Of a DNA stretch of 64,000 bases, positions 1 to 64,000 are shown piece after piece. Position 1 is the first letter of the stretch, and each line of letters begins with the position of its first letter. Source of the DNA: Salipiger abyssi (lineage in GTDB: Bacteria > Pseudomonadota > Alphaproteobacteria > Rhodobacterales > Rhodobacteraceae). The notes under the pieces were generated by a model. The model made no database searches, was not told where the DNA came from, and saw only the letters and a list, made by a program, of their open reading frames with translations. The stretch spans positions 1 through 64,000 of the forward strand of contig NZ_CP015093.1 in assembly GCF_001975705.1 (NCBI RefSeq). Reading direction: 5' to 3'. A program made the translations under genes and the position numbers.

Positions 1-618
1 ATAGACCGGCACCTCGGGCACGCGCACGCGATGCCGGTTGGTCGAAATCGTCGAATGCAGGTAGGTCAGCGTAGCGGCGTCATCGAGCCAGTGGCAGTCC
101 GGCATGAAGCCGTCGAGCAGCGCCAGTACGCGATCAGTACGGTCGATGAAGCCGCGCACCTGTTCCCAGGGGTTCACACCCGAGGTTTCGTGGCCCTCAT
201 AGAGCCAGGATTCTGAACGTGCTGCATCCTCGGCGGGCGGGAGCCAGAGGAGGGTCAGGAAATAGCCGGATACGAAGTGGCTCCCCTCCTCTTCGAAATC
301 GGCCTTGCGCTCGGCATCGACCAGCGCCGATGCCGCATCCGGGAAGATGCTTGCCGGATAGGTGGCAGCCTCAGAGCGCTGTGCTTCAACAAAAATCGCC
401 CACCCGGAACCGAGCCGGCGGAAGGCGTTGTTCAGCCGTCCCGCCACCGCGACCAGTTCGGCCGCGACGGCGCTGTCGAGATCGGGACCCCGAAACTTCG
501 CTGTCCTCTGAAACGAGCCGTCCTTGTTGAGGACCACGCCCTCCCCGACCAGCGCCACCCAGGGCAGGTAGTCGGCAAGACGCGACGCGGTGCGGCGGTA
601 TTCTGCGAGTTTCATCAT
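1..618 (-). CDS. trbE: TrbE/VirB4-type conjugation ATPase, 5' part (runs off left edge)
   Basis: This is the N-terminal 206 residues of a TrbE/CagE/VirB4 ATPase, the energising ATPase of the type IV mating pore at the inner membrane. Translation starts MMKLAEYRR and continues with segments typical of TrbE N-termini (LADYLPWVALVGEG, VNPWEQVRGFIDRTD). The Walker motifs lie beyond the window edge. Two adjacent ATG codons (618 and 615) are possible starts, and I chose the first. It begins six bases after the trbD stop, so it is the fourth gene of a tightly packed trbB-C-D-E operon. The frame is open to the edge, so the gene is partial only because of the window. Confidence 0.9.
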   Translation of the reverse strand, partial: MMKLAEYRRTASRLADYLPWVALVGEGVVLNKDGSFQRTAKFRGPDLDSAVAAELVAVAGRLNNAFRRLGSGWAIFVEAQRSEAATYPASIFPDAASALVDAERKADFEEEGSHFVSGYFLTLLWLPPAEDAARSESWLYEGHETSGVNPWEQVRGFIDRTDRVLALLDGFMPDCHWLDDAATLTYLHSTISTNRHRVRVPEVPVY

Positions 619-624
619 GGGAGT

Positions 625-906
625 TCACACCGAGAGATGACCGGGAATGCGCAAATGGCGGCGGGCGACCTCGACGAAGAGCGGATCGCGCCTGGCCGCC
701 CAGACAGCAGCGATGTGGCCGACGGCCCAGATCAGGATCCCTACAAGCCAGAGCTGAAGCCCGAGGCCGACCGCACCGGCGAGCGTGCCATTCAGAATGG
801 CAACCGAGCGCGGTGCGCCGCCGAGCAGGATCGGCTCGGTCAGCGCACGGTGAACCGGCACGCTGAACCCCGGCACCGCGTCGAGGGCCTCAAAACTCAC
901 CGCCAT
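625..906 (-). CDS. trbD: TrbD/VirB3-like mating-pore membrane protein
   Basis: A 93-residue inner-membrane protein of the TrbD (VirB3) family, which helps assemble the pilus base next to VirB4/TrbE. The N-terminus (VPGFSVPVHRALTEPILLGG) carries the Pro-rich stretch with HRALTEP that is typical of TrbD. Two hydrophobic segments follow at about residues 38-62, and the tail is basic. Its ATG shares one base with the trbC stop (TGATG), so the two are translationally coupled. Size and gene order match the family exactly. Confidence 0.9.
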   Translation of the reverse strand: MAVSFEALDAVPGFSVPVHRALTEPILLGGAPRSVAILNGTLAGAVGLGLQLWLVGILIWAVGHIAAVWAARRDPLFVEVARRHLRIPGHLSV

Positions 907-1238
907 CAGATCAGCGCTCCGCCACCGAAGCTGAAGAAGCTCAGGAAGAAGGACGAGGCCGCAAAGGCGATGGAAATCCCGAATACGATCTGGATCAGCC
1001 GCCGGAAGCCACCGCCGGTATCGCCGAAGGCCAGCGTCAGACCGGTGACGATGATGATGATCACCGCCACGATCTTGGCCACCGGCCCCTCGACGGAGTC
1101 GAGGATGGATTGCAGAGGCGCTTCCCAGGGCATGGAAGAACCGGAGGCATGAGCGGCCGGGGCGATGAACAGGCTGACATAGGTGGCGGTGGCCGCAGTG
1201 GCGATGTGGCGCCGAATGCGCAGGGTGTGACGGATCAT
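906..1238 (-). CDS. trbC: TrbC/VirB2-like pilin precursor
   Basis: A 110-residue pilin precursor of the TrbC/VirB2 family. It has a long basic leader with a hydrophobic stretch and an Ala-X-Ala type processing site near residue 31 (AHAS). Two hydrophobic helices follow (about 57-72 and 84-100), separated by a short Gly-rich loop, which is the normal pilin hairpin. The TraF protease encoded near 25.0 kb is the expected maturation and cyclisation enzyme. The start codon overlaps the trbB stop by four bases (ATGA). Confidence 0.88.
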   Translation of the reverse strand: MIRHTLRIRRHIATAATATYVSLFIAPAAHASGSSMPWEAPLQSILDSVEGPVAKIVAVIIIIVTGLTLAFGDTGGGFRRLIQIVFGISIAFAASSFFLSFFSFGGGALI

Positions 1239-2230
1239 TCGAGGTCTCCTGGTTCGTGAGTAGTGGGTTCTGAAATGACAGGTGAAATCCGGTAGTCGCC
1301 GTCCGGCCCGAGGCCCTTGACGCGGGCGAGTTCAGCCAGACGCCGTGCGGACCCTCGACCGGCCAATACAGCGACGAAGTCGATGGTCTCCGCGATCATG
1401 GCGCGGGGCACGGTGACGACGGCTTCCTGGATGAGCTGTTCGAGACGACGCAGCGCGCCGATCCCGGTACCGGCATGGACGGTGCCAATGCCGCCGGGAT
1501 GTCCCGTGCCCCAGGCCTTGAGAAGGTCCAGCGCCTCGGCGCCACGCACCTCACCGATCGGAATACGATCGGGGCGCAGACGCAGCGAGGAGCGCACCAG
1601 GTCGGACAGGCTGGCAACACCGTCCTTGGTACGCATCGCCACGAGGTTCGGCGCGGCGCATTGCAGTTCTCGGGTGTCCTCGATGATCACGACGCGATCA
1701 GAGGTCTTGGCCACCTCGGCGAGCAGCGCATTGGTCAGCGTGGTCTTGCCGGTCGAGGTCCCACCAGCCACCAGGATATTGGCACGGGTCGCAACTGCTT
1801 GGCGCAGCGCCTCGGCCTGCGTCGGGGTCATGATCCCAGCAGAGACATAGTCGTCGAGCGTGAACACAGCGACAGCGGGCTTGCGGATGGCGAAGGCCGG
1901 GGCTGCGACGACGGGTGGCAGGAGCCCCTCGAAACGCTCGCCTGTTTCCGGAAGCTCCGCAGAGACTCGCGGGGACTGGCTATGAACTTCGACGCCAACA
2001 TGATGGGCGACCAGCCGAACGATGCGCTCGCCATCGGCTGCGCTGAGCGTCTTGCCGCTGTCTGCCAGCCCCTCGGAAAGTCGGTCGATCCAGAGCCGCC
2101 CATCGGGGTTGAGCATCACCTCGACGATCATGGGGTCGTCCAGAAACCCGGCGATCGCCGGCCCGAGCGCGGTGCGCAGCATCCGCGCGCCTCTCCGGAT
2201 CACCTCTGGTCTCTGATCGTTCTTTGCCAT
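1235..2230 (-). CDS. trbB: TrbB/VirB11-type secretion ATPase
   Basis: A 331-residue hexameric ATPase of the TrbB/VirB11 (GspE) family that drives pilus assembly and substrate transfer from the cytoplasmic face. Visible motifs are Walker [10 protein letters not shown] (about 156-164), the Asp box/Walker B region VVIIEDTRE (about 180-188), and a His-box region [12 protein letters not shown]. Its length is normal for TrbB. It is the first gene of the operon. In related elements copG lies directly upstream, but here the upstream neighbour is the stress island, so the operon must depend on a promoter of its own or on one inside the junction DNA. Confidence 0.94.
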
Positions 2231-2692
2231 GCCGGCCCCGTTCCCTTACGGGCGCCTCCAACAGGCGGCCCTGGATCGGGGTCGATTAAGAAAGTCGTAA
2301 ATGCCTACGGCTCAACAGGTTTCCGCGGGGCGTAGTAGCGTGGCGTGCAAAGACAGGAAAACGGCGGAATGATCCTCAGATCCACTCTAGGAGGAAGGCG
2401 TCGCGGCCACCGTCATGAGAACATGGCGGTTTCGGGCGAAGACCGGCCGTTCTCCGCACCTGCGAACCGAGATGGACGTTTTGTTGATAGCGGCCATTCC
2501 ACCGGACGATAAAACCGGGGCGTTGCCGCATCTCCGCATGACCGCTCGGAGCCCATTTCGACCGATGCTGCGATCGGCACGAATGTCAGCTCATTTTTTG
2601 CGACCACAAGCGGAGACCAAACAGGCTATGCTAGCTACAGCGAGATGCGTTCGTCTTCGTACAGTTGCCGCTATGTGAAATAGATATTGGAA
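2231..2692. other. Non-coding junction between trb operon and accessory island 1
   Basis: I see no convincing gene in this stretch. It separates trbB (leftward) from the MFS gene (rightward), so it must carry divergent promoters, but no strong -35/-10 pair stands out. Read on the minus strand near 2592-2550, it contains a GAGCTGACATTCG-type segment. Degenerate relatives of that segment occur at other cargo boundaries in this window. Confidence 0.5.
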
Positions 2693-3949
2693 ATGCTTCG
2701 GATTCCTCTTAGATATCTCTCGATCCTCGTCAGCGTCGCCCTGCTGGTTATCGGTAACGGCCTTCAACAGACGCTGGTCGGTCTGCGCGCGGGCATCGAA
2801 GGATATGCCGAAGAAACGGTCGGCGTGATGATGTCGGCCTATTTCGTCGGGTTTGTATTCGCCTCGATTCAGGCGCCGCGGGTGATCCAGCGGGTCGGGC
2901 ATATCCGCGCCTTCGCTGCTTTCGCTTCGGCCGCGTCTGCCTTTGCGCTTTGCTTTGCGATCTTCGTCTCGCCGCCGGTCTGGATCGCGCTCAGGGTTGC
3001 ACAGGGTGCTTGTTGGGCCGGGCTGATCATCATCGTGGAAAGCTGGCTCAATGCCTCAGCGGAACGCAGTTGGCGCGGACGTGTGCTCGCGATCTATTCC
3101 ATCGTGATGTACGCGGCCTGGGCGGCGAGCCAGCCGATGGTCGGACTGGCGCCGACATCGGGCTTCGTTCTTTTCGCCGTCGTGTCGATCTGCCTGTCAC
3201 TGGCACTGGTCCCGATCACGCTCAGCCGCGCGGGCGGTCCGGGCGTCGTGCTTGCAACGCGCCTGGAACTGAAGCGCCTCTTCGCGATCTCGCCGACGGC
3301 CCTTGCTGGGGCCTTTGTATTGGGCGCAACGGTCGCGGCCTTTTTCGGGATGGCGCCGGTGGCGAGCCAGCAGGCCGGCTTCACAGATACTCAGACCGGC
3401 ACAATCCTCTCGGCGGCCCTGATCGGGGCTCTGGTCTTGCAATGGCCTTTGGGCTGGCTGTCGGACAAGGCCGATCGCCGTCTCATCATCCTCTGCAGCA
3501 GCCTCGCCGGTCTTCTCGCCGCACTTCTGCTCGGCCTGCTCCTGTCGAGTGCTGCGCAGATAGTTGCGGTTGTATTGTCCTTCGTTCTAGGCGGCACGCT
3601 TCTGCCGCTTTATTCGGTCTGTCTGGCCGAGGTGAACGACCGGATCGACGAGGGCGAGCTGATTGCCGCGGCGAGCGGCTTTGTGTTGGTTTACGGGGTC
3701 GGCTCCGCCGCCGGACCGTTCGCGGCAAGCGTGACGATGGGATGGGTGGGACCGTCCGGCCTGTTCTACTTCATCGTTGCGATCCTGGGCCTGTTCGCAG
3801 CCTACGGCACCTTGCGTATCCGGCTTCGGGAAAAGACCGTCATCGCGGACAAGCAGCCCTACGTCGCCACGCCCAGCACCAGCCACGCGGCATTGCCATT
3901 GCATCCGGACGCGCAGGATCGGGCCACAGGAGAACCCGCGCCGCGGTGA
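2693..3949 (+). CDS. MFS transporter (YcaD-like permease)
   Basis: A 418-residue major facilitator superfamily permease with about twelve hydrophobic segments. The early part (ETVGVMMSAYFVGFVFASI) and the loop GWLSDKADRR between the two halves are typical of the MFS_1/YcaD group. The substrate cannot be told from sequence. An upstream in-frame TTG two codons earlier is possible, but I prefer the ATG. The last residues are hydrophilic and may be a short cytoplasmic tail. It converges on ftsH with a six-base gap, so the two genes probably share a terminator region. Confidence 0.8.
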   Translation: MLRIPLRYLSILVSVALLVIGNGLQQTLVGLRAGIEGYAEETVGVMMSAYFVGFVFASIQAPRVIQRVGHIRAFAAFASAASAFALCFAIFVSPPVWIALRVAQGACWAGLIIIVESWLNASAERSWRGRVLAIYSIVMYAAWAASQPMVGLAPTSGFVLFAVVSICLSLALVPITLSRAGGPGVVLATRLELKRLFAISPTALAGAFVLGATVAAFFGMAPVASQQAGFTDTQTGTILSAALIGALVLQWPLGWLSDKADRRLIILCSSLAGLLAALLLGLLLSSAAQIVAVVLSFVLGGTLLPLYSVCLAEVNDRIDEGELIAAASGFVLVYGVGSAAGPFAASVTMGWVGPSGLFYFIVAILGLFAAYGTLRIRLREKTVIADKQPYVATPSTSHAALPLHPDAQDRATGEPAPR

Positions 3950-3955
3950 TCTGTT

Positions 3956-5788
3956 TCACGCTGCCTCGGCCGGCTGTTTGACGCCGTCGGCGATCCGCTT
4001 CAGATCCGCGTCTTCCAGCGTCTCGCGCTCCAGCAGTTCGGCCGAAGAGCTTTCCAGCAACGCGCGGTTCTCGTCCAGAAGCGCGAGTGTGCGCTCGAAA
4101 ATGCTGTCGATCACGTCCTTTACCGCCTGATCCATGCGTTCGGCAGTGGCGTCGCTGTAGCGACGATTCAGCCACGAGCCCTGGTCGCCCTGACCCAGGA
4201 AATTGCCACGTTCGGTGTCGTAGGCCACGTGGCCCAGTTCGTCGTCCATGCCGTAGCGCGCCACCATCGACCGCGCGATGTCGGTGGCGCGGGCGAGATC
4301 GTCGGAGGCGCCGGTCGAAAGGTGGCCATAGATGATCTTTTCCGCCGCGCGGCCGCCCAGCAGGACGGCGATCTTGTTCTCCAGCTCCTCGCGGGTCATC
4401 AGGTAACGGTCCTCGGTCGGCCGCTGGATCGTGTAGCCGAGTGCGCCGATGCCGCGCGGGATGATGGAGACCTTGTGCACTTCGTCCACGCCCGGCAGGG
4501 CCATGCCGACGATGGCGTGCCCCATCTCGTGATGGGCGACGATCTCGCGCTCCTTCTCATTCAGCCGACGGTTCTTCTTTTCCAGCCCGGCGACGATGCG
4601 CTCTACCGCTTGCGTGAAATCCTGCATCTCGACGTGGGTAGCCCGGCGCCGTGTCGCCATCAGTGCGGCCTCGTTCACCAGGTTTGCTAGGTCCGCGCCG
4701 GAAAACCCCGTGGTCAGCGCCGCGATCTGGTCCGGGTCGACGCCATCGGCCACCTTGATCTTCTTCATGTGCACTTCGAGAATCTGCACCCGCCCGGCGC
4801 GGTCGGGGCGGTCCACCAGCACCTGCCGGTCGAAACGGCCCGCGCGCAGCAACGCCGGGTCGAGGATTTCGGGCCGGTTCGTTGCGGCCAGCAGAACGAC
4901 GCCCTCGGTCGGATCGAAACCGTCGAGTTCGGTCAGAAGCTGGTTCAACGTCTGCTCGCGTTCGTCATGGCCCCCGCCGGGATGCTGGCCCGCGGCGCGG
5001 GACCGGCCAAGCGCGTCCAATTCGTCCACGAAAATGATGGCCGGCGCTGCCTTCCTCGCCTGCTCGAAGAGGTCGCGTACCCGCGCGGCGCCGACGCCCA
5101 CGAACATCTCCACGAATTCCGAGCCGGATATCGAGTAGAAAGGCACGCCCGCCTCGCCGGCAACGGCCTTGGCCAGCAACGTCTTGCCGGTGCCGGGCGG
5201 GCCGACGAGAAGCACGCCCTTGGGCATCCGCGCGCCCAGGCCGCTGTAATGCTCGGGGTCCTTCAGGAACTCGACGATCTCTTCAAGTTCCTGCTTGGCC
5301 TCGTCCACGCCCGCCACATCGTCGAAACCGACCTTGGTGTCGCTCTCGACATAGATCTTGGCCTTGCTCTTGCCGATCGACATGAAGCCGCCCATCCCCT
5401 GCCGCTCGGCGAACTTGCGGATGAAGAAAATCCAGATGCCGACGAAGACAAGCGCCGGCAGCACCCAGGATAGCAGCGTTGTGAGCCAGGTGTTCTCGAC
5501 CGCCCCGGTATAGGTGATATCGGCCTCTTCAAGACGCTCGATCATGTCGGCGGGCACGGTGGTGGCGACAAAACCGGTCTTGCCGTCCTGCGGCTCGCTG
5601 AACGTGCCGCGGATCGTATCGCTGCCGATCACGACTTCCTCGATGACACCCTCACCGAGATAATCCTCGAACTGGCTGTAGGGGATTGCGGCAATGGTCT
5701 GGGACTGCACCCAGAGATCGCGAAGCAGAACGACCCCGAAGATCGCGAGCAGGACATACCAGAAATTGATCTGTGTTTTCTTGTCCAT
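3956..5788 (-). CDS. ftsH: FtsH-type membrane AAA+ zinc metalloprotease
   Basis: A 610-residue FtsH protease that degrades misfolded membrane and cytosolic proteins at the inner membrane. It has two N-terminal membrane segments (about 10-25 and 103-123), Walker A GPPGTGKT (196-203), Walker [12 protein letters not shown] (about 251-261) and the zinc site HEMGH (420-424). The start was chosen because a strong AGGAGG lies about ten bases upstream, although the frame is open further. It is shorter and clearly distinct in its N-terminus from housekeeping FtsH proteins, as expected for the extra FtsH copies carried on mobile stress islands. It is divergent from the hsp20 operon. Confidence 0.95.
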
Positions 5789-5821
5789 TGGCGGCAATCC
5801 TCCTTTCTTGATGCTGCCAAA

Positions 5822-5850
5822 CATAATTCCTGACACACCCTCTTGACAAG
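5822..5850 (-). promoter_or_regulatory. Candidate heat-shock-type promoter for ftsH
   Basis: On the minus strand there is a CTTGTC box (5850-5845), a 17-base spacer and ATTATG (5827-5822), about 35 bases upstream of the ftsH start. The CTTG core recalls RpoH-dependent -35 boxes in Alphaproteobacteria. The -10 match is weak, so sigma-70 use is equally possible. Confidence 0.35.
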
Positions 5851-6073
5851 ATTTTGCACCCTTCCCAAATGCTTGAGTGCGGGATGCCGCTGAATGGGTC
5901 CCGGAGATGTTGGTGAGATACGAGGCGTGTGCATGATGCAACGCTTCGGTCCCGTCATCGGCCGCGAGGTGCATCTGTTGGCCTTGCGTATCGAAACACG
6001 TGGTCGCCATGCGTCTTCGTGCAGGCTCGCAACCGGGCCCCTCCCTTCGCGACAGTCCCGCAACGTGAAACGC

Positions 6074-6092
6074 GGTCCGCCCGCTGCGGACC
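6074..6092 (+). promoter_or_regulatory. Perfect hairpin in the hsp20 5' region
   Basis: GGTCCGC and GCGGACC form a perfect 7-bp stem with a five-base loop, 32 bases before the first hsp20 start and just upstream of its AGAGGAGG ribosome site. It lies in the 336-base non-coding gap between ftsH and hsp20, where I see no gene. It could be an operator or a 5'-UTR structure. It does not hide the ribosome site itself, so a classical RNA thermometer is not shown. Confidence 0.4.
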
Positions 6093-6124
6093 CCCGATGT
6101 TGTGACCAGGAAGAGGAGGATACG

Positions 6125-6571
6125 ATGCTGAACTACGGACTGTCCCAGGCGCAATGGGATCCCTTCGCGGAACTGCGCCAGCTTCAATCGCAGATGAACC
6201 GCATGTTCGAAGGCGGCGGGCGTAGCCAGCGTGCAAGCGATGGCAACTGGCCCCCGGTCAACATGTGGCTGGGCGACGAAAGCGTGGTCGTCACCGCCGA
6301 GATGCCCGGTGTGGGCAAGGACGACATCGACCTGACGGTGCGCGAGAACACCCTGATCATTTCGGGCAAGCGCAATCCGTCCACCGATGACGAAGATGCC
6401 GCATGGCATCGTCGCGAGCGCCCGCATGGCGAGTTCTCACGTTCCGTCCGCCTGCCGCTGCGCGTTGATCCCGACAAGGTCGAGGCACGCGCGAAGAACG
6501 GCGTGCTGGAGATCGAGATGGGCCGCCCCGATGCGGAACGGCCGCGCAAGATCAAGGTCAAGGCAAGCTGA
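6125..6571 (+). CDS. Small heat-shock protein, Hsp20/alpha-crystallin family (copy 1)
   Basis: A 148-residue Hsp20 holdase that binds unfolding proteins and keeps them refoldable. The alpha-crystallin domain spans roughly residues 41-135, with the AEMPGVGKDDID strand and the conserved NGVLEIEM motif near the C-terminus. The N-terminal WDPFAELRQLQSQMNRMF is typical of class A bacterial Hsp20. The start follows a strong GAGGAGG. It is the first of three consecutive hsp20 genes in one operon ahead of clpK. The three paralogues are divergent in sequence, so they are not recent duplicates. Confidence 0.93.
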   Translation: MLNYGLSQAQWDPFAELRQLQSQMNRMFEGGGRSQRASDGNWPPVNMWLGDESVVVTAEMPGVGKDDIDLTVRENTLIISGKRNPSTDDEDAAWHRRERPHGEFSRSVRLPLRVDPDKVEARAKNGVLEIEMGRPDAERPRKIKVKAS

Positions 6572-6598
6572 CAGCTGAAACGAGAGGAGGAAAGAACC

Positions 6599-7000
6599 AT
6601 GGCAAACGAAATGCAGAAAACCGGCGGCGATGTGGCCCGGTCCGAAGCGGAAGAAACCCGCGATACCGGCCCGACTTTCCGTCCCGCCACGGACATCTTC
6701 GAGAAGGACGATGTGGTGACGCTGACCATCGACATGCCGGGCGTTGTCCCGGACAGCGTCGATGTCTCGGTCGAGAACCGCTCGCTCACGGTGCGGGGCA
6801 CGATCGAGGCGCCCGTGCCCGAAGGCTATCGGCGCATCTATGCAGAATACGCGCCCGGCACCTTCGAGCGGGCCTTCAGCCTGCCCGACACCATCGACGC
6901 CGATAAGATCGACGCCACCCATCGTGACGGCGTCCTCACGCTCACCCTGAAGAAGAGCGAGGCCGCCAAGCCGAAACAGATCAAGGTCAAGGCCGCCTGA
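6599..7000 (+). CDS. Small heat-shock protein, Hsp20 family (copy 2)
   Basis: A 133-residue Hsp20 with a short acidic N-terminus and an alpha-crystallin domain from about residue 28 to the end. The markers are TIDMPGVVPDSVDV and the HRDGVLTLTLKK strand; in other members this is A-x-x-x-x-G-V-L. It lacks the WDPF-type N-terminus of its two neighbours, which suggests a different oligomeric partner role. It starts at an ATG preceded by AGAGGAGG and lies 27 bases after copy 1, clearly in the same transcript. Confidence 0.92.
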   Translation: MANEMQKTGGDVARSEAEETRDTGPTFRPATDIFEKDDVVTLTIDMPGVVPDSVDVSVENRSLTVRGTIEAPVPEGYRRIYAEYAPGTFERAFSLPDTIDADKIDATHRDGVLTLTLKKSEAAKPKQIKVKAA

Positions 7001-7037
7001 GGCGACCCGGACCGAAACAGGAAAGGAGGAAATGACA

Positions 7038-7520
7038 ATGGCATTCAGCGATCTCATTCCCTGGGGCCGCGACCGCAACCAGCCGTCCGGCCGACGCAAT
7101 GAAGACGACAACCCCTTGATGTCGCTCCAGCGCGACCTCAACCGCGTGTTCGAGGATTTCTGGAGCCGGTTCGACAGCCCATTCGGCAGCATGGCCACCA
7201 ATGGGCCGCGCACCGACATCTCGGAAACCGACGAGGCGATGCTGGTCTCGGTCGATCTGCCCGGCCTCGACGACAAGGATGTCGAGGTGAACGTCACCGA
7301 CGACATGCTTACGATCCGCGGCGAGCGCGAGGAGAAGGCCGAGAAGGATGGCTTCACCTCGCAGTCCCGGCGCAGCTTCCACCGGATGATCCCGGTGCCG
7401 CCGGGCGTGGACGCCGAAAAGGCCGAGGCGGAGTTCAAGCGCGGCGTGCTGACCGTGACCCTGCCCAAGACCGAGGAGGCCAAGGCGCGCGTCAAGCGGA
7501 TCGACGTCAAGTCCGGCTGA
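7038..7520 (+). CDS. Small heat-shock protein, Hsp20 family (copy 3)
   Basis: A 160-residue Hsp20 beginning MAFSDLIPWG, with the N-terminal motif SLQRDLNRVFEDFW, the alpha-crystallin core VDLPGLDDKDVEV and the closing KRGVLTVTLPK. An ATG six bases earlier is in frame, but AGGAGG sits only two bases before it and eight before the chosen start, so the second ATG is favoured. It is the third gene of the hsp20 run and is followed by a GC-rich hairpin before clpK. Confidence 0.92.
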   Translation: MAFSDLIPWGRDRNQPSGRRNEDDNPLMSLQRDLNRVFEDFWSRFDSPFGSMATNGPRTDISETDEAMLVSVDLPGLDDKDVEVNVTDDMLTIRGEREEKAEKDGFTSQSRRSFHRMIPVPPGVDAEKAEAEFKRGVLTVTLPKTEEAKARVKRIDVKSG

Positions 7521-7529
7521 CTTGGCTAG

Positions 7530-7553
7530 GGGCGCGGGGATTTGTCCGCGCCC
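7530..7553 (+). terminator. GC-rich hairpin after the hsp20 operon
   Basis: GGGCGCGG and CCGCGCCC form a perfect 8-bp stem with an eight-base loop, ten bases after the last hsp20 stop. There is no T run, so it may terminate only partly and let some transcription reach clpK. Confidence 0.6.
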
Positions 7554-7674
7554 TGACTCGCCCCATTTCACTGCTCGGCGTGTCGCTAACCGCCACATTT
7601 TGATGCCGGTCAAGGCAAGGCTCCACAACTTTGAATAAAATTGCGCCATAGCAAATAGTCAGGAGGAAGACAGG

Positions 7675-10518
7675 ATGGCAAACGGAATCTGTGACATCTG
7701 CAAGCGCCGCCCGGCCTCGTTCCGGGCGCAGGTATCGGTCAATGGCGAACGCCAGGTAATGGAGCTTTGTGACGATGATTACCGCAAGCTCGCACGCCAG
7801 CAGCGGCGGTCGTCCTCGCCGCTGGAATCGCTCTTCGGCGGCGGATCGCTCTTCGACGAATTCTTCGGTGACAGCCCGCTTGGCGGGATGGACCGGCGTA
7901 TCGGCGACGAAAGCGAAGGTCAGCGCATTCCCGTAAATCGTGGCAGTCGGCGCGGCCAGGGCGGGGCGAGCATCGCCGATCGTCTTAGCGAACAGGGCAA
8001 CAAGCTCTTGCAGGAGGCCGCGCAGAAAGCAGGGGAACTCGGCCGCTCCGAGGTCGATACCGAACATCTGCTCTTCGCGCTGAGTCACAGCGATGTGGTC
8101 AGGACGCTGCTGGAGCAATTCAAGATCGACGTGGACGACCTGCGCCGCCAGATCGACAAAGAGGCCCCTCGCGGCGAAGACAAACAGGATGGCGAGATCG
8201 GCGTCAGCCCGCGTCTGAAGGATGCGCTGAACCGCGCCTTCGTCGCCTCGAACGAGCTGGGCCATTCCTATGTCGGCCCGGAACACCTGCTGATCGGACT
8301 CGCCGAAGAAGGCGATGGCCTGGCCGCCGACATCCTTCGCAAGCTCGGCCTGACGCCGCAGTCGCTGCGCCAGCAGGTCACGAAGGTTGTGGGCCAGGGG
8401 GCCGAGGAGGGTCGGGTCGAGACGCCCTCGAACACGCCCGACCTCGATGAATTTTCTCGCGACCTCACGAAACTGGCTCGCGACGGCAAGCTCGACCCCG
8501 TTATCGGCCGCGCCCGCGAGATCGAGACCACGATCGAGGTTCTGGCGCGGCGCAAGAAGAACAACCCCGTGCTGATCGGCGAGCCCGGCGTCGGCAAGAC
8601 CGCGATCATCGAGGGCCTGGCACAACGGATCGTGGCTGGCGAGGTGCCCGAAGCTCTGCGCGACAAGCGGTTGGTCGAGCTGAACATCAACTCGATGGTC
8701 GCCGGATCGAAATATCGCGGCGAATTCGAGGAACGCATCCAGAAAGTGCTGAAGGAGATCGAGGCCAACAAGGACGATCTCGTGCTCTTTATCGACGAAT
8801 TGCACACGATCATGGGCGCGGGCCAGGGCGGCGGCGAAGGCGGGCTCGATGTGGCCAATACCTTCAAGCCGGCGCTGGCACGGGGCGAGTTGAACCTGAT
8901 TGGTGCCACCACACTCAATGAATACCAGAAGCACATCGAGAAGGACGCGGCACTGGAGCGGCGTTTCCAGCCGGTCTATGTCGATGAACCCACGGTGGCG
9001 CAGACCATCATGATCCTGCGCGGCCTGCGCGACACGCTGGAGTCTCACCACAAGGTGACGATCACCGACGAGGCCATCGTCGCCGCGGCCGAATTGTCCG
9101 ATCGCTATGTCACCGGCCGCTTCATGCCCGACAAGGCCATCGACCTGATCGACCAGGCCGCTGCGCGCGTGAAAATCAGCGCCACCGCACGGCCGGTGGA
9201 CGTGCAGGAGCTGGAAGCGGAGACGAAGCAAATCCAGCGCGAACAGGATTACGCCGCCGCCCGCAAGCAATTCGACCGTGCAGGCGAACTGAAGAAGGAA
9301 CTGGAGGAAAAGCAGACCGAACTGGATGCCCTGCTGGAAACCTGGAAACGCGACCGTGCCTCGGCCAGCGCCGAGGTGCGCACCGACCACATCGCGCAGA
9401 TCGTCTCCAAGCTGACCGGCATCCCCGTCACCGACCTGACGACCGAGGAGCGCGAGAAGCTGCTGAAGCTGGAGGACCAGTTGCACGAGCGCGTCATCGG
9501 CCAGGATCAGGCGATCGGTGCGGTGGCCGACGCGGTGCGGCTGGCGCGCGCGGGGTTGCGCGAAGGGTCCGCCCCCACGGCGACATTCATGTTCCTCGGG
9601 CCCACCGGCGTCGGCAAGACCGAACTCGCCAAGGCGCTGGCCGAGACCGTCTATGGCGACGAGGATGCGATGATCCGCATCGACATGTCGGAATACGGCG
9701 AGCGCCACGCCGTCGCGCGGCTGGTGGGCGCCCCGCCGGGTTACGTGGGCTATGACGAGGGCGGCCAGCTGACCGAGCGCGTGCGCCGCCGCCCCTATTC
9801 GGTGGTTCTGCTGGACGAGATCGAAAAGGCCCACGCGGATGTCTACAACATCCTGTTGCAGGTCTTCGACGACGGGCGGCTGACCGACGGCAAGGGCCGG
9901 GTGGTGGATTTCACCAACACCATCATCATCGCCACCTCGAACCTCGGCTCGGACATCATCCAGCGCAACCTCAAGAAGCGCGGCACGAAGGAGTTCGACG
10001 AGGGCAAGCAACGGGGTGAGTTGATGGAGGTGCTACGGCAGCATTTCCGCCCCGAGTTCATCAACCGGATCGACGAGATCATCGTCTTCCATTCGCTCAA
10101 CCGCCCGGAAATCCGCCGGATCGTGGAGTTGCAGCTCGACCGCGTGGCGCGCACCGCGCTTGGTCAGGGCGTCGAGATGGCGTTCGATGAAAGCGTGACC
10201 GATCATTTCGCCGCCGTGGGCTTCCAGCCCGAATTCGGTGCCCGCGAATTGCGCCGCCTGATCCGGTCGGAACTGGAAACCGAACTGGCCCGCGCAATGC
10301 TCTCCGGCTCGGTCGAGGATGGCGACAAGGTCCGCGCCGCCTGGTCGGCGGAGGAGCAGAAGATCACCTTCGAGAAACAGGAGGTCGCGGAGGAGGACAG
10401 CGCCGAACCGGAAGACAAACCGGCTGACACGTCCGGCACCGCCGATGGCGATGAAGACAGTGAAGCCACGGACGCAAAAGGGGAGTCCGATGCGTCCGAG
10501 GAGGCTTCCGCGAAGTAA
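7675..10518 (+). CDS. clpK: ClpK/ClpG-type AAA+ disaggregase
   Basis: A 947-residue HSP100 unfoldase. It starts with a Cys-bearing segment (CDICKRR near residue 6, another Cys at 32), as seen in island-borne ClpK/ClpG_GI but not in ClpB or ClpC. Clp-N repeats follow (about 100-235). The first AAA module has Walker A GEPGVGKT (302-309), the middle region is short, the second Walker A is GPTGVGKT (about 642-649), and the tail is long and acidic. Its length matches the roughly 950 residues of ClpK/ClpG_GI. These proteins dissolve heat-aggregated protein and confer strong thermotolerance. The start is supported by AGGAGG. The Hsp20 genes upstream are its usual partners. Confidence 0.93.
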
Positions 10519-10534
10519 CTGGAGGGTTTTGAAG

Positions 10535-11155
10535 ATGACACATGAAACCAACCCGATCCCCGGCTTCTGTTCCCTGTCGAAGAACTGGTGGGCCTTCGTG
10601 CTGCGCGGTGTGCTGGCGCTTGTCATCTCCGTGCTGGCCTGGTTCATGCCGGCCGAGGCGGTGCTGACGCTCACGCTGGTCTTCGGTGCCTTCGCCTTTG
10701 CCGATGGCGTCTTCGGCCTGATCGCGGCCGTGCGCCAGATGCGCGAGGGCGAACGCTGGGGCTGGCTCGCCTTCAGCGGCATCCTCGGCATCCTGACCGG
10801 CATCGTCGTGATCGTCTCGCCCTTCGTGGCGACTCTGGTTCTGGCCGTATTCCTCTGGGCCAGCATCGCCTTCTGGTCGGTCTTTTCGGGTCTGCTCGAG
10901 ATCGTCACTGCGATCCGTCTGCGCAAGGAGATCGAGGGCGAGGTCTGGCTCGGGCTGAGCGGCATCGTGTCGGTCCTGCTGGGCGTCCTGATCGTCTGGT
11001 TCCTGGCAACAAGCCCCGTTGAAACCCTGCTGGCCCTCGGCTGGCTGCTGGCGATCTATGCCGCGATCTTCGGCGTGACGATCATTCTGCTGGGCTTGAA
11101 GCTGCGAAAATCCGGCGGCGGGGCCGACCATACCGCATCGGCGGAAACGGCCTGA
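10535..11155 (+). CDS. hdeD: HdeD-family membrane protein
   Basis: A 206-residue integral membrane protein of the HdeD (DUF308) family with six hydrophobic helices. Internal repeat-like phrases include LVFGAFAFADGVFGL and LGLSGIVSVLLGVL. HdeD proteins protect against acid and density stress by an unclear membrane mechanism and are standard members of transmissible stress-tolerance loci. The chosen ATG has GGAGGG eight bases upstream and sits 17 bases after clpK, so it is co-transcribed. Confidence 0.88.
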   Translation: MTHETNPIPGFCSLSKNWWAFVLRGVLALVISVLAWFMPAEAVLTLTLVFGAFAFADGVFGLIAAVRQMREGERWGWLAFSGILGILTGIVVIVSPFVATLVLAVFLWASIAFWSVFSGLLEIVTAIRLRKEIEGEVWLGLSGIVSVLLGVLIVWFLATSPVETLLALGWLLAIYAAIFGVTIILLGLKLRKSGGGADHTASAETA

Positions 11156-11192
11156 GACATCTGAAAGCAACCTGTTCTGAAAGGAGGTCACG

Positions 11193-11699
11193 ATGTTCAG
11201 CATGAGAGGTCATAACCGGCCGATGTCCCGGCCGACGATCCCCGGAACCGACCTGTCGTCGCCGGACGTGCCCACGGCGATCATCTATCGCCCGTCGCGC
11301 AGCGCGACCCAGTCGGGGCCGCGCCCGCGGCACTGGATACTGGAGTTCGAGCCCGCCGCATCCCCGGAGATCGAGCCGCTGATGGGCTGGACCGCCACGC
11401 GCGATCCCTACCGGCCGATCCGGCTCAGCTTTCCGGATCGTGAAAGCGCCATCGACTACGCCGAACGGCAGAACTGGGATTACATTGTGCGGGACGAAAG
11501 CCAGCGCCGCCGCGGCCCCCGGCGGGAACCGATCTTCCGGCCCCTTGAAAGGTTGGACGGGCCGCAACCGCGCGTCCGGACCGAAGACCGCAAACCGCCC
11601 GCCGAGGACGAGACCGATCCAGTGACCCTGGCCGCGCTGGAATCCTTCCCGGCCTCCGACCCGCCGGCCTGGACGGGAACGACCCTGGGGGGCCGCTGA
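11193..11699 (+). CDS. NDUFS4-like 'ETC complex I subunit' domain protein
   Basis: A 168-residue soluble protein. The region at about residues 25-100 (AIIYRPSRSATQSGPRPRHW, then EPLMGWT and RLSFPDRESAIDYAE) matches the ETC complex I subunit conserved region (NDUFS4 family), normally an accessory subunit of NADH dehydrogenase. The C-terminal third is Pro/Arg-rich and unassigned, ending in a conserved-looking SFPASDPPAW. It starts after a perfect AAGGAGG. Its placement between hdeD and yfdX suggests a stress role rather than a core respiratory one, which is inference only. Confidence 0.75.
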   Translation: MFSMRGHNRPMSRPTIPGTDLSSPDVPTAIIYRPSRSATQSGPRPRHWILEFEPAASPEIEPLMGWTATRDPYRPIRLSFPDRESAIDYAERQNWDYIVRDESQRRRGPRREPIFRPLERLDGPQPRVRTEDRKPPAEDETDPVTLAALESFPASDPPAWTGTTLGGR

Positions 11700-11786
11700 C
11701 GTATTGGACGTGCGAAAACCGGCCCGCCGCATGTTCACATCACGATGAAGGACCGGACAACAGGAAACCGCAAAAAGGAGATGCCC

Positions 11787-12776
11787 ATGTTCATTCGCAA
11801 GACACTCGCCTCGTCCGTCAGTGCCCTGGCGCTGACATCCATGCTGGCCCTTTCGCCAGCCTTTGCCCAGGAGACATCGCAGCCCCCGACCGCCCAGACC
11901 AATGAGGCGGTAAGCGAAGCGGTGCAGGATGAAGCGTCCGCACAGGTCGACGAGAAACGGAAGAAACTTCTCAATGACGCAACTAGGGCACTTGCGGAAA
12001 CGGAGACCGCTCTCAAGGCTCTCGATGAAGGAGACAGCGAGGCTGCGCTCGAAGCGCTGGCAGTCGCAACCGGCAAGCTTCAAAGCGTCGTCGCCCGCGA
12101 TCCCGACCTCGCTCTTGCGCCTGTCGATGTCCAGCTGCTCCAACGTGATTTGTTGGGTGACGTGGAAACGATCGACGCGGCCCGCGAGGCAATCGAAAAT
12201 CTGGTGGACGAAGGCAACCTCCAGGAGGCCCGCCCCCTGATGCGCGATTTTGCCAGCGAAATCGTGGTGGAGACCACCAATCTGCCGCTTGCCACCTACC
12301 CCGACGCGCTTCTGCGCGCGACCTCCCAGATTGATGCAGGCGATGTGGAGACCGCGAAACAGACGCTTGCGACCGCGCTTGGAACCGTGGTCGTGACCGA
12401 GGAAGTGATCGCGCTTCCGGTTCTGAGGGCGCAACTCCTGATCGACGCTGCGGAAAATGCGCTTGGCGACGGTGAAAGCATGACTGCGGATACCGAAGCC
12501 GGGGAATCCGCGGCGGCCGAGACCGAGGATGCCGACGCCGCCGTCGATGCGGAACCGCTTTCGCCCGGCGAATATGTCGAGGCTGCGCGTAACCAACTCA
12601 GGATTGCCGAAGCGCTCGGCTACGGCAACGAGGACGATTTCGAGGAACTGCACGAAAACCTCGATGAACTCGACGAGAAGATCGACGCCGCGCACGATAC
12701 CGGCGGCATCTTCGACAAGATCGGCGACAGCTTCATCCGTCTCAAGCAGAGGCTGTTCGGAACGGATTCGGAATGA
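11787..12776 (+). CDS. YfdX-family secreted protein
   Basis: A 329-residue exported protein. Residues 1-28 form a signal peptide with Ala-X-Ala cleavage (PAFA/QET). The mature part carries the YfdX helical domain: RKKLLNDATRALAETETALK, then ATGKLQSVVARDPDL, and LPVLRAQLLIDAAENAL. An acidic Ala/Glu/Asp-rich insertion follows at about 250-275. YfdX proteins are periplasmic factors linked to multidrug and acid stress and occur in pairs in stress-tolerance islands; here only one copy is present. The second of two in-frame ATGs was chosen by ribosome-site spacing. Confidence 0.82.
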   Translation: MFIRKTLASSVSALALTSMLALSPAFAQETSQPPTAQTNEAVSEAVQDEASAQVDEKRKKLLNDATRALAETETALKALDEGDSEAALEALAVATGKLQSVVARDPDLALAPVDVQLLQRDLLGDVETIDAAREAIENLVDEGNLQEARPLMRDFASEIVVETTNLPLATYPDALLRATSQIDAGDVETAKQTLATALGTVVVTEEVIALPVLRAQLLIDAAENALGDGESMTADTEAGESAAAETEDADAAVDAEPLSPGEYVEAARNQLRIAEALGYGNEDDFEELHENLDELDEKIDAAHDTGGIFDKIGDSFIRLKQRLFGTDSE

Positions 12777-12813
12777 TGCGCTGCCCTTCCACAATCAACT
12801 GCCTTGCAACACC

Positions 12814-12841
12814 GGTGGCCGGATACCTCCGGCCACCTTTT
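12814..12841 (+). terminator. Rho-independent terminator after yfdX
   Basis: GGTGGCCGG and CCGGCCACC form a perfect 9-bp stem with a six-base loop followed directly by TTTT, 38 bases after the yfdX stop. It separates the clpK-hdeD-yfdX unit from degP. Confidence 0.88.
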
Positions 12842-12865
12842 CCACCGGCTTGAAGGAGATCGAAG

Positions 12866-14269
12866 ATGCCCGCACTTGTTTCTCGTCTTGGCCACATTCT
12901 GGTGGCTCTTTGCATCGTTTCGCTGACATTCGCGGCGCCGGTCGCGTCGCAGACGGCCGACCGTCCGCTATTTCGAAGCGACAGCGGACTGCCCACTCTG
13001 GCACCCCTTCTGGCCGAGGTCACTCCGGCCGTGGTCAATATATCCGTCGAAAGCCGCCAGACAGCGGAGATGAACCCGCTCTTCAACGACCCGTTCTTCC
13101 GGCGGTTCTTCGATATGCCGCCCGTGCCGCAGCAGCCCACGCCGCGCCAGCAGATGAGCGCCGGGTCGGGTGTGATCATCGATTCCGAAGAAGGCTATGT
13201 CCTTACCAATCACCACGTGATCGAAAACGGCGACCGGATCGTGGTCACGCTCAAGGATAGACGACAGTTCGATGCTGAACTCATCGGCAGTGACCCCGGA
13301 ACCGACATCGCATTATTGCAGATCGAAGCCGAGGATATCTCCGCGCTGGAGCTTGGGGACAGCGACAGCCTGCTTGTCGGGGACTATGTGCTCGCTATCG
13401 GAAACCCTTTCGGCCTCGGACAGACGGTGACTTCCGGTATCGTCAGTGCATTGGGGCGCAGCGGCCTCAATGTCGACGGCTACGAGGATTTCATCCAGAC
13501 CGACGCGTCGATCAACCCCGGAAACTCGGGCGGCGCGCTGATCACCCTCGACGGGCGATTGGTCGGCATCAACACCGCGATCATCGCGCCGTCCGGCGGC
13601 AATGTCGGAATAGGATTCGCTGTGCCCGCCAACATGGCCAGCGCGGTCATGGATCAGCTGATCGAGTATGGCGAAGTGCGCAGAGGCCAGCTTGGTGTGA
13701 TGATTCAGGATTTCACGCCCGATCTTGCCGACGCATTGGGCATCGAAGCGGGCGTCGGCGCAGTGGTCACACAGGTCGAGCCCGACAGCGCGGCCGAGGA
13801 AGCCGGCTTGCAACCCGGCGACCTGATCGTCGCCGTCGATGGCCGCCCCGTAGCGGGCTCCGCCGATCTTCGCAGTCAGATCGGGCTGAAACGGATCGAC
13901 AGCGATGTCGAGTTGCAGGTCATTCGCGACGGCGAGGAACTGACTTTAAGTGCGACCCTGCGTGAAGGCGGGCTGGTCGCCGCCGCAACCGGCGAGCGCG
14001 CGTTCGACCGGCTTTCGGGAGCGGAGCTTCGCGACCTTCAACCGGGCGACCCGTTCTATGGCAACCTTTCCGGCGTCGTGGTTGCGCGGCTCGATCCGGG
14101 AAGCCGGGCGGCGCGTTCGGGATTGGAAGCGGGTGACATCATCCTCGCTGTCAACCGCGTGTCGGTCGCTTCGGTTGCGGATTTGCGCCAGCAACTGGCG
14201 CAGGTCGATGGGGCGCTCGCCCTCACCATTCAGCGAGGCGCGGCCCGCATCTTTCTGGTCATGCGCTGA
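12866..14269 (+). CDS. degP: DegP/HtrA-family periplasmic serine protease
   Basis: A 467-residue HtrA protease with a signal peptide (1-29), the trypsin-like triad His117 (TNHHVI), Asp147 (GTDIALL) and Ser221 (GNSGGAL), and two PDZ domains (about 265-355 and 395-465). It degrades or refolds damaged envelope proteins. Length and motif order are normal for DegP, and all catalytic residues are intact. A good AAGGAG precedes the ATG. It begins a second transcript of the island, after the terminator, with grpE, htpX and the TrkA-C gene. Confidence 0.94.
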   Translation: MPALVSRLGHILVALCIVSLTFAAPVASQTADRPLFRSDSGLPTLAPLLAEVTPAVVNISVESRQTAEMNPLFNDPFFRRFFDMPPVPQQPTPRQQMSAGSGVIIDSEEGYVLTNHHVIENGDRIVVTLKDRRQFDAELIGSDPGTDIALLQIEAEDISALELGDSDSLLVGDYVLAIGNPFGLGQTVTSGIVSALGRSGLNVDGYEDFIQTDASINPGNSGGALITLDGRLVGINTAIIAPSGGNVGIGFAVPANMASAVMDQLIEYGEVRRGQLGVMIQDFTPDLADALGIEAGVGAVVTQVEPDSAAEEAGLQPGDLIVAVDGRPVAGSADLRSQIGLKRIDSDVELQVIRDGEELTLSATLREGGLVAAATGERAFDRLSGAELRDLQPGDPFYGNLSGVVVARLDPGSRAARSGLEAGDIILAVNRVSVASVADLRQQLAQVDGALALTIQRGAARIFLVMR

Positions 14270-14299
14270 ACCTTGGTGGATATCGAAGAGGAGGGTTCC

Positions 14300-14872
14300 A
14301 TGTCCGAGACTGAAAAGAAACCCGAAGCCGTAGCGATCACCGATGACATTGGCCAAGACGCTAAGGGCCTTGGAACGATGCCGAAGGCGGAGGACAAAAG
14401 CCCGGAGGTCGACATCGCGCGTCTGACCGACAAGTGGAAGCGCGCGCTCGCTGATGCCGAAAACACCCGCAAGAGGGCAGACGCGTCGTACGCGGAGGGG
14501 CGTGAACACGGTATCGCCTTGGCCGTCGAGGCTCTCGCGCCTGCCCTTGACGCCCTGGCGCTCGGGATCGAGGCCGCGCGAGCAAATCCGGATGCCGAAG
14601 ATCCCAGGATCGTTTCGCATCTTGAGGGTCTGTGCAATGCCCGGACGGCCTTCGAGACCGGACTGAAAGCACTCGGCGTGAGAACCATCGCGCCCGAGAA
14701 CGCGCCTTTCGACGCAGCCCTGCACGAAGCGATGCAGATGCAGGAAACAGACAAAGTCAAACCCGGACAGGTCATGGTCTTGCATCGCCCCGGCTATGCC
14801 ATCGGCCAGCGCCTGATCCGGCCTGCCCGCGTCACTGTGAGCGCCGCACCAGCCAAAGCGGCGGAGGCATAA
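14300..14872 (+). CDS. grpE: GrpE-like nucleotide exchange factor
   Basis: A 190-residue GrpE homologue. The N-terminal half holds the long coiled-coil (DKWKRALADAENTRKRAD), and the C-terminal beta domain has the family signature around PFDAALHEAMQ...PGYAIGQRLIRPARV. GrpE releases ADP from DnaK. No dnaK or dnaJ lies in the window, so this copy would act on the host DnaK. The ATG preceded by GAGGAGGG was chosen over an in-frame upstream GTG. GrpE is not a standard member of described stress-tolerance loci. Confidence 0.88.
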   Translation: MSETEKKPEAVAITDDIGQDAKGLGTMPKAEDKSPEVDIARLTDKWKRALADAENTRKRADASYAEGREHGIALAVEALAPALDALALGIEAARANPDAEDPRIVSHLEGLCNARTAFETGLKALGVRTIAPENAPFDAALHEAMQMQETDKVKPGQVMVLHRPGYAIGQRLIRPARVTVSAAPAKAAEA

Positions 14873-14875
14873 GTA

Positions 14876-15751
14876 ATGCTGCGACTTGCGCTCTATCTCG
14901 GTGCGAACTTCGCGATCCTCGCGGTGCTGTCGGTGGCGTTCCGCCTGTTCGGCATCGACAGCCTGTTGCAGGCAAACGGCGTCGATCTGAACCTGACGGC
15001 GCTGCTGATCTTCGCCGGGGTGCTGGGCTTTGCCGGATCGCTGATCTCGCTCATTCTGTCCAAGAGCATGGCAAAGGCCGCGATGCGCGTGCAGGTCATC
15101 ACCACTCCACGCAGTGCGGTCGAGCGCTGGCTGATCGAAACCGTCCACGCCCAGGCGGATCGCGCCGGGATCGGGCGGCCCGAAGTCGGCATCTTCGATC
15201 ACCCCTCGCCCAACGCCTTTGCCACCGGCTGGAATAGCAATGACGCACTGATCGCCGTCAGCACCGGCCTGTTGCATCATATGGACCGGGGCGAGGTCGA
15301 GGCGGTGCTAGCCCATGAGGTCAGTCATGCCGCCAATGGCGACATGGTGACGCTCGCGCTGATCCAGGGCGTGGTGAACACCTTCGTCATCTTCCTGTCA
15401 CGCATTGCCGGACTGCTGTTCGATCGGCTGATCCTGCGGATCGAGCGTGGCTATGGGCCGGGCTTCTGGATCGTGTCGCTGATCATGGAAATGGTCTTGG
15501 GCGTGCTGGCCATGGCCATCGTCATGTGGTTTTCGCGCTGGCGCGAGTACCGGGCCGATGCAGGCGGCGCGGCACTGGCAGGACGGCGCAACATGATCGC
15601 GGCGCTCGAACGGTTGCGGCAGGCGCAGAACGCACCGCCACTGCCCGAGGAAATGCGCGCCTTTGCCATCAGCGCTGGCCGCGTTCAGGCGCTCTTTGCC
15701 AGCCATCCCCCGCTGGAGAAACGCATCGCCGCGCTGAGGCAGGGTGTATGA
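14876..15751 (+). CDS. htpX: HtpX-like membrane M48 zinc metalloprotease
   Basis: A 291-residue membrane protease of family M48, close to the usual HtpX length. It has N-terminal membrane helices (about 5-23 and 41-61), the zinc motif HEVSH (147-151), a second membrane pair around 165-220, and the third zinc ligand Glu224 in EYRAD. HtpX clears damaged membrane proteins alongside FtsH, so the island carries both arms of membrane quality control. It starts three bases after grpE and overlaps the next gene by four bases. Confidence 0.92.
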   Translation: MLRLALYLGANFAILAVLSVAFRLFGIDSLLQANGVDLNLTALLIFAGVLGFAGSLISLILSKSMAKAAMRVQVITTPRSAVERWLIETVHAQADRAGIGRPEVGIFDHPSPNAFATGWNSNDALIAVSTGLLHHMDRGEVEAVLAHEVSHAANGDMVTLALIQGVVNTFVIFLSRIAGLLFDRLILRIERGYGPGFWIVSLIMEMVLGVLAMAIVMWFSRWREYRADAGGAALAGRRNMIAALERLRQAQNAPPLPEEMRAFAISAGRVQALFASHPPLEKRIAALRQGV

Positions 15752-16413
15752 TCGCGATCTTCTCGCTCCTGCTTGTCATCGCCTTGTCACTGCTGATCGT
15801 TCGTATCGGCACCATCGCGTTGACGATGACCGGCCTGACCGAAGAGGTTGCGAAGTTTCAGGCGCTCTCTGCCTTTTCCGGCGCGGGCTTCACCACCGAC
15901 GAGGCCGAACACGTGGTCTCCGGGCCGGCACGCCGCCGCATCATCGGCCTGTTGATCCGGGCCGGCTCGGTGGGGATCGTGACCGCGATCTCGACGCTGA
16001 TGCTGTCGATGATCGGGGCGGAGCGGCAGGCGACCGCGGATCGGTTGATCATACTCTTGCTCGGTGTGGCCCTCATCTTCGCTCTCGCCCGCTCTGAGCG
16101 GCTCGAACGGTGGGCCACCCCGTTGATCCGCCACGCCCTTCAGAAATCGACGGACCTCGATCTGCGGGACTATGCCCATGTGCTTCACCTGCGGGAGAAT
16201 TTCGCGGTCGGGCGCGTCGAGGGGGCAGAAGGATCGGACTGGTCCGGGAAAACACTGAAAAGCCTGAACCTGCCCTCGCTCGGGATCAATGTTTTGGGGA
16301 TCGAGCGTATGGATGGAAGCTATGTCGGCGTGCCCGACGGGGAAACGGCACTCAAGGCTGGGGACCGGGTGGTGCTATTCGGAGATCGGGACGAAATGGA
16401 TCGTCTGGGGTAA
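15748..16413 (+). CDS. TrkA-C domain membrane protein
   Basis: A 221-residue protein with about three N-terminal membrane segments (1-25, 65-90, 100-115) and a cytoplasmic RCK_C/TrkA-C domain (about 145-221: LKSLNLPSLGINVLGIERMD, then KAGDRVVLFGDRDEM). TrkA-C domains bind small ligands and gate K+ channels or antiporters. Stress-tolerance loci usually carry a full KefB antiporter with such a domain; here only a short membrane part is present, so a regulatory role is likelier. The start overlaps the htpX stop (ATGA). Confidence 0.75.
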   Translation: MIAIFSLLLVIALSLLIVRIGTIALTMTGLTEEVAKFQALSAFSGAGFTTDEAEHVVSGPARRRIIGLLIRAGSVGIVTAISTLMLSMIGAERQATADRLIILLLGVALIFALARSERLERWATPLIRHALQKSTDLDLRDYAHVLHLRENFAVGRVEGAEGSDWSGKTLKSLNLPSLGINVLGIERMDGSYVGVPDGETALKAGDRVVLFGDRDEMDRLG

Positions 16414-16538
16414 GAGCGGGTCGTTCATAGAGAGCCGTTGATCGAACCAGGCTAGAACGCCCCTCTGTAACTACTCGCTTCCGATAGCTGCCATTGGCGC
16501 AACGGTAGCGAAGTGCACTTTGTCTAAGGTTTGTGGCT

Positions 16539-16559
16539 GCTGGATGCTTGCCATCCAGC
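16539..16559 (-). repeat. Terminal hairpin of IS91-like copy 1
   Basis: GCTGGATG and CATCCAGC form a perfect 8-bp stem with a five-base loop, 21 bases from the transposase-side end. Such subterminal hairpins mark the ends recognised by IS91-type rolling-circle transposases. Confidence 0.6.
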
Positions 16560-16818
16560 GGCGATAAATCTGACAAGGAGGAAAGCGCGGGCAGATTTCG
16601 GTGCTATGGGGATTGTGGCTCAGGTCCGGGCCGTGGATGCCCTGAACTGCGGCCCCATTGACGTTGAGGAGCGCGGGCCTGTCGATTTTCACGCTTCGAG
16701 GTCGGGGATTGATGTCTGGCTTTGCGGTCATCGGCCTGTCGTGATGCAGATTTTCGGCGATTGGGCATGCTGACGAGGCCGACGTCTCTGGATTGCAGGG
16801 CCGGTTGTGACGGTTGGA

Positions 16819-18020
16819 TCATGCGGCATCCTCCCACGGCGGCGCGCGGGACTTCGGGGGCTGGCCGCGGGCGAAGGTTTCGACGATGCGCATCACGCCA
16901 CCGCATCTGGGGCATGCCCGGCACAGGTCGTGCTCATCCGGGTCGGTACGGCCGTCCTCCCCGGTCGTCTGATCTGGCTCTCGACCCGTATCGATCAGAC
17001 GCCTGATCTTCTCGATCCTGTCGCGGCGTATGCCGTTGGCGAGGAAGCCTGAGTGGCGGATACGGTGGAAGCCGGATGGCAGGACATGGATGAGGAACCG
17101 GCGAATGAACTCTGCCACGGGCAGGCGCATGAGCTTCATTCTGTCACCGCGCTTGATGCGGTAGTCTTTCCAGCGGAAGGCCACGGTGCCGGCGTCCGCG
17201 CTGACAAGGCGATGATTTGAGATCGCGACGCGGTGGGTGTATCGGCTCAGATAAGCCAGTACCGCCGCCGGGCCGCCGAAGGGGGCTTTGCGTAGACGAC
17301 CCAGTTGGCCTTGCGCAGCGGCACGAGATGAGCCGCAAATGTGTCGGGGTCGGCCAGTTCCGACAGATTGCCAAAGAACGCCAGCTTGCCAGCTTGGTGC
17401 AGCATCAATAGCCCTTCGAGGAACAGGCGTCGGAACAGCCTCGACAGGACCTTCACCGGTAGGAAGAACCCGGGACGACAGGCGGCCCACCGGGTGCCGT
17501 CTGGCGACAGCCCGCCACCCGCAACGATGACGTGGACATGGGGATGATGGGTCATCGCCGAGCCCCATGTGTGCAGCACGCTGGTCATACCGATCCGCGC
17601 GCCCAGATGCTTGGGATCGGCGGCGATGGTTAGCAGGGTCTGAGCCGACGCCTTGAACAGAAGGCCATAGACCGCTGACTTGTTCTGATAGGCGATGTCC
17701 GCGATCGGAGTTGGCAGGGTGAAGACCACGTGGAAATACTCGACGGGCAGTAGGTCTTCCATCCGGGCGGCCATCCAATCCCGCGCCGCGACGCCCTGGC
17801 ATTTCGGGCAATGCCGATTGCGGCACGAGTTGTACGCAACGTGCTCGTGGCCGCATTTGGTACACGCCGCGACATGCCCGCCAAGGGCGGCGGTCCGGCA
17901 GTTCTCGATCGCCGACATCACCTTCAACTGCGGCAGGTTCAGGTGGCCAGCATTGTCACGACGGTAAGCAGCACCATGAGCGCGGAAGATATCCGCCACC
18001 TCCAGTCTGGGGCGGGCCAT
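16819..18020 (-). pseudogene. IS91-family transposase, frameshifted copy
   Basis: Compared with the intact 400-residue copy at 35979-37181, this gene has one C fewer in a C tract (five at 17281-17285 against six in copy 2). The frame shifts after residue 247 (AKPP) and stops ten residues later, giving 257 residues. The HUH motif (HPHVHV) is retained, but both predicted catalytic tyrosines (257 and 261) and the C-terminal Cys motif are lost. Unless frameshifting restores it, the product cannot transpose. A homopolymer sequencing error is an alternative explanation. Confidence 0.88.
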
Positions 18021-18032
18021 CGGGGTCGGCGT

Positions 18033-18905
18033 TTATCCGGCTCCGGCCTCCCGTCGCACCAGCAGATCGAGCGGACTGGTCACATCCCGGATCGTCTTGG
18101 TCGCCACCTTGGTGTAGATCGTCGTGGTCTCCAGCTTGGCGTGGCCGAGCAGCACCTGGATCACCCGAATGTCGGTCCCACTCTCCAGCAGATGCGTCGC
18201 GAAGCTGTGCCGCAGGGTATGGGGCGAGACCTTCTTCTTGATCTCCGCGAAATCGCAGGCCACCCCGAACGCCCGATTGAACTGCCGTGTCGAGATCGGA
18301 TCGATCCGATTGCGGCCGGGGAATAGCCAGCCTGCGGGCCGCGCTTCGCGGTAATAAGCGCGCAAGAGCGCAAGCAGGCTGGGCGAAAGCATCACATGGC
18401 GATCCTTGCGGCCTTTGCCCTGGTCGACACGGATCAGCATCCGGCCGCTATCGATATCGCCGACCTTCAGATGGGTGACTTCGTTCGCCCGCAGGCCACC
18501 ACCATAGGCCACACTGAAGGCGGCTCGATACCTGAGCCCGGGCCCCGGGGCGGCTTCGAGAATGCGCGTAACCTCCCCGGCGCTGAGCACCACGGGGATC
18601 TTCTTCGCCGCCCGCTGATAGCGCATGTGCCTCTTCATCTCCGCACGCGGACAGGTCGTCGCGAAGAAGAAGCTCAGCACCGTCAGCCGGTTGTTGAAGG
18701 TCGGCGCACCGATGCCGCGCTCTTTCATGTCCAGTTGGAAAGCCCGTAGCTCCTCCGGCGTCGCCGTATCGGGCGAATGCCCCAGGAACCGGGTGAACTC
18801 GCGCATCGCCCGCAGGTACATCGTCTGCGTCTTGGGCATCAGCCCCTTGATCCGCATATCCTCAAGAAAGCGCCGCCGCAGGGCGGGAACATGCTGGTCC
18901 GTCAT
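18033..18905 (-). CDS. Tyrosine recombinase of IS91-like copy 1
   Basis: A 290-residue tyrosine recombinase with an N-terminal SAM-like core-binding domain (about 5-90) and a catalytic domain holding Arg139, His229, Arg232, His255 and the nucleophile Tyr264 (TTIYTKV). It is identical in translation to the copy at 35094-35966. It lies 12 bases upstream of the transposase, so the pair forms one operon. A good AGGAGG precedes its ATG. Its contribution to movement of this two-gene IS91-like element is not established by sequence. Confidence 0.9.
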   Translation of the reverse strand: MTDQHVPALRRRFLEDMRIKGLMPKTQTMYLRAMREFTRFLGHSPDTATPEELRAFQLDMKERGIGAPTFNNRLTVLSFFFATTCPRAEMKRHMRYQRAAKKIPVVLSAGEVTRILEAAPGPGLRYRAAFSVAYGGGLRANEVTHLKVGDIDSGRMLIRVDQGKGRKDRHVMLSPSLLALLRAYYREARPAGWLFPGRNRIDPISTRQFNRAFGVACDFAEIKKKVSPHTLRHSFATHLLESGTDIRVIQVLLGHAKLETTTIYTKVATKTIRDVTSPLDLLVRREAGAG

Positions 18906-19213
18906 TGGAACCTCCTGTCATCAGATTGAGAAGGTCCCAATTGTCCGACAGGCGCAGCCATCCACCAAATCACGGCGCCCCAATCAGCTCGCTACACTCG
19001 CCGCAGGCGCCCCTACCGCGAGAGCGGTTTCGTCCTTGTCCGCATAGCGCACGTTAGCCTCATCGGGACCTTCGCAGCCGCCGCGAATGGCCGTTGTCGC
19101 GAACGCAGCAGCAATTCGAGGTGATCACGGAGGTCCGCTCAGGGGCGAGCAACCCGGACATGCTGATCACGGCTACAGTTCCCACGTCTGCGGCGGCGGC
19201 AGGTGACATCTTT

Positions 19214-19645
19214 TCAGCTACCTGCCCCGCCATCAACATCCTCGGACACCTCTTGCCGCAGCTTCGGCCCCTGGGCCAGGCGTCTACCGAGAGCCGAGAT
19301 GAATGCCTCGTAACGCTCCCCTGCCTTGGCCCGAGCCGCCTTGGCTGCGGGTTCCGGCAGAGCCGGTGTTGTTGCCAGCCAGAAACGTATGAATACCGCC
19401 AGGCTTTCGATGGAGATCCCGACATCGCGTTCCAGCCGGGTGATCCGCCTGTCGATCTGATCCAGGCGTCGGGCCAGAACCGCCTCGCGGCGCTCTCCGT
19501 CATCCGGAGAGAGGAAGGATGCGATCGCGGCCTCGGCCACCATCGACTGGGATCGATCACGCCGGGCGGCGAAGTCTGCCAGCATCTGCATTACCTCGGG
19601 ATCGAGGTAGACCGAGATCTTCGTCTTCTTGCGGCTGGTGGTCAT
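19214..19645 (-). CDS. CopG-family ribbon-helix-helix protein
   Basis: A 143-residue protein with an N-terminal ribbon-helix-helix domain (KTKISVYLDPEVMQMLADF, about 6-45) followed by an alpha-helical region (DQIDRRITRLERD). It starts two bases after the traG stop. In trb-type alphaproteobacterial elements this gene joins traG to trbB and probably regulates transfer genes. Here trbB is 17 kb away, on the far side of IS91-like copy 1 and the stress island. The 169 bases between its stop and the IS contain no gene I can support. Confidence 0.85.
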   Translation of the reverse strand: MTTSRKKTKISVYLDPEVMQMLADFAARRDRSQSMVAEAAIASFLSPDDGERREAVLARRLDQIDRRITRLERDVGISIESLAVFIRFWLATTPALPEPAAKAARAKAGERYEAFISALGRRLAQGPKLRQEVSEDVDGGAGS

Positions 19646-19647
19646 GA

Positions 19648-21633
19648 TCAAAGCTCCATGCCGTCGTCGGGATTGAGGGAGACCTGCCGCGCGACACCGC
19701 GCATCTGCTGCATGATGCGGCGATTGCGAATGGCACCGTCCTCCTCATCCTCGGGTGGGTCGAATTCAAACTCGTTCTCAATGGGGGACTGCCTGTCGAC
19801 CGGCCGAGGCTGCGCCAGCTCCGGCTGAAGACGGCGCTCTGACGCAGTCGGGTCCTCATCCTCCGATCCCGTCTCGGATACTGGCTCCAACTCGTCGTTC
19901 TGCGTTGGGACTGCCAGACTGCTCCAGTCATCCTTCCCCGAAGCGCCCACATTCCCCAAATCGGGTGGCGGCAAGACCCGCTCGGTGAACCGCGCATCTT
20001 TGTAATACCGTGCTTTTGTCGCCCGGATCGGCGGTGTGCCGGCCACCATGACGATCTCATCGGACGGCGGCAGTTGCATGATTTCTCCGGGGGTGAGCAA
20101 CGCCCGCGCGGTCTCCGATCGGGACACCATGAGATGGCTGAGCCAGGGGGCCAGACGGTGCCCGGCATAGTTCTTCATCGCCTTCATCTCGGTGGCGGTG
20201 CCGAGAGCGTCGGACACCCGCTTGGCCGTACGCTCATCATTGGTCGCGAAGCTCACCCGGACATGGCAGTTGTCGAGGATCGAGTTGTTTGGACCATAGG
20301 CCTTCTCGATCTGGTTCAGCGACTGGGCGATGAGGAAGCTCTTCAGGCCGTAGCCCGCCATGAAGGCCAGCGCGCTCTCGAAGAAATCCAACCGGCCAAG
20401 CGCCGGGAACTCATCGAGCATCAGAAGCAGCCGATGACGGTCATCCTTGCCCTGCAAATCCTCGGTCAGGCGTCGGCCGACCTGGTTGAGGATCAGACGG
20501 ATGAGCGGCTTGGTGCGATTGATGTCAGAGGGCGGCACCACGAGGTAGAGCGTGACTGGTCGCGTGCCCCCGACAATATCGCCGATCCGCCAGTCGCAGC
20601 GGCGCGTGACCTGTGCGACCACGGGGTCTCGATAGAGGCCAAGGAAAGACATCGCCGTCGAAAGCACACCGGAGCGTTCATTCTCGGACTTATTGAGCAA
20701 TTCACGGGCGGCACTGGCGACCACGGGATGCGGCCCCGCCTCCCCCAGGTGCGACGTACGCATCATCGCGCGTAGCGTCGACTCCACGGGACGCCGCGGG
20801 TCGGATAGGAAGTTGGCGACACCGGCCAGCGTCTTGTCCTTCTCGGCATAGAGGACGTGCAGGATCGCACCGACGAGCAAGCTGTGGCTGGTCTTCTCCC
20901 AGTGGTTCCGCCGCTCCAGACTTCCCTCGGGGTCAACGAGGATGTCGGCGATGTTCTGGACATCGCGAACTTCCCACTCCCCGCGGCGCACTTCGAGCAG
21001 GGGGTTGTAGGCCGAAGAGTTCGGATTGGTTGGATCGAAGAGGAGGACCCGACCGTGCCGGGCCCGGAACCCGGCGGTCAACTGCCAGTTCTCCCCCTTG
21101 ATGTCATGAACGATGGCCGAGCCGGGCCAGGTGAGAAGAGAGGGAATGACGAGCCCGACCCCCTTGCCGGATCGCGTCGGCGCGAAGCAGAGTACATGCT
21201 CCGGCCCATCGTGGCGCAGGTATTCCCGCTCATAGCGGCCGAGGACCACTCCATCCGGGTCCAGCAATCCAGCCGCCTTCACCTCGCCCTTCTCGGCCCA
21301 TCGGGCTGATCCATAGGTCGCAACGTTGCGGGCCTCGCGGGCACGCCAGACCGACATGGCGATGGCCACACCGATGGCGATGAAGCCCCCAGAGGCGGCG
21401 ATGATCCCGCCTGTCGCGAAAATCGGCGGCGCGTAGGCCTCGTAGAAATACCACCACCAGAAGATGGCGGGAGGATAGTAGACGGGCGTCCCGAACAGCT
21501 CGAACCAGGGCGGTCCCAGCTGTGCCTGATAGCCGAGGCTCGCGGCCACGTATTGCGTCGCGCCCCAGGTGGTGGCCAGAATGATGAGGAAGACGATAGA
21601 GATTTGCCCCCAGAGGATCTTGGTCGCGGACAT
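19648..21633 (-). CDS. traG: TraG/VirD4 coupling protein
   Basis: A 661-residue type IV coupling protein that recruits the relaxosome to the mating pore. It has N-terminal membrane helices (about 9-33 and 72-95), Walker A PTRSGKG (152-158) and Walker B LLLMLDEF (402-409). The C-terminal 100 residues are acidic and probably disordered. Length and motifs are normal and no break is seen. It lies between copG and the relaxase, the usual order. Confidence 0.94.
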   Translation of the reverse strand: MSATKILWGQISIVFLIILATTWGATQYVAASLGYQAQLGPPWFELFGTPVYYPPAIFWWWYFYEAYAPPIFATGGIIAASGGFIAIGVAIAMSVWRAREARNVATYGSARWAEKGEVKAAGLLDPDGVVLGRYEREYLRHDGPEHVLCFAPTRSGKGVGLVIPSLLTWPGSAIVHDIKGENWQLTAGFRARHGRVLLFDPTNPNSSAYNPLLEVRRGEWEVRDVQNIADILVDPEGSLERRNHWEKTSHSLLVGAILHVLYAEKDKTLAGVANFLSDPRRPVESTLRAMMRTSHLGEAGPHPVVASAARELLNKSENERSGVLSTAMSFLGLYRDPVVAQVTRRCDWRIGDIVGGTRPVTLYLVVPPSDINRTKPLIRLILNQVGRRLTEDLQGKDDRHRLLLMLDEFPALGRLDFFESALAFMAGYGLKSFLIAQSLNQIEKAYGPNNSILDNCHVRVSFATNDERTAKRVSDALGTATEMKAMKNYAGHRLAPWLSHLMVSRSETARALLTPGEIMQLPPSDEIVMVAGTPPIRATKARYYKDARFTERVLPPPDLGNVGASGKDDWSSLAVPTQNDELEPVSETGSEDEDPTASERRLQPELAQPRPVDRQSPIENEFEFDPPEDEEDGAIRNRRIMQQMRGVARQVSLNPDDGMEL

Positions 21634-21660
21634 GACTGTCGCTCCTTTCCGGTGTGTTGA

Positions 21661-23415
21661 TCAAAGGCCAAGACCGCGCTTGCGGCCAAAGTCCCAGTCC
21701 ACTCCGCTGTCCCCGCGCGCGACGCCGGTGACATCCCGGCCGAGGTGCTTTTCGAGAGACGGAGACCAGGGCACCAACTGGAAGCCGAGCGCGCCGTCAG
21801 CTCCAAAGCCCTCGATCATGGCAAAACGGCCCGAAGCCAGCACGAGACGCTGGCGATAGATGCCGCTGACGTAGTCACCCGGATCAGCCTTGTTGAACGG
21901 CAAACCGGTTTGCCCCGAGAGCTGCGCGCCAACCGCCTGCAGCTCGCGGTCGCGCAAGGTTCCGAGCAGGCGCCGGGCAAAGACCACCCTGCCGTCCCGC
22001 CGCTCTCCTAGCCCTTCCGTGACCAGGTGCTCGGCCCGGGCTTCCAGGGCCTCCCGGACCTCGGCACCGAAGCCCTGGTCCGACAAGGCGAGCGGGGCGC
22101 GCGCGATTGCCTGCCGGTCGAGCCAGGTGGCCCCGGACGCGGTGACCTGAGTAGCAAGTTCCAGGTCGGACCGAGGTGCCAGTGCGACACGACGCTGGCC
22201 GCGCGCATCGTCATAGGTGCGGAGTTCCACGATAGAGCCGGGGGCGCTGTCGCCGGCGGCGTCGAGATGGGGCAGACGGATATGGTGGCTCCGGCCATCG
22301 ACACCATCGACGACGGCATAGGCTGTCCCCTTCAGCTCGTCATTGAGGCCCCGCTGGACCAGACAACCGATGACAGGAACATCGAGGCTCTCTGCGGCAA
22401 GGACGAAACTCGAGGACCCGCGCTCGATCCCGCGTTCCGTCAGCGCCCGATGCATCCGCTTGATGATGTCGCCACGCTCCCCCATCTCCCGCAGGACTGC
22501 CTCTGCATCATCCCTGATGTGCCATTGCGACTGTCCGATCTGGTCGGCGACGCCGAGCACTTCCAGCCGGCGCAACCGCCCGACCTTCAGCGCGTGAAAC
22601 GCATCCGGCTGCCGATCCGCATCCGGCGCCATGTCGAGGATGCGGGAACGCCCGGCATCCCGGAGCAACTGACGATCGAGCTGCGTCCAGCGCTCGGCCC
22701 CGATCTGACGTTCAAGCGTGCGGCGGATGTCGAGATCGCTGCGTGGGCCCAGTTCCCGGGTGATGAGATCCCGTGCCCTATCGCGCATCCCCTCCTTGAT
22801 GTAGTCCCGCGAGATCACGAGATCCTGGCCGTCGTCGCGCATGCCGCGAACGATCAGATGGACATGCGGATGGGCGGTGTTCCAGTGATCGACGCCGACC
22901 CAGTCAAGAGATGTGCCGAAATCCTGCTCCATCCGCCCGACGAGATCGCGGGTGAAGGATTGCAGGTCGGACATGTCCGGCGCGTCGTCGGGCGAGACGA
23001 TGAAGCGGAAATGATGACGGTCATCGCGACACCGCTCGGCGAAAACCCGGCCATCGGCATCCTCCGTTTCCGGACCGAAGAGCCTGGCCGTCTCCCCGTC
23101 CCGGCTCACGCCGTCGCGGCGCAGGTAATCGAGGTGAGATCCGAGAGGCGCGGATTTCCCGCTGTGCCGCACCACACGCGCCTTGACCACCGCGCCGCGC
23201 GTGCGGGCGGTGATGAGGCGGTTGGCCTGAATACTGGCACGCTGACCGCGCCCGAAGCGGGACCGATTGCCCGAGGTGACGCGCCCGGCCCGCGAGACGC
23301 CACCGCCGGCCTTTTTCGCGGCAGCCAGAGCTTGTGCGATGAAGGGCCGGGCCTGCTGCGCCCGGGTAGAGCGGATACGCCCCGGGCGGATGCGGAACTC
23401 GCGATCATCGGGCAT
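21661..23415 (-). CDS. DUF3363/VirD2-like conjugative relaxase
   Basis: A 584-residue relaxase. The N-terminal relaxase domain has the candidate nicking Tyr97 (SHLDYLRRDG) and the metal-binding HUH motif HPHVH (182-186), followed by a C-terminal DUF3363 domain. It cleaves oriT and pilots the strand through the mating pore. I chose the internal ATG (MPDDREFRIRPG) because homologues begin at that phrase; an upstream in-frame start nine codons earlier exists. The oriT candidate lies directly upstream. Confidence 0.93.
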   Translation of the reverse strand: MPDDREFRIRPGRIRSTRAQQARPFIAQALAAAKKAGGGVSRAGRVTSGNRSRFGRGQRASIQANRLITARTRGAVVKARVVRHSGKSAPLGSHLDYLRRDGVSRDGETARLFGPETEDADGRVFAERCRDDRHHFRFIVSPDDAPDMSDLQSFTRDLVGRMEQDFGTSLDWVGVDHWNTAHPHVHLIVRGMRDDGQDLVISRDYIKEGMRDRARDLITRELGPRSDLDIRRTLERQIGAERWTQLDRQLLRDAGRSRILDMAPDADRQPDAFHALKVGRLRRLEVLGVADQIGQSQWHIRDDAEAVLREMGERGDIIKRMHRALTERGIERGSSSFVLAAESLDVPVIGCLVQRGLNDELKGTAYAVVDGVDGRSHHIRLPHLDAAGDSAPGSIVELRTYDDARGQRRVALAPRSDLELATQVTASGATWLDRQAIARAPLALSDQGFGAEVREALEARAEHLVTEGLGERRDGRVVFARRLLGTLRDRELQAVGAQLSGQTGLPFNKADPGDYVSGIYRQRLVLASGRFAMIEGFGADGALGFQLVPWSPSLEKHLGRDVTGVARGDSGVDWDFGRKRGLGL

Positions 23416-23426
23416 ATGAAATCCCC

Positions 23427-23569
23427 GCACAGTGCGAAACAACGCAAAAGATCAGAGTGTTAGGCACATCTCGCACGGTGCAGGCACGCGCCACACGGTG
23501 CGGAGCGCGGCAAAAACATGAACAAAAACAACCGCCCAACCGCCGCGCACCGTGCGCCCTTTTATCCTG
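23427..23569. promoter_or_regulatory. Putative oriT: four GCACnGTGC palindromes and an IncP-like nic sequence
   Basis: The 243-base gap before the relaxase holds GCACAGTGC (23427-23435), GCACGGTGC (23473-23481), ACACGGTGC (23493-23501) and GCACCGTGC (23547-23555). The last lies inside a perfect GCGCACCGTGCGC palindrome. Six bases further comes TATCCTGCC, matching the IncP/Ti nic core YATCCTG|Y, with the predicted nick after 23569. A palindrome next to nic is the IncP relaxosome layout. The palindromes could also be repressor sites for the relaxase promoter. Confidence 0.6.
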
Positions 23570-23658
23570 CCATCCTTCGGTCGTGGTGCCCGCCACCACC
23601 GCCTGCCCCCTCAAAAGCACGCCAGAGTACGTCGGAATGCGAAGTGTGATCTCCCGGG

Positions 23659-24423
23659 TCATGGCCGGGCCTCAGCAGTCTCTCGCCGGACGAAGAGCCC
23701 CTCGGGCTGCGGGGTGAGGCCCGCCTGAGGTACCGCCGGGACGGGGGGAGAAGCGCCGCCGACGGTCCGGTGAGGCGACACAGGATCGGTCGCAGAGGTC
23801 CCGTCTTCGCGGCTGATGAAGATTGCCGCCTCACGCCAATCGAGCGGCTGGGCTGCAGCAACAGTGCCGTCCGATGGCTGCTCGCCTAGCAACACAGGCG
23901 CAAGCGCAGCGACATAGGCGCGCGTCTCGGCCGGCAACGGACGATCCGCTAGGCGGTATTCGTCGTAGCGGGCGGGACCGGCGTTATAGGCCGCCAGCAT
24001 CGCCGCGACATTGCCATAGCGGTCCCACATCTCGCGCAGATAGGCCGTGCCCGCGAGGATGTTGTCACGCGGATCGAAGGGATCATGGCCGAGACCATGA
24101 CGGATGCGCAGCCCGGCCCAGGTGTCGGGCATGACCTGCATCAGCCCCATCGCACCGGCCGACGACAGCGCGCGCACATCACCCGCGCTTTCCGCCCGCA
24201 TCACGGCCATGATCCATGTCGTCGGAATGCCGAAGCGCTGCGATGCCTCGGTGACCTGGGCGGCGTAGGGATGCACGGCAATTGCGTGATCGGGCGCATC
24301 GGTTTGCGCCAGAAGCGGCTGGGTGGCGGTGACCGGAAGGAAGAGGCCGGAAAGAAGAAGGAGGAGCATGCGGCGGCGGGCGCCGCATCTCCCCGAAGCG
24401 GGACGGGTGCAGGACATTGTCAT
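23659..24423 (-). CDS. Secreted lytic transglycosylase of the transfer system
   Basis: A 254-residue SLT-type lytic transglycosylase that opens peptidoglycan for the mating pore. It has a signal peptide (about 1-40), catalytic Glu78 in MRAESAG, the GAMGLMQVMP motif and AAYNAGP further on. The C-terminal 60 residues are Pro-rich and lack a domain. It starts two bases after the DUF736 stop and belongs to the traF-DUF736-LT run. Confidence 0.9.
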   Translation of the reverse strand: MTMSCTRPASGRCGARRRMLLLLLSGLFLPVTATQPLLAQTDAPDHAIAVHPYAAQVTEASQRFGIPTTWIMAVMRAESAGDVRALSSAGAMGLMQVMPDTWAGLRIRHGLGHDPFDPRDNILAGTAYLREMWDRYGNVAAMLAAYNAGPARYDEYRLADRPLPAETRAYVAALAPVLLGEQPSDGTVAAAQPLDWREAAIFISREDGTSATDPVSPHRTVGGASPPVPAVPQAGLTPQPEGLFVRRETAEARP

Positions 24424-24425
24424 TT

Positions 24426-24761
24426 TCAGTCCTGCTCATCGCGCTTCTTCGGGCGGGTCCAGTGCAGCCCCCATGCCCTGCCCTCCTCATCCGACTGGAA
24501 CAGGCGGGCGCGGATCGGATGCTGGAAAACCGGGTCATCAAGCAGGATCGAAACGAACGCTCCTGCGGTTTCGCCGGTGTGTTTCCAGCCCGCGCCAATC
24601 TCCGGACCATCCTCGTCACCGAGGTGGATGCGATAAGCGGGAGCTTTCTCGGAATCGACATTGTCGGTGGGAACAAAGGTCAGTTCCAGGTCGAGCGAGA
24701 GCGTGCGAAGCTGTCCGGAATAGCCGGATGGGGTGCGTGTGAATTGACCGATCTGTGGCAT
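24426..24761 (-). CDS. DUF736 protein (copy a)
   Basis: A 111-residue DUF736 protein starting MPQIGQFTRTPSG, with the family phrases near KAPAYRIHL, IGAGWK and the closing WTRPK. DUF736 proteins are common on alphaproteobacterial conjugative elements and have no established function. An upstream in-frame ATG exists, but AAGGAG lies correctly before the chosen start. A divergent paralogue occurs at 30094-30417. Confidence 0.88.
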   Translation of the reverse strand: MPQIGQFTRTPSGYSGQLRTLSLDLELTFVPTDNVDSEKAPAYRIHLGDEDGPEIGAGWKHTGETAGAFVSILLDDPVFQHPIRARLFQSDEEGRAWGLHWTRPKKRDEQD

Positions 24762-24827
24762 TGGAGGCTCCTTCCTCATGCGGTGAATGGGAGGCGGGTC
24801 GCTTGCGCGCCCGCGATGGACGCGCCG

Positions 24828-25370
24828 TCACCGATCCGGCGCCCGCCAGACGAGGCGGCCATCGCCACCCTCATCGGTGAACAGTGGACTGGCCCGGCCG
24901 ATCACTGCCGAGGCGGGGAACGAGCCGAAGTAGCGGCCATCGAAGCTGTCAGAGACCGCCGGGTTCATCAGGAAGACCTCGCCCTCTACGATGGTGCGGC
25001 AGCCCTGCCAGACGGGAAGATCGCGGCCCTGGCTGTCGCGCTCTCGCGCCTCCCCCAGGTGTCTGCCATCGACGGTGATCGCGGCGCCGTCACGGCAGAC
25101 CCGTTGTCCCGGCAGCCCGATGACGTGTTTCAGGATCGGCACATCGCGACCGACATAGCCGCGCGCGACCATGAAACCTGCAAAGGGTTCAGGCGGCATG
25201 ACCACGACCAGATCTGGCACCGCGAGCCGGTCCACCGGCGCGATGGTGTAAAAACCGATCGGCACGCTGGCCGAGGCGTTCCAGACCAGCCGTGGCGCAG
25301 TCGGAATGCTGCCGGCGATGACGGCGGCGAGCGCCGCGACCGTCACCATGGTGTAGCGGGCACGGGTCAT
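24828..25370 (-). CDS. traF: TraF-type S26 peptidase (pilin maturation)
   Basis: A 180-residue S26 signal-peptidase-like protease with one N-terminal membrane anchor (about 7-24), nucleophile Ser35 in ASVPIGFY and general base Lys81 in ILKHVIGLPG. TraF matures and cyclises TrbC-type pilin in IncP-like systems. The start is fixed by the ATGA overlap with the DUF2840 stop. Cys residues in QRVCRDG and WQGCRT may form a disulphide in the periplasmic domain. Confidence 0.92.
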   Translation of the reverse strand: MTRARYTMVTVAALAAVIAGSIPTAPRLVWNASASVPIGFYTIAPVDRLAVPDLVVVMPPEPFAGFMVARGYVGRDVPILKHVIGLPGQRVCRDGAAITVDGRHLGEARERDSQGRDLPVWQGCRTIVEGEVFLMNPAVSDSFDGRYFGSFPASAVIGRASPLFTDEGGDGRLVWRAPDR

Positions 25371-25888
25371 TTTCCGATCTCCCGACGCCGGAGCCATGCG
25401 GCATGGCGTTCCGCCGTATAGGGTCGCGGCGCTTCGCCCGCCTTCATCCAGTGCCCGACATGACGCCAGTGGTCGGGATCGACCTCGGCAGGGTCGATGC
25501 CAAGACCCTCGGTCGCATCGACATGACGCAGAACCTCTTCGACCTTGGGCCAACCTTCGATCTTCAATAAAATCTCGCCACCGGGGCGTACGAAGGGCAG
25601 CGTCTGGTAGGAGTTGCCAGCCGCGATCGCGCGAACAATGTCGATGCGCGAGACAACGGTGCCGTAGTCATTCGCCGCCCAACGGACGAAGCCAAACACG
25701 GCGCCGGGACGGAAGAAGACGATGCGGCGGCTGCGGTCGAGGATCTGTTCCCCGGCTGCCTGACCGAACCGGATCCAGAACTCGATCCGCTTCTCCACCC
25801 AGGTCAGTTCAACGCGCGTGAGCTCGCCGCGGGAATGGGCGTCTAAAGGTCCGTCTCCGGTCACGCCAAGGATCACAAAGCCGGTCAT
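25367..25888 (-). CDS. DUF2840 protein
   Basis: A 173-residue protein of the DUF2840 family. Recognisable parts are the EKRIEFWIRFG strand, RIVFFRPGAVFGFVRWAAND and the C-terminal EVDPDHWRHVGHWMKAGEAP. It always sits between parA-type genes and traF in these elements; its function is unknown. Both ends overlap neighbours by ATGA, so it is translationally coupled. Confidence 0.88.
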   Translation of the reverse strand: MTGFVILGVTGDGPLDAHSRGELTRVELTWVEKRIEFWIRFGQAAGEQILDRSRRIVFFRPGAVFGFVRWAANDYGTVVSRIDIVRAIAAGNSYQTLPFVRPGGEILLKIEGWPKVEEVLRHVDATEGLGIDPAEVDPDHWRHVGHWMKAGEAPRPYTAERHAAWLRRREIGK

Positions 25889-26139
25889 TGAGGTTCTCCT
25901 TCGGGTTCCGGATATTCGCGCCCGAGCAACTCGCGCAGCATGTCAGCGACAGTGACGCCGCGGCTGAAAGCTGCGACCTTGATGCGACCGCGCAGGTCCG
26001 GGGTGACGTCGATGGTGAGCCGGGCCGTGTAGGTCGCCGCCGCGCGACCGCGTGCGGATGGCGCCTCGCCAGCCTTGATCCAGGTCTCGGCATCGACTGG
26101 CTGCGCGGCGAAACCAGGCTTGTCATTGCGCCCGCTCAT
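25885..26139 (-). CDS. Small ParA-linked ribbon-helix-helix-like protein
   Basis: An 84-residue protein. The C-terminal part ([20 protein letters not shown] then [10 protein letters not shown]) looks like a ribbon-helix-helix DNA-binding fold. The N-terminal 30 residues are variable and include WIKAGEAP, a phrase also seen near the end of the DUF2840 product. It overlaps parA by four bases, so it may be the partner (ParB/CopG-like centromere binder) of that ParA. That pairing is inference from position and fold. Confidence 0.7.
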
Positions 26140-26789
26140 ACCGCCACCTTCCCAAGACCGAGGCGCCCGATCTCAGACGTCAGCGCCGCGATCTCTCGGG
26201 CAGCATGCGATTGACGGTCGATGTCACTGGCGAGGCGACCGGTTTGCGCCGCATCTGCAAAGACGACGCGCTGACCAATCGTGCTGGCAAGCACAGGAGG
26301 ATTGTGATCCGCCAGCGCCTCGGCGGTGTCCCGGGCGATGACGGTGCGCGCGCCGCAGCGGTTGAGCAGGAAGCGGGCGACAAGTTCCGGCCGATAAATG
26401 CGGGCCTCCCCAAGGAGGGACAGCATCTCGGCAGAGGCCCAGCCATCGAATGGCGAGGGCTGTACCGGGATCAGCACCAGATCGGCGGAGAGCAGCGCTG
26501 AGCGCATGAGCCCCGCAACACGCGGTGGGCCATCAATAACGACATGATCGACTGTGCGGGCAAGTTCGGGGACTTCGCGGTGCAGGGTGTCACGGGCCAG
26601 GCCGAGGGTGCCGAAGAGCCGCGGCAGACCTTCGCGGGCGCGTTGCTGCGACCAGTCCAGGGCGGAGCCTTGCGGGTCGGCATCGATCAGGGTGACACGC
26701 TTGCCCTGTATCGCCAATTCACCAGCAATATGGAGCGCCAGCGTCGTCTTGCCGACGCCACCCTTCTGATTGAGCAGAGCGATGATCAT
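26136..26789 (-). CDS. parA: ParA-type partition ATPase
   Basis: A 217-residue ParA/MinD-like ATPase with the deviant Walker A KGGVGKTT (9-16), the DADPQGSA motif (about 37-44) and VVIDGPP (about 83-89). The short form, without an N-terminal DNA-binding domain, fits type Ib partition or element maintenance. It overlaps repA upstream and the small DNA-binding gene downstream, giving a repA-parA-accessory operon. Confidence 0.93.
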
Positions 26790-27961
26790 TCGCCACCTCC
26801 CGGAAATTCGAGAGGAAGGCGGGGCGTATCTGGATGATCGGAGGCTGCTGCGACGCCCTGATCGGAAGCCGTTCGCGGCACCGATGGGGCGACGGCTGCC
26901 TTCGTCTTGCCAGCCTGGCTCAGGCTTTTTGCGGTGGCACGGATGAGGTTTTCCACATCAGGCGCGCGCTCTTCAAAGTTAGACTCTTTGTTAGACTCTA
27001 AGTTAAGGGCGCGATTTTCGCTTTTGCCGCCGTGCGTTACCCCCTGTTTGGGTTCCTGATAGCACGAGCCTTCGGTTCCTGATGGCACGATAGTCCGGGT
27101 TCCCGATAGCACGAGCCCATTCACAGGTTTTCCACAGCCCGGAGTAGGCTCGAAAGCCAGCAGCTTGCGGCCACCAACCTCAGTCTCGAGAAAGAGCGTG
27201 TAGCCCGGCAGCGGCTGCCGCCGGATGATGTCGCGAAGCTCGAAGGCGAAACGCTTGAAGGGGGACAGCGCCCCGGACTTCTGGTGAAGATGATGGAAGT
27301 CGAAACGCCAACCGTCCCGTTGCCTGCCACCATGCTTGCGCACCAGGCGATAGAGCCAACGGTCGAGCCCGCCGGTCAGGTCGAAATACGCCCGATCAAT
27401 GGTGAGGACGAGCGCATTGTCGAGCACGGCCTGGTAGAACCAGTCGGGCACGATCAGCTCGATGCCGTCCGGGCGCCCCTCCCTGTCGCTGCGCTCCTGC
27501 CATTCGTTGATCCAGGAAAAGCGATGGCGACGCCCTTCCGCCGGCTGCCGGATCGAGGTGGAGATCGTCGTCGACTGCAGACGATCCAGCGCCGCCTTCA
27601 GGCGCTGATAGTCCCGCGCACTGGTTCCGCGACCGACATAGGTGAGGATCTCGTAAGGGGTGGCGGCCATCAGCCGGGAGGTGCGCAGCCCCGCGTCACG
27701 CGCCTCGACGATCTGGCTCGCCGCCCAGATCAGGATGTCGGCATCCCAGATTGTGGCCATACCGTGATCGGGAACCGCCTCGACCCGGATGCTGACGCTA
27801 CCAGCGGCAAAGTCGATCGGTGCGACCCGTTTGGATTTGGCGAGGGAGAAAAAGGGATAGGCCATGAGGTCTTGCGCATCTCTTGGGGCGAAATCCCCGG
27901 GCAGCGCGCGGAACAGATCGAGCTGTCCACGCTCGGAACGGGGTCTGCGTCCATCGGTCAT
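26786..27961 (-). CDS. repA: RepA-family replication initiator
   Basis: A 391-residue replication initiator protein A (RPA family) with the typical N-terminal half ([36 protein letters not shown]) and the [13 protein letters not shown] and [11 protein letters not shown] phrases. The C-terminal 100 residues are low complexity and probably dispensable. It would recruit DnaB/primase to an origin nearby, giving the element autonomous rolling or theta replication during transfer. The frame is open far upstream, but homologues begin at [13 protein letters not shown]. It starts 17 bases after the alpA-like stop. Confidence 0.9.
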
Positions 27962-27978
27962 GAAAGTGTCGCCCCAGG

Positions 27979-28260
27979 TCAGCGCACGAAGCGACCGGGC
28001 TGCGGGAGGTTCGGGAGCGTGTGGCGTTTCGCCGGCAGCACCTGCCCGCGCGGGTCGGAAGTCGAGGTGACAGCGCCGCGTCCGACCCAGGCCTGCAGGT
28101 CCTCGATCGCATAGACCACGCGTCCGCCCAGCTTGTGGTAGGCGGGACCGGTGCCATAGGTCCGGTGCTTCTCCAGCGTCCGAGCCGACAGGCTCAGGAA
28201 CTGGGCGGCTTCCTTGGTGCGCAGATAGCGCGGGGGAAGTTCGGTTGAGATAGCGGACAT
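27979..28260 (-). CDS. AlpA/excisionase-like HTH protein
   Basis: A 93-residue protein with a MerR-like winged HTH of the AlpA/excisionase type (RYLRTKEAAQFLSLSARTLE, then YHKLGGRVVYAIEDLQAWV). It precedes repA in most elements of this family and probably regulates repA-parA or assists excision. A GGGAGA lies before the ATG. Confidence 0.88.
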   Translation of the reverse strand: MSAISTELPPRYLRTKEAAQFLSLSARTLEKHRTYGTGPAYHKLGGRVVYAIEDLQAWVGRGAVTSTSDPRGQVLPAKRHTLPNLPQPGRFVR

Positions 28261-28397
28261 CGGGCGTCTCCCTACTGTGTGTGACCAGTGCCGCGAAACA
28301 GCGGCTGATGACGGTCACGATGGCGAAGCGCGTCCGGTCAGATGCAGTGGGAAGGTAGCAGGGGTAAATCCGCACACCGCGACGCGGGATCGCCGAC

Positions 28398-29172
28398 CTA
28401 GAGGCGGCGCTGATGGCGAAGGAGCTTGCGATAGCCACCGGCGATCAGGTCACGCCCCTCGCGAAGGAGGCTGGAGACGGCAAAGCGAGCTGAGGAGACC
28501 TGCCATTCATCGCGGTCCAGTTGACCGGTACGGAACAGGACCTCGGCGATCTGCTTCTGGGTCGCGCCGTCGAAGGCGGCGTCGGAGGCCTGGAGGACCC
28601 GCCGCAGGCGTGCTTTCTGCTGCGCGGTCAGACGGGTGTCGCGGGGGATTGATCGACGGCGGTGCTGGTCCGCGAGGAGCCGCTGGATCGCCTCGATGCG
28701 ATCGAGACCCTCAGGGCCGAGAGGAACTGTGGCCACAAGCCGACCACGGTCTTTAAGGGGAGCGACGAGATGCAGGTATGTCCCGTCCGGCAGCCTGTGG
28801 CGCAGGTGCTTACCAATGGGGGATGCCCTGCCCTTCGGGGCGACTATCTCACCGCCGGGGGCGTCTGTCTCTTCAGAAAATACCTCAGGAGCGACCGCGA
28901 GGATCACAGCGCTGGTATCGATTTCGGGGCGCCAGAATATCTCTGCGACAGTCGCGCTCAGACCGGGCCGTATCGGGAAAGCACAGACCCCATCGACGGC
29001 CGACCTGATCCCTCAGGTCAGCCCTCTCAGGTGGTCCCCCTGCAAGTTCTGCATAGTCATCTTGATATTCGGGATTGCGGCGCAGGCATTCCCAGCCGAG
29101 TTCCGGCGCGGCCAGATCATCGAGATAGTCATAGGCCGCTTGGTCACGCCAATTCGAGCGGTCGGGTTGCAT
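28398..29172 (-). pseudogene. DUF6499-DUF2285 regulator, frameshifted
   Basis: The N-terminal part (start MQPDRSNWRDQ, 29172) encodes the DUF6499 module YDYLDDLAAPELGWECLRR. The C-terminal part in another frame encodes DUF2285 (about the last 90 residues, ending DLIAGGYRKLLRH). Near 28975-28977 the minus strand reads CCC where CC would keep one frame (WGLCFP then IRPGLSATVAEIFWRPEI). Removing one C gives a single product of about 257 residues, the normal family size. It is either a genuine break or a homopolymer error. Confidence 0.82.
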
Positions 29173-29280
29173 GGCATCGCCTCTCCCCTGGGTTGAAATC
29201 CCCCAAAAGGATTCCAACAGATCAATCACTTGGGAAGCCCGCCCCAAGGCATCAGGTGATGCGCGGGACGCATCACCTTC

Positions 29281-29550
29281 TCAGTTGTTTTGCCCCGCCG
29301 CCAATTGCCGATACCCCACCGAACTCAGCCAGCGCGCGCGTCCAAGATGGGCGTCGTGGACCAGGCGCGCCCGCTCCGGCTCTTTCTGCGTATCGAGCCC
29401 CAGGATGATCTGCGCGGCCTCCTGCCAGCTCGCGCCTTCGCCTGCAGCATCGAGCAAACGCATATACTGCTTCATGTGACGACGGTCATACTCCGTCACC
29501 ACGTCCCCCTGCGGCGGCACATCCTGCAAGCTGCTGATCGTCACGCGCAT
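29281..29550 (-). CDS. Small DUF2285-type protein
   Basis: An 89-residue protein with YDRRHMKQYMRLLDAAGEGA, ILGLDTQKEPERARLVHDAH and a closing GYRQL. This matches the short DUF2285-annotated proteins that accompany the DUF6499-DUF2285 gene in such elements. Its function is unknown; a DNA-binding role is usually assumed. I chose the third Met codon of the open frame, since the first codon is GTG. Confidence 0.72.
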   Translation of the reverse strand: MRVTISSLQDVPPQGDVVTEYDRRHMKQYMRLLDAAGEGASWQEAAQIILGLDTQKEPERARLVHDAHLGRARWLSSVGYRQLAAGQNN

Positions 29551-29649
29551 CCCCACTGCGGCTTCTGTACAATCCTAGCACAGAAGGTTGACGTTTTCGT
29601 GAGCACGGCAATAGCGCAATTCCGTTCACCACAAAACCTGCCGGAATAG

Positions 29650-29898
29650 TCAGATCTTAGCGACGGCCTTCGCCTGCACATGCATCACTCCAATCCCCTG
29701 GTCGGAGTTCAGGAGCAGAATGCCATTCGCTTCAAAAGCCCGTCGAACCTGATCGCGCGTGGTCTCGTAGACCTCGAGCCCGCTTTCGGACTCAAGGCGC
29801 TTGAGCGCGGTCAAAGATACCCGGGCCTCATCCGCAAGCTGCTCCTGTGTCCAACCAAGAAGCGCCCGCGCGGCCCGTGATTGTCGGGCGGTGATCAT
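29650..29898 (-). CDS. XRE-family HTH regulator
   Basis: An 82-residue Cro/CI-like repressor with the HTH at about residues 5-58 (SRAARALLGWTQEQLADEA, VSLTALKRLE) and a C-terminal strand ANGILLLNSDQG. A very strong AGGTGAT ribosome site fixes the start. Two palindromes lie 43-88 bases upstream and are the likely operator for autoregulation and for the maintenance genes. Confidence 0.9.
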   Translation of the reverse strand: MITARQSRAARALLGWTQEQLADEARVSLTALKRLESESGLEVYETTRDQVRRAFEANGILLLNSDQGIGVMHVQAKAVAKI

Positions 29899-29940
29899 GC
29901 AGATCACCTCCCATCCGGCTCGGCGCAAACGCCAGAACTA

Positions 29941-29986
29941 CGACTATTATAGTCGCTCTCAGAAGAATCTCTACCGGAATTCTTCT
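29941..29986. promoter_or_regulatory. Two palindromes upstream of the XRE gene (likely operators)
   Basis: CGACTATTATAGTCG (29941-29955) is a perfect 15-base palindrome. AGAAGAAT and ATTCTTCT (29961-29968 and 29979-29986) form an 8-bp inverted repeat with a ten-base spacer. Both sit in an AT-rich patch unlike the surrounding DNA. Confidence 0.6.
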
Positions 29987-30058
29987 GCGTTTCTATCGCG
30001 TTTTCGTCTTGGCACTGCCGAACGGGAAAACTGATTCGGTTGCCCGGCTTGGCGGGCA

Positions 30059-30082
30059 GGCCCCGGCCTGTCGGCCGGGGCC
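30059..30082. terminator. GC-rich hairpin between DUF736b and XRE gene
   Basis: GGCCCCGGCC and GGCCGGGGCC form a perfect 10-bp stem with loop TGTC, 11 bases past the DUF736 stop. There is no T run on either side. Confidence 0.55.
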
Positions 30083-30093
30083 TCACGGCGCCG

Positions 30094-30417
30094 CTACTCG
30101 CTGCGGCGACCGTTGGGGCGGGACCAGATCAGCGCGTAGCTCTCGCCGTCCTCCTCATCGAAGAGATTGGCGTAGATCGGGGCGGTGAAACTCGGATCGT
30201 CGAGCTTGAGGCCCAGATAGTCGCGGCCCTCGCCCGAGCGCTTGGACCAGGCGGCGCCGATCTCGGCGCGGCCGACGAGGACCCGGTGGCTGGGGGCGTT
30301 CTCGCCGGTGGCGCGGGTGTCGGGGACGATGCGCACGCCCTTGGCCTGAACGCTGAGGGTGACGATTTCGCCGGTGAATTCGTTGCCGGTCTTTTTGAAG
30401 GTGCCGATGGTCGCCAT
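30094..30417 (-). CDS. DUF736 protein (copy b)
   Basis: A 107-residue DUF736 protein starting MATIGTFKKTGNEFTGEI, with VRIVPDTRATGENAPSHRVL, the AAWSKRSGEGRDYLGLKLDD core and the closing ALIWSRP. It is more canonical than copy a (24426-24761). Downstream are the hairpin and the XRE gene. Its function is unknown; the gene is a reliable marker of alphaproteobacterial conjugative elements. Confidence 0.88.
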   Translation of the reverse strand: MATIGTFKKTGNEFTGEIVTLSVQAKGVRIVPDTRATGENAPSHRVLVGRAEIGAAWSKRSGEGRDYLGLKLDDPSFTAPIYANLFDEEDGESYALIWSRPNGRRSE

Positions 30418-30971
30418 TTTAAGTCTCCGTTTTCCGTTTCCGGGTCCGCACCATTGCGGCCCGATGGCGATCGACGGGCCGGAGACGACCGGCGGCGCAC
30501 CCCCGGCGTGCCGGGGGCCGGACAGCACAGGTAGAACTTTCTTGTTTCGCGCGGAATGGGCGCAGCCCAGGGGAAGAAAGTTATGGCGGCGCTGTTGCGC
30601 CAAGCCGGTCGAGGCACATCCGGTCTTCGGCCAGATCAGGCCATTGAAAGGGCCGTATGGAGCGGACATGGACGGGTCAGAACGGAGACGCTGGCGATCG
30701 CGGATGCCCGTCAAGCTGACCGGCTTTTCACCGGCGGATTGGCTCACCCGCGACAGGCCATGCGCGCCACTCTCCATGCGCCTCGGCCGGCGTGTCCCGC
30801 CCGATCACAGGTGCGGTTTGCCGCTCGAACGGTCCGCCCCCTCCACCGCACGGCCACGGGCCGCGACGCGAGCCTCATGCCGATCCGCACACCGCTCCAT
30901 ACCGGCATCCTGACGATCGGGATGGCATTCCAGCGCTGATCCGGTCCCGCCTCATCGGATCGTTGGCAGTG
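30418..30971. other. 554-base gap with two inverted repeats, no gene supported
   Basis: Open frames here lack ribosome sites and look like shadow translation. CCCCCGG and CCGGGGG form a 7-bp stem with loop CGTG (30500-30517). AACTTTCTT and AAGAAAGTT form a perfect 9-bp inverted repeat separated by 30 bases (30535-30582). The latter could be a regulator or origin-binding site. Confidence 0.45.
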
Positions 30972-31409
30972 TCAGGCGCCGGCGGCCGATCCGTCCGAAG
31001 AGTCGGCGGCCATGCCGGCAATGCGGAGAAAGGCGGAAACGCCAACGGCGCCAGCGCCGATGACGGCGAAGATCATCTGCCATGTCTCCGAGGGCATCAT
31101 GGTCCTGGTGATCCCGAGGGTCGCGTAGAACCCAGCCAAGACTGCGGGTACGACGAAGATCAGCGCGATGACAAAGCGCGCCCAGAGCGGCCGGACGAGC
31201 ATGATTAGCGCCTGGCCGATGGCCAGCGTCAGGCCGGCGGCGAAGCCACCGACGAGGATTGCACCGAGCCAGCCTGCGCCGGTTCCATAGGCCCAGATGC
31301 CGGTATGAAGTCCGACGAGGAACGGCAGGGCGAAGACGGCAAGGTTGAACAGCAACCAGCACATGGCCGCAATGGCGGCAAAAGATGCAAGGATTCCGAG
31401 AACGAACAT
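30972..31409 (-). CDS. Four-helix membrane protein of unknown function
   Basis: A 145-residue protein starting MFVLGILASFAAIAAM, with four hydrophobic segments (about 3-33, 45-68, 80-103, 112-132) and a short Ser/Ala/Gly tail. I do not recognise a family. The chosen ATG follows GGGAGA; upstream codons of the open frame lack a ribosome site. It sits at the boundary between the maintenance genes and accessory region 2. Confidence 0.65.
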   Translation of the reverse strand: MFVLGILASFAAIAAMCWLLFNLAVFALPFLVGLHTGIWAYGTGAGWLGAILVGGFAAGLTLAIGQALIMLVRPLWARFVIALIFVVPAVLAGFYATLGITRTMMPSETWQMIFAVIGAGAVGVSAFLRIAGMAADSSDGSAAGA

Positions 31410-31578
31410 GGTGGTGTCTCCCGTTTGACGTGGAACGGTCGCGCCTGCCACCACCACCATGGCGCAACCTGAAAGTTAGCAGAATTCTTATCTTTGGCGA
31501 GACACAAGGTGACCCGCCCCCCCCTGAGGGAACCAGCCGATCGTTGACCCGTGGTGCAGATTTTCCCACTGTGTCGTG

Positions 31579-32107
31579 ATGATTTACGTCTTGGCATATC
31601 CACAGTTTGAACCGAGTGTCGTCGAACGCATTCATCGGTTTCGGACCGAGAACGAGCCGGCCAGAGCCGAGCTCGTCCCCCCCACACGTAACTCTCGTGT
31701 TCGGGCTGATGAACATTCTCCCTCATGAGTTCCAGGAACGCTGCGAGGCGGTGGCCAGCAGGTCATCGCAGTTTGAGGTGTCTTTCGTTTCTGAAGATAT
31801 TACACACGATCCCTTTGAAAAGACACATAAACTGCTACTCGTCAGCTCGACCGGAAGTTCCCAGTTGGCGGCACTGCATGACCAGCTCTACGAAGGTGTT
31901 CAGAGGGCGGAGCGAAAGGACGATATTCCCTACCGTCCACACATGACGGTCGCGACGAACCCTGATCGAACGATTATCGAGCGTTTAGAGACGTCTTCCC
32001 TCGGAGGCTTCCCGCTTTTAGGAACCCTACGGGCCCTGGAGGTCGCTAAGCTTGAAAACGGGGGACTGCACCACCTCCGCACCATCCCATTCGGAAAGTC
32101 GGGCTAG
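31579..32107 (+). pseudogene. 2H phosphoesterase (LigT-like), frameshifted
   Basis: The frame from ATG 31579 (MIYVLAYPQFEP...ELVPP) and the frame holding HVTLVFGL and RPHMTVAT join into one 2H phosphoesterase of about 175 residues if one C is removed from the seven-C run at 31677-31683. The two HxT motifs are the catalytic pair of the 2'-5' RNA ligase/cyclic phosphodiesterase superfamily. As written, the N-terminal frame is lost. The 3' frame alone still has both motifs, but it would need an unlikely start at 31607. Confidence 0.78.
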
Positions 32108-32174
32108 GGTTCGAAGGCGGCCTGCGGAAGCGCGGCAGGTGGTCGTGCTTGATCCGCGCCGCGCCCCTTCACTT

Positions 32175-32289
32175 CCGGCCCAGACCTGCCGTTTAGTCCT
32201 TGGCCGATCGCCGCGGTGCAGCTTCACCAGACCGGCCATTCATCCATCGTGCAGCATTTTCGGAGGGTAAAGGTCAGCAGTGCGGACAA
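32175..32289 (+). repeat. 115-bp repeat R2, copy a
   Basis: Matches 34849-34963 with three mismatches and no gap (offset 2674). It ends at TGCGGACAA, exactly where copy b meets IS91-like copy 2. Here the IS is absent and the sequence continues with AGTGGCCG. It lies in a 376-base gap (32108-32483) with no gene I can support. Confidence 0.85.
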
Positions 32290-32483
32290 AGTGGCCGTTC
32301 GGTCAGTCGCCGGTCGGGCCGGAACGATTCGCCTTGGGTTGAGGGTCTCGTTGAACACGGTACGAGCCGACGCCGGAATGTAGGGATCGAACGATTGCCT
32401 GATGCAAGCCAAACGACGCGCCTCGGGTCGCCAGCGGAGATCGTTATCGTATAGTCTGCGAAGGACCGAACTGGGAGGTCCTC

Positions 32484-33713
32484 ATGTCTGAGGTGGAAAG
32501 CCGGAAATCGCTTGTCGACGAACCCTCCGGGCAAAGCGGTGCGAGGCGCGGTTCGCAACAGAAGACACCTGATACGGCCACGACAGTGCTCGGTCTGCTC
32601 CCCGCGCCGGAACTTCCCGAAAAGGTAGCCGCGCACCTGGCTCAGATATTGCCCGGCCTGCTCCGCAGTGAAGTCGGTGAAAGTAGCGATTGGGATATAG
32701 AAGTCGTCTGCGATCCATTGACGGGAGGAATGGGCGATCCCGCTGAAATCCTCGAAGAAGCCGAAAAACGCAAGCACCAGCACGGCTGGGATTTCGTGAT
32801 CAGCATCACCGATCTGCCGATCCTCCGTCAGGACCATGTCGTGGTCGCCGACGCCGTTCTGAACAAGGGCGTCGGCACTATTTCGTTGCCGGCCACTGGC
32901 GGAATACTCATGCACCGTCGGACCGAACGCGCCGCCGTCTACGTGCTCAAGGAGCTCGTGTCCGGGACCCCGAGGTCAGACAATCGAGCTGGTGGCGCTC
33001 CGAAGCGGAGCCAACCCCGCAAGCACGTGACGTGGCGCACCGGTCGATGGCCGTTGTTGCGATACTTGGCGCCCATACGCCGCATCGTACCGCATGATCC
33101 GCAGGTGGCCGTCGATGTCCGATTCGTTGCTGCGCCGAGGTTGCACGCTTGGCTGCGCCTGCTGGAGGGAATGGTGAGGGCGAACCAGCCCTGGACCATC
33201 TTTCCAGCCTTCAAGAGCGTGGTGGCCGTGGCTTTCGCCACCGGCGCATACGGGCTGATCTTCCCGACGCTCTGGCAACTGAGTGACACGTATGGACCGA
33301 TCCGTTTGGTCGCTCTGATGGCGACCTCGATGGCGGCCATGGTGTTCTGGCTGATCATCGCACACGACCTGTGGGAGAAGCAGCGGGCGGGTGGCTCGCC
33401 CATGTTGATGAGGCTGTATAACGCGGCTACGGTGCTCACGCTTGGTGTCGCCGTTGTTTTCTATTATAACGTGCTTCTGGCGCTGTTCGTGATCGCGGTG
33501 GTCTTGTTCGTACCCCCTGATCTGCTCGAATCCCGATTGGGCCATCCCATAGCGATGCTCGACTACGTGAAGCTGGCTTGGCTTGCGACGTCCGTAGCAA
33601 CGATCGCGGGCGCGCTTGGCTCGGGGTTGGAAAGTGACGAAACGGTCCGCAACGCAACCTATGGCTACCGTCAGCTTCAGCGTAGAAAAGCTGCGCGGGA
33701 AGAAACCGCGTAG
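32484..33713 (+). CDS. Unknown protein with soluble N-domain and membrane C-domain
   Basis: A 409-residue protein. The N-terminal part (about 50-160) is soluble, with DWDIEVVCDPLTGGMGD and HGWDFVISITDLPILR. The C-terminal part (about 250-395) has five or six hydrophobic segments (FKSVVAVAFATGAYGLIF, LMATSMAAMVFWLIIAHDLW, TLGVAVVFYYNVLLALFVIA). I do not recognise a function. A GGGAGG ribosome site precedes the ATG. It stands alone between repeats R2 and R1, transcribed rightwards. Confidence 0.7.
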   Translation: MSEVESRKSLVDEPSGQSGARRGSQQKTPDTATTVLGLLPAPELPEKVAAHLAQILPGLLRSEVGESSDWDIEVVCDPLTGGMGDPAEILEEAEKRKHQHGWDFVISITDLPILRQDHVVVADAVLNKGVGTISLPATGGILMHRRTERAAVYVLKELVSGTPRSDNRAGGAPKRSQPRKHVTWRTGRWPLLRYLAPIRRIVPHDPQVAVDVRFVAAPRLHAWLRLLEGMVRANQPWTIFPAFKSVVAVAFATGAYGLIFPTLWQLSDTYGPIRLVALMATSMAAMVFWLIIAHDLWEKQRAGGSPMLMRLYNAATVLTLGVAVVFYYNVLLALFVIAVVLFVPPDLLESRLGHPIAMLDYVKLAWLATSVATIAGALGSGLESDETVRNATYGYRQLQRRKAAREETA

Positions 33714-34021
33714 TTCTCTGATGCCGTTGAACGCACCCCGACAAGTAACGCTCTCATCATACTCTCATTCCAGCGCTCAGCTTCAAAGTTCATGTTAACC
33801 TCGCGTGCCCTATGATGGTCGAGCAATGTCGCGAGAGGGCTCGAAGCAGACTTGCGGCGGCGTAGCAAGCCCCACGCCCTGGCGCGCCAGGTCTGTGAGC
33901 GGCTTCGTCCCTGGGCTCTAAGCCGTCCTGCATCGGCGCGGCGCGGGCAATCCCTTGGTCGCTCTTGGCGCGACGTTAATTTCGGCTTTGAGAGGTCCTC
34001 CGAACCATGGCTTCGTCCAGG

Positions 34022-34047
34022 AAAGTCTCGCCATGGCGAGACTTTTT
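34022..34047 (+). terminator. Rho-independent terminator inside R1 copy a
   Basis: A 24-base perfect palindrome (AAAGTCTCGCC, AT, GGCGAGACTTT) continues into TTTTT. It lies 62 bases before the GIY-YIG gene and would block transcription entering from the left. Confidence 0.8.
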
Positions 34048-34108
34048 GCGCATCCCGACGCGCCCACCGCTATATCCAAGTCATCGCCCATAAAGGAGAG
34101 ACTTGCCC

Positions 34109-34672
34109 ATGATGCCCCCGACCGCTGCCCTGGAGGCCCTCACCACTGCCCCGCTCATCCGCCTTGAAAACGTGCCGCGCAATGTCCCTGGCCTTTACCT
34201 GCTGCATGATCATGAGCAGGTCCCGCGCTACGTCGGCAAGACGATGAACCTGCGGCACCGGGTCTGGAGTAACCACTGTGCCGGGGATGAGAACAGCCAC
34301 AAGTTCGTGGCGGCCTACAATGCCGGCCGTCTTTGGCACAGCAGGAAGAATGCCCTGAGCGACGCGGGGGACGGCATGGTCGCCAAGGAGTTGCGGAAAC
34401 TCCTGGCGCGGGAATTTTGCCGCGCCCGCGTCCTGCCTCTGCCGGCGATCAGCGAATACGACCTTGGTGTCCTGGAGGACAGGGTTCGGGCCATTGCGCC
34501 CGAACCGATGAATGACTGGAACGATATCAAGCAGATCCCGACCATGGAGCCCGTGGAGCTGGTCGACAGGCTCCTGGATCAAATCGGCTGGACCGCGGAT
34601 CAGCGCGCCAAACTCGATCGCCAGGCCGCCCGGTGGGCAACCTGGAAGACCGGGGAACGCGCAGCCGCATGA
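34109..34672 (+). CDS. GIY-YIG domain protein (R1 copy a)
   Basis: A 187-residue protein with a GIY-YIG nuclease signature: Gly28-Leu-Tyr30 (VPGLYLLHD), Tyr41-Val-Gly43 (PRYVGKT), and basic residues in LRHRVW. The C-terminal half (WNDIKQIPTMEPVELVDRLL) is of unknown type. The domain could nick DNA or act in repair or mobility. The ATG was chosen over a TTG two codons upstream because AAAGGAGAG is then eight bases away. It is identical to the copy at 39164-39727. Confidence 0.78.
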   Translation: MMPPTAALEALTTAPLIRLENVPRNVPGLYLLHDHEQVPRYVGKTMNLRHRVWSNHCAGDENSHKFVAAYNAGRLWHSRKNALSDAGDGMVAKELRKLLAREFCRARVLPLPAISEYDLGVLEDRVRAIAPEPMNDWNDIKQIPTMEPVELVDRLLDQIGWTADQRAKLDRQAARWATWKTGERAAA

Positions 34673-34848
34673 GGCAGCTCGGACTGGGCGTGCGCCGATC
34701 TGCCCCGGGCTTACCCGGGGCGGATGCCTGTCAGGTGAGGACCAGATCGACCGCGTTCTCGCGTCCGTCCCGGCCGAACTGCGGGCTCGAACCGGTCATG
34801 CAGCGCTGCGGCTGGGCGCACACAGATCCCCAAGGTGCGCTGTCAATC

Positions 34849-34963
34849 CCGGCCCAGACCTGCCGTTCAGTCCTTGGCCGATCGCCGCGGTGCAGCTTCA
34901 CCAGACCGGCCATTCATCCCTCGTGCAGCATTTTCGGAGGGTAAAGTTCAGCAGTGCGGACAA
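34849..34963 (+). repeat. 115-bp repeat R2, copy b
   Basis: Second copy of R2, fused on its left to R1 copy a through the shared CCGGCCC and on its right to the recombinase-side end of IS91-like copy 2 at TGCGGACAAG. This is a mosaic junction of three repeated units. Confidence 0.85.
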
Positions 34964-35093
34964 GGACGAAACCGCTCTCGCGGTAGGGGCGCCTGCGGCG
35001 AGTGTAGCGAGCTGATTGGGGCGCCGTGATTTGGTGGATGGCTGCGCCTGTCGGACAATTGGGACCTTCTCAATCTGATGACAGGAGGTTCCA

Positions 35094-35966
35094 ATGACGG
35101 ACCAGCATGTTCCCGCCCTGCGGCGGCGCTTTCTTGAGGATATGCGGATCAAGGGGCTGATGCCCAAGACGCAGACGATGTACCTGCGGGCGATGCGCGA
35201 GTTCACCCGGTTCCTGGGGCATTCGCCCGATACGGCGACGCCGGAGGAGCTACGGGCTTTCCAACTGGACATGAAAGAGCGCGGCATCGGTGCGCCGACC
35301 TTCAACAACCGGCTGACGGTGCTGAGCTTCTTCTTCGCGACGACCTGTCCGCGTGCGGAGATGAAGAGGCACATGCGCTATCAGCGGGCGGCGAAGAAGA
35401 TCCCCGTGGTGCTCAGCGCCGGGGAGGTTACGCGCATTCTCGAAGCCGCCCCGGGGCCCGGGCTCAGGTATCGAGCCGCCTTCAGTGTGGCCTATGGTGG
35501 TGGCCTGCGGGCGAACGAAGTCACCCATCTGAAGGTCGGCGATATCGATAGCGGCCGGATGCTGATCCGTGTCGACCAGGGCAAAGGCCGCAAGGATCGC
35601 CATGTGATGCTTTCGCCCAGCCTGCTTGCGCTCTTGCGCGCTTATTACCGCGAAGCGCGGCCCGCAGGCTGGCTATTCCCCGGCCGCAATCGGATCGATC
35701 CGATCTCGACACGGCAGTTCAATCGGGCGTTCGGGGTGGCCTGCGATTTCGCGGAGATCAAGAAGAAGGTCTCGCCCCATACCCTGCGGCACAGCTTCGC
35801 GACGCATCTGCTGGAGAGTGGGACCGACATTCGGGTGATCCAGGTGCTGCTCGGCCACGCCAAGCTGGAGACCACGACGATCTACACCAAGGTGGCGACC
35901 AAGACGATCCGGGATGTGACCAGTCCGCTCGATCTGCTGGTGCGACGGGAGGCCGGAGCCGGATAA
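35094..35966 (+). CDS. Tyrosine recombinase of IS91-like copy 2
   Basis: A 290-residue tyrosine recombinase identical in translation to the copy at 18033-18905, with the full set Arg139, His229, Arg232, His255 and Tyr264. AGGAGG precedes the ATG. The transposase gene starts 13 bases after its stop. Because both copies are intact, recombinase function may persist even where the partner transposase is broken. Confidence 0.92.
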   Translation: MTDQHVPALRRRFLEDMRIKGLMPKTQTMYLRAMREFTRFLGHSPDTATPEELRAFQLDMKERGIGAPTFNNRLTVLSFFFATTCPRAEMKRHMRYQRAAKKIPVVLSAGEVTRILEAAPGPGLRYRAAFSVAYGGGLRANEVTHLKVGDIDSGRMLIRVDQGKGRKDRHVMLSPSLLALLRAYYREARPAGWLFPGRNRIDPISTRQFNRAFGVACDFAEIKKKVSPHTLRHSFATHLLESGTDIRVIQVLLGHAKLETTTIYTKVATKTIRDVTSPLDLLVRREAGAG

Positions 35967-35978
35967 ACGCCGACCCCG

Positions 35979-37181
35979 ATGGCCCGCCCCAGACTGGAGG
36001 TGGCGGATATCTTCCGCGCTCATGGTGCTGCTTACCGTCGTGACAATGCTGGCCACCTGAACCTGCCGCAGTTGAAGGTGATGTCGGCGATCGAGAACTG
36101 CCGGACCGCCGCCCTTGGCGGGCATGTCGCGGCGTGTACCAAATGCGGCCACGAGCACGTTGCGTACAACTCGTGCCGCAATCGGCATTGCCCGAAATGC
36201 CAGGGCGTCGCGGCGCGGGATTGGATGGCCGCCCGGATGGAAGACCTACTGCCCGTCGAGTATTTCCACGTGGTCTTCACCCTGCCAACTCCGATCGCGG
36301 ACATCGCCTATCAGAACAAGTCAGCGGTCTATGGCCTTCTGTTCAAGGCGTCGGCTCAGACCCTGCTAACCATCGCCGCCGATCCCAAGCATCTGGGCGC
36401 GCGGATCGGTATGACCAGCGTGCTGCACACATGGGGCTCGGCGATGACCCATCATCCCCATGTCCACGTCATCGTTGCGGGTGGCGGGCTGTCGCCAGAC
36501 GGCACCCGGTGGGCCGCCTGTCGTCCCGGGTTCTTCCTACCGGTGAAGGTCCTGTCGAGGCTGTTCCGACGCCTGTTCCTCGAAGGGCTATTGATGCTGC
36601 ACCAAGCTGGCAAGCTGGCGTTCTTTGGCAATCTGTCGGAACTGGCCGACCCCGACACATTTGCGGCTCATCTCGTGCCGCTGCGCAAGGCCAACTGGGT
36701 CGTCTACGCAAAGCCCCCCTTCGGCGGCCCGGCGGCGGTACTGGCTTATCTGAGCCGATACACCCACCGCGTCGCGATCTCAAATCATCGCCTTGTCAGC
36801 GCGGACGCCGGCACCGTGGCCTTCCGCTGGAAAGACTACCGCATCAAGCGCGGTGACAGAATGAAGCTCATGCGCCTGCCCGTGGCAGAGTTCATTCGCC
36901 GGTTCCTCATCCATGTCCTGCCATCCGGCTTCCACCGTATCCGCCACTCAGGCTTCCTCGCCAACGGCATACGCCGCGACAGGATCGAGAAGATCAGGCG
37001 TCTGATCGATACGGGTCGAGAGCCAGATCAGACGACCGGGGAGGACGGCCGTACCGACCCGGATGAGCACGACCTGTGCCGGGCATGCCCCAGATGCGGT
37101 GGCGTGATGCGCATCGTCGAAACCTTCGCCCGCGGCCAGCCCCCGAAGTCCCGCGCGCCGCCGTGGGAGGATGCCGCATGA
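35979..37181 (+). CDS. IS91-family Y2 (HUH) transposase, intact
   Basis: A 400-residue rolling-circle transposase. It has an N-terminal Cys cluster (CTKCGHEH, then CRNRHCPKC, about 53-74), the HUH motif HPHVHV (159-164), paired tyrosines Tyr257 and Tyr261 in YLSRYTHR spaced by four as in IS91, and a C-terminal CRACPRCGG Cys motif. It nicks and transfers one strand from the hairpin end. This is the only intact transposase in the window and could move copy 1 in trans. Confidence 0.93.
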   Translation: MARPRLEVADIFRAHGAAYRRDNAGHLNLPQLKVMSAIENCRTAALGGHVAACTKCGHEHVAYNSCRNRHCPKCQGVAARDWMAARMEDLLPVEYFHVVFTLPTPIADIAYQNKSAVYGLLFKASAQTLLTIAADPKHLGARIGMTSVLHTWGSAMTHHPHVHVIVAGGGLSPDGTRWAACRPGFFLPVKVLSRLFRRLFLEGLLMLHQAGKLAFFGNLSELADPDTFAAHLVPLRKANWVVYAKPPFGGPAAVLAYLSRYTHRVAISNHRLVSADAGTVAFRWKDYRIKRGDRMKLMRLPVAEFIRRFLIHVLPSGFHRIRHSGFLANGIRRDRIEKIRRLIDTGREPDQTTGEDGRTDPDEHDLCRACPRCGGVMRIVETFARGQPPKSRAPPWEDAA

Positions 37182-37440
37182 TCCAACCGTCACAACCGGC
37201 CCTGCAATCCAGAGACGTCGGCCTCGTCAGCATGCCCAATCGCCGAAAATCTGCATCACGACAGGCCGATGACCGCAAAGCCAGACATCAATCCCCGACC
37301 TCGAAGCGTGAAAATCGACAGGCCCGCGCTCCTCAACGTCAATGGGGCCGCAGTTCAGGGCATCCACGGCCCGGACCTGAGCCACAATCCCCATAGCACC
37401 GAAATCTGCCCGCGCTTTCCTCCTTGTCAGATTTATCGCC

Positions 37441-37461
37441 GCTGGATGGCAAGCATCCAGC
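37441..37461 (+). repeat. Terminal hairpin of IS91-like copy 2
   Basis: GCTGGATG-gcaag-CATCCAGC, the counterpart of 16539-16559, 21 bases from the element end and downstream of the transposase. It is the likely origin-side end. Confidence 0.6.
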
Positions 37462-37559
37462 AGCCACAAACCTTAGACAAAGGGTGCATTCGCTGCGGAT
37501 GCGCAGATGGCTGCTTCAGGTTTGGCGCACCGATAGGACATTGCAGCAGGTCGCGCCGG

Positions 37560-37910
37560 TTAGTCCGTATAGCTTTGGCAGGCATCAACTCCGTTGGCTG
37601 TCGAGGCAAGTAGCTGATCTGCATCACGGATGAGATCGGCGACCCGCCTGTCCGCCAGACGATACCGAACGAAGCGGCCTTTGCTGCGGCGACTGACCAG
37701 CCCGCATTCCAGCAGACAGCGCAGATGGTTCGAGACGTTGGGCTGACCCAAACCCGTATGCCCGACGATTTCCTGCACGTTGCGTTCGTCCGACACCAGC
37801 GCATCGAGGATCGTCAGACGGCTGGGATCGCTTAGGCCCCGGAAGAGCTTTGCCCGCAGTTCCAGTGTATCGGGTGCCGAAAGATCGTCTTGAATGTTTT
37901 GCGCTGTCAT
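37560..37910 (-). CDS. ArsR/SmtB-family metal-sensing repressor
   Basis: A 116-residue winged-HTH repressor: LRAKLFRGLSDPSRLTILDA, then the recognition helix GLGQPNVSNHLRCLLECGLV and the wing SKGRFVRYRL. Cys residues occur at about 65 and 69 (LRCLLECG) and near the C-terminus (DACQSYTD), and may bind soft metals, as in CadC/CmtR-like proteins. It is divergent from the CDF transporter, with a 63-base gap holding an inverted repeat over its own start codon. It probably represses both genes until metal binds. Confidence 0.88.
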   Translation of the reverse strand: MTAQNIQDDLSAPDTLELRAKLFRGLSDPSRLTILDALVSDERNVQEIVGHTGLGQPNVSNHLRCLLECGLVSRRSKGRFVRYRLADRRVADLIRDADQLLASTANGVDACQSYTD

Positions 37911-37927
37911 ATCATTATCCACTGATA
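37910..37927. promoter_or_regulatory. Candidate ArsR operator
   Basis: TATCA and TGATA arms separated by eight bases, overlapping the ArsR start codon and lying 47 bases before the transporter start. The placement suits autorepression; the arms are short. Confidence 0.4.
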
Positions 37928-37973
37928 CGTTAGCAGCGTACCTTTTCGCCCGCCACCACAAAAAGGATCGCAC

Positions 37974-38825
37974 ATGAGCCAGCCCGATAACAGCAAGTTG
38001 GCGACAGCCTCCTCCCCGATCCGAATGCGGGTGCAAGGCATGGACTGCGCGAAAGATGCCGCCGAGATCGAGCGCGCGGCCCGGTCTGCGGGCGTGGCCG
38101 AAGGCGACGTGAAAGTGTCCGCCGCCACCCACATCATGACATTGCGGATCGCGGACGGCGATCTGCCGAAAGTGCGGCCCGCGCTCGACGCGACCGGCTA
38201 CGGTTTCGAGAAGATCGAGGACGGTGATACATCGTCCGATCCGGCCTACAAGGACCCGAGCTATCGCCGCGCGCTCTGGATCGTGGTCGCGCTCAATCTC
38301 GGATACGGCGTGGTCGAAATGTTCGGCGGGTTCTTGTCCGGTTCGCAGGCGCTGAAGGCAGACGCGCTCGATTTTCTGGGCGATGGTGCGATCACGTTTC
38401 TGGGCCTGCTCGCCATCGGCTGGAGCCTGACATGGCGGGCGCGGTCGGCGATGATCCAAGGCGTGTTTCTGGGCCTTCTGGGCCTTGGCGTTGTCGGCAG
38501 CACGCTCTGGCGTGTCCTCAACCAGACCACGCCAGAAGCCGGGTTGATGGGAGCCTTCGCGGTAGGTGCGCTGATCGTAAACATCCTCGCGGTGCTGCCG
38601 CTGCTAAAGCACCGCAAGGGTGATGCCAATATGCGAGCCGTCTGGCTGTTCTCTCGCAACGACGCCATCGGCAACCTCGCCGTGGTCATCGCCGCCGGGC
38701 TGGTCGCGTGGCTTGGCAGTGCATGGCCCGACCTGATCGTCGCGTTCGCGATCGCGGGGCTTTTCCTGCATTCGTCGTGGATGATCATCCGCGATGCCCG
38801 GAGTGACTTGGTGGAAGCTGACTAA
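37974..38825 (+). CDS. CDF-like cation efflux protein with degenerate HMA domain
   Basis: A 283-residue protein. Residues 15-85 form an HMA-like domain in which the usual GMxCxxC is GMDCAKD, so one metal Cys is missing. Residues 97-275 form a cation diffusion facilitator core with six hydrophobic segments and metal-site residues in DALDFLGD and NDAIGN. It probably exports Zn2+, Cd2+ or a similar cation. An AAGGA site precedes the ATG, and the ArsR repressor is divergent. The pair is bracketed by IS91-like copy 2 and R1 copy b. Confidence 0.85.
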   Translation: MSQPDNSKLATASSPIRMRVQGMDCAKDAAEIERAARSAGVAEGDVKVSAATHIMTLRIADGDLPKVRPALDATGYGFEKIEDGDTSSDPAYKDPSYRRALWIVVALNLGYGVVEMFGGFLSGSQALKADALDFLGDGAITFLGLLAIGWSLTWRARSAMIQGVFLGLLGLGVVGSTLWRVLNQTTPEAGLMGAFAVGALIVNILAVLPLLKHRKGDANMRAVWLFSRNDAIGNLAVVIAAGLVAWLGSAWPDLIVAFAIAGLFLHSSWMIIRDARSDLVEAD

Positions 38826-39076
38826 CTCCATCATGGTGCGACGCGCCGGACGAAAGCCGACATTCGCGCGCCCCGCAGCATCGGTGAGTCTGGGCTCGAA
38901 GCAGACTTGCGGCGGCGTAGCAAGCCCCACGCCCTGGCGCGCCAGGTCTGTGAGCGGCTTCGTCCCTGGGCTCTAAGCCGTCCTGCATCGGCGCGGCGCG
39001 GGCAATCCCTTGGTCGCTCTTGGCGCGACGTTAATTTCGGCTTTGAGAGGTCCTCCGAACCATGGCTTCGTCCAGG

Positions 39077-39102
39077 AAAGTCTCGCCATGGCGAGACTTT
39101 TT
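39077..39102 (+). terminator. Rho-independent terminator inside R1 copy b
   Basis: The same 24-base palindrome plus T run as at 34022-34047. It would end transcripts coming from the CDF gene. Confidence 0.8.
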
Positions 39103-39163
39103 GCGCATCCCGACGCGCCCACCGCTATATCCAAGTCATCGCCCATAAAGGAGAGACTTGCCC

Positions 39164-39727
39164 ATGATGCCCCCGACCGCTGCCCTGGAGGCCCTCACCA
39201 CTGCCCCGCTCATCCGCCTTGAAAACGTGCCGCGCAATGTCCCTGGCCTTTACCTGCTGCATGATCATGAGCAGGTCCCGCGCTACGTCGGCAAGACGAT
39301 GAACCTGCGGCACCGGGTCTGGAGTAACCACTGTGCCGGGGATGAGAACAGCCACAAGTTCGTGGCGGCCTACAATGCCGGCCGTCTTTGGCACAGCAGG
39401 AAGAATGCCCTGAGCGACGCGGGGGACGGCATGGTCGCCAAGGAGTTGCGGAAACTCCTGGCGCGGGAATTTTGCCGCGCCCGCGTCCTGCCTCTGCCGG
39501 CGATCAGCGAATACGACCTTGGTGTCCTGGAGGACAGGGTTCGGGCCATTGCGCCCGAACCGATGAATGACTGGAACGATATCAAGCAGATCCCGACCAT
39601 GGAGCCCGTGGAGCTGGTCGACAGGCTCCTGGATCAAATCGGCTGGACCGCGGATCAGCGCGCCAAACTCGATCGCCAGGCCGCCCGGTGGGCAACCTGG
39701 AAGACCGGGGAACGCGCAGCCGCATGA
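39164..39727 (+). CDS. GIY-YIG domain protein (R1 copy b)
   Basis: A 187-residue protein identical to the product of 34109-34672, including the Gly-Leu-Tyr and Tyr-Val-Gly signature. The shared upstream DNA means both copies have the same promoter and ribosome site. Identity over the entire gene points to a recent duplication or ongoing gene conversion. Confidence 0.78.
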   Translation: MMPPTAALEALTTAPLIRLENVPRNVPGLYLLHDHEQVPRYVGKTMNLRHRVWSNHCAGDENSHKFVAAYNAGRLWHSRKNALSDAGDGMVAKELRKLLAREFCRARVLPLPAISEYDLGVLEDRVRAIAPEPMNDWNDIKQIPTMEPVELVDRLLDQIGWTADQRAKLDRQAARWATWKTGERAAA

Positions 39728-40011
39728 GGCAGCTCGGACTGGGCGTGCGCCGATCTGCCCCGGGCTTACCCGGGGCGGATGCCTGTCAGGTGAGGACCAG
39801 ATCGACCGCGTTCTCGCGTCCGTCCCGGCCGAACTGCGGGCTCGAACCGGTCATGCAGCGCTGCGGCTGGGCGCACACAGATCCCCAAGGTGCGCTGTCA
39901 ATCCCGGCCCTTAACCGCCGTTCGACGGCGAACGCTGCCCTGGGCGCTTCCGTCCCAATTCAGCCATCCGCGTTTTCGGTTTGGCGCGCCCACGTTTGGC
40001 CTGTCCGCGGC

Positions 40012-40476
40012 TCAGCGCCCCGCGCGGCGGACAGTCAGATTGCCCATCTGATCACTTTCCACGAACAGCGCAGGAGGGCAGCTCCCCGATAGGCATCTGC
40101 CGGGATCGAAAACCCATCTCCGCGCCGCGCACCCATGCGCGGTCGTGCCGGCAATACTGCTGATCGTCCCATCTGAATTGCGGACAATGTCATGCAGATG
40201 ATCGGGCGGCAGCGGGAGTGTCAGCGGAAAGTCACGGGCCCAGCTGCTCTCGACATCATCAAACGGAAAAACGCGCTGATGCGGAGGGATATCGGCCGGG
40301 TAGGTCACCGGGAAGACCGTGCGGCAGCTGTCGCCCTCCGGTACCTGCCTGATGCTGAAGACGATGGCCTCGTCACTGAGACCGGTGGTCTCATTGTCCG
40401 GAGCAGTGGTTTGTTGCGCTTTGCATGCGGCAAGAAGTGCCAGCGTGACCACGATCGCAGAGCCTGCAAGTCTCAT
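40012..40476 (-). CDS. Lipoprotein, paralogue of the 44395 gene
   Basis: A 154-residue lipoprotein with a signal peptide and lipobox LLAAC. The mature part has SCRTVFPVTYPADIPPHQRV, RNSDGTIS and GRCLSGSCPPALFVESDQMG. These blocks align with RVRFPITYPADVPPHARQ, SNADGTIT and GQCVSGDCPPATFYPSRDMG in the protein at 44395-44922. The four conserved Cys suggest two disulphides. It is anchored in the outer or inner membrane; its function is unknown. It is read leftwards, away from the LuxR-type gene. Confidence 0.8.
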   Translation of the reverse strand: MRLAGSAIVVTLALLAACKAQQTTAPDNETTGLSDEAIVFSIRQVPEGDSCRTVFPVTYPADIPPHQRVFPFDDVESSWARDFPLTLPLPPDHLHDIVRNSDGTISSIAGTTAHGCAARRWVFDPGRCLSGSCPPALFVESDQMGNLTVRRAGR

Positions 40477-40652
40477 TCGGAGTCCCTCTTCTTGCCCGCC
40501 CCGGCCGACCCGAAGGCCAATTGCGCCCAAGACAGCGATGCCAAGCCTTGCACACGGGCGACGCTGAATACCCGGACCCGTCCGGACAAGCCGTCAATTC
40601 GGACGACACGCATAGGGGCGTGTTCGGCGCAGTCACGGCCCGTCACCGGAAC

Positions 40653-41414
40653 TCAGATCCATCCGCGCCGAATGGCACGAGCGACTGCCGCCGTACGGTT
40701 TGAAGTATCGAGCTTGATCTGGGCGCGGGTCAGGTATTCGCGGACACTGCGCTCCGAAAGGCGCAGTGTATCGGCAACGGCGCCGGTCTGCGCCCCTTCG
40801 GCGAAGAGGGCCAGGACCTGCCGCTCCCGCAGCGATAGCGCCGGACCCTCGCCCGGATCGGTCAGGAGCGCCATGAAGGCCTGCCCCGCCATTTGAAGAA
40901 CGGACGCATGGGATCGCATGAAATGGCCGGTCTCCGCCCTGTCTTCGTCGCCCCAGGCCGACAGGATCGACACTTTACCCGATCGAGGAGAGACAAGCGG
41001 CAAGGCAAGCGCGTGATATTGCCCCTGGCTTTCGACCAGGTGCCTGCAGATCGGCGTGAAGGCGGATTCGGCCGACCCGTCGAGGACATCCCGGTGCGAG
41101 ATCATTAGCGGAGAGGTGAACCGCGAGAGGAACATCAGCGTCGGCCTGAGATGCCACAAGTCGGGATCGCTGGCGGTGCGCAGATCGCCGCGATAGCCTC
41201 GGACCTTTGCATCGTATTCCTCGTCCCAGATATGCCCGAAACTGTGGCGCGGCTGGTGGAACGGGTTTCTTTCGCTCAGGTCCAGCCCGTCATGCAGGGC
41301 GGTGCGGGAGAGGCCGGCCTTTGCAAGCTGGCGGGAGAACGCAGCCCAGGCAGCATCCGCGTCATCAGCCCAGGTGACCGCATCGGCCAAGCCTATGATA
41401 TCCAGACGATGCAT
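40653..41414 (-). CDS. LuxR-family transcriptional regulator
   Basis: A 253-residue regulator with an N-terminal autoinducer-binding-like domain (about 1-165) and a C-terminal LuxR HTH (LSLRERQVLALFAEGAQTGA, then LRLSERSVREYLTRAQIKL). The open frame extends to 41483 with a TTG, but that extension is antisense to a decayed second luxR, so I prefer the Met of MHRLDIIGLADAV. No luxI lies in the window, so it may be a solo receptor. It probably controls the surrounding secreted-protein genes. Confidence 0.85.
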   Translation of the reverse strand: MHRLDIIGLADAVTWADDADAAWAAFSRQLAKAGLSRTALHDGLDLSERNPFHQPRHSFGHIWDEEYDAKVRGYRGDLRTASDPDLWHLRPTLMFLSRFTSPLMISHRDVLDGSAESAFTPICRHLVESQGQYHALALPLVSPRSGKVSILSAWGDEDRAETGHFMRSHASVLQMAGQAFMALLTDPGEGPALSLRERQVLALFAEGAQTGAVADTLRLSERSVREYLTRAQIKLDTSNRTAAVARAIRRGWI

Positions 41415-41448
41415 CTCGCGGAATACGTTAGCCAGTCGAGAACGCGTC

Positions 41449-41762
41449 GTCAAAACTGCCGACTTGGCGGCCTGGGGGGACAAGGACAGTGGCGACTTTG
41501 GCGCCTATGTGCAGGCCCACGTCGATCTTCTGCAACTGGCGGGTTCCCATTTCCTCGGGATGCTGGATGTGAAATCTCCCGTCGGGTCGGATGGGGGGGC
41601 GCATCAAACGGCCTTTCCGAACGCGAACGACAGGTGCTCGCACTCTACGCCCGGGGCTTCAGGCCGGCCGGCGCCGACGATCGTCTGCGCATCTCGGAAC
41701 GGTCGGCCAACGAAGACGTGGCGCCGGCGCGCCGGAAGTGGCGGGCGCGGACGCGGGCCTAA
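41449..41762 (+). pseudogene. Decayed LuxR-type regulator remnant
   Basis: Plus-strand translation gives LAAWGDKDSGDFGAYVQAH and, in another frame, GLSERERQVLALYARGF and LRISERSANEDV. These align with LSAWGDEDRAETGHFMRSH and LSLRERQVLALFAEG in the regulator next door. The 5' two thirds are missing, and the frame breaks near a seven-G run (41593-41599). It is oriented head-to-head with the intact gene. Confidence 0.75.
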
Positions 41763-41802
41763 GCCGTCGCACGGGCGACGATCCTCGAGCTTCTGTGCCC
41801 GG

Positions 41803-42348
41803 TCACTCGGTGAGGTCGGCCTCGCCCTCGATCGACACCTGCATCGTCGCGGGCCCGGCCCCGCCGTCCGACACGGGCTCGCCCATGTAGTCGACCTGCG
41901 TCAGCGTGGCGGTGATCGAGAACGCCACGTGGTCGTCGTCGCGCTGCACCTCTGCGCTTTCGATCACGCGCGACGTGTCCCCTGTCCCGAACTCCCACAA
42001 AGTCTGGGGCGGGTCGTCCGGCAGGGTGACGCTCAGGCTGGTGATCGTGGACCGCGCCTGCGGGCCGGAGATCGACAGCGCGACACCGGGGTCTTCCCAG
42101 CTCTCACCCGGCTCGCCCGAGAATGCCTCGATCGAAACGGTCGACGTGGGGCCGACGACGATCTTCTTCGCGTAGCTTTCGTCGTTCTCGGCGTCATAGG
42201 GCACCCAGAGATCGAAACTCTCGCCGTCGATGACGGCCGTCGCGGTGCCGGCCACCTCGTAGTCGGCGGCCGCGAGGGGCGTCGCCGCGACCGTCACCAG
42301 GGCAAGGCCCCAGCATGCAGCCGGTCGAAAATCTGCGAGTCTGGTCAT
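41803..42348 (-). CDS. Secreted protein of unknown function
   Basis: A 181-residue protein with a signal peptide (about 1-31, cut after PLAAA/DYEV). The mature part is acidic and beta-rich (YEVAGTATAVIDGESFDLWV, ITSLSVTLPDDPPQTLWEFG, VAFSITATLTQVDYMG), with no Cys and no family I recognise. AGGAGC precedes the ATG. It faces the opposite way from the four genes to its right. Confidence 0.7.
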   Translation of the reverse strand: MTRLADFRPAACWGLALVTVAATPLAAADYEVAGTATAVIDGESFDLWVPYDAENDESYAKKIVVGPTSTVSIEAFSGEPGESWEDPGVALSISGPQARSTITSLSVTLPDDPPQTLWEFGTGDTSRVIESAEVQRDDDHVAFSITATLTQVDYMGEPVSDGGAGPATMQVSIEGEADLTE

Positions 42349-42612
42349 GGCGAAGCTCCTCTGTTCTCTCTGCGCCGCATCCCCGGCCGCCGCGAGAGCG
42401 TCACCGATGGCGGCCTGCAACGCTCTGATCGCCCGTTCGCCGGGAACGGCGCCGGGCACCGTCGCAAGTCGTATGACCGTCGCGCAAGTCGTCCGTTTTG
42501 ACGACACGACAGAGGGTGCCCGATTTGCAAGGGATTAGATCAAGAACATAGCCTTTGCGCATCGGGATCGTTCACGGCGGCCCCGCACCGTGGCGCCAAA
42601 GAGCGAGGGTCC

Positions 42613-43689
42613 ATGAATGTAATCGAAAAAACGCCCACGCGCCTGGTGATCCGTGGCTGGAAGACAGGCGCATTCTTCATGGCAGCGGTGCTGATCGGGT
42701 TTCCGATCGGAATGTACTTTCTCATGGTCCGGGACGAGCCGGCCACAATCTGGATAAACCTGTTTGCCGCTGCAATCTGCGTTGCGCTTCTCATCCGCAT
42801 GGTTTTCCGCGAAAGGATCACGTTCGACGCCGTGAAAGGCGAGGTCGTCTTCGATCAACGCCTGCTGCTCCGCCGAAAACATCGGACCGCGGCCCTGACG
42901 CCCGTCAGCCGTGTCGAGATCGACAGCACCACCACATCCGACAACAGACCAAAGCGGCGCCTGGTTCTCGTGACCGGCCACGAGCGGACGCCCTTCACCG
43001 AGCTCTATTCCAGCGGGAAGTTCGACAAGGAACAGACGCTTCTGAACGACTGGCTGCAGGAGGTCTTCGCCGACACCTGGCGTCAGGACGCCGCGCGCCT
43101 GCGCGCCGCCCCGCGGGCCGAGGCGGACGAGGATGTGGCCGGGGGGATCAGGCGGGTCCGGCACTCCGGAACGGGCCTCACGATCCACGTGCCGCGGGAC
43201 TGGAGCGCCGCGGTCAGCGAGGACAAGAGCGGGCCGCTGATCCTCTTCGGCGTCACGCTGCTGCAGCGCCTCGACCGGCCCGGCCCCAGGCGGGGCGTCG
43301 ATGAGGGCGGGCAATGGAATACCCTGCTCGTGGGCGGCGCCGAGGATGCGGGGCTGAAGCTGACGGTGCATGACGGCCCACTGACGCAGACCCTGACCGA
43401 AAACCTCGAAGGCCCATGGTCGAAGCAATGGGGCGCCGAGGTTCTCCAGACCAAACCGGAGGTCGAGATCGGGTCCATGCGGGGGTTCTCGGTCGCGCGT
43501 CACATCCCCGCCGGCGCCACCGTGCCGACCTTCGGCAAGGTCTCGGAGCCCTGCGCGACGCGCCAGCTCTGGCTGGGCGCCGCCACCCTCCACGTCGAAG
43601 TCGTCGGGCTGGCCCGGGTGGACCATCCCGACATCCAGTATGCGATCGACGCGATGTTCGCCTCGATCCGCGCCCCCGGTTCGGCATGA
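42613..43689 (+). CDS. Membrane-anchored protein of unknown function
   Basis: A 358-residue protein. Two N-terminal hydrophobic segments (about 19-39 and 47-63) form a hairpin, followed by a PH-like stretch (ERITFDAVKGEVVFDQRLLL) and a soluble C-terminal domain (about 180-355) with GLTIHVPRDW and FGKVSEPCATRQLWLG. I do not recognise the family. It is the first of four genes read rightwards. Confidence 0.68.
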   Translation: MNVIEKTPTRLVIRGWKTGAFFMAAVLIGFPIGMYFLMVRDEPATIWINLFAAAICVALLIRMVFRERITFDAVKGEVVFDQRLLLRRKHRTAALTPVSRVEIDSTTTSDNRPKRRLVLVTGHERTPFTELYSSGKFDKEQTLLNDWLQEVFADTWRQDAARLRAAPRAEADEDVAGGIRRVRHSGTGLTIHVPRDWSAAVSEDKSGPLILFGVTLLQRLDRPGPRRGVDEGGQWNTLLVGGAEDAGLKLTVHDGPLTQTLTENLEGPWSKQWGAEVLQTKPEVEIGSMRGFSVARHIPAGATVPTFGKVSEPCATRQLWLGAATLHVEVVGLARVDHPDIQYAIDAMFASIRAPGSA

Positions 43690-43732
43690 GACAGGACATG
43701 GGACCGCGCGCCACCACAAATTCCGGAGCAAC

Positions 43733-44368
43733 ATGATGCACCCCCGACCCTCTCTGCCGACCCTCTCGATCCTGGCCGCCCTTCTCGCGCCGCCGGCTCT
43801 CGCCCAGCAGGAGCCCACCTCCGAATATCTCTGCGGCGAGGATCGCTTCATGGACCAGTCCATGCTGGAATCGCTTCTGACCGGTCGCTGGGAGGCGCAT
43901 CTCGGAGCCGGCTACGCGATCGCCGGACCCACCGTCATCGCCCACCCCGCCGATCCGGACGCGCATTTCGGCACCCTCGACAAGCAGGAGGACGGTCTTG
44001 TCCTGATCCCCGAGGAGGGCGGCGTGGTGCTCGACCTCGATTGGGTCACGGACCAGACCTGGCGCTTCGACCGCGAGCCATCGCTGCCCGAAGGGGTGCA
44101 GGTGGCGAACGGCACCGACCTGCCGATCCTGCCCTTCAGCAGCGACGAAGTCGGCGACCTGGTTGGCTGCGACATCAACGAACTGCCCCGGCTGGTGGGG
44201 ACCGGAGCGGCCGTCATCGACGGCGTGACGATGGAGTTCACCTATCGCCTCATGCTCGTCAGCTACAAGGAGTTCGCCGGCTTCCAGGAAGTTCGTGCGA
44301 CAGCGCACGGCATCCCCGTCTTCGAGCGCCGGCCCGTCATGATGATCCTGCAATTCGAGTCCGATTGA
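43733..44368 (+). CDS. Secreted protein of unknown function
   Basis: A 211-residue protein with a signal peptide (about 1-24, LAPPALA/QQEP). The mature part includes SEYLCGEDRFMDQSMLESLL, DKQEDGLVLIPEEGGVVLDL and DEVGDLVGCDINELPRL; the two Cys may pair. I do not recognise a family. It starts 43 bases after the upstream gene with CCGGAG as ribosome site and lies 26 bases before the lipoprotein gene, so the set is probably one operon. Confidence 0.7.
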   Translation: MMHPRPSLPTLSILAALLAPPALAQQEPTSEYLCGEDRFMDQSMLESLLTGRWEAHLGAGYAIAGPTVIAHPADPDAHFGTLDKQEDGLVLIPEEGGVVLDLDWVTDQTWRFDREPSLPEGVQVANGTDLPILPFSSDEVGDLVGCDINELPRLVGTGAAVIDGVTMEFTYRLMLVSYKEFAGFQEVRATAHGIPVFERRPVMMILQFESD

Positions 44369-44394
44369 TACGCGTTCAAAGAAGGAGACTGCTC

Positions 44395-44922
44395 ATGACC
44401 CTCCCGCCTCTCACCCGAACCGCGCCGGCGGCCGGGCTGGCCCTGGCAACCTGCCTCGCGCTCGCCGCCTGCGTTCCCGAAACCTCGTCCGAGAGCGCGC
44501 GCCCCGCCCCGCCGGAGGCCGCGCCGAACGCTGATGCGGTCGTTCTGAGCGCGCGGCAGGTCGCGGGATCCGCCAAAGGCGCCACCTCCGGATGCCGCGT
44601 GCGGTTTCCGATCACCTATCCCGCCGACGTGCCACCTCATGCGCGCCAGATCAGGGTCTTTCGGGTGGATGCTCCGACGGACCTCGACAACACGGTCTAT
44701 GACGACGCCTGGCGCTTTCCGATCTCGCCCGACCGCCCCTACCTGACCTCGAACGCCGACGGCACGATCACCTGGCGCGGCTTCGGCAAGAGCTTCGCGC
44801 CCTGCCAGCATACCTCCTGGGTGGTCGAGATCGGGCAATGCGTCTCCGGCGACTGCCCGCCCGCGACCTTCTATCCGAGCCGGGACATGGGCGATATCTC
44901 GGTCGAGCTCCGGCGGCGCTGA
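44395..44922 (+). CDS. Lipoprotein, paralogue of the 40012 gene
   Basis: A 175-residue lipoprotein with lipobox LALAAC at the end of a 25-residue signal peptide. The conserved mature blocks (GCRVRFPITYPADVPPH, SNADGTITWRG, GQCVSGDCPPATFYPSRDMG) match the lipoprotein encoded leftwards at 40012-40476. AAGGAGA precedes the ATG. The two paralogues sit at opposite sides of the LuxR-type locus, which suggests duplication within this cluster. Confidence 0.8.
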   Translation: MTLPPLTRTAPAAGLALATCLALAACVPETSSESARPAPPEAAPNADAVVLSARQVAGSAKGATSGCRVRFPITYPADVPPHARQIRVFRVDAPTDLDNTVYDDAWRFPISPDRPYLTSNADGTITWRGFGKSFAPCQHTSWVVEIGQCVSGDCPPATFYPSRDMGDISVELRRR

Positions 44923-44989
44923 CCTTCGTCGGGATGACTGTCGCCGGCAGCACTGTCCCTGGACGAACCGACATCGGGGGAAGTCTTGA

Positions 44990-46315
44990 ATGAAGGGTCT
45001 TTCTGGTCTCGCGTGCGCAGCTCTCGCGATCTGGCTGTCCGGGACGGTCTCCGCCATGGCGCAGGGGGACCTGCTGGGTCCTGACCCGCTCCCTCCCGAC
45101 ATCGCGGGATTGCCGGCGCCATCCGAATTGCGCCGCTTTCCTGAATGCTCCTGCCAGCAGGCGGACTTTCCGCCGTTGGGACGCTGGCGCATCGAAATGC
45201 AGAGCGGCACCTCCCAGGACCTGGCGGATTCGCTGATCGGCGCGAACGCTTTGACCCCGGCGGCGCTGGATTTCTACAGTCGGGATACGGGCCTCACGCG
45301 ACCGCTCTGCGGTGAACGGATCGCCTTTCCCGGCGGGGTCCAGCTGCCCCTGACCGACGGGATGCAATTCGAGCGCAAGGGGAGCGGTGGCGGCTACGTC
45401 CTCGCCAAAGAGTCAGCCGGCCCGGCCCTCGACGGTGACCTGAGCTTTGCCCGCGGCGCTGACGGGGAGATGTCGCGCGGAAGCGGAGAGGTCACCGCCT
45501 TGGTGCCGGGCAATTTTGCATGGGAGGGCCGGTTCGACCTGGTCCTGCAGTCCCCCGAAGAGCCGGGGATGGTCCCCAGCGCACCGATGGCGAGGGCCGA
45601 GGGCCTGACCGGGCGCGGCCTCGAGACATGGTCGGATCTGCCATGCTGGTGCCGCGAAATCGAGTGGCGCTACGGCACAGCCTATGCCGCGGTCAGCGCC
45701 TACGGGAGTTCGGCGCTTCTGGCTGCGGCTCGGGCAGCCGGCGCAGCCGGCGTATCGCCGGGAGAGGCCAGGCTGGCCGGCCCGGACGCCCTGGCGGGCA
45801 TCCGGGCCGGCCGCTTCAATCGCCGCACGATCCCCGCCGCGTTGCGCCCCACCCGACAGGTCACGAGCCATGAGGACGCGGTAAGGTGCGCCATCGGTCA
45901 TCTGGTCTCGGGCGCACTCACGCCGGCGGACATCGCGTCCTGCGCGCTTCACGGCCCCACGCAGGACACTGGCACCGGTGACGATCCCCTGGGCGGCGGG
46001 ACAAAAGTCGGGGCCACGACCGATGTTACCGATTGCAAGGTCTCGGTGCCGCGGATGGAGCCACCCCCGATAGAGGCCATGCTCCGAATCCACGAGGAAA
46101 CGCATGCCGCCCAGTGCCGGGACCAGCATGCGCTCTATGCCCGGCGAAGCGATGTGTTGTCGGGGGTGTTTCGCGGACCGGGCCATTTCGCGGCCGCGGC
46201 ACATAACGACCCCGGTATCAATGCGGCGGACGAGGTAGCGGCCTACGCTGCCGAAATGCGGTTCGCGCTCGATTTCTACGGCGCTCATTGCCGACCTATC
46301 CTCGATCACTTTTAG
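44990..46315 (+). CDS. Secreted protein with HEETH metalloprotease-like motif
   Basis: A 441-residue exported protein with a signal peptide (about 1-24). The middle is Cys-bearing (PECSCQQADFPPLG, LPCWCREIEWRYG). Near the C-terminus lies RIHEETHAAQCRD, an HExxH zinc motif, followed about 35-45 residues later by ADEVAAYAAEM, which can supply the third Glu ligand of a gluzincin. I know no named family for it. A peptidase role is inference from the motif. It closes the four-gene rightward run. Confidence 0.68.
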   Translation: MKGLSGLACAALAIWLSGTVSAMAQGDLLGPDPLPPDIAGLPAPSELRRFPECSCQQADFPPLGRWRIEMQSGTSQDLADSLIGANALTPAALDFYSRDTGLTRPLCGERIAFPGGVQLPLTDGMQFERKGSGGGYVLAKESAGPALDGDLSFARGADGEMSRGSGEVTALVPGNFAWEGRFDLVLQSPEEPGMVPSAPMARAEGLTGRGLETWSDLPCWCREIEWRYGTAYAAVSAYGSSALLAAARAAGAAGVSPGEARLAGPDALAGIRAGRFNRRTIPAALRPTRQVTSHEDAVRCAIGHLVSGALTPADIASCALHGPTQDTGTGDDPLGGGTKVGATTDVTDCKVSVPRMEPPPIEAMLRIHEETHAAQCRDQHALYARRSDVLSGVFRGPGHFAAAAHNDPGINAADEVAAYAAEMRFALDFYGAHCRPILDHF

Positions 46316-46605
46316 GGTGCATCGGATAGCTAATCCGACACCTATGCTCCGGGGATGGTATCCAATGCTCTGGGCAAGTGCGTCGGTGAGTTCGGACTTC
46401 GGTGGGGCTCGCTATCGGCGACATCCGCGTGACGTCTTGCGCGCACACCGAAGGACACATCATGCCTTTCGGCCCTGCCTGCGCAGTGCAGGCAAGGTGC
46501 GGGCCGCCCATGCCGGACATTGGTGCTTGGTGCAGCGAAGGTCCGCTCACCGCCCACCGTAACGGATGCAGGAAGCTGCGCGGTCATTTCGTGGAAGTGC
46601 AGCGC
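46316..46605. other. Junction between accessory region 2 and backbone
   Basis: There is no gene I can support. A weak CGGAT/ATCCG hairpin follows the preceding stop. On the minus strand near 46548 it reads GAGCGGACCTTCGCTGCA, a relative of the GACATTCG-type segments at other cargo borders. Confidence 0.45.
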
Positions 46606-47532
46606 TCACGCGCTGCCCTCCGCGAGGCGGTAGACCGGGATGCCCATCTTGCGGGCCTTGTCGGCGAGGTTTTCCTGGATGCCCGTTCCGGGGAAGACGA
46701 CGACCCCGATCGGCATCGCATCGAGGATCCGGTCGTTGCGCTTGAAGGGCGCAGCCTTGGAGTGTTTCGTCCAGTCCGGTTTGAAGGCGACCTCCGGCAC
46801 CTTGCGATTGTTCGCCCAGGTGGCTGCGATGCGCTCGGCGCCTTTCGGGCTGCCCCCATGAAGGAGCACCATATCGGGGTGCTTGGCATGGACCTGATCG
46901 AGCCTGTCCCAGATCATGCGGTGATCGGCGGTGTCACCGCCCGAGAAGGCGATCTTCGTCCCGGCGGGTAGCAGTACCTCATTGTCGGCCCTGCGCTTTG
47001 CGGCGATGAAGTCACGGCTGTCGATCATGGCCGAGGTCATCTGGCGATGGTTGACCCGTGATCCGGAGCGCGGCGACCAGGGCGTGCCGGTGGTGCGCAG
47101 GTAAATGTCGGCAGCGGTGTCGCGGAAGGTCTCCATGCTGTCGCGGCGCTCGATCAGGTTTTGTCCGATGCCGATCAGGGTCTCCAACTGGACGGATTTC
47201 ACCTCGCTTCCGTCCTGTTCGCGCTGAAGGCGCTTCTGCGCCTGCTCGTTGTCATCGAGTTTGCGTTCGATCCGTTCCACGGCGCGGTGGAAGGTGTTGA
47301 CGGTGGACCACATGATCTCGTCGAGGTCGAAATCGAGGCTGGTGTCGGCCATGGTGGAAATCAGGGCATCGAAGATGTCGGCAACCGCGCCCTGGATGGC
47401 ATTGTCCTCGGGCGTGATCCGGGGATCGGCCTCGCCCTCTGCTGGACGGTAGCCATAGAGTTCGAGCGCTTCGATGACATGGCCGGTGGGAGACGTGCTG
47501 TGATCGGGTTCGAATTCGTCATGGGCATACAT
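46606..47532 (-). CDS. DUF2493 (SLOG-like) protein
   Basis: A 308-residue protein. The C-terminal 120 residues form a DUF2493/YspA-like Rossmann domain (KIAFSGGDTADHRMIWDRLD, VLLHGGSPKGAERIAATWA, RNDRILDAMPIGVVVFPG). The N-terminal half is helical with a coiled-coil (VERIERKLDDNEQAQKRLQ). SLOG domains bind nucleotide-derived ligands, and their role in conjugative elements is unknown. It is a standard backbone gene downstream of the toprim protein. Confidence 0.87.
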   Translation of the reverse strand: MYAHDEFEPDHSTSPTGHVIEALELYGYRPAEGEADPRITPEDNAIQGAVADIFDALISTMADTSLDFDLDEIMWSTVNTFHRAVERIERKLDDNEQAQKRLQREQDGSEVKSVQLETLIGIGQNLIERRDSMETFRDTAADIYLRTTGTPWSPRSGSRVNHRQMTSAMIDSRDFIAAKRRADNEVLLPAGTKIAFSGGDTADHRMIWDRLDQVHAKHPDMVLLHGGSPKGAERIAATWANNRKVPEVAFKPDWTKHSKAAPFKRNDRILDAMPIGVVVFPGTGIQENLADKARKMGIPVYRLAEGSA

Positions 47533-47839
47533 GGGATGTGTCCTTCGGCTGGACCGCGACCGTCGCGGCCTTCATGGCGACGACAAGCCCACGGGCGCTC
47601 CGGTCTGGCAGCCCGAGCTCTTTGCGAGGGCCTTGATGGCAAAGCCCGGCTGATTTGTTTCGCGCTGTAAAGGCGGGCTTGCCCGCCGACGGAAATCAGT
47701 CGGGCGCCGCCATTGCCGGGCCGGAGCGTTTGTGGGCCGCTCGCTCTCTCAAGAAGGCCAAGGCGCGGTCCTCTTGCCGAGGTGCTACTATCCCTTGCCC
47801 ATGGCGGGATCGTTTTTCCCAGATCACGGCCCTCTCTGG
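47533..47839. other. Intergenic region with hairpin
   Basis: No gene is supported. GGCGGGC and GCCCGCC (47672-47687) form a 7-bp stem with a two-base loop between the toprim and DUF2493 genes and may act as a terminator or a processing site. Confidence 0.45.
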
Positions 47840-48886
47840 CTATGGCAACGGGACCATGAAGCGGCTGACGTCCTCGGGGGCGATCTGCACCCGGATCTGC
47901 GCCCGAAGCGCCTCCAGTCCGAAGCTGACGAGATCGTCGTTGAAATCTCCCAGCATGGGCGAAAGCGTGATCGCCTCGATCCCGGCTCCGATGGTCCTGT
48001 CCACCAGGCTGTCCCGTGCGGCGTCGCCTGCCGGATCGTTGTCGCGGACGATGTAGAGCCTGCGCAGATGCGGCGGGAACAGGATGGCGGAGAGATGCCC
48101 GGCCGAGAGTGCGGAGGCCATCGGCATCCTGGGCAATGCCTGCCGCAGCGAGAGGATGGTTTCGATCCCCTCGCCTGCCGCCATGACATCCTGCACCTCG
48201 CCAAACCGGACGGCGTTTCCGAGCAGGTCTCCCATCGCCTTTCTCGGCGGATAGACCGGCGCTTTCCCGGAACCGTCGCGGTGAAGCCAGGTGCGATGCG
48301 CGCCGGTGATCTTGCCATCGAGGCCGGTGACGGCGGCGATCATGGCGGGCCAGGTTTCGGTGGGACCATCACCCTCGGGGCGCCAATAGCAGTTTGGATG
48401 AAACCGCAGATTTGCGGTTCCGCGTAAATCCGCAATGCCGCGTATCCGTAAATACGCCTCTGCGAGACTGCCGGTGAGCGGTTGCGTCATGCGCCAGAGC
48501 CGGCGGGCCGCCTCGGTCGATCCGGATGGTGCTGGCGGTGTTCGGGATCGGCGGGAGTTTGGCACCGATTCAGGATGCGGTAGACTGAGGAAGCGGCGCG
48601 CTTCTTCGGCAATGTCGGCGAAGTCGATGAGGCCAAGACTTTCGCCGATCACGTCGAGCAGATCGCCATGCTCGCCGCTCTGGGCATCGGTCCATTTGCC
48701 AGCCGCACCCTTGCCGGTCTCTGGCCCGTTCAGACGGACGAACATCGAACGGCCGGGCGTGTTTCGCACATCCCCAACCTGCCAGTAATTGCCCTGCTTG
48801 CGCCCATTCGAGAGATAGTGGCGGCACACCGCCTCGGCCTGACGGGCGAGACGGTGTGCCAGTTCGGAAGCGTTGAGACGCGCCAT
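47840..48886 (-). CDS. Toprim/DUF7146-type protein (primase-like)
   Basis: A 348-residue protein with an N-terminal zinc-less primase-like region (KWTDAQSGEHGDLLDVIGE) and a C-terminal toprim domain: AAGEGIETILSLR supplies the Glu, and LYIVRDNDPAGDAA the DxD-like acidic pair. Such proteins prime or process DNA of conjugative elements after transfer. The start overlaps the stop of the large methylase-helicase by one base, so the two are coupled. Confidence 0.88.
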   Translation of the reverse strand: MARLNASELAHRLARQAEAVCRHYLSNGRKQGNYWQVGDVRNTPGRSMFVRLNGPETGKGAAGKWTDAQSGEHGDLLDVIGESLGLIDFADIAEEARRFLSLPHPESVPNSRRSRTPPAPSGSTEAARRLWRMTQPLTGSLAEAYLRIRGIADLRGTANLRFHPNCYWRPEGDGPTETWPAMIAAVTGLDGKITGAHRTWLHRDGSGKAPVYPPRKAMGDLLGNAVRFGEVQDVMAAGEGIETILSLRQALPRMPMASALSAGHLSAILFPPHLRRLYIVRDNDPAGDAARDSLVDRTIGAGIEAITLSPMLGDFNDDLVSFGLEALRAQIRVQIAPEDVSRFMVPLP

Positions 48887-51800
48887 TACGCGGCCTCCCG
48901 CTCACCGATGCGCTCCACCGGGAAGCGGTCAAGCAATTTACCGATGATCTCCGGTCCCGTTGCATCGACGGGCACGAAGAAGCGCAGTTTCCACGAGATG
49001 ATCTCGCTGAAGAGGCCATAGGCCCGCAACCGGTCGCGCATCGCGTCAGTAAAGCCGGTCAGTTCGATCCGGTTGGCGCCCATGACCCGGACGCGGCGCA
49101 GTTGCAGCCCCTCGGTGAGATCAAGGATCGTTCGGCCTTCGATCAACGCGGCATAGGCGGCATCCGGCGTCAGGCTGCTGGTGACGCCGCTGGTCGAAGC
49201 ATTGGCGGCCCATGCCGGCGAGACACGACGACCGATGATGCGTTCGCCCTCGTCAGTCTGGAGCCGATAGACGCGGGAGGAGTCTTGCGGCAAGCGTTTC
49301 CAGATCGGCAGAAGCAGCCCTGTCACCATATGCAGGATGCTGTCGGTGAACTCGGGAACCTCGGCCAGTTCCGCCTTCCAGGCCACGGTAAAAGCGGCAC
49401 GGTCGGCCTCGATCCAGTGGGTTTCGCCCATCGCACGCACCGGAATGTTCATCGCCTCCATCGGTCGGATCAACCGCACGCGTCGTTCGATCTCGCCGTC
49501 GTCCAGCATCACGCTGGTGGTGGGGATCTGCACGGCGGCACGACCGGACCGCTCGTTCACAAGCAGCTTCGCCCGCGGAACATCCAGCTCCGCCAGCGCT
49601 GCATCGAGCGTGACCGGCTGATTGCGCTTGCGCTCGGTGAGCGTCAGGAGCCGGGTTTCTGCCCCTGTGCCCGGATGCGTGTGAATCACCTGCCGGTCTG
49701 TGACGATGAAGCTTTCGGCTTTCAGCGTTTCCAGCCCCATGTCATAGGTGCCGGATGCGATAGCCCCGTCGATCCGCGCCTGCAGAAGCTGTTCGAAGGC
49801 CGAGAACAGGATGCCCTGCAACTCAATGGTCAGCGCCAGCAGGCGGTTGAGGAAGGTGGTGATCGGCGGCAGTTCGTCCTTGATGCCGTTCGCATCCATC
49901 AGCTTCAGCCCGGTGGCGGACTCAAACCGTTCAAGCGAGCAGCCCTCGACCTTGCCGCGCACGATCAACAAGTAGAGCTGGCGCAGCGCATCGCGGGCAT
50001 AGGCGGATTCCAGATTGTCCTCGGGCCGAAACAGGCCTTGACCACCGGTCTGGCGCTGCCCGCGGGTGATCGCGCCCAGCGTGTCGAGGCGACGGGCAAT
50101 CGTGCTAAGGAAACGCTTCTCAGCCTTCACATCCGTGGCGATGGGTCGGAACAGCGGCGGCTGCGCCTGATTGGTGCGGTTGGTGCGCCCGAGCCCCTGA
50201 ATGGCGGCATCCGCCTTCCAGCCCGGCTCCAGCAGGTAGTGCACCCGCAGCCGCTGGTTCCGCGCCGAGAGGTCCGCGTGATAGCTGCGCCCGGTGCCCC
50301 CGGCATCAGAAAAGACAAGAATGCGCTTCTGGTCATCCATGAAGGCCGAGGTCTCTGCCAGGTTTGCGGACGGTGCACGGTTCTCGACCGCCAGACGCGC
50401 CGATGCGCCATCGCCCTTGCGCACGATGCGCCGGGACCGCCCCGTAACCTCGGCCACCAGGTCGGTGCCGAAGCGCTGGACGATCTGATCGAGTGCTCCC
50501 GGCACGGGCGGAAGCGACCCGAGCTGCTCCAGCATCTCATCGCGCCGGACGACGGCTTCTCGGCTCTCGACCGGCTGACCATCCCGGAACACCGGCCGCG
50601 AGGAGAGATTGCCTTCGCTGTCGGTGAAGGGCTCGTAGAGCTGGACCGGGAAGGAATGCTGCAAATACGAGCCGACATATTCCCGCGGCGTGACATCGAC
50701 GGAAATGTCATTCCATTCCTCGGTGGGGATTTCTGCCAGCCGCCGTTCCATCAGCGCCTCGCCGGTGGAGACGATCTGGATGACGGCGGCATGGCCCGCC
50801 TCCAGATCGGCCTCGATCGAGCGGATCAGCGTCGGCGTCTTCATCGAGGTCAGCAGATGGCCGAAGAAACGCTGCTTGGTGCTCTCGAAGGCCGACCGCG
50901 CGGCCGATTTGGCCTGCCGGTTCAGCGTGCCTTCACTGCCGGTGATGTTGGCCGCCTCCATCGCCGCGTCCAGGTTTCCATGGATCACGGCGAATGCGGC
51001 CGCGTAAGCATCGTAGATGCGGCGCTGCTCGTCGGTGAGCTTGTGCTCGACCAGTTCATATTCGACGCCGTCATAGGAGAGCGAGCGGGCGGTGTAGAGG
51101 CCGAGAGAACGCAAATCCCGGGCCAGCACCTCCATCGCCGCCACACCGCCAGCCTCGATCGCCTCGACGAACTCGGCGCGGGTCTGAAACGGGAAATCCT
51201 CGCCACCCCAGAGACCGAGACGCTGCGCATAGGCGAGGTTGTGAACGGTCGTGGCTCCTGTCGCCGAGACATAGACCACGCGCGCATCCGGCAGTGCATG
51301 CTGGAGCCGCAGGCCTGCGCGTCCCTGCTGCGAGGCGGCGATATCACCGCGGTCTCCCTTGCCGCCACCGGCATTCTGCATCGCATGGCTCTCGTCGAAG
51401 ATGATGACCCCATCGAAATCCGAGCCCAACCATTCGACGATCTGCTTCACGCGCGAAACCTTCTCTCCGCGGTCATCGGAGCGTAGCGTGGCATAGGTGG
51501 TGAACAGGATGCCTTCCGACAGCGTGATCTTTGCGCCTTGAGGGAAGCGCGACAGAGGCGTGACCAGCAAGCGTTCCATGCCGAGCGCCGACCAGTCGCG
51601 CTGCGCGTCTTCGATCAGCTTGTCGGATTTGGAGATCCAGACCGCCTTGCGCCGACTGCGAAGCCAGTTGTCGAGAATGATGGCGGCCGACTGGCGGCCC
51701 TTGCCAGCGCCGGTTCCATCACCGAGCATGAAGCCCCGGCGGAAGCGGACAGCACCGGCGGCATCCTCGGCGGCGGCGCGCACGCTGTCGAAATGTTCGT

Positions 51801-53208
51801 CCACGGTCCATGCGCCGGCGAGGTGATCGGCATGGGCTTCCCCTGCATAGATCACCGTTTCCAACTGCGCGTCCGACAGACGCGCGCAGATGTCAGCGGG
51901 CAGCATGGGCCGGTAGGACGGTTTTGGCGGCGCGACCGAGGCCATGGCAGCGGATTGCACCAGCCTGGTCGGGTGCGGCTTGGCGCCGGGGATGCGCAGC
52001 GATTGCAGCGCATATTCCTCATAGATCGCGTCCGACAAGCGCGCGCCCTCGGGCGGCGCCCAGTCCACGGTCTCATACTCGAGCTCCACCCCCTCGGGAT
52101 CGGACGCTGGTGCAGCGGCGGGTCGGGACGCTGTGGCGCGAGCAAGATATCCGCGCACGGTCTTCGGGGCAGCCGCCGGCACGGGAGAAGCGACTTTCGG
52201 CAGCGACACCGGCAAGCGTGGTGGAAGCTGGCTTTCGATCCAGCCGAGCAGCGTGACAACGTCGGGTGCGGTTCCTGCCGAGGCCGGGAAGACTGACGGA
52301 TCGTCGGCGGGCAACTTGTCGATGACGGTCAGCCGCGTGTCGATGCGGGTGCCATGCCTGGAAAAGACCGCGCCATCGATGGCCGCGGTGAAGACCACGC
52401 GGCCACGGTCCTGCAAGCGCATGAAGGCATCGCGCCAGGCCTGTGCTTTCGGTCCGAAGTTCGCGCCGGTGATCGTCACCAGCCGGCCGCCCGGAGCAAG
52501 CCGGGCCAGCGCCGAGGCAATATGGCGAAGGGAAGCATCCGCCATCCGTCCCTCGACATTGGCCATGACCGAGAAAGGCGGGTTCATCAGCACCACGGAC
52601 GGCACAGCCTTCGGGGTCAGATGATCGTCGATCTGGGCGGCGTCGAACCGGGTGACGGGAAAGGCCGGAAAGAGGGAAGAGAGAAGATCGGCGCGGGTCT
52701 CGGCGAGTTCGTTGAGGATCAGCGAACCGCCGAAGCTCTGAGCGAGGATCGCCATCAGGCCGGTGCCAGCCGAGGGCTCCAGTACCACATCGTCCGGCGT
52801 GATCGCGGCCGCCGCCAACGCGGCAAGGCCGAGTGGCAGAGGCGTGCTGAACTGCTGGAAGCTCTGACTTGCTTCGGAGCGGCGGGTCTGCGTCGGTAGT
52901 AACCCCGCGATCTTCGCCAGAGGACCGAGCCGGGACGCCGGAGAGGCGGCTTTGCGGAAAAGCGCCTTTCCGTATTTGCGCAGGAACAGAACCGTGGCGA
53001 CCTCGCAGGCCTCATTGGCGAGCTTCCAGTCCCAGGCGCCGGTGGCGTCGGAGGCGCCGAAAGCGCTTTCCATCGCATCGCGCAGGATCGCGGCATCCAC
53101 ACGCTGGCCACGTTCGAGATGGGGAAGCAGGAGATTGGCGGCGGCCAGGATCGCGGGCGCGGCCGTTAGCGGCGCGATCGGATCGGTCACGGGAGACGAA
53201 ATGTTCAT
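48886..53208 (-). CDS. Strawberry-notch family methyltransferase-helicase
   Basis: A 1,440-residue protein. Around residues 150-260 lies an N6-adenine methyltransferase-like domain with SAM loop EPSAGTG and NPPF (about 210). A superfamily 2 helicase follows, with Walker A GDGTGAGKG (about 495) and the DESH box (about 602). Then come the strawberry-notch-type C-terminal helicase domain (RNQRLRVHYLLEPGWKADAA, GLGRTNRTNQAQPP) and a 400-residue tail. The architecture resembles the phage P1 DarB antirestriction protein. Protection of incoming DNA is an inference. An upstream extension of the frame lies in a repeated leader, so the internal ATG was chosen. Confidence 0.9.
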   Translation of the reverse strand: MNISSPVTDPIAPLTAAPAILAAANLLLPHLERGQRVDAAILRDAMESAFGASDATGAWDWKLANEACEVATVLFLRKYGKALFRKAASPASRLGPLAKIAGLLPTQTRRSEASQSFQQFSTPLPLGLAALAAAAITPDDVVLEPSAGTGLMAILAQSFGGSLILNELAETRADLLSSLFPAFPVTRFDAAQIDDHLTPKAVPSVVLMNPPFSVMANVEGRMADASLRHIASALARLAPGGRLVTITGANFGPKAQAWRDAFMRLQDRGRVVFTAAIDGAVFSRHGTRIDTRLTVIDKLPADDPSVFPASAGTAPDVVTLLGWIESQLPPRLPVSLPKVASPVPAAAPKTVRGYLARATASRPAAAPASDPEGVELEYETVDWAPPEGARLSDAIYEEYALQSLRIPGAKPHPTRLVQSAAMASVAPPKPSYRPMLPADICARLSDAQLETVIYAGEAHADHLAGAWTVDEHFDSVRAAAEDAAGAVRFRRGFMLGDGTGAGKGRQSAAIILDNWLRSRRKAVWISKSDKLIEDAQRDWSALGMERLLVTPLSRFPQGAKITLSEGILFTTYATLRSDDRGEKVSRVKQIVEWLGSDFDGVIIFDESHAMQNAGGGKGDRGDIAASQQGRAGLRLQHALPDARVVYVSATGATTVHNLAYAQRLGLWGGEDFPFQTRAEFVEAIEAGGVAAMEVLARDLRSLGLYTARSLSYDGVEYELVEHKLTDEQRRIYDAYAAAFAVIHGNLDAAMEAANITGSEGTLNRQAKSAARSAFESTKQRFFGHLLTSMKTPTLIRSIEADLEAGHAAVIQIVSTGEALMERRLAEIPTEEWNDISVDVTPREYVGSYLQHSFPVQLYEPFTDSEGNLSSRPVFRDGQPVESREAVVRRDEMLEQLGSLPPVPGALDQIVQRFGTDLVAEVTGRSRRIVRKGDGASARLAVENRAPSANLAETSAFMDDQKRILVFSDAGGTGRSYHADLSARNQRLRVHYLLEPGWKADAAIQGLGRTNRTNQAQPPLFRPIATDVKAEKRFLSTIARRLDTLGAITRGQRQTGGQGLFRPEDNLESAYARDALRQLYLLIVRGKVEGCSLERFESATGLKLMDANGIKDELPPITTFLNRLLALTIELQGILFSAFEQLLQARIDGAIASGTYDMGLETLKAESFIVTDRQVIHTHPGTGAETRLLTLTERKRNQPVTLDAALAELDVPRAKLLVNERSGRAAVQIPTTSVMLDDGEIERRVRLIRPMEAMNIPVRAMGETHWIEADRAAFTVAWKAELAEVPEFTDSILHMVTGLLLPIWKRLPQDSSRVYRLQTDEGERIIGRRVSPAWAANASTSGVTSSLTPDAAYAALIEGRTILDLTEGLQLRRVRVMGANRIELTGFTDAMRDRLRAYGLFSEIISWKLRFFVPVDATGPEIIGKLLDRFPVERIGEREAA

Positions 53209-53767
53209 GTCGGGAAACCTCGGAGAGCGGGAACGGGAGGACCCGGACGGCGCTCTCTCTCGACCACCCGGACTCAACCCGTCCCGGCACCTCTCTGACT
53301 CTGGAAACGACGACATTAACAAAGCGCCCCGACCGGATGGTGGGGGCGCTTGTCAGGATCAGGCGGCTGGCCTCGGTCACGATCATGCGTGCTTCGGCAT
53401 CGGATGCGACCGGCTGTTGCCAAAGGATAATGCTGGCGCGGATTTCGCCGGCGAGGACCAGGCGCTGATCGCGGTCCTGAATGAGCATGATGCGCGGTTG
53501 GAAATACGGAAAACTGTCCGGCCCCGTGCAAATATCACCGCGCGACAGGCGCAAGGCCGCAGCCTGTATAGCCTGTTCCGGTGACGGGCATTCTCCAAGC
53601 GGGATCACGCGATCGAAACTGTTCGCCACGTCACTGGCGTCATAACTGGCCACGCCAAGGCACGAGATGAGCAGCGGCAGCTTTTGCGACCGATAAAGCG
53701 CGGGCAGAACATCGGCAGCCAGAATCTGGCCGATGGAACGGAAGGTTTCGGAACGGGCAAAGGTCAT
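53012..53767 (-). CDS. Unknown protein, C-terminus doubtful
   Basis: The open frame gives 251 residues starting MTFARSETFRSIGQILAADV. The first 145 residues look like real protein (LPLLISCLGVASYDASDVAN, RIMLIQDRDQRLVLAGEI, EARMIVTEASRLIL). The last 100 read through a terminator hairpin, a repeated leader and the start of the strawberry-notch gene and are Arg/Ser-rich, so they may result from a late frameshift or lost stop. I recognise no family. A GGAG site precedes the ATG, next to leader copy C. Confidence 0.55.
   Translation of the reverse strand: MTFARSETFRSIGQILAADVLPALYRSQKLPLLISCLGVASYDASDVANSFDRVIPLGECPSPEQAIQAAALRLSRGDICTGPDSFPYFQPRIMLIQDRDQRLVLAGEIRASIILWQQPVASDAEARMIVTEASRLILTSAPTIRSGRFVNVVVSRVREVPGRVESGWSRESAVRVLPFPLSEVSRHEHFVSRDRSDRAANGRARDPGRRQSPASPSRTWPACGCRDPARCDGKRFRRLRRHRRLGLEARQ
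53241..53300 (-). repeat. Backbone leader repeat, copy D (before strawberry-notch gene)
   Basis: Contains CGCTCTCTCTCGACC and ACTCAACCCGTCCCGG, the same order of blocks as copies A-C, 33 bases upstream of the ATG. Confidence 0.65.
53313..53350 (-). terminator. Rho-independent terminator on minus strand
   Basis: AGCGCCCC and GGGGCGCT form an 8-bp stem, followed on the minus strand by TTGTTAA. It would end the transcript of the small gene to its right before the strawberry-notch leader. Confidence 0.65.
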
Positions 53768-53780
53768 CGGGATCACTCCA

Positions 53781-53854
53781 TGACGGGCGCTGGCGAGCCT
53801 CTCTCTCCAGCCCTCAACCCGTCACGGCCGAAAGGCCCGCACTCTTCCTCTCTG
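53781..53854 (-). repeat. Backbone leader repeat, copy C (before the 53767 gene)
   Basis: TGACGGGCGCTGGCGAGCC, TCTCTCTCCAGCCCTCAACC, CGTCACGG and CCCGCACTCTTCCTCTCTGA in order, starting 13 bases upstream of the ATG. Confidence 0.75.
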
Positions 53855-53967
53855 ACCGGGATTGTTCCCGGTTCCGCTGCCGACGATGGGGGACCATCGT
53901 GAGGCACTGAAGGCCCGAAGCGCGGGTATCCGTGCTCGGGCCGTTTGGGATGAGGCGCTGTCGCGCC

Positions 53968-54132
53968 TCAGGCCCATGGATCCAGTTCCAGCTTCACCAT
54001 GTCCTCATCGCCGTCGAACTCGTCGGCGGGCATGGCGCCGTGGGTTCCGTCCCCGGCCTGGAACACGACGATCACGACCATCAGAGTGGTGGCGAGGCTG
54101 GCGGCGAAAGCGGTGGCATCTGCATAGGACAT
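53968..54132 (-). CDS. Small membrane-type protein (54 residues)
   Basis: The frame encodes MSYADATAFAASLATTLMVV followed by IVVFQAGDG and an acidic tail ending MVKLELDPWA. One hydrophobic helix (about 8-25) suggests a membrane peptide. AGGAG lies nine bases before the ATG. I do not recognise a family. A degraded copy of the same sequence lies on the other strand at 54375-54499, which supports a real conserved gene. Confidence 0.6.
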   Translation of the reverse strand: MSYADATAFAASLATTLMVVIVVFQAGDGTHGAMPADEFDGDEDMVKLELDPWA

Positions 54133-54548
54133 CGGGATTGGCTCCTGTCACTGGAGGCGGGGGACCATCCCCCGCGCGACAGGCGCCCGACGTGTCTGAC
54201 CGGATCTGCACTCACCCTCGGGCGTTCGGACTTTTTCCGAATCCCCGAGGGCGGCACGCGTGCGTAAGCCGACCCCTCCGGGGTTGAATGCCAAAGAAAC
54301 GGATCAGACCGAGGTTAGCGAATGGAAGCGGGGGTGGTGTCTTGCATCCGACAGGCGCCGGAGACCCCCACTGCAGATGTTTCGCCGTGCCAGCCTCGCA
54401 GCCACGCCGGCATCAGAAGCGTGTTCCAGGCCGGGGGCGGAATCCGATGCCCAACATGATGAGCGGCAGCATGATGAAGCTGGAACTGGAGCCATGTAGG
54501 CCGATGACATGACGACGGTCGCTGATATCGTCGGACGTGGACGGGCCT
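54133..54548. other. Gap holding a decayed inverted copy of the 53968 gene
   Basis: Apart from the plus-strand remnant at 54375-54499, I see no gene here. Several open frames exist, but none has a ribosome site or family match. Confidence 0.45.
54375..54499 (+). pseudogene. Decayed copy of the small 53968 gene
   Basis: The plus strand shares GTGTTCCAGGCCGGGG and TGAAGCTGGAACTGGA, in order, with the minus-strand gene at 53968-54132, plus a looser match to its start (GCAGATG, TTTCGCCG, CCAGCCTCGC). Indels have shifted the frame. Confidence 0.5.
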
Positions 54549-54854
54549 TCAGTCCCAGAGCCCATCGGCGATCTCGCGGGCGATCATGGCGCGCGCGGTC
54601 ATCATCACGTCGTCACCGCTGGTGTCGATATGACCGTAGAAGCGGGCATGACCGCCGTTCGCGGTCCAATCGGCGTAGCGGCAATATTCGCGGGCTTCGA
54701 GACGGAAGGCGCGCATGTCGTCCGCCCAATGCGGCTTCGGCTCCACCACCACAGTGATGCCATCGCGCGTCTCCTCCCAGGGCAGCGTGCGTTCGGATGG
54801 CGGACTGGCGCAATCCTCGCGGAATATCCGGTCGATATCGATCATTGCAGGCAT
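54549..54854 (-). CDS. Small conserved backbone protein of unknown function
   Basis: A 101-residue acidic protein starting MPAMIDIDRIFREDCASPPS, with EETRDGITVVVEPKPHWADD and a closing MTARAMIAREIADGLWD. GGAGA lies six bases before the ATG. No family is recognised. It sits between a terminator and the small-gene remnant, so it is probably transcribed from its own promoter. Confidence 0.68.
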   Translation of the reverse strand: MPAMIDIDRIFREDCASPPSERTLPWEETRDGITVVVEPKPHWADDMRAFRLEAREYCRYADWTANGGHARFYGHIDTSGDDVMMTARAMIAREIADGLWD

Positions 54855-54868
54855 CAGGGTTCTCCAAA

Positions 54869-54895
54869 GAAAAAGCCCGGTCACGAGGACCGGGC
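54869..54895 (-). terminator. Rho-independent terminator on minus strand
   Basis: GCCCGGTC and GACCGGGC form a perfect 8-bp stem with a five-base loop, followed on the minus strand by TTTTT. It ends the transcript of the 54920-55141 gene. Confidence 0.85.
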
Positions 54896-54919
54896 AAGTT
54901 GCGGAAACGGAAATCGGGA

Positions 54920-55141
54920 TCAGTAGCCGAAGCGCCAGGACGGCCATGCCTGTCCGTCATTGGCGTCGGTGACGGCCTGGGCAAGCAGGTCGCCGTCACC
55001 TTCGATCAGCGTGGGATCGCGGATCGGGGTTTCGTCGATGACGACGACGTCGGCGACGATGCCGTCCTCGACCTCGACATGCACGGGGACGAGATAGGAA
55101 AAGACGATGCGCCGATTGGACGCGTCGCGTTTGAAAGTCAT
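54920..55141 (-). CDS. Small conserved backbone protein of unknown function
   Basis: A 73-residue protein starting MTFKRDASNRRIVFSYLVPV, with a beta-rich middle (VHVEVEDGIVADVVVIDETP) and ending AWPSWRFGY. GGGAGAT lies before the ATG. It lies between parB and a strong terminator. I recognise no family. Confidence 0.68.
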   Translation of the reverse strand: MTFKRDASNRRIVFSYLVPVHVEVEDGIVADVVVIDETPIRDPTLIEGDGDLLAQAVTDANDGQAWPSWRFGY

Positions 55142-55201
55142 GGGGATCTCCCAAAACTGAGGAAAGCAATGCGGGGCGACCCTGGACGTCCCGCGTGAGG
55201 A

Positions 55202-57331
55202 TCATTCCGCGGCGGCCATGCTCTGCGGGTCTTCGTCCCCGGGAGCTTCGTCCTCTTCGCCGTCTCCGGCGAGGAACTCGGGCAGATCGTCCGCGTCCGC
55301 GTCGATCCCGGCATCCGCATCGACCTCGGCATCGGGATCCACCAGGCGCAGCGGTTCAGGCAGCCAGCGGGTTTCGGCCAGCAGGCGCTCGGCCTCCGTA
55401 GCCATGTCACCCTTCTTCAGATGGTCGATGAGTTGGGCCGCGCGGTCTCCGGCGCCCTCGCGCACTGCCTCGATGATCCGCGGCTTGGTCACGCGGCCAA
55501 GATAGTTGCCGACGGTCGGCCGCCACCCCACGGCCACCATGTCTAGGCCCGTCGCCCGCGCCAGCCGGTCGGCCTGGGACAAGCGCACATCGAGCCCATG
55601 CTGGCTGACGCCCATACTGCCATAGGGGTTGGGCTTCTCGTGCAAGGCGTTAACGCCGAAGCTGACGCAATGGGCGAGCAACTCCATCCGGGTGTCGTCG
55701 TCCTGATCGGTCAGCCAGCCCCAGAGCGCCGCATCGTCGGCCGGGATATGATCGCCCCAGCGTTCATGCCGATCCTGGATGGACTTCGCCGAGACGCTTT
55801 CACCCAGATCCTCGGCCAGTGCAGGGAAGTGAACCTCCCGGACATGGGCTTCGAGGCACCCCCTGGTGGAGTGCGGCAGGAAGCAATCGGTGACCAGCCG
55901 GTGCAGCAATGCGGTCATCGCCACATGCGGGTTGGTGGCGACGGCATCGCGGAGCGCCAGCGTGCGGTGCGCGGTCAGCTCGCTGACGAGGCGATCGGGC
56001 AGAGGCCGGATGGTTTCGACCTCATCGTCCTCCTCGGGTTCGGTCGCCGTACCGCCCACCGTGATGACAGCGCGCTGCATACCACCGGCCTCGCCGCCCT
56101 CGGGAGAACACCCATCAGCACCCTGCCCTTCCTGACCTTCCATCGCCTCGTCGTCGGCACGGGCATAGCCGCGCTCGACGGCGAGCTGGCCGTCATGGCG
56201 GATGCTGACAAAGACTCCGGCACGGGCCATCTGATCCGCATCATAGCGCATCGGCCGGGCCTCGAAGGCCTCCAGTGCCCCCTCGATCTCGCCGAGGCGG
56301 GCATCAACCTCGTCGGGGAACTCGTCAGCCTCGGCATACTCCGCCTCCAGCGCGTCGAGCTCGTCCCGCAGCTTCTCACGCTCGGCACGCTCGTCGTCAG
56401 TCAGGTCGATGGTGGTGCCGGCCAGACGGCGCATGCCGCTGGTATGGCCATAGGGGAAGTCCACGGCGACCTCGATCCACTTCCAGCCCTCGGCGGCGAT
56501 CATCTCCGCCTCAGCCTTCAGCTTCTCACCCACCAGCCGGTCGAGCAGCACCGGGTCCTGGAGCCAACCGCCATCGTCCTGCTGGAAGAGATCGCGCAGC
56601 ACATAGCCGCCCGCCGCCTCGTAGGTCTCGATGCCGACGAAGAGCGCCCGTTTGTCGGAGGCCCGCACCGTGGTCTCGGTCAGCATGCGACGGATGGTAT
56701 AGGGCTCCTTCTGCCAGCTATCCTTGATCGCCTCCCAGACCTGTTCCTGCCGGGCATGGTCGTCGGAGATTGTGAAGGCCATGAGCTGTTCCAGCGTCAT
56801 GCCGTCCTCCGCATAGGTCTCGAGCAGCGCCGGCGAGACCGAAACCAGGCGCAGACGCTGCTTCACCACCTTGGCGTCGACGAAGAAGGCGGCGGCGATT
56901 TCCTCCTCGCTCATTCCCTTCTCGCGAAGGACCTGGAAAGCGCGGAACTGGTCGAGCGGATGCAGCGGCGCGCGCTCGATATTCTCGGCAAGCGAGACCT
57001 CGTCAATCAGGATATCGTCTCCGGCCTCCGAGACGATGCACGGCACCGGCGCGGTCTTGTTGAGGCGCTTCTGTTTGACCAAGAGTTCCAGCGCCCGGTA
57101 ACGGCGGCCACCAGCCGGCACCTCGAAGAGGCCGGTCTCCTTGCCCTCCGCGTCGAGCTCGGGCCGGACATGCAGGGACTGGATCAACCCCCGGCGGGCG
57201 ATGGACTCGACCAGTTCCTCGACTGAGATACCGGCTTTCACGCGCCGGACGTTGGACTGGCTGAGCACCAGCTTGTTGAAGGGGATGTCGCGCGAGGACG
57301 ACAGGGTGATCTTCTGCGTGGCAGTGGCCAT
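55202..57331 (-). CDS. parB: Large ParB/RepB/Spo0J-family protein
   Basis: A 709-residue ParB-like protein. The N-terminal ParB/sulfiredoxin domain (about 15-120) has NVRRVKAGISVEELVESIA, the VPAGGRRYRALELL box and ENIERAPLHPLDQFRAF. An HTH region follows (MSEEEIAAAFFVDAKVVKQR). The remaining 500 residues include a coiled-coil (DDERAEREKLRDELDALEAE) and an acidic tail. It is much longer than chromosomal ParB, as usual for this class of mobile element. It is not next to parA (26.1 kb), so it probably has a separate DNA-processing or partition role. It is preceded by leader copy B. Confidence 0.9.
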   Translation of the reverse strand: MATATQKITLSSSRDIPFNKLVLSQSNVRRVKAGISVEELVESIARRGLIQSLHVRPELDAEGKETGLFEVPAGGRRYRALELLVKQKRLNKTAPVPCIVSEAGDDILIDEVSLAENIERAPLHPLDQFRAFQVLREKGMSEEEIAAAFFVDAKVVKQRLRLVSVSPALLETYAEDGMTLEQLMAFTISDDHARQEQVWEAIKDSWQKEPYTIRRMLTETTVRASDKRALFVGIETYEAAGGYVLRDLFQQDDGGWLQDPVLLDRLVGEKLKAEAEMIAAEGWKWIEVAVDFPYGHTSGMRRLAGTTIDLTDDERAEREKLRDELDALEAEYAEADEFPDEVDARLGEIEGALEAFEARPMRYDADQMARAGVFVSIRHDGQLAVERGYARADDEAMEGQEGQGADGCSPEGGEAGGMQRAVITVGGTATEPEEDDEVETIRPLPDRLVSELTAHRTLALRDAVATNPHVAMTALLHRLVTDCFLPHSTRGCLEAHVREVHFPALAEDLGESVSAKSIQDRHERWGDHIPADDAALWGWLTDQDDDTRMELLAHCVSFGVNALHEKPNPYGSMGVSQHGLDVRLSQADRLARATGLDMVAVGWRPTVGNYLGRVTKPRIIEAVREGAGDRAAQLIDHLKKGDMATEAERLLAETRWLPEPLRLVDPDAEVDADAGIDADADDLPEFLAGDGEEDEAPGDEDPQSMAAAE

Positions 57332-57344
57332 GTCAGGGTCTCCA

Positions 57345-57416
57345 TGACGGACGCCGGGGAGCCTCTCTCTCCGGCAACCAGCCCGTCACGACCCCCCCAC
57401 CCTCCTTTCTCTCTCA
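57345..57416 (-). repeat. Backbone leader repeat, copy B (before parB)
   Basis: TGACGGACGCCGGGGAGCC, TCTCTCTCCGGCAACCAGC and CCGTCACG in order, followed by a CT-rich end, starting 13 bases upstream of the ATG. Confidence 0.75.
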
Positions 57417-57447
57417 TGGCCGAGCCGCGGATGAACGCGCAGACCCA

Positions 57448-57936
57448 TCAGAGCTCGCCGCGGGCACGCAGACTGGTCTCCCGGCCAGCACCGGTGATGA
57501 TGTGGTCGTGCAGCACTACCCCAAGGGACGCACAGGCGTTTCGGATTTCCGTGGTCATCGCGAGGTCGGCGGCCGAGGGCTCGGGATCTCCGGCCGGATG
57601 ATTGTGGACGATGATCAGCGCCGAGGCATTGAGTGTCAGGCAGCGCCGCAGCACCTCCCGGGGATAGACCGGGACGTGATCGATGGTGCCGATGGCGAGG
57701 CACTCGTCTGAGATCAGCCGGTTCCTGCGGTCGAGATAGAGAACATGGAAGCGCTCCACATCGCCCCTGATGGTGAGGGCGCAATAGTCGAGCACCGCCT
57801 GCCAGGACGTCAGGACAGGGTTCTGATTGAGGTGGCGCAGCAGGATCTGCCGGGCCTCGTAGACCACGGCCTGTTCTTGGGCGGAGAATCGGAGTCTCTG
57901 CGCTTCGATGTCGGGTGTTCTCGTGTTTCGTGTCAT
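57448..57936 (-). CDS. radC: RadC-like JAB/MPN domain protein
   Basis: A 162-residue RadC-family protein with the JAMM-type metal site HNHPAGDPEPSAAD (His111, His113, Ser121, Asp124). It lacks the N-terminal helix-hairpin-helix region of chromosomal RadC, as usual for mobile-element copies. The biochemical role of these proteins is unsettled. The internal ATG (MTRNTRTPDIE) was chosen because upstream codons lie in leader-like sequence. Confidence 0.9.
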   Translation of the reverse strand: MTRNTRTPDIEAQRLRFSAQEQAVVYEARQILLRHLNQNPVLTSWQAVLDYCALTIRGDVERFHVLYLDRRNRLISDECLAIGTIDHVPVYPREVLRRCLTLNASALIIVHNHPAGDPEPSAADLAMTTEIRNACASLGVVLHDHIITGAGRETSLRARGEL

Positions 57937-58046
57937 GGTGCTGTTCTCCAACGGGCAGTCGGCCGGGCGCCGAACTTTCACCGCGTCACGAGGAGAAGCG
58001 CCGCCCTCTTCCTTCGAAGAGCGCGGCGCAGAAGCTGCAGAACCCC

Positions 58047-58442
58047 TCAGGAACGCGGAGGCTCCGTGTCGGGTCGTGTCCCACCTGACAGGCGGCCCGA
58101 GCGAAATAGAAGGCGCTCGGCATCGCGAATGCTGCCGGTTTCGCGGGCGGACTTGGCCCAGACCGAGATCGGGAAATCGCCCGTGAACAGAAGATCCCGC
58201 TCGATACCCATGCCGAAGGGCAGCCGAATAGAGCGCAGTTCGTTGAGGCTCCAGGAGCCAAGTTCCGGGTAGCCAATGTCGGCCAGGCCAAACATGATGT
58301 CGCCGTCCTCGTCGAGCTCAGTCGCGAGCCAGACACCGGCGCCAAAGGGATTGAAGAACTTCACGACCGGAATGTGATCCTGATCACGATTGTGGCCATT
58401 CGCCAGCAAACGGCCACGCTGTGTGTCGGTCAGGAGGATCAT
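58047..58442 (-). CDS. DUF2958 protein
   Basis: A 131-residue DUF2958 protein: MILLTDTQRGRLLANGHN, DHIPVVKFFNPFGAGVWLAT, FGLADIGYPELGSWSLNEL and PFGMGIERDLLF. It is widespread next to ArdC in conjugative elements, with unknown function. Its start overlaps the ardC stop by four bases. Confidence 0.9.
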   Translation of the reverse strand: MILLTDTQRGRLLANGHNRDQDHIPVVKFFNPFGAGVWLATELDEDGDIMFGLADIGYPELGSWSLNELRSIRLPFGMGIERDLLFTGDFPISVWAKSARETGSIRDAERLLFRSGRLSGGTRPDTEPPRS

Positions 58443-59401
58443 GCCGCGGCCCTCCCTTCCGTCGGGGCCTGCCGCTCAACATCGGTGCTGTCGTCGGGCA
58501 GATGGGCCAGCAGCCAGTCGGCCGCCTTGCTGGCCTGCGAGGCGGCGCGGACGATCGCGCGGGAATCCTCGCGCATCACCTCCAGCCAGGAGCCGATATA
58601 ATCGGCGTGGCGCACGGTCGGGACGATCCCGAGCAAGGCGCAACAGAACGCGCTTGAAATCTCGGCGATCAGTTCCTCGAAGGCGTATTTCTTCGTGCCG
58701 AAACTCCCCGAGAAGTCCCGCCCCAACCGTGAGGCATGTCCTGTCGCGTGCCCCATCTCGTGCAGGGCGGTTCGGTGCCAGTTGATCGGCTCGAAATAGG
58801 CCTGCGGAGGTGGCACCTGCACGTAATCGAGCGCGGGAACATAGAAGGCGCGGTTTCCACCGATCCGGAAGTCGATGCCGGTCGCCGCGATCAATGCCTC
58901 GACCCGCGGCTCGATCAGCCCGAGCGGCGGTGGCGGTGCCTCGACGGCTATGTCGTCGGGCAGACCCTCGCATTGCGCCGCGTTGAACACGGTAAAGCGC
59001 TTCAGGAACGGGATGCTGCTTGCGTCTTCCCCTGTCTCCCGGGCGCGGCGCTTCTTGTCTTCAGGCGTGAAACGGTCGGCATAGACGACGGTTGTGCCCC
59101 GCTCACCCTTGCGGACATTGCCGCCGAGCGACAGCGCCTGGCGGAAGGTCAGCCAGTGCTGGGTTGGATAGCCCTGCTGGATCACGGCGCCCCAGAGGAT
59201 CAGGACATTGATCCCGGAATACTGCCGACCCGTGCTGGCGTTGCGCGGCATGGCGAGCGGCGCTTGTGCCGCCGCAGTCCCCCAGGGCTGGACCCAGGGC
59301 AACCGGCCTTCCTCCAGCTCGGCGATGATCTTGTCGGTGATGTCGTCATAAAGGTTTGTGCGCGGACCGCTTTTGCGGGCTGCGCGATGCTCTCTGGCCA
59401 T
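58439..59401 (-). CDS. ardC: ArdC-family antirestriction protein
   Basis: A 320-residue ArdC. The N-terminal ssDNA-binding domain (about 14-145: NLYDDITDKIIAELEEG, YSGINVLILW, VRKGERGTTVVYADRF) is followed by a metalloprotease-like domain with HEMGH (214-218) and the downstream Glu in FEELIAEISSAF. ArdC shields incoming single-stranded DNA from restriction. It is preceded by leader copy A and coupled to DUF2958. Confidence 0.93.
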   Translation of the reverse strand: MAREHRAARKSGPRTNLYDDITDKIIAELEEGRLPWVQPWGTAAAQAPLAMPRNASTGRQYSGINVLILWGAVIQQGYPTQHWLTFRQALSLGGNVRKGERGTTVVYADRFTPEDKKRRARETGEDASSIPFLKRFTVFNAAQCEGLPDDIAVEAPPPPLGLIEPRVEALIAATGIDFRIGGNRAFYVPALDYVQVPPPQAYFEPINWHRTALHEMGHATGHASRLGRDFSGSFGTKKYAFEELIAEISSAFCCALLGIVPTVRHADYIGSWLEVMREDSRAIVRAASQASKAADWLLAHLPDDSTDVERQAPTEGRAAA

Positions 59402-59414
59402 TGGAATGATCTCC

Positions 59415-59486
59415 GCGACAGGCGCCGGAGGCCTTTCCTCCAGCCCTCAACCCGTCACGGAAAACCCGCCCGCACTCTCACTCTCA
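59415..59486 (-). repeat. Backbone leader repeat, copy A (before ardC)
   Basis: GCGACAGGCGCCGGAGGCC, TTTCCTCCAGCCCTCAACC, CGTCACGG and CCCGCACTCTCACTCTCA in order, starting 13 bases upstream of the ATG. The rest of the 360-base gap to 59762 holds no gene I can support. Confidence 0.75.
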
Positions 59487-59761
59487 GGGGGCGTTGCGGG
59501 GTCTCCCCGCTGATGGGGGTGCGTCGGCAACGCCAGTGCCGACCAGGGGGAAGCCGTTCCCTCAGACAATCCTCGCATTCAGCCGAGCCAAGCGCAAAAA
59601 GGCAAAAGCCAACACTCGCGAGCCCCAATCCCCGACGTGTTGTAATCCCCAGGATATCTGCGCTTATCTGACACGCAATCGCGGTGCCTGCTTTCCAGCG
59701 CCAGACGCCTTTCTTCCCCAAGGCTCGGGCTCAAACCCACCGGGCAACAAATGAGGACCAA

Positions 59762-60079
59762 ATGACGGATATCGATCTTAACGCCTTGTCGCTTCCCGAG
59801 CTGAAGCAGTTGCAAAAGAATGTTGCGAAGGCCATCGCCAGTTTCGAGGCCCGTCGCAAGGCCGAGGCCCGCGCCAAGGTTGACGACTTGGCCCGCGAAC
59901 TCGGTTTCAGTTTCGACGAGCTTGCGGAAGCGGCTCCCACCCGGAAACGCGCGGCGTCCGCGCCCAAGTACCGCCATCCGGAGAACGCCGAAATCACCTG
60001 GTCCGGCCGTGGGCGCAAACCGGCATGGATCGCCGAGGCGCTGGCTTCGGGAAAATCGCTAGACGATTTTGCGATCTGA
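59762..60079 (+). CDS. H-NS/HvrA-like nucleoid protein
   Basis: A 105-residue H-NS family protein: an N-terminal oligomerisation helix (LPELKQLQKNVAKAIASFEA) and the C-terminal DNA-binding motif KYRHPENAEITWSGRGRKP. Such proteins bind AT-rich DNA and silence foreign genes; a copy on a mobile element can hide it from the host or replace titrated H-NS. It is one of the few backbone-side genes on the plus strand and lies just right of ardC. Confidence 0.9.
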   Translation: MTDIDLNALSLPELKQLQKNVAKAIASFEARRKAEARAKVDDLARELGFSFDELAEAAPTRKRAASAPKYRHPENAEITWSGRGRKPAWIAEALASGKSLDDFAI

Positions 60080-60093
60080 CCGGGGGACCTGTC

Positions 60094-60711
60094 TTGTACC
60101 AGCCCGCGAATGCCGTCCGCCTGCATGTCTTTCTCGCGGAGATTGACCCGCCGATCTGGCGGCGACTTGTCGTGCCGTCGGGCTGGACGCTCGACAGGCT
60201 GCATCTGGTGCTGCAGGCCGCGTTCAGCTGGACCGACAGCCATCTGCATGAGTTCCGGATCGGCGGGCTGCGCTATGGCGACCCCGATCAGCTTGAGGAT
60301 GGCTTCGGCGGGCCGCAGACCTTCGACTACACCGGGGTCAGGCTGGGGGATTTCACCGGCCAGGATCTGACCTTCACTTACCTTTACGACTTTGGCGATG
60401 ACTGGACCCATGTGATCCGGATCGAGGAGTGGCTATCCCTCGATCCCCTGCCCCGCCACGCAGAATGCACCGAAGGGGCCCGAGCCCGGCCGCCCGAGGA
60501 CGTCGGCGGCCCCTGGTCCTATGCCGATTTCCTCAAGACCATTCGCGACCCGAACCATGAGGACCACAGCTCCAACCTTCGCTGGGCCGGCGGACATTTC
60601 GATCCGGACTGGTTCGACATCGAGCTGATCAACAAGGATCTGCGCAACACCTTCCGCAAGAACACCAGCCGACGCCTGCATCAGCCCAAGCCAAAGCCTT
60701 CTGGTCGGTGA
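60094..60711 (+). CDS. pRiA4b ORF-3-like protein
   Basis: A protein of about 205 residues in the plasmid pRiA4b ORF-3 (PRiA4_ORF3) family: VRLHVFLAEIDPPIWRRLVV, LVLQAAFSWTDSHLHEFRI, YLYDFGDDWTHVIRIEE and GGPWSYADFLKTI. Its function is unknown. No ATG fits. The TTG after GGGGGA, 14 bases past the H-NS-like stop, is the best start, although the frame is open further into that gene. Confidence 0.82.
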   Translation: MYQPANAVRLHVFLAEIDPPIWRRLVVPSGWTLDRLHLVLQAAFSWTDSHLHEFRIGGLRYGDPDQLEDGFGGPQTFDYTGVRLGDFTGQDLTFTYLYDFGDDWTHVIRIEEWLSLDPLPRHAECTEGARARPPEDVGGPWSYADFLKTIRDPNHEDHSSNLRWAGGHFDPDWFDIELINKDLRNTFRKNTSRRLHQPKPKPSGR

Positions 60712-61041
60712 GCGCAGAGGGCTCGGCCCTCAAGGCGATGCCGCGGGCCGGGATGCGCCTCTTCCTGCCGGCAGCACCAATGTGGCAGCGCCCCAGCGTG
60801 ATCCCGGGATGTCTGCACCGCAAAAGGTGCACTGGTCTTGCGGCCTCTCCAGAAGCGTTGCTTGGCGTCGAGGCTCCCGCCCGACTTACCCAAGCACGGG
60901 CCCTCTACCCCCTTTCACACGCTTCGGAGCGTCTCTCCGACCCAACGTACCCGTCCGATTTGCGCTCCATGCTATCCGCTTCCCCGCCAACCCGCTGCGC
61001 GCCCTTCTCCCAACTATGCCATCGTGCTTCACTCCGGGATC
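60712..61041. other. Intergenic region, no gene supported
   Basis: 330 bases between the pRiA4b-type gene and the PrtN-like gene. Open frames here lack ribosome sites. No clear promoter or hairpin stands out. Confidence 0.4.
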
Positions 61042-61305
61042 ATGAACACGGCGTTTCTCTTGATAGCAATGTATTCCGGGCGACCGATCATTCCCGCTGA
61101 GGATGTCGCCAAGGATTTTTTCGGTCTGAGTACCGACAAGTTCATCCGCAAAGTCTCGGCCGGTTCCATCGCCCTCCCCCTCGTCCGCATGGAAGCGTCG
61201 CAGAAATGCGCCAAAGGCGTCCATATCGACGATCTGGCCGAGTACCTGGACAAGAGGCGGGCTGCAGCCGTCAAGGAATGCCTGCAACTGCAGGGTCTTC
61301 GGTAA
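61042..61305 (+). CDS. PrtN-like pyocin activator family protein
   Basis: An 87-residue protein starting MNTAFLLIAMYSGRPIIPAE, with FGLSTDKFIRKVSAGSIALP and KCAKGVHIDDLAEYLDKRRA. This matches the pyocin activator PrtN family, small HTH regulators often found near integrases or excision modules. It may activate transfer or excision genes of this element. It marks the approach to the element's right end. Confidence 0.85.
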   Translation: MNTAFLLIAMYSGRPIIPAEDVAKDFFGLSTDKFIRKVSAGSIALPLVRMEASQKCAKGVHIDDLAEYLDKRRAAAVKECLQLQGLR

Positions 61306-61400
61306 GCGTGTTCCCCTCTGAAAATCGCCGAAGGCCAGGCTGCTACCCATGGCACCAAGCGACCACCCTCCTCGCCTCGCCCGACAGCACGGATTGAATT

Positions 61401-61430
61401 CTGTCAGAAAACTGCGTATATTTCTGACAG
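61401..61430. promoter_or_regulatory. Palindromic operator before abiEi
   Basis: CTGTCAGAAA and TTTCTGACAG form a perfect 10-bp inverted repeat with a ten-base centre, ten bases before the abiEi ATG and overlapping the likely promoter. AbiEi-type antitoxins are known to autorepress through inverted repeats. Confidence 0.75.
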
Positions 61431-61440
61431 GAGAACGATC

Positions 61441-62034
61441 ATGCAGCGCCTTGCCGAACAGATATTGACCCATGCAGAGGGACTTCCGGAAGGAGCGCCA
61501 CTTGCCGCAAAGGGCCTGCTGCACCTCGGCAGCCGTGCCGGTGTGGATCAGGCTTTGTCGCGCCTTGCCGAGCGCGGCCAGTTGATCCGTGCCGGGCGCG
61601 GCGTTTACCTGCGACCGATCAAAAGCCGGTTTGGAACGCGCGCTCCGTCCGTGGAACAGGCCGTCGAGGCCCTCGCGGCGCAACGTGGCGAAGTCATCGT
61701 TCCAACCGGCGCCGCCGAAGCGAATGCACTCGGCCTGACCACGCAAGTGCCTGTTCGCTCCGTGTACCTGACCTCGGGTCGCAGCCGCACGCTCTCATTG
61801 GGCAAACAACTCGTCGAACTGCGCCACGCCCCCCGATGGCAACTCGCCCTGGGGAAGAGGCCGGCTGGCAGTGCTGTTCGCGCCCTGGCCTGGCTTGGGC
61901 CGGAACAGGCAGAGACAGCTCTTAGATCGCTGAAGCAGAGACTGCCCGCAGCGGCGTTTGACGAATTGGTAACCGCAGCACCGCAGTTCCCGACCTGGCT
62001 TGCACGCAGTGTCGGAAAGGCGGCGCATGTCTGA
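61441..62034 (+). CDS. AbiEi-type (type IV) antitoxin, DUF6088 family
   Basis: A 197-residue antitoxin with an N-terminal winged HTH (LGSRAGVDQALSRLAERGQL, RAGRGVYLRP) and the DUF6088/AbiEi C-terminal domain (EVIVPTGAAEANALGLTTQV, VYLTSGRSRTLSLGKQLVEL). It represses its own operon and antagonises the AbiEii nucleotidyltransferase. The gene looks complete. The partner toxin gene starts in the last eight bases but is truncated. Confidence 0.9.
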   Translation: MQRLAEQILTHAEGLPEGAPLAAKGLLHLGSRAGVDQALSRLAERGQLIRAGRGVYLRPIKSRFGTRAPSVEQAVEALAAQRGEVIVPTGAAEANALGLTTQVPVRSVYLTSGRSRTLSLGKQLVELRHAPRWQLALGKRPAGSAVRALAWLGPEQAETALRSLKQRLPAAAFDELVTAAPQFPTWLARSVGKAAHV

Positions 62035-62209
62035 ACCCTTCCTGTCTTTGCCGCCTGCAGACCGCAAGGAAGCCCTGGCCGTCGCTGCAGATCGCTCCGG
62101 GCGGCCCGCGCACTTGCTCGAAAAGGACGTCTGGCTTGTCTGGGCCCTTCAAACCCTCTTCGGTTCCGAGCTTGGTGAGCTTCACAAAACACATGGAAAC
62201 ATTCTATGA
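62027..62209 (+). pseudogene. AbiEii toxin, truncated after about 50 residues
   Basis: Starts MSEPFLSLPPADRKEALAVA and runs as an AbiEii N-terminus to VWALQTLFGSELGE, where family members continue into the nucleotidyltransferase site HLVFKGGTSLSK. Here it reads LHKTHGNIL and stops. The GS-type catalytic motif is missing, so no active toxin is made. The break marks a recombination junction at about 62175. Confidence 0.85.
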
Positions 62210-62527
62210 TCTTCTCGATGAACGATCCGAAACAGGAGATTGGTTCGGAGGATAGTGTATGGGAAACGATCATGGCTGCCGCACTTGCCGACCCCCACCG
62301 CATAACCTGTCGCCTCAGAATTTTAGCAGCAAAGTCGTTGACGCACCCCAGTCACTTCATGAAGCCATAGGCCACTGTCGCATAATTTCGATGGAGGATG
62401 GCCCGGTGGCCCGCAGGAAGAAGCATGTCGCATAAACATCACTATCGAGCAACCTCTCGCGCCCGGAGCCAATGAAATTTCCCTTCCTTTTCAATACGCA
62501 AGCGCTAGACTCCAGACTTATTAATTC
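62210..62527. other. Junk or recombined DNA with a short direct repeat
   Basis: No gene is supported. TGTCGCATAA occurs twice in direct orientation, at 62376-62385 and 62426-62435. Half-sites of this kind occur in resolvase res regions of Tn3-type elements, but two copies alone do not establish that. Confidence 0.4.
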
Positions 62528-62728
62528 TTAAAGCCAGAAGATGACAGTTGCGGCGAGATACACGGCGGACAGAAAGACCTTCCAGCATCTGTCGTAGCGG
62601 GTCGCAACGCGGCGCCAATCCTTGAGCTTGCCGAACATGATCTCGATAAGGTTGCGCCGCTTGTAGCGGCGCTTGTCGTATTTGGCGGGCTTGTCTCGGG
62701 ACTTCCGGCCCGGGATGCAGGGCTTGTT
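62528..62728 (-). pseudogene. IS5-family transposase remnant (C-terminal end)
   Basis: The last 65-70 residues of an IS5-type transposase (IS427-like second ORF): IPGRKSRDKPAKYDKRRYKR, NLIEIMFGKLKDWRRVATRY and VFLSAVYLAATVIFWL, including the final DDE Glu in IEIMFG. The 5' part is missing. Upstream codons of the open frame belong to unrelated DNA. It sits directly between the AbiE remnant and the Argonaute gene. Confidence 0.8.
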
Positions 62729-62807
62729 GCCCTTGTGTACTGGCGTGAACGTATCTTGCGGAGACACAAGTTTATGACTGCGCCCGTATGCACCACGCAA
62801 AATATCT

Positions 62808-64000
62808 TTATATATAATGCCGAAACGGCAACGGCTTCGAACTGACTTCCGGAATCGCCGTCAGTATCTCACCCACATCGTCCGCGAAGCGAAGCGTCAC
62901 GGGATACCCATCCCCATAAATGCAGGTGTTAAAATTGAGCTTTGTCAGAGAAAGAATATCCTCAAGCACCTGCTCGATCAGCGTTTCGCCGAATACGATC
63001 TTCACCTTGAGCGGCGTCGGTATCTCGCGCCCCGGATAGGTCTTGAGCTTCGGAACATAACCGGAGCTCCATAGGAACGCGTTGCGGTGATCGACCTTGA
63101 GGGAAAGTCCGCGCATGACGCCCCGCTTACCCTCCTCCCGGAACAGTTTCAGGTCGTTGGGCCGCTTGATCTGGATACCGCTGACTTTCGTGCCTTCGGG
63201 CGCCCCGTCGCGGAAGCCCTCGATTTCCTCGCGGTTGAAGTTCGTCCGCCCGTGGATGAACAGCTCTTTGGGCGCTTCACCGTGCCAGTTCCGGTAGCTA
63301 TCGACACAACGCCTGACGATCTCGGCGGCCTGGTCTTTCGGGAGGTGGAATTCGCCTGGCCTGTCCGAGGCCCATGAACCCACCGATCCTTTAAAGACGA
63401 TGCCCTCCCCCGTATGGAGGAACATCTGCGCGCCGCAGCAGGCCTCGTACTCGTCCCGGGGGCTGTTCGTGCGCTTGAAGACGAGGCCTATATAGCAGAC
63501 CGCTTCGCGGATATCGGCGAGGGTCCAGGGCTTCGCGCCAGCCTTGTAATAGATGGCCGTCGAGAGATTCCAGGCGATCGTCGCCTCGTCCTGCACGTTG
63601 CGGATCGGCTTGCCGATGCTGTTGAGGTGTTTCTCGGGCGCAATGGTTGTCTGGCGAACGATTTGCGTTACCGCTTCACAACCGAGAAGCCGTGCCTTGA
63701 GCTGGTTGTGGAAGTGGTTCTCGAAGCGGTGCTTTTCGGCGGCCTCGTTGATGTCATCGAAGAGGTCGGGATTTTCCCAGAGCCTCATCGCCTTACGGTG
63801 CGAGAGCGCGGTGTCGCCGGTCACCCCCGCCGCCTTGGAAATCGTCTGGTTCGGCCGACACAGCTTCCAGAGCTCTTCCGGAACCACCACGAACCAGAGC
63901 GCGACCTTGGCGTCCTCCTCCTCGACCCACCGCCGGATGCGGCCCGCGAATAGATCGACCGTGTCATAGACGCGCTGATGCGCATCCGTATTGCGGATCG
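62808..64000 (-). CDS. Prokaryotic Argonaute, catalytically degenerate PIWI domain (5' end outside window)
   Basis: The minus-strand frame is open to the window edge; an apparent start at 63890 is an internal GTG. The C-terminal 390 residues form a PIWI domain: LSTAIYYKAGAKPWTLADIR, CYIGLVFKRTN, KELFIHGRTNFNREEIEGF, FADDVGEILT and the terminal PLPFRHYI. Active Argonautes have Asp where this has the Leu-Val of IGLVF, and RDGR where this has HGRT, so the DEDX tetrad is lost, as in RsAgo-like long-B proteins. Such proteins bind guide RNA and target invader DNA, often with a partner effector. None is visible downstream. Confidence 0.9.
   Translation of the reverse strand, partial: IRNTDAHQRVYDTVDLFAGRIRRWVEEEDAKVALWFVVVPEELWKLCRPNQTISKAAGVTGDTALSHRKAMRLWENPDLFDDINEAAEKHRFENHFHNQLKARLLGCEAVTQIVRQTTIAPEKHLNSIGKPIRNVQDEATIAWNLSTAIYYKAGAKPWTLADIREAVCYIGLVFKRTNSPRDEYEACCGAQMFLHTGEGIVFKGSVGSWASDRPGEFHLPKDQAAEIVRRCVDSYRNWHGEAPKELFIHGRTNFNREEIEGFRDGAPEGTKVSGIQIKRPNDLKLFREEGKRGVMRGLSLKVDHRNAFLWSSGYVPKLKTYPGREIPTPLKVKIVFGETLIEQVLEDILSLTKLNFNTCIYGDGYPVTLRFADDVGEILTAIPEVSSKPLPFRHYI

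Follow-up and report, generated by a model that had tools for sequence, protein, structure and literature searches.

SPARTA systems, in which a short prokaryotic Argonaute (pAgo) and a TIR-APAZ protein are encoded in one operon, form a well-known class whose structures and mechanism have already been published. The described systems closest to the locus presented here are those of Crenotalea (Thermoflavifilum) thermophila (Crt; PDB 8ifk, 8u7b, 8isy) and Maribacter polysiphoniae (Map; PDB 8fex, 8i87), both with the same short pAgo and TIR-APAZ operon. SPARSA (SIR2-APAZ) and SPARDA (nuclease-APAZ) also combine an APAZ partner with an inactive short pAgo. Long-B pAgos (RsAgo; BPAN, BPAS and BPAM) have N and PAZ domains and an inactive PIWI domain, and provide effector-dependent abortive infection (PMC10620215).

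The active SPARTA assembly depends on contacts between TIR domains. In the Map study, substitutions D44A and R114Q at the intrastrand interface, as well as R54A and D111A at the interstrand interface, resulted in loss of assembly and of most or all activity (PMC10474274), and the Crt study describes R114 and N116 as contacting the BB loop of the neighbouring subunit (PMC11156904). From the text of these papers, we infer that residues 44 and 114 are in physical contact.

The DNA analysed here, called the window, is a stretch of 64,000 nucleotides (contig C5:1-64000) from the 5.26-Mb genome of Salipiger abyssi; positions above 64000 refer to the contig (L002 position + 62000). The Argonaute gene at the end of this window and the TIR-APAZ gene overlapping it very probably constitute a complete SPARTA operon acting by RNA-guided NAD(P) destruction, a function assigned by analogy with the solved systems. 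Sequence comparison, AlphaFold/Foldseek modelling and residue tests concur in identifying a new SPARTA of known class. What had been read as an orphan long-B Argonaute would, judging from its sequence, be a complete defence operon that probably works and travels as cargo beside conjugation genes.

In common with the Crt and Map systems, the operon encodes a dead PIWI tetrad, a guide 5'-phosphate pocket and a sensor-loop Trp in the Argonaute, and the catalytic Glu and Trp of the TIR domain within a TIR-APAZ fold that is, in this case, predicted. Identity to the Crt proteins is 43% (219/506) for the Argonaute and 32% (137/429) for TIR-APAZ. Unlike in both solved systems, the charges at TIR positions 44 and 114 are exchanged, position 54 is acidic instead of basic, Q35 and Y37 of the Argonaute are lost, and Phe and Trp replace Tyr105 of the TIR domain and Tyr148 of the Argonaute, respectively. 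SPARSA and SPARDA differ in that the effector here is a TIR domain (the APAZ protein carries TIR, not the fused SIR2 of SPARSA), and their sequence and structure matches are far weaker.

Argonaute gene and its catalytic and guide residues

The two genes of the operon are located as follows:

62808..64000, minus strand: C-terminal part of a short pAgo (MID-PIWI), in an open frame that continues past the window end
Contig 64330-65802, minus strand: TIR-APAZ gene of 490 aa, with ATG at 65802 and stop at 64330, wholly outside the window

The preliminary description of the window had recognised a prokaryotic Argonaute at 62808-64000, ending in PLPFRHYI. Both the identification and the terminal residues proved right: the protein matched the PADLOC profile pAgo_I with E 2.8e-201 and aligned end to end with the PDB short pAgos of solved SPARTA (E 1.8e-137 to 4.7e-134), and on these E values a chance match can be regarded as excluded as the origin of the call. 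The best non-SPARTA PDB chain followed at E 7e-46, and no chain as long as a long pAgo appeared before one of 748 aa at E 5.6e-10; a Pfam search with the Argonaute protein gave no match up to E 1. Position 64000 is the limit of the window and not of the gene, since the contig continues, and its extension past this point, as had been proposed, yielded the complete gene (62808-64346, minus strand, 512 aa, stop at 62808), the full-length product remaining an Argonaute. The start codon is likely the ATG at 64346, directly upstream of which a GGGGAGGG run was read by eye. Within the longer ORF of 533 aa, residues 34-533 align to residues 2-507 of the solved short pAgos. A protein of 512 aa that matches 507-aa short pAgos from end to end consists of MID and PIWI only and leaves no space for the N and PAZ domains, which long-B pAgos keep and this Argonaute lacks.

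Residues are numbered according to Crt SPARTA (PMC11156904) and were carried over through printed alignments, the register being sound because V284, Y328, R362 and N484 were recovered correctly in the Crt chain. Conservation was counted in the 109 clade Argonautes of at least 470 aa among the best 120 of 3526 matches. The PIWI tetrad of the Argonaute reads V/F/R/D at positions 284/328/362/484, the first of these being V in 108 of the 109 clade members. The loss of the tetrad had been correctly noticed from the window, although the residues named there (Leu/Val and Gly/Arg in place of the catalytic Asp) were near the actual ones without matching them exactly; the conclusion that the protein should not cut stands on the tetrad as now read, and the Argonaute is likely non-cutting. 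The guide 5'-phosphate pocket is kept in full (H207, K211, N468 and the C-terminal Ile). Its three internal residues and the sensor-loop W320 are invariant throughout the 109 full-length sequences, and the C-terminal position 507 is Ile in 106 of them and Leu in 3. Crt residues R72, K325, R364 and N439 are absent. At the dimer interface, K314 is kept and Q35/Y37 are replaced by D/P, in columns that are variable within the clade.

TIR-APAZ partner and operon structure

The upstream search for an effector gene led directly to the partner. The preliminary description had expected a nuclease, Sir2 or membrane protein, as in long-B operons, either upstream beyond the window or lost; the upstream position was correct, and the type and the possible loss were not, as the gene at 64330-65802 encodes a TIR-APAZ protein. 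It lies immediately upstream of the Argonaute gene on the same strand, with a 17-nt overlap, and both frames are open and intact. The product carries a TIR_2 domain (Pfam) and matches PADLOC Aga_TIR-PNTD1-PNTD2 (E 2.1e-144) and the TIR-APAZ chains of SPARTA in the PDB (E 8.9e-61).

An AlphaFold model based on an alignment of 58 sequences had a mean pLDDT of 83.3 and replaced a single-sequence model with a mean of 36.6. In a Foldseek search against the PDB, the best 35 of the 50 best matches listed were all SPARTA, and SPARSA and SPARDA matches started only at E 5.3e-12. Compared with whole SPARTA chains (ranks 1-32), the monomer model gave TM-scores of 0.40-0.61 and rmsd of 12.6-17.9 A; for the three partial chains at ranks 33-35, TM-scores normalised by target were 0.80-0.86. 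Adjacency, strand, overlap, PADLOC match and predicted fold thus all agree with a TIR-APAZ partner in the operon.

The NADase residues Glu77 (the catalytic Glu, E101 in the numbering of the present protein), Trp46, Phe45 and Thr11 are kept in the TIR domain, as are G42 and N116. In 123 clade rows (the best 120 TIR-APAZ matches listed, the present copy and the L011 and L012 copies described below), E77 and W46 were found in 122, the remaining row being a gap, and Phe105 in 120.

Divergence from the two related copies was dominated by synonymous change. For the Argonaute, dS/dN was 1.20/0.10 against Roseovarius (dN/dS about 0.08) and 1.33/0.24 against Bradyrhizobium (about 0.18); for TIR-APAZ, the corresponding values were 1.05/0.16 (about 0.15) and 1.90/0.38 (about 0.20). 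By these estimates both genes are under purifying selection, with dS above 1 and thus near saturation.

A scan of the operon for the sigma-70 consensus found no promoter. A TATAAT motif, seen by eye directly before the TIR-APAZ start, is not exactly kept in the Roseovarius copy, and no promoter is assigned. The C-terminal 30 residues of TIR-APAZ are acidic, with a net charge count of 11 here, against a median of 15 in the best 120 clade matches and 12 in the best 120 Crt/Map-like matches; this tail has pLDDT below 50 in the AlphaFold model and may act as a nucleic-acid mimic while the system is at rest.

Proposed mechanism and exchanged charges at the TIR-TIR contact

By analogy with the solved systems, the MID-PIWI Argonaute would provide the guide pocket and sensor loop without cutting, the APAZ domain would replace the N/L1/L2 lobe, and the TIR domain would be the predicted toxin. 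A 5'-phosphorylated guide RNA would load into the Argonaute/TIR-APAZ heterodimer, and its pairing with single-stranded target DNA would shift the sensor loop. Two Argonautes could then dimerise, allowing four TIR domains to stack into a tetramer that would hydrolyse NAD(P)+, with cell death or growth arrest before the invader (a plasmid, phage or rival element) spreads, that is, abortive infection.

The assembly step cannot be assumed residue by residue, because the interface residues Q35/Y37 of the Argonaute and R114 of the TIR domain are not kept. The BB-loop/betaE pair is R68/D137 here versus D44/R114 in Crt, and position 54 has changed from R to D. The TIR alignment register is anchored by the nearly invariant G42, W46 and N116, and the two row sets used for counting were the best 120 of 183 matches and the best 120 of 534 matches. 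Among the best 120 Crt/Map-like TIR-APAZ matches listed, positions 44/114 were D/R and positions 54/111 were R/(E or D) in all 120. In the 123 clade rows defined above, position 44 was R or K in 94, position 114 was D or E in 105, and position 54 was D or E in 108; the acid at position 111 was mostly gone, and position 113 was often basic (50 R and 10 K), so that a basic residue there could take over the role of R114. Read as pairs, positions 44/114 in these 123 rows were +/- in 82, neutral/- in 23 (one of them a gap at 44), +/neutral in 12, neutral/neutral in 5 and -/neutral in 1. Over all 243 rows (both best-120 sets and the three added copies), 120 were -/+, 82 were +/-, 41 had a neutral side and none was like-charged; with 15 further loci, like charges occurred in 0 of 258 sequences.

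In a tree of 32 of the 58 aligned rows, for which the program warned of long branches, a branch with full support sets off the clade of the present copy. A copy on a Sphingomonas plasmid, which belongs to neither clade, has D/R at 44/114 and R/E at 54/111, which suggests that the swap is derived in the branch considered here; this copy is itself weakly placed (87/78, long branch). The exchange is compatible with one change on a single branch and so does not amount to repeated covariation. Within the clade, the two positions do not covary tightly, with 23 acids facing a neutral partner or gap and 12 bases facing a neutral partner. The Sphingomonas copy is one of the 15 further loci; nine others, with the catalytic Glu present, show mixed pairs (P/R, N/H, D/H, P/Q, Y/R), so that beyond the two clades the pair is variable, and the remaining five, with a degenerate TIR domain without the catalytic Glu, are also +/-.

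The exchanged pair, as it appears in the alignments, suggests that the clade forms the same tetramer as in solved SPARTA, which would be held by the reversed pair R68/D137. That this branch rewired its TIR tetramer, with D44-R114 turned round and the polarity of R54-D/E111 also lost, is put forward tentatively, as a possibility that we consider somewhat less probable than its opposite. If it were true, two SPARTA kinds could coexist unmixed in one cell as orthogonal NADase assemblies, and a cassette moving between conjugative elements and islands would bring a private assembly code. The reversed TIR-TIR pair offers a simple and decisive test of the contacts holding the active SPARTA tetramer, and of the coexistence of different SPARTAs without cross-activation. 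In the open-access SPARTA literature searched, no mention of exchanged TIR charges was found.

The same substitutions (Q35/Y37 to D/P in the Argonaute; R114 to D, D44 to R and R54 to D in TIR) could also be taken to mean that the system no longer assembles or fires and is a relic or a repurposed regulator. We consider this improbable, since TIR columns 44, 54 and 114 are mostly altered in the same sense across the clade (best-120 rows) and never carry like charges at 44 and 114, Argonaute positions 35 and 37 belong to variable columns, the catalytic and guide residues vary little or not at all, and dN/dS values are low.

Relatives and mobility of the cassette

The complete SPARTA operon recurs in other bacteria. 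Among the nearest copies, Roseivivax sp. CAU 1761 is represented by its TIR-APAZ record alone, which is 96% identical and has the same exchanged pair. Roseovarius azorensis (L011; Argonaute 84%) and Bradyrhizobium japonicum SZCCT0153 (L012; Argonaute 69%) carry the same two-gene cassette with the same exchanged charge pair. The DNA in common with the Roseovarius locus begins about 39 bp ahead of the TIR-APAZ start codon and ends at the stop codon of the Argonaute gene; the rest of that 12.7-kb locus does not match the window or L002; likewise, the Bradyrhizobium locus gave no match to either outside the two genes. The cassette therefore stands in unrelated surroundings, and the order of TIR-APAZ followed by Argonaute is the same in both loci and in all 12 plasmid loci opened out of 34 listed (the Argonaute start was located by tblastn in 11 and by position in the twelfth, from Aminobacter). 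Among 72,556 plasmid records, 100 carry Argonaute relatives and 34 carry TIR-APAZ; 52 and 27 of these records, respectively, are typed as conjugative. An Argonaute match was present in 6 of 61 genomes (the present one, which is among the 6, and 60 relatives), and a TIR-APAZ profile match with E <= 1e-10 in 4 of 398 genomes of the phylum, the present one included. On these comparisons the operon appears to behave as a compact mobile cassette. Its plasmid copies seem to decay: among the 12 loci, one TIR-APAZ and one Argonaute are each annotated in two pieces, and in one locus the gene after TIR-APAZ is only 552 bp.

Another kind of short pAgo, again accompanied by an APAZ protein, was observed in two loci of the same genus (L004 and L005; genomes G003 and G017) and on the Salipiger plasmid pTPRO2 (L044). 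The TIR domain of this APAZ protein lacks the catalytic Glu and Trp in L004 and L044 (Leu and His instead), and the protein apparently has an additional N-terminal region; the partner is likely a pseudo-TIR with another toxic domain.

Genomic setting of the operon

The SPARTA operon lies between a conjugative side and a neighbouring island, with the following features:

61441..62209, plus strand: abiEi-like antitoxin gene, and codons 1-60 of abiEii without its remaining part
62513..62807, no strand: joint; similarity to L025/L026 stops at 62512
62528-62800, minus strand: transposase remnant (DDE_Tnp_1_2), abutting the Argonaute stop
Contig 67786-80910 (L002:5786-18910): Ssp phosphorothioation module, complete with SspA, SspB, SspC and SspD, and neighbours

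The window encodes a VirD4/TraG-type coupling protein, a RepA-type protein and a protein of DUF3363, which we take to be a relaxase family, which supports the earlier placement of the Argonaute at the edge of a conjugative element; ParB, ArdC and strawberry-notch proteins are encoded as well. Positions 40000-62800 gave partial matches in 170 plasmid records, none covering more than 80%.

The abiEi-like gene (61441-62034) remains in the window, and the match of abiEii ends with codon 60, at 62180. In L025/L026, the counterpart of window positions 62179-62512 comes only after a further stretch of about 1.6 kb, and still ahead of any IS sequence, so that the window lacks this stretch with the rest of abiEii. 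Truncation of abiEii had been noticed correctly, as had the transposase remnant, the label IS5 being that of the preliminary description itself; as a hint of a lost Argonaute partner, the truncation has no bearing. Interruption of abiEii by an insertion sequence was rejected, because the break at 62180 precedes any IS sequence. L025 and L026 have the whole gene (353 aa), and early breaks occur at codon 60 in the window, codon 75 in L027 and codon 94 or before in L028; by these alignments, the abiEii start is evidently a recurrent break point. The abiE region (61300-62520) was matched in 17 of 248 family genomes, the present one included.

The four related stretches L025 to L028, taken from these genomes, have 0.3-3.1-kb pieces of 58129-62512 in common with the window (88-95%) and do not match the contig past 62512, up to position 121000. 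Beyond the abiE joint, L025 carries DUF4297, dGTPase and an SngC/BrxH-like helicase (PADLOC defence-type matches), L028 a DNA methylase and a helicase (PADLOC), and L027 an SspA/DndA-like protein (PADLOC); judged by gene lengths, L026 resembles L025 beyond this point. With different genes past abiE in the four loci, the SPARTA region would seem to be interchangeable cargo attached there, and the abiE joint is possibly an exchangeable defence slot.

On the far side of SPARTA follow PbeC, a 157-aa protein, PbeA, SIR2, DUF262, SspD, SspC, SspB and SspA. The Ssp module is thus accompanied by a PbeC/PbeA pair (CxC-ABC ATPase, HKD-helicase), a SIR2_2 protein and a DUF262 (GmrSD_N) protein, and the latter two may be an effector pair other than SspE. 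The open-access literature searched contained no mention of SPARTA beside an Ssp island.

The SIR2_2 gene (contig 72476-73339) lies in the same island, and its product has a weak match to a SIR2-APAZ profile (PADLOC PDLC02419, residues 110-168 only, E 1.1e-4), which raises the question whether SIR2 is the Argonaute effector, as in SPARSA, and TIR-APAZ an accessory. This is very improbable: the Pfam matches of the 287-aa protein are confined to SIR2 families, its gene is surrounded by DUF262 and Ssp/Pbe genes, opposite-strand genes separate it from SPARTA, and the Argonaute is paired with TIR-APAZ in the Roseovarius and Bradyrhizobium loci and the plasmid loci cited above. With no APAZ in Pfam and only the weak partial PADLOC match, SIR2 was rejected as the effector. 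The reading first given for the window, an RsAgo-like long-B Argonaute binding without cutting, its nuclease, Sir2 or membrane partner lost or elsewhere, shares with the data the dead tetrad and this SIR2 gene, some 7 kb upstream of the operon, but is hardly credible for a 512-aa protein that matches the 507-aa short pAgos along its whole length, into which N and PAZ do not fit, whose top PDB matches are short pAgos and whose adjoining partner is TIR-APAZ.

As to how the island carrying the SPARTA operon is delimited, no tRNA or tmRNA gene marking an insertion site was found in the window or L002. Megablast of L002:4000-20000 returned no plasmid carrying the island; in each of its 16 records the match was limited to the transposase region. 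A composite transposon was rejected, as the remnant at 62.5 kb and a DDE transposase at 81.0 kb have no nucleotide similarity (E 1e-3). Three large same-strand proteins at contig 92664-99709 (L013:11664-18709) gave no Pfam match at E 1e-5; at least one has, by eye, a tyrosine-recombinase-like end, and they are possibly a set of integrases at the island's far end. Near the contig start, an FtsH gene (3956-6427, minus strand) lies next to a gene for a Clp-type double-AAA protein (7675-10518, plus strand), and this part of the window (3956-10518) looks like a stress- or heat-tolerance cluster.
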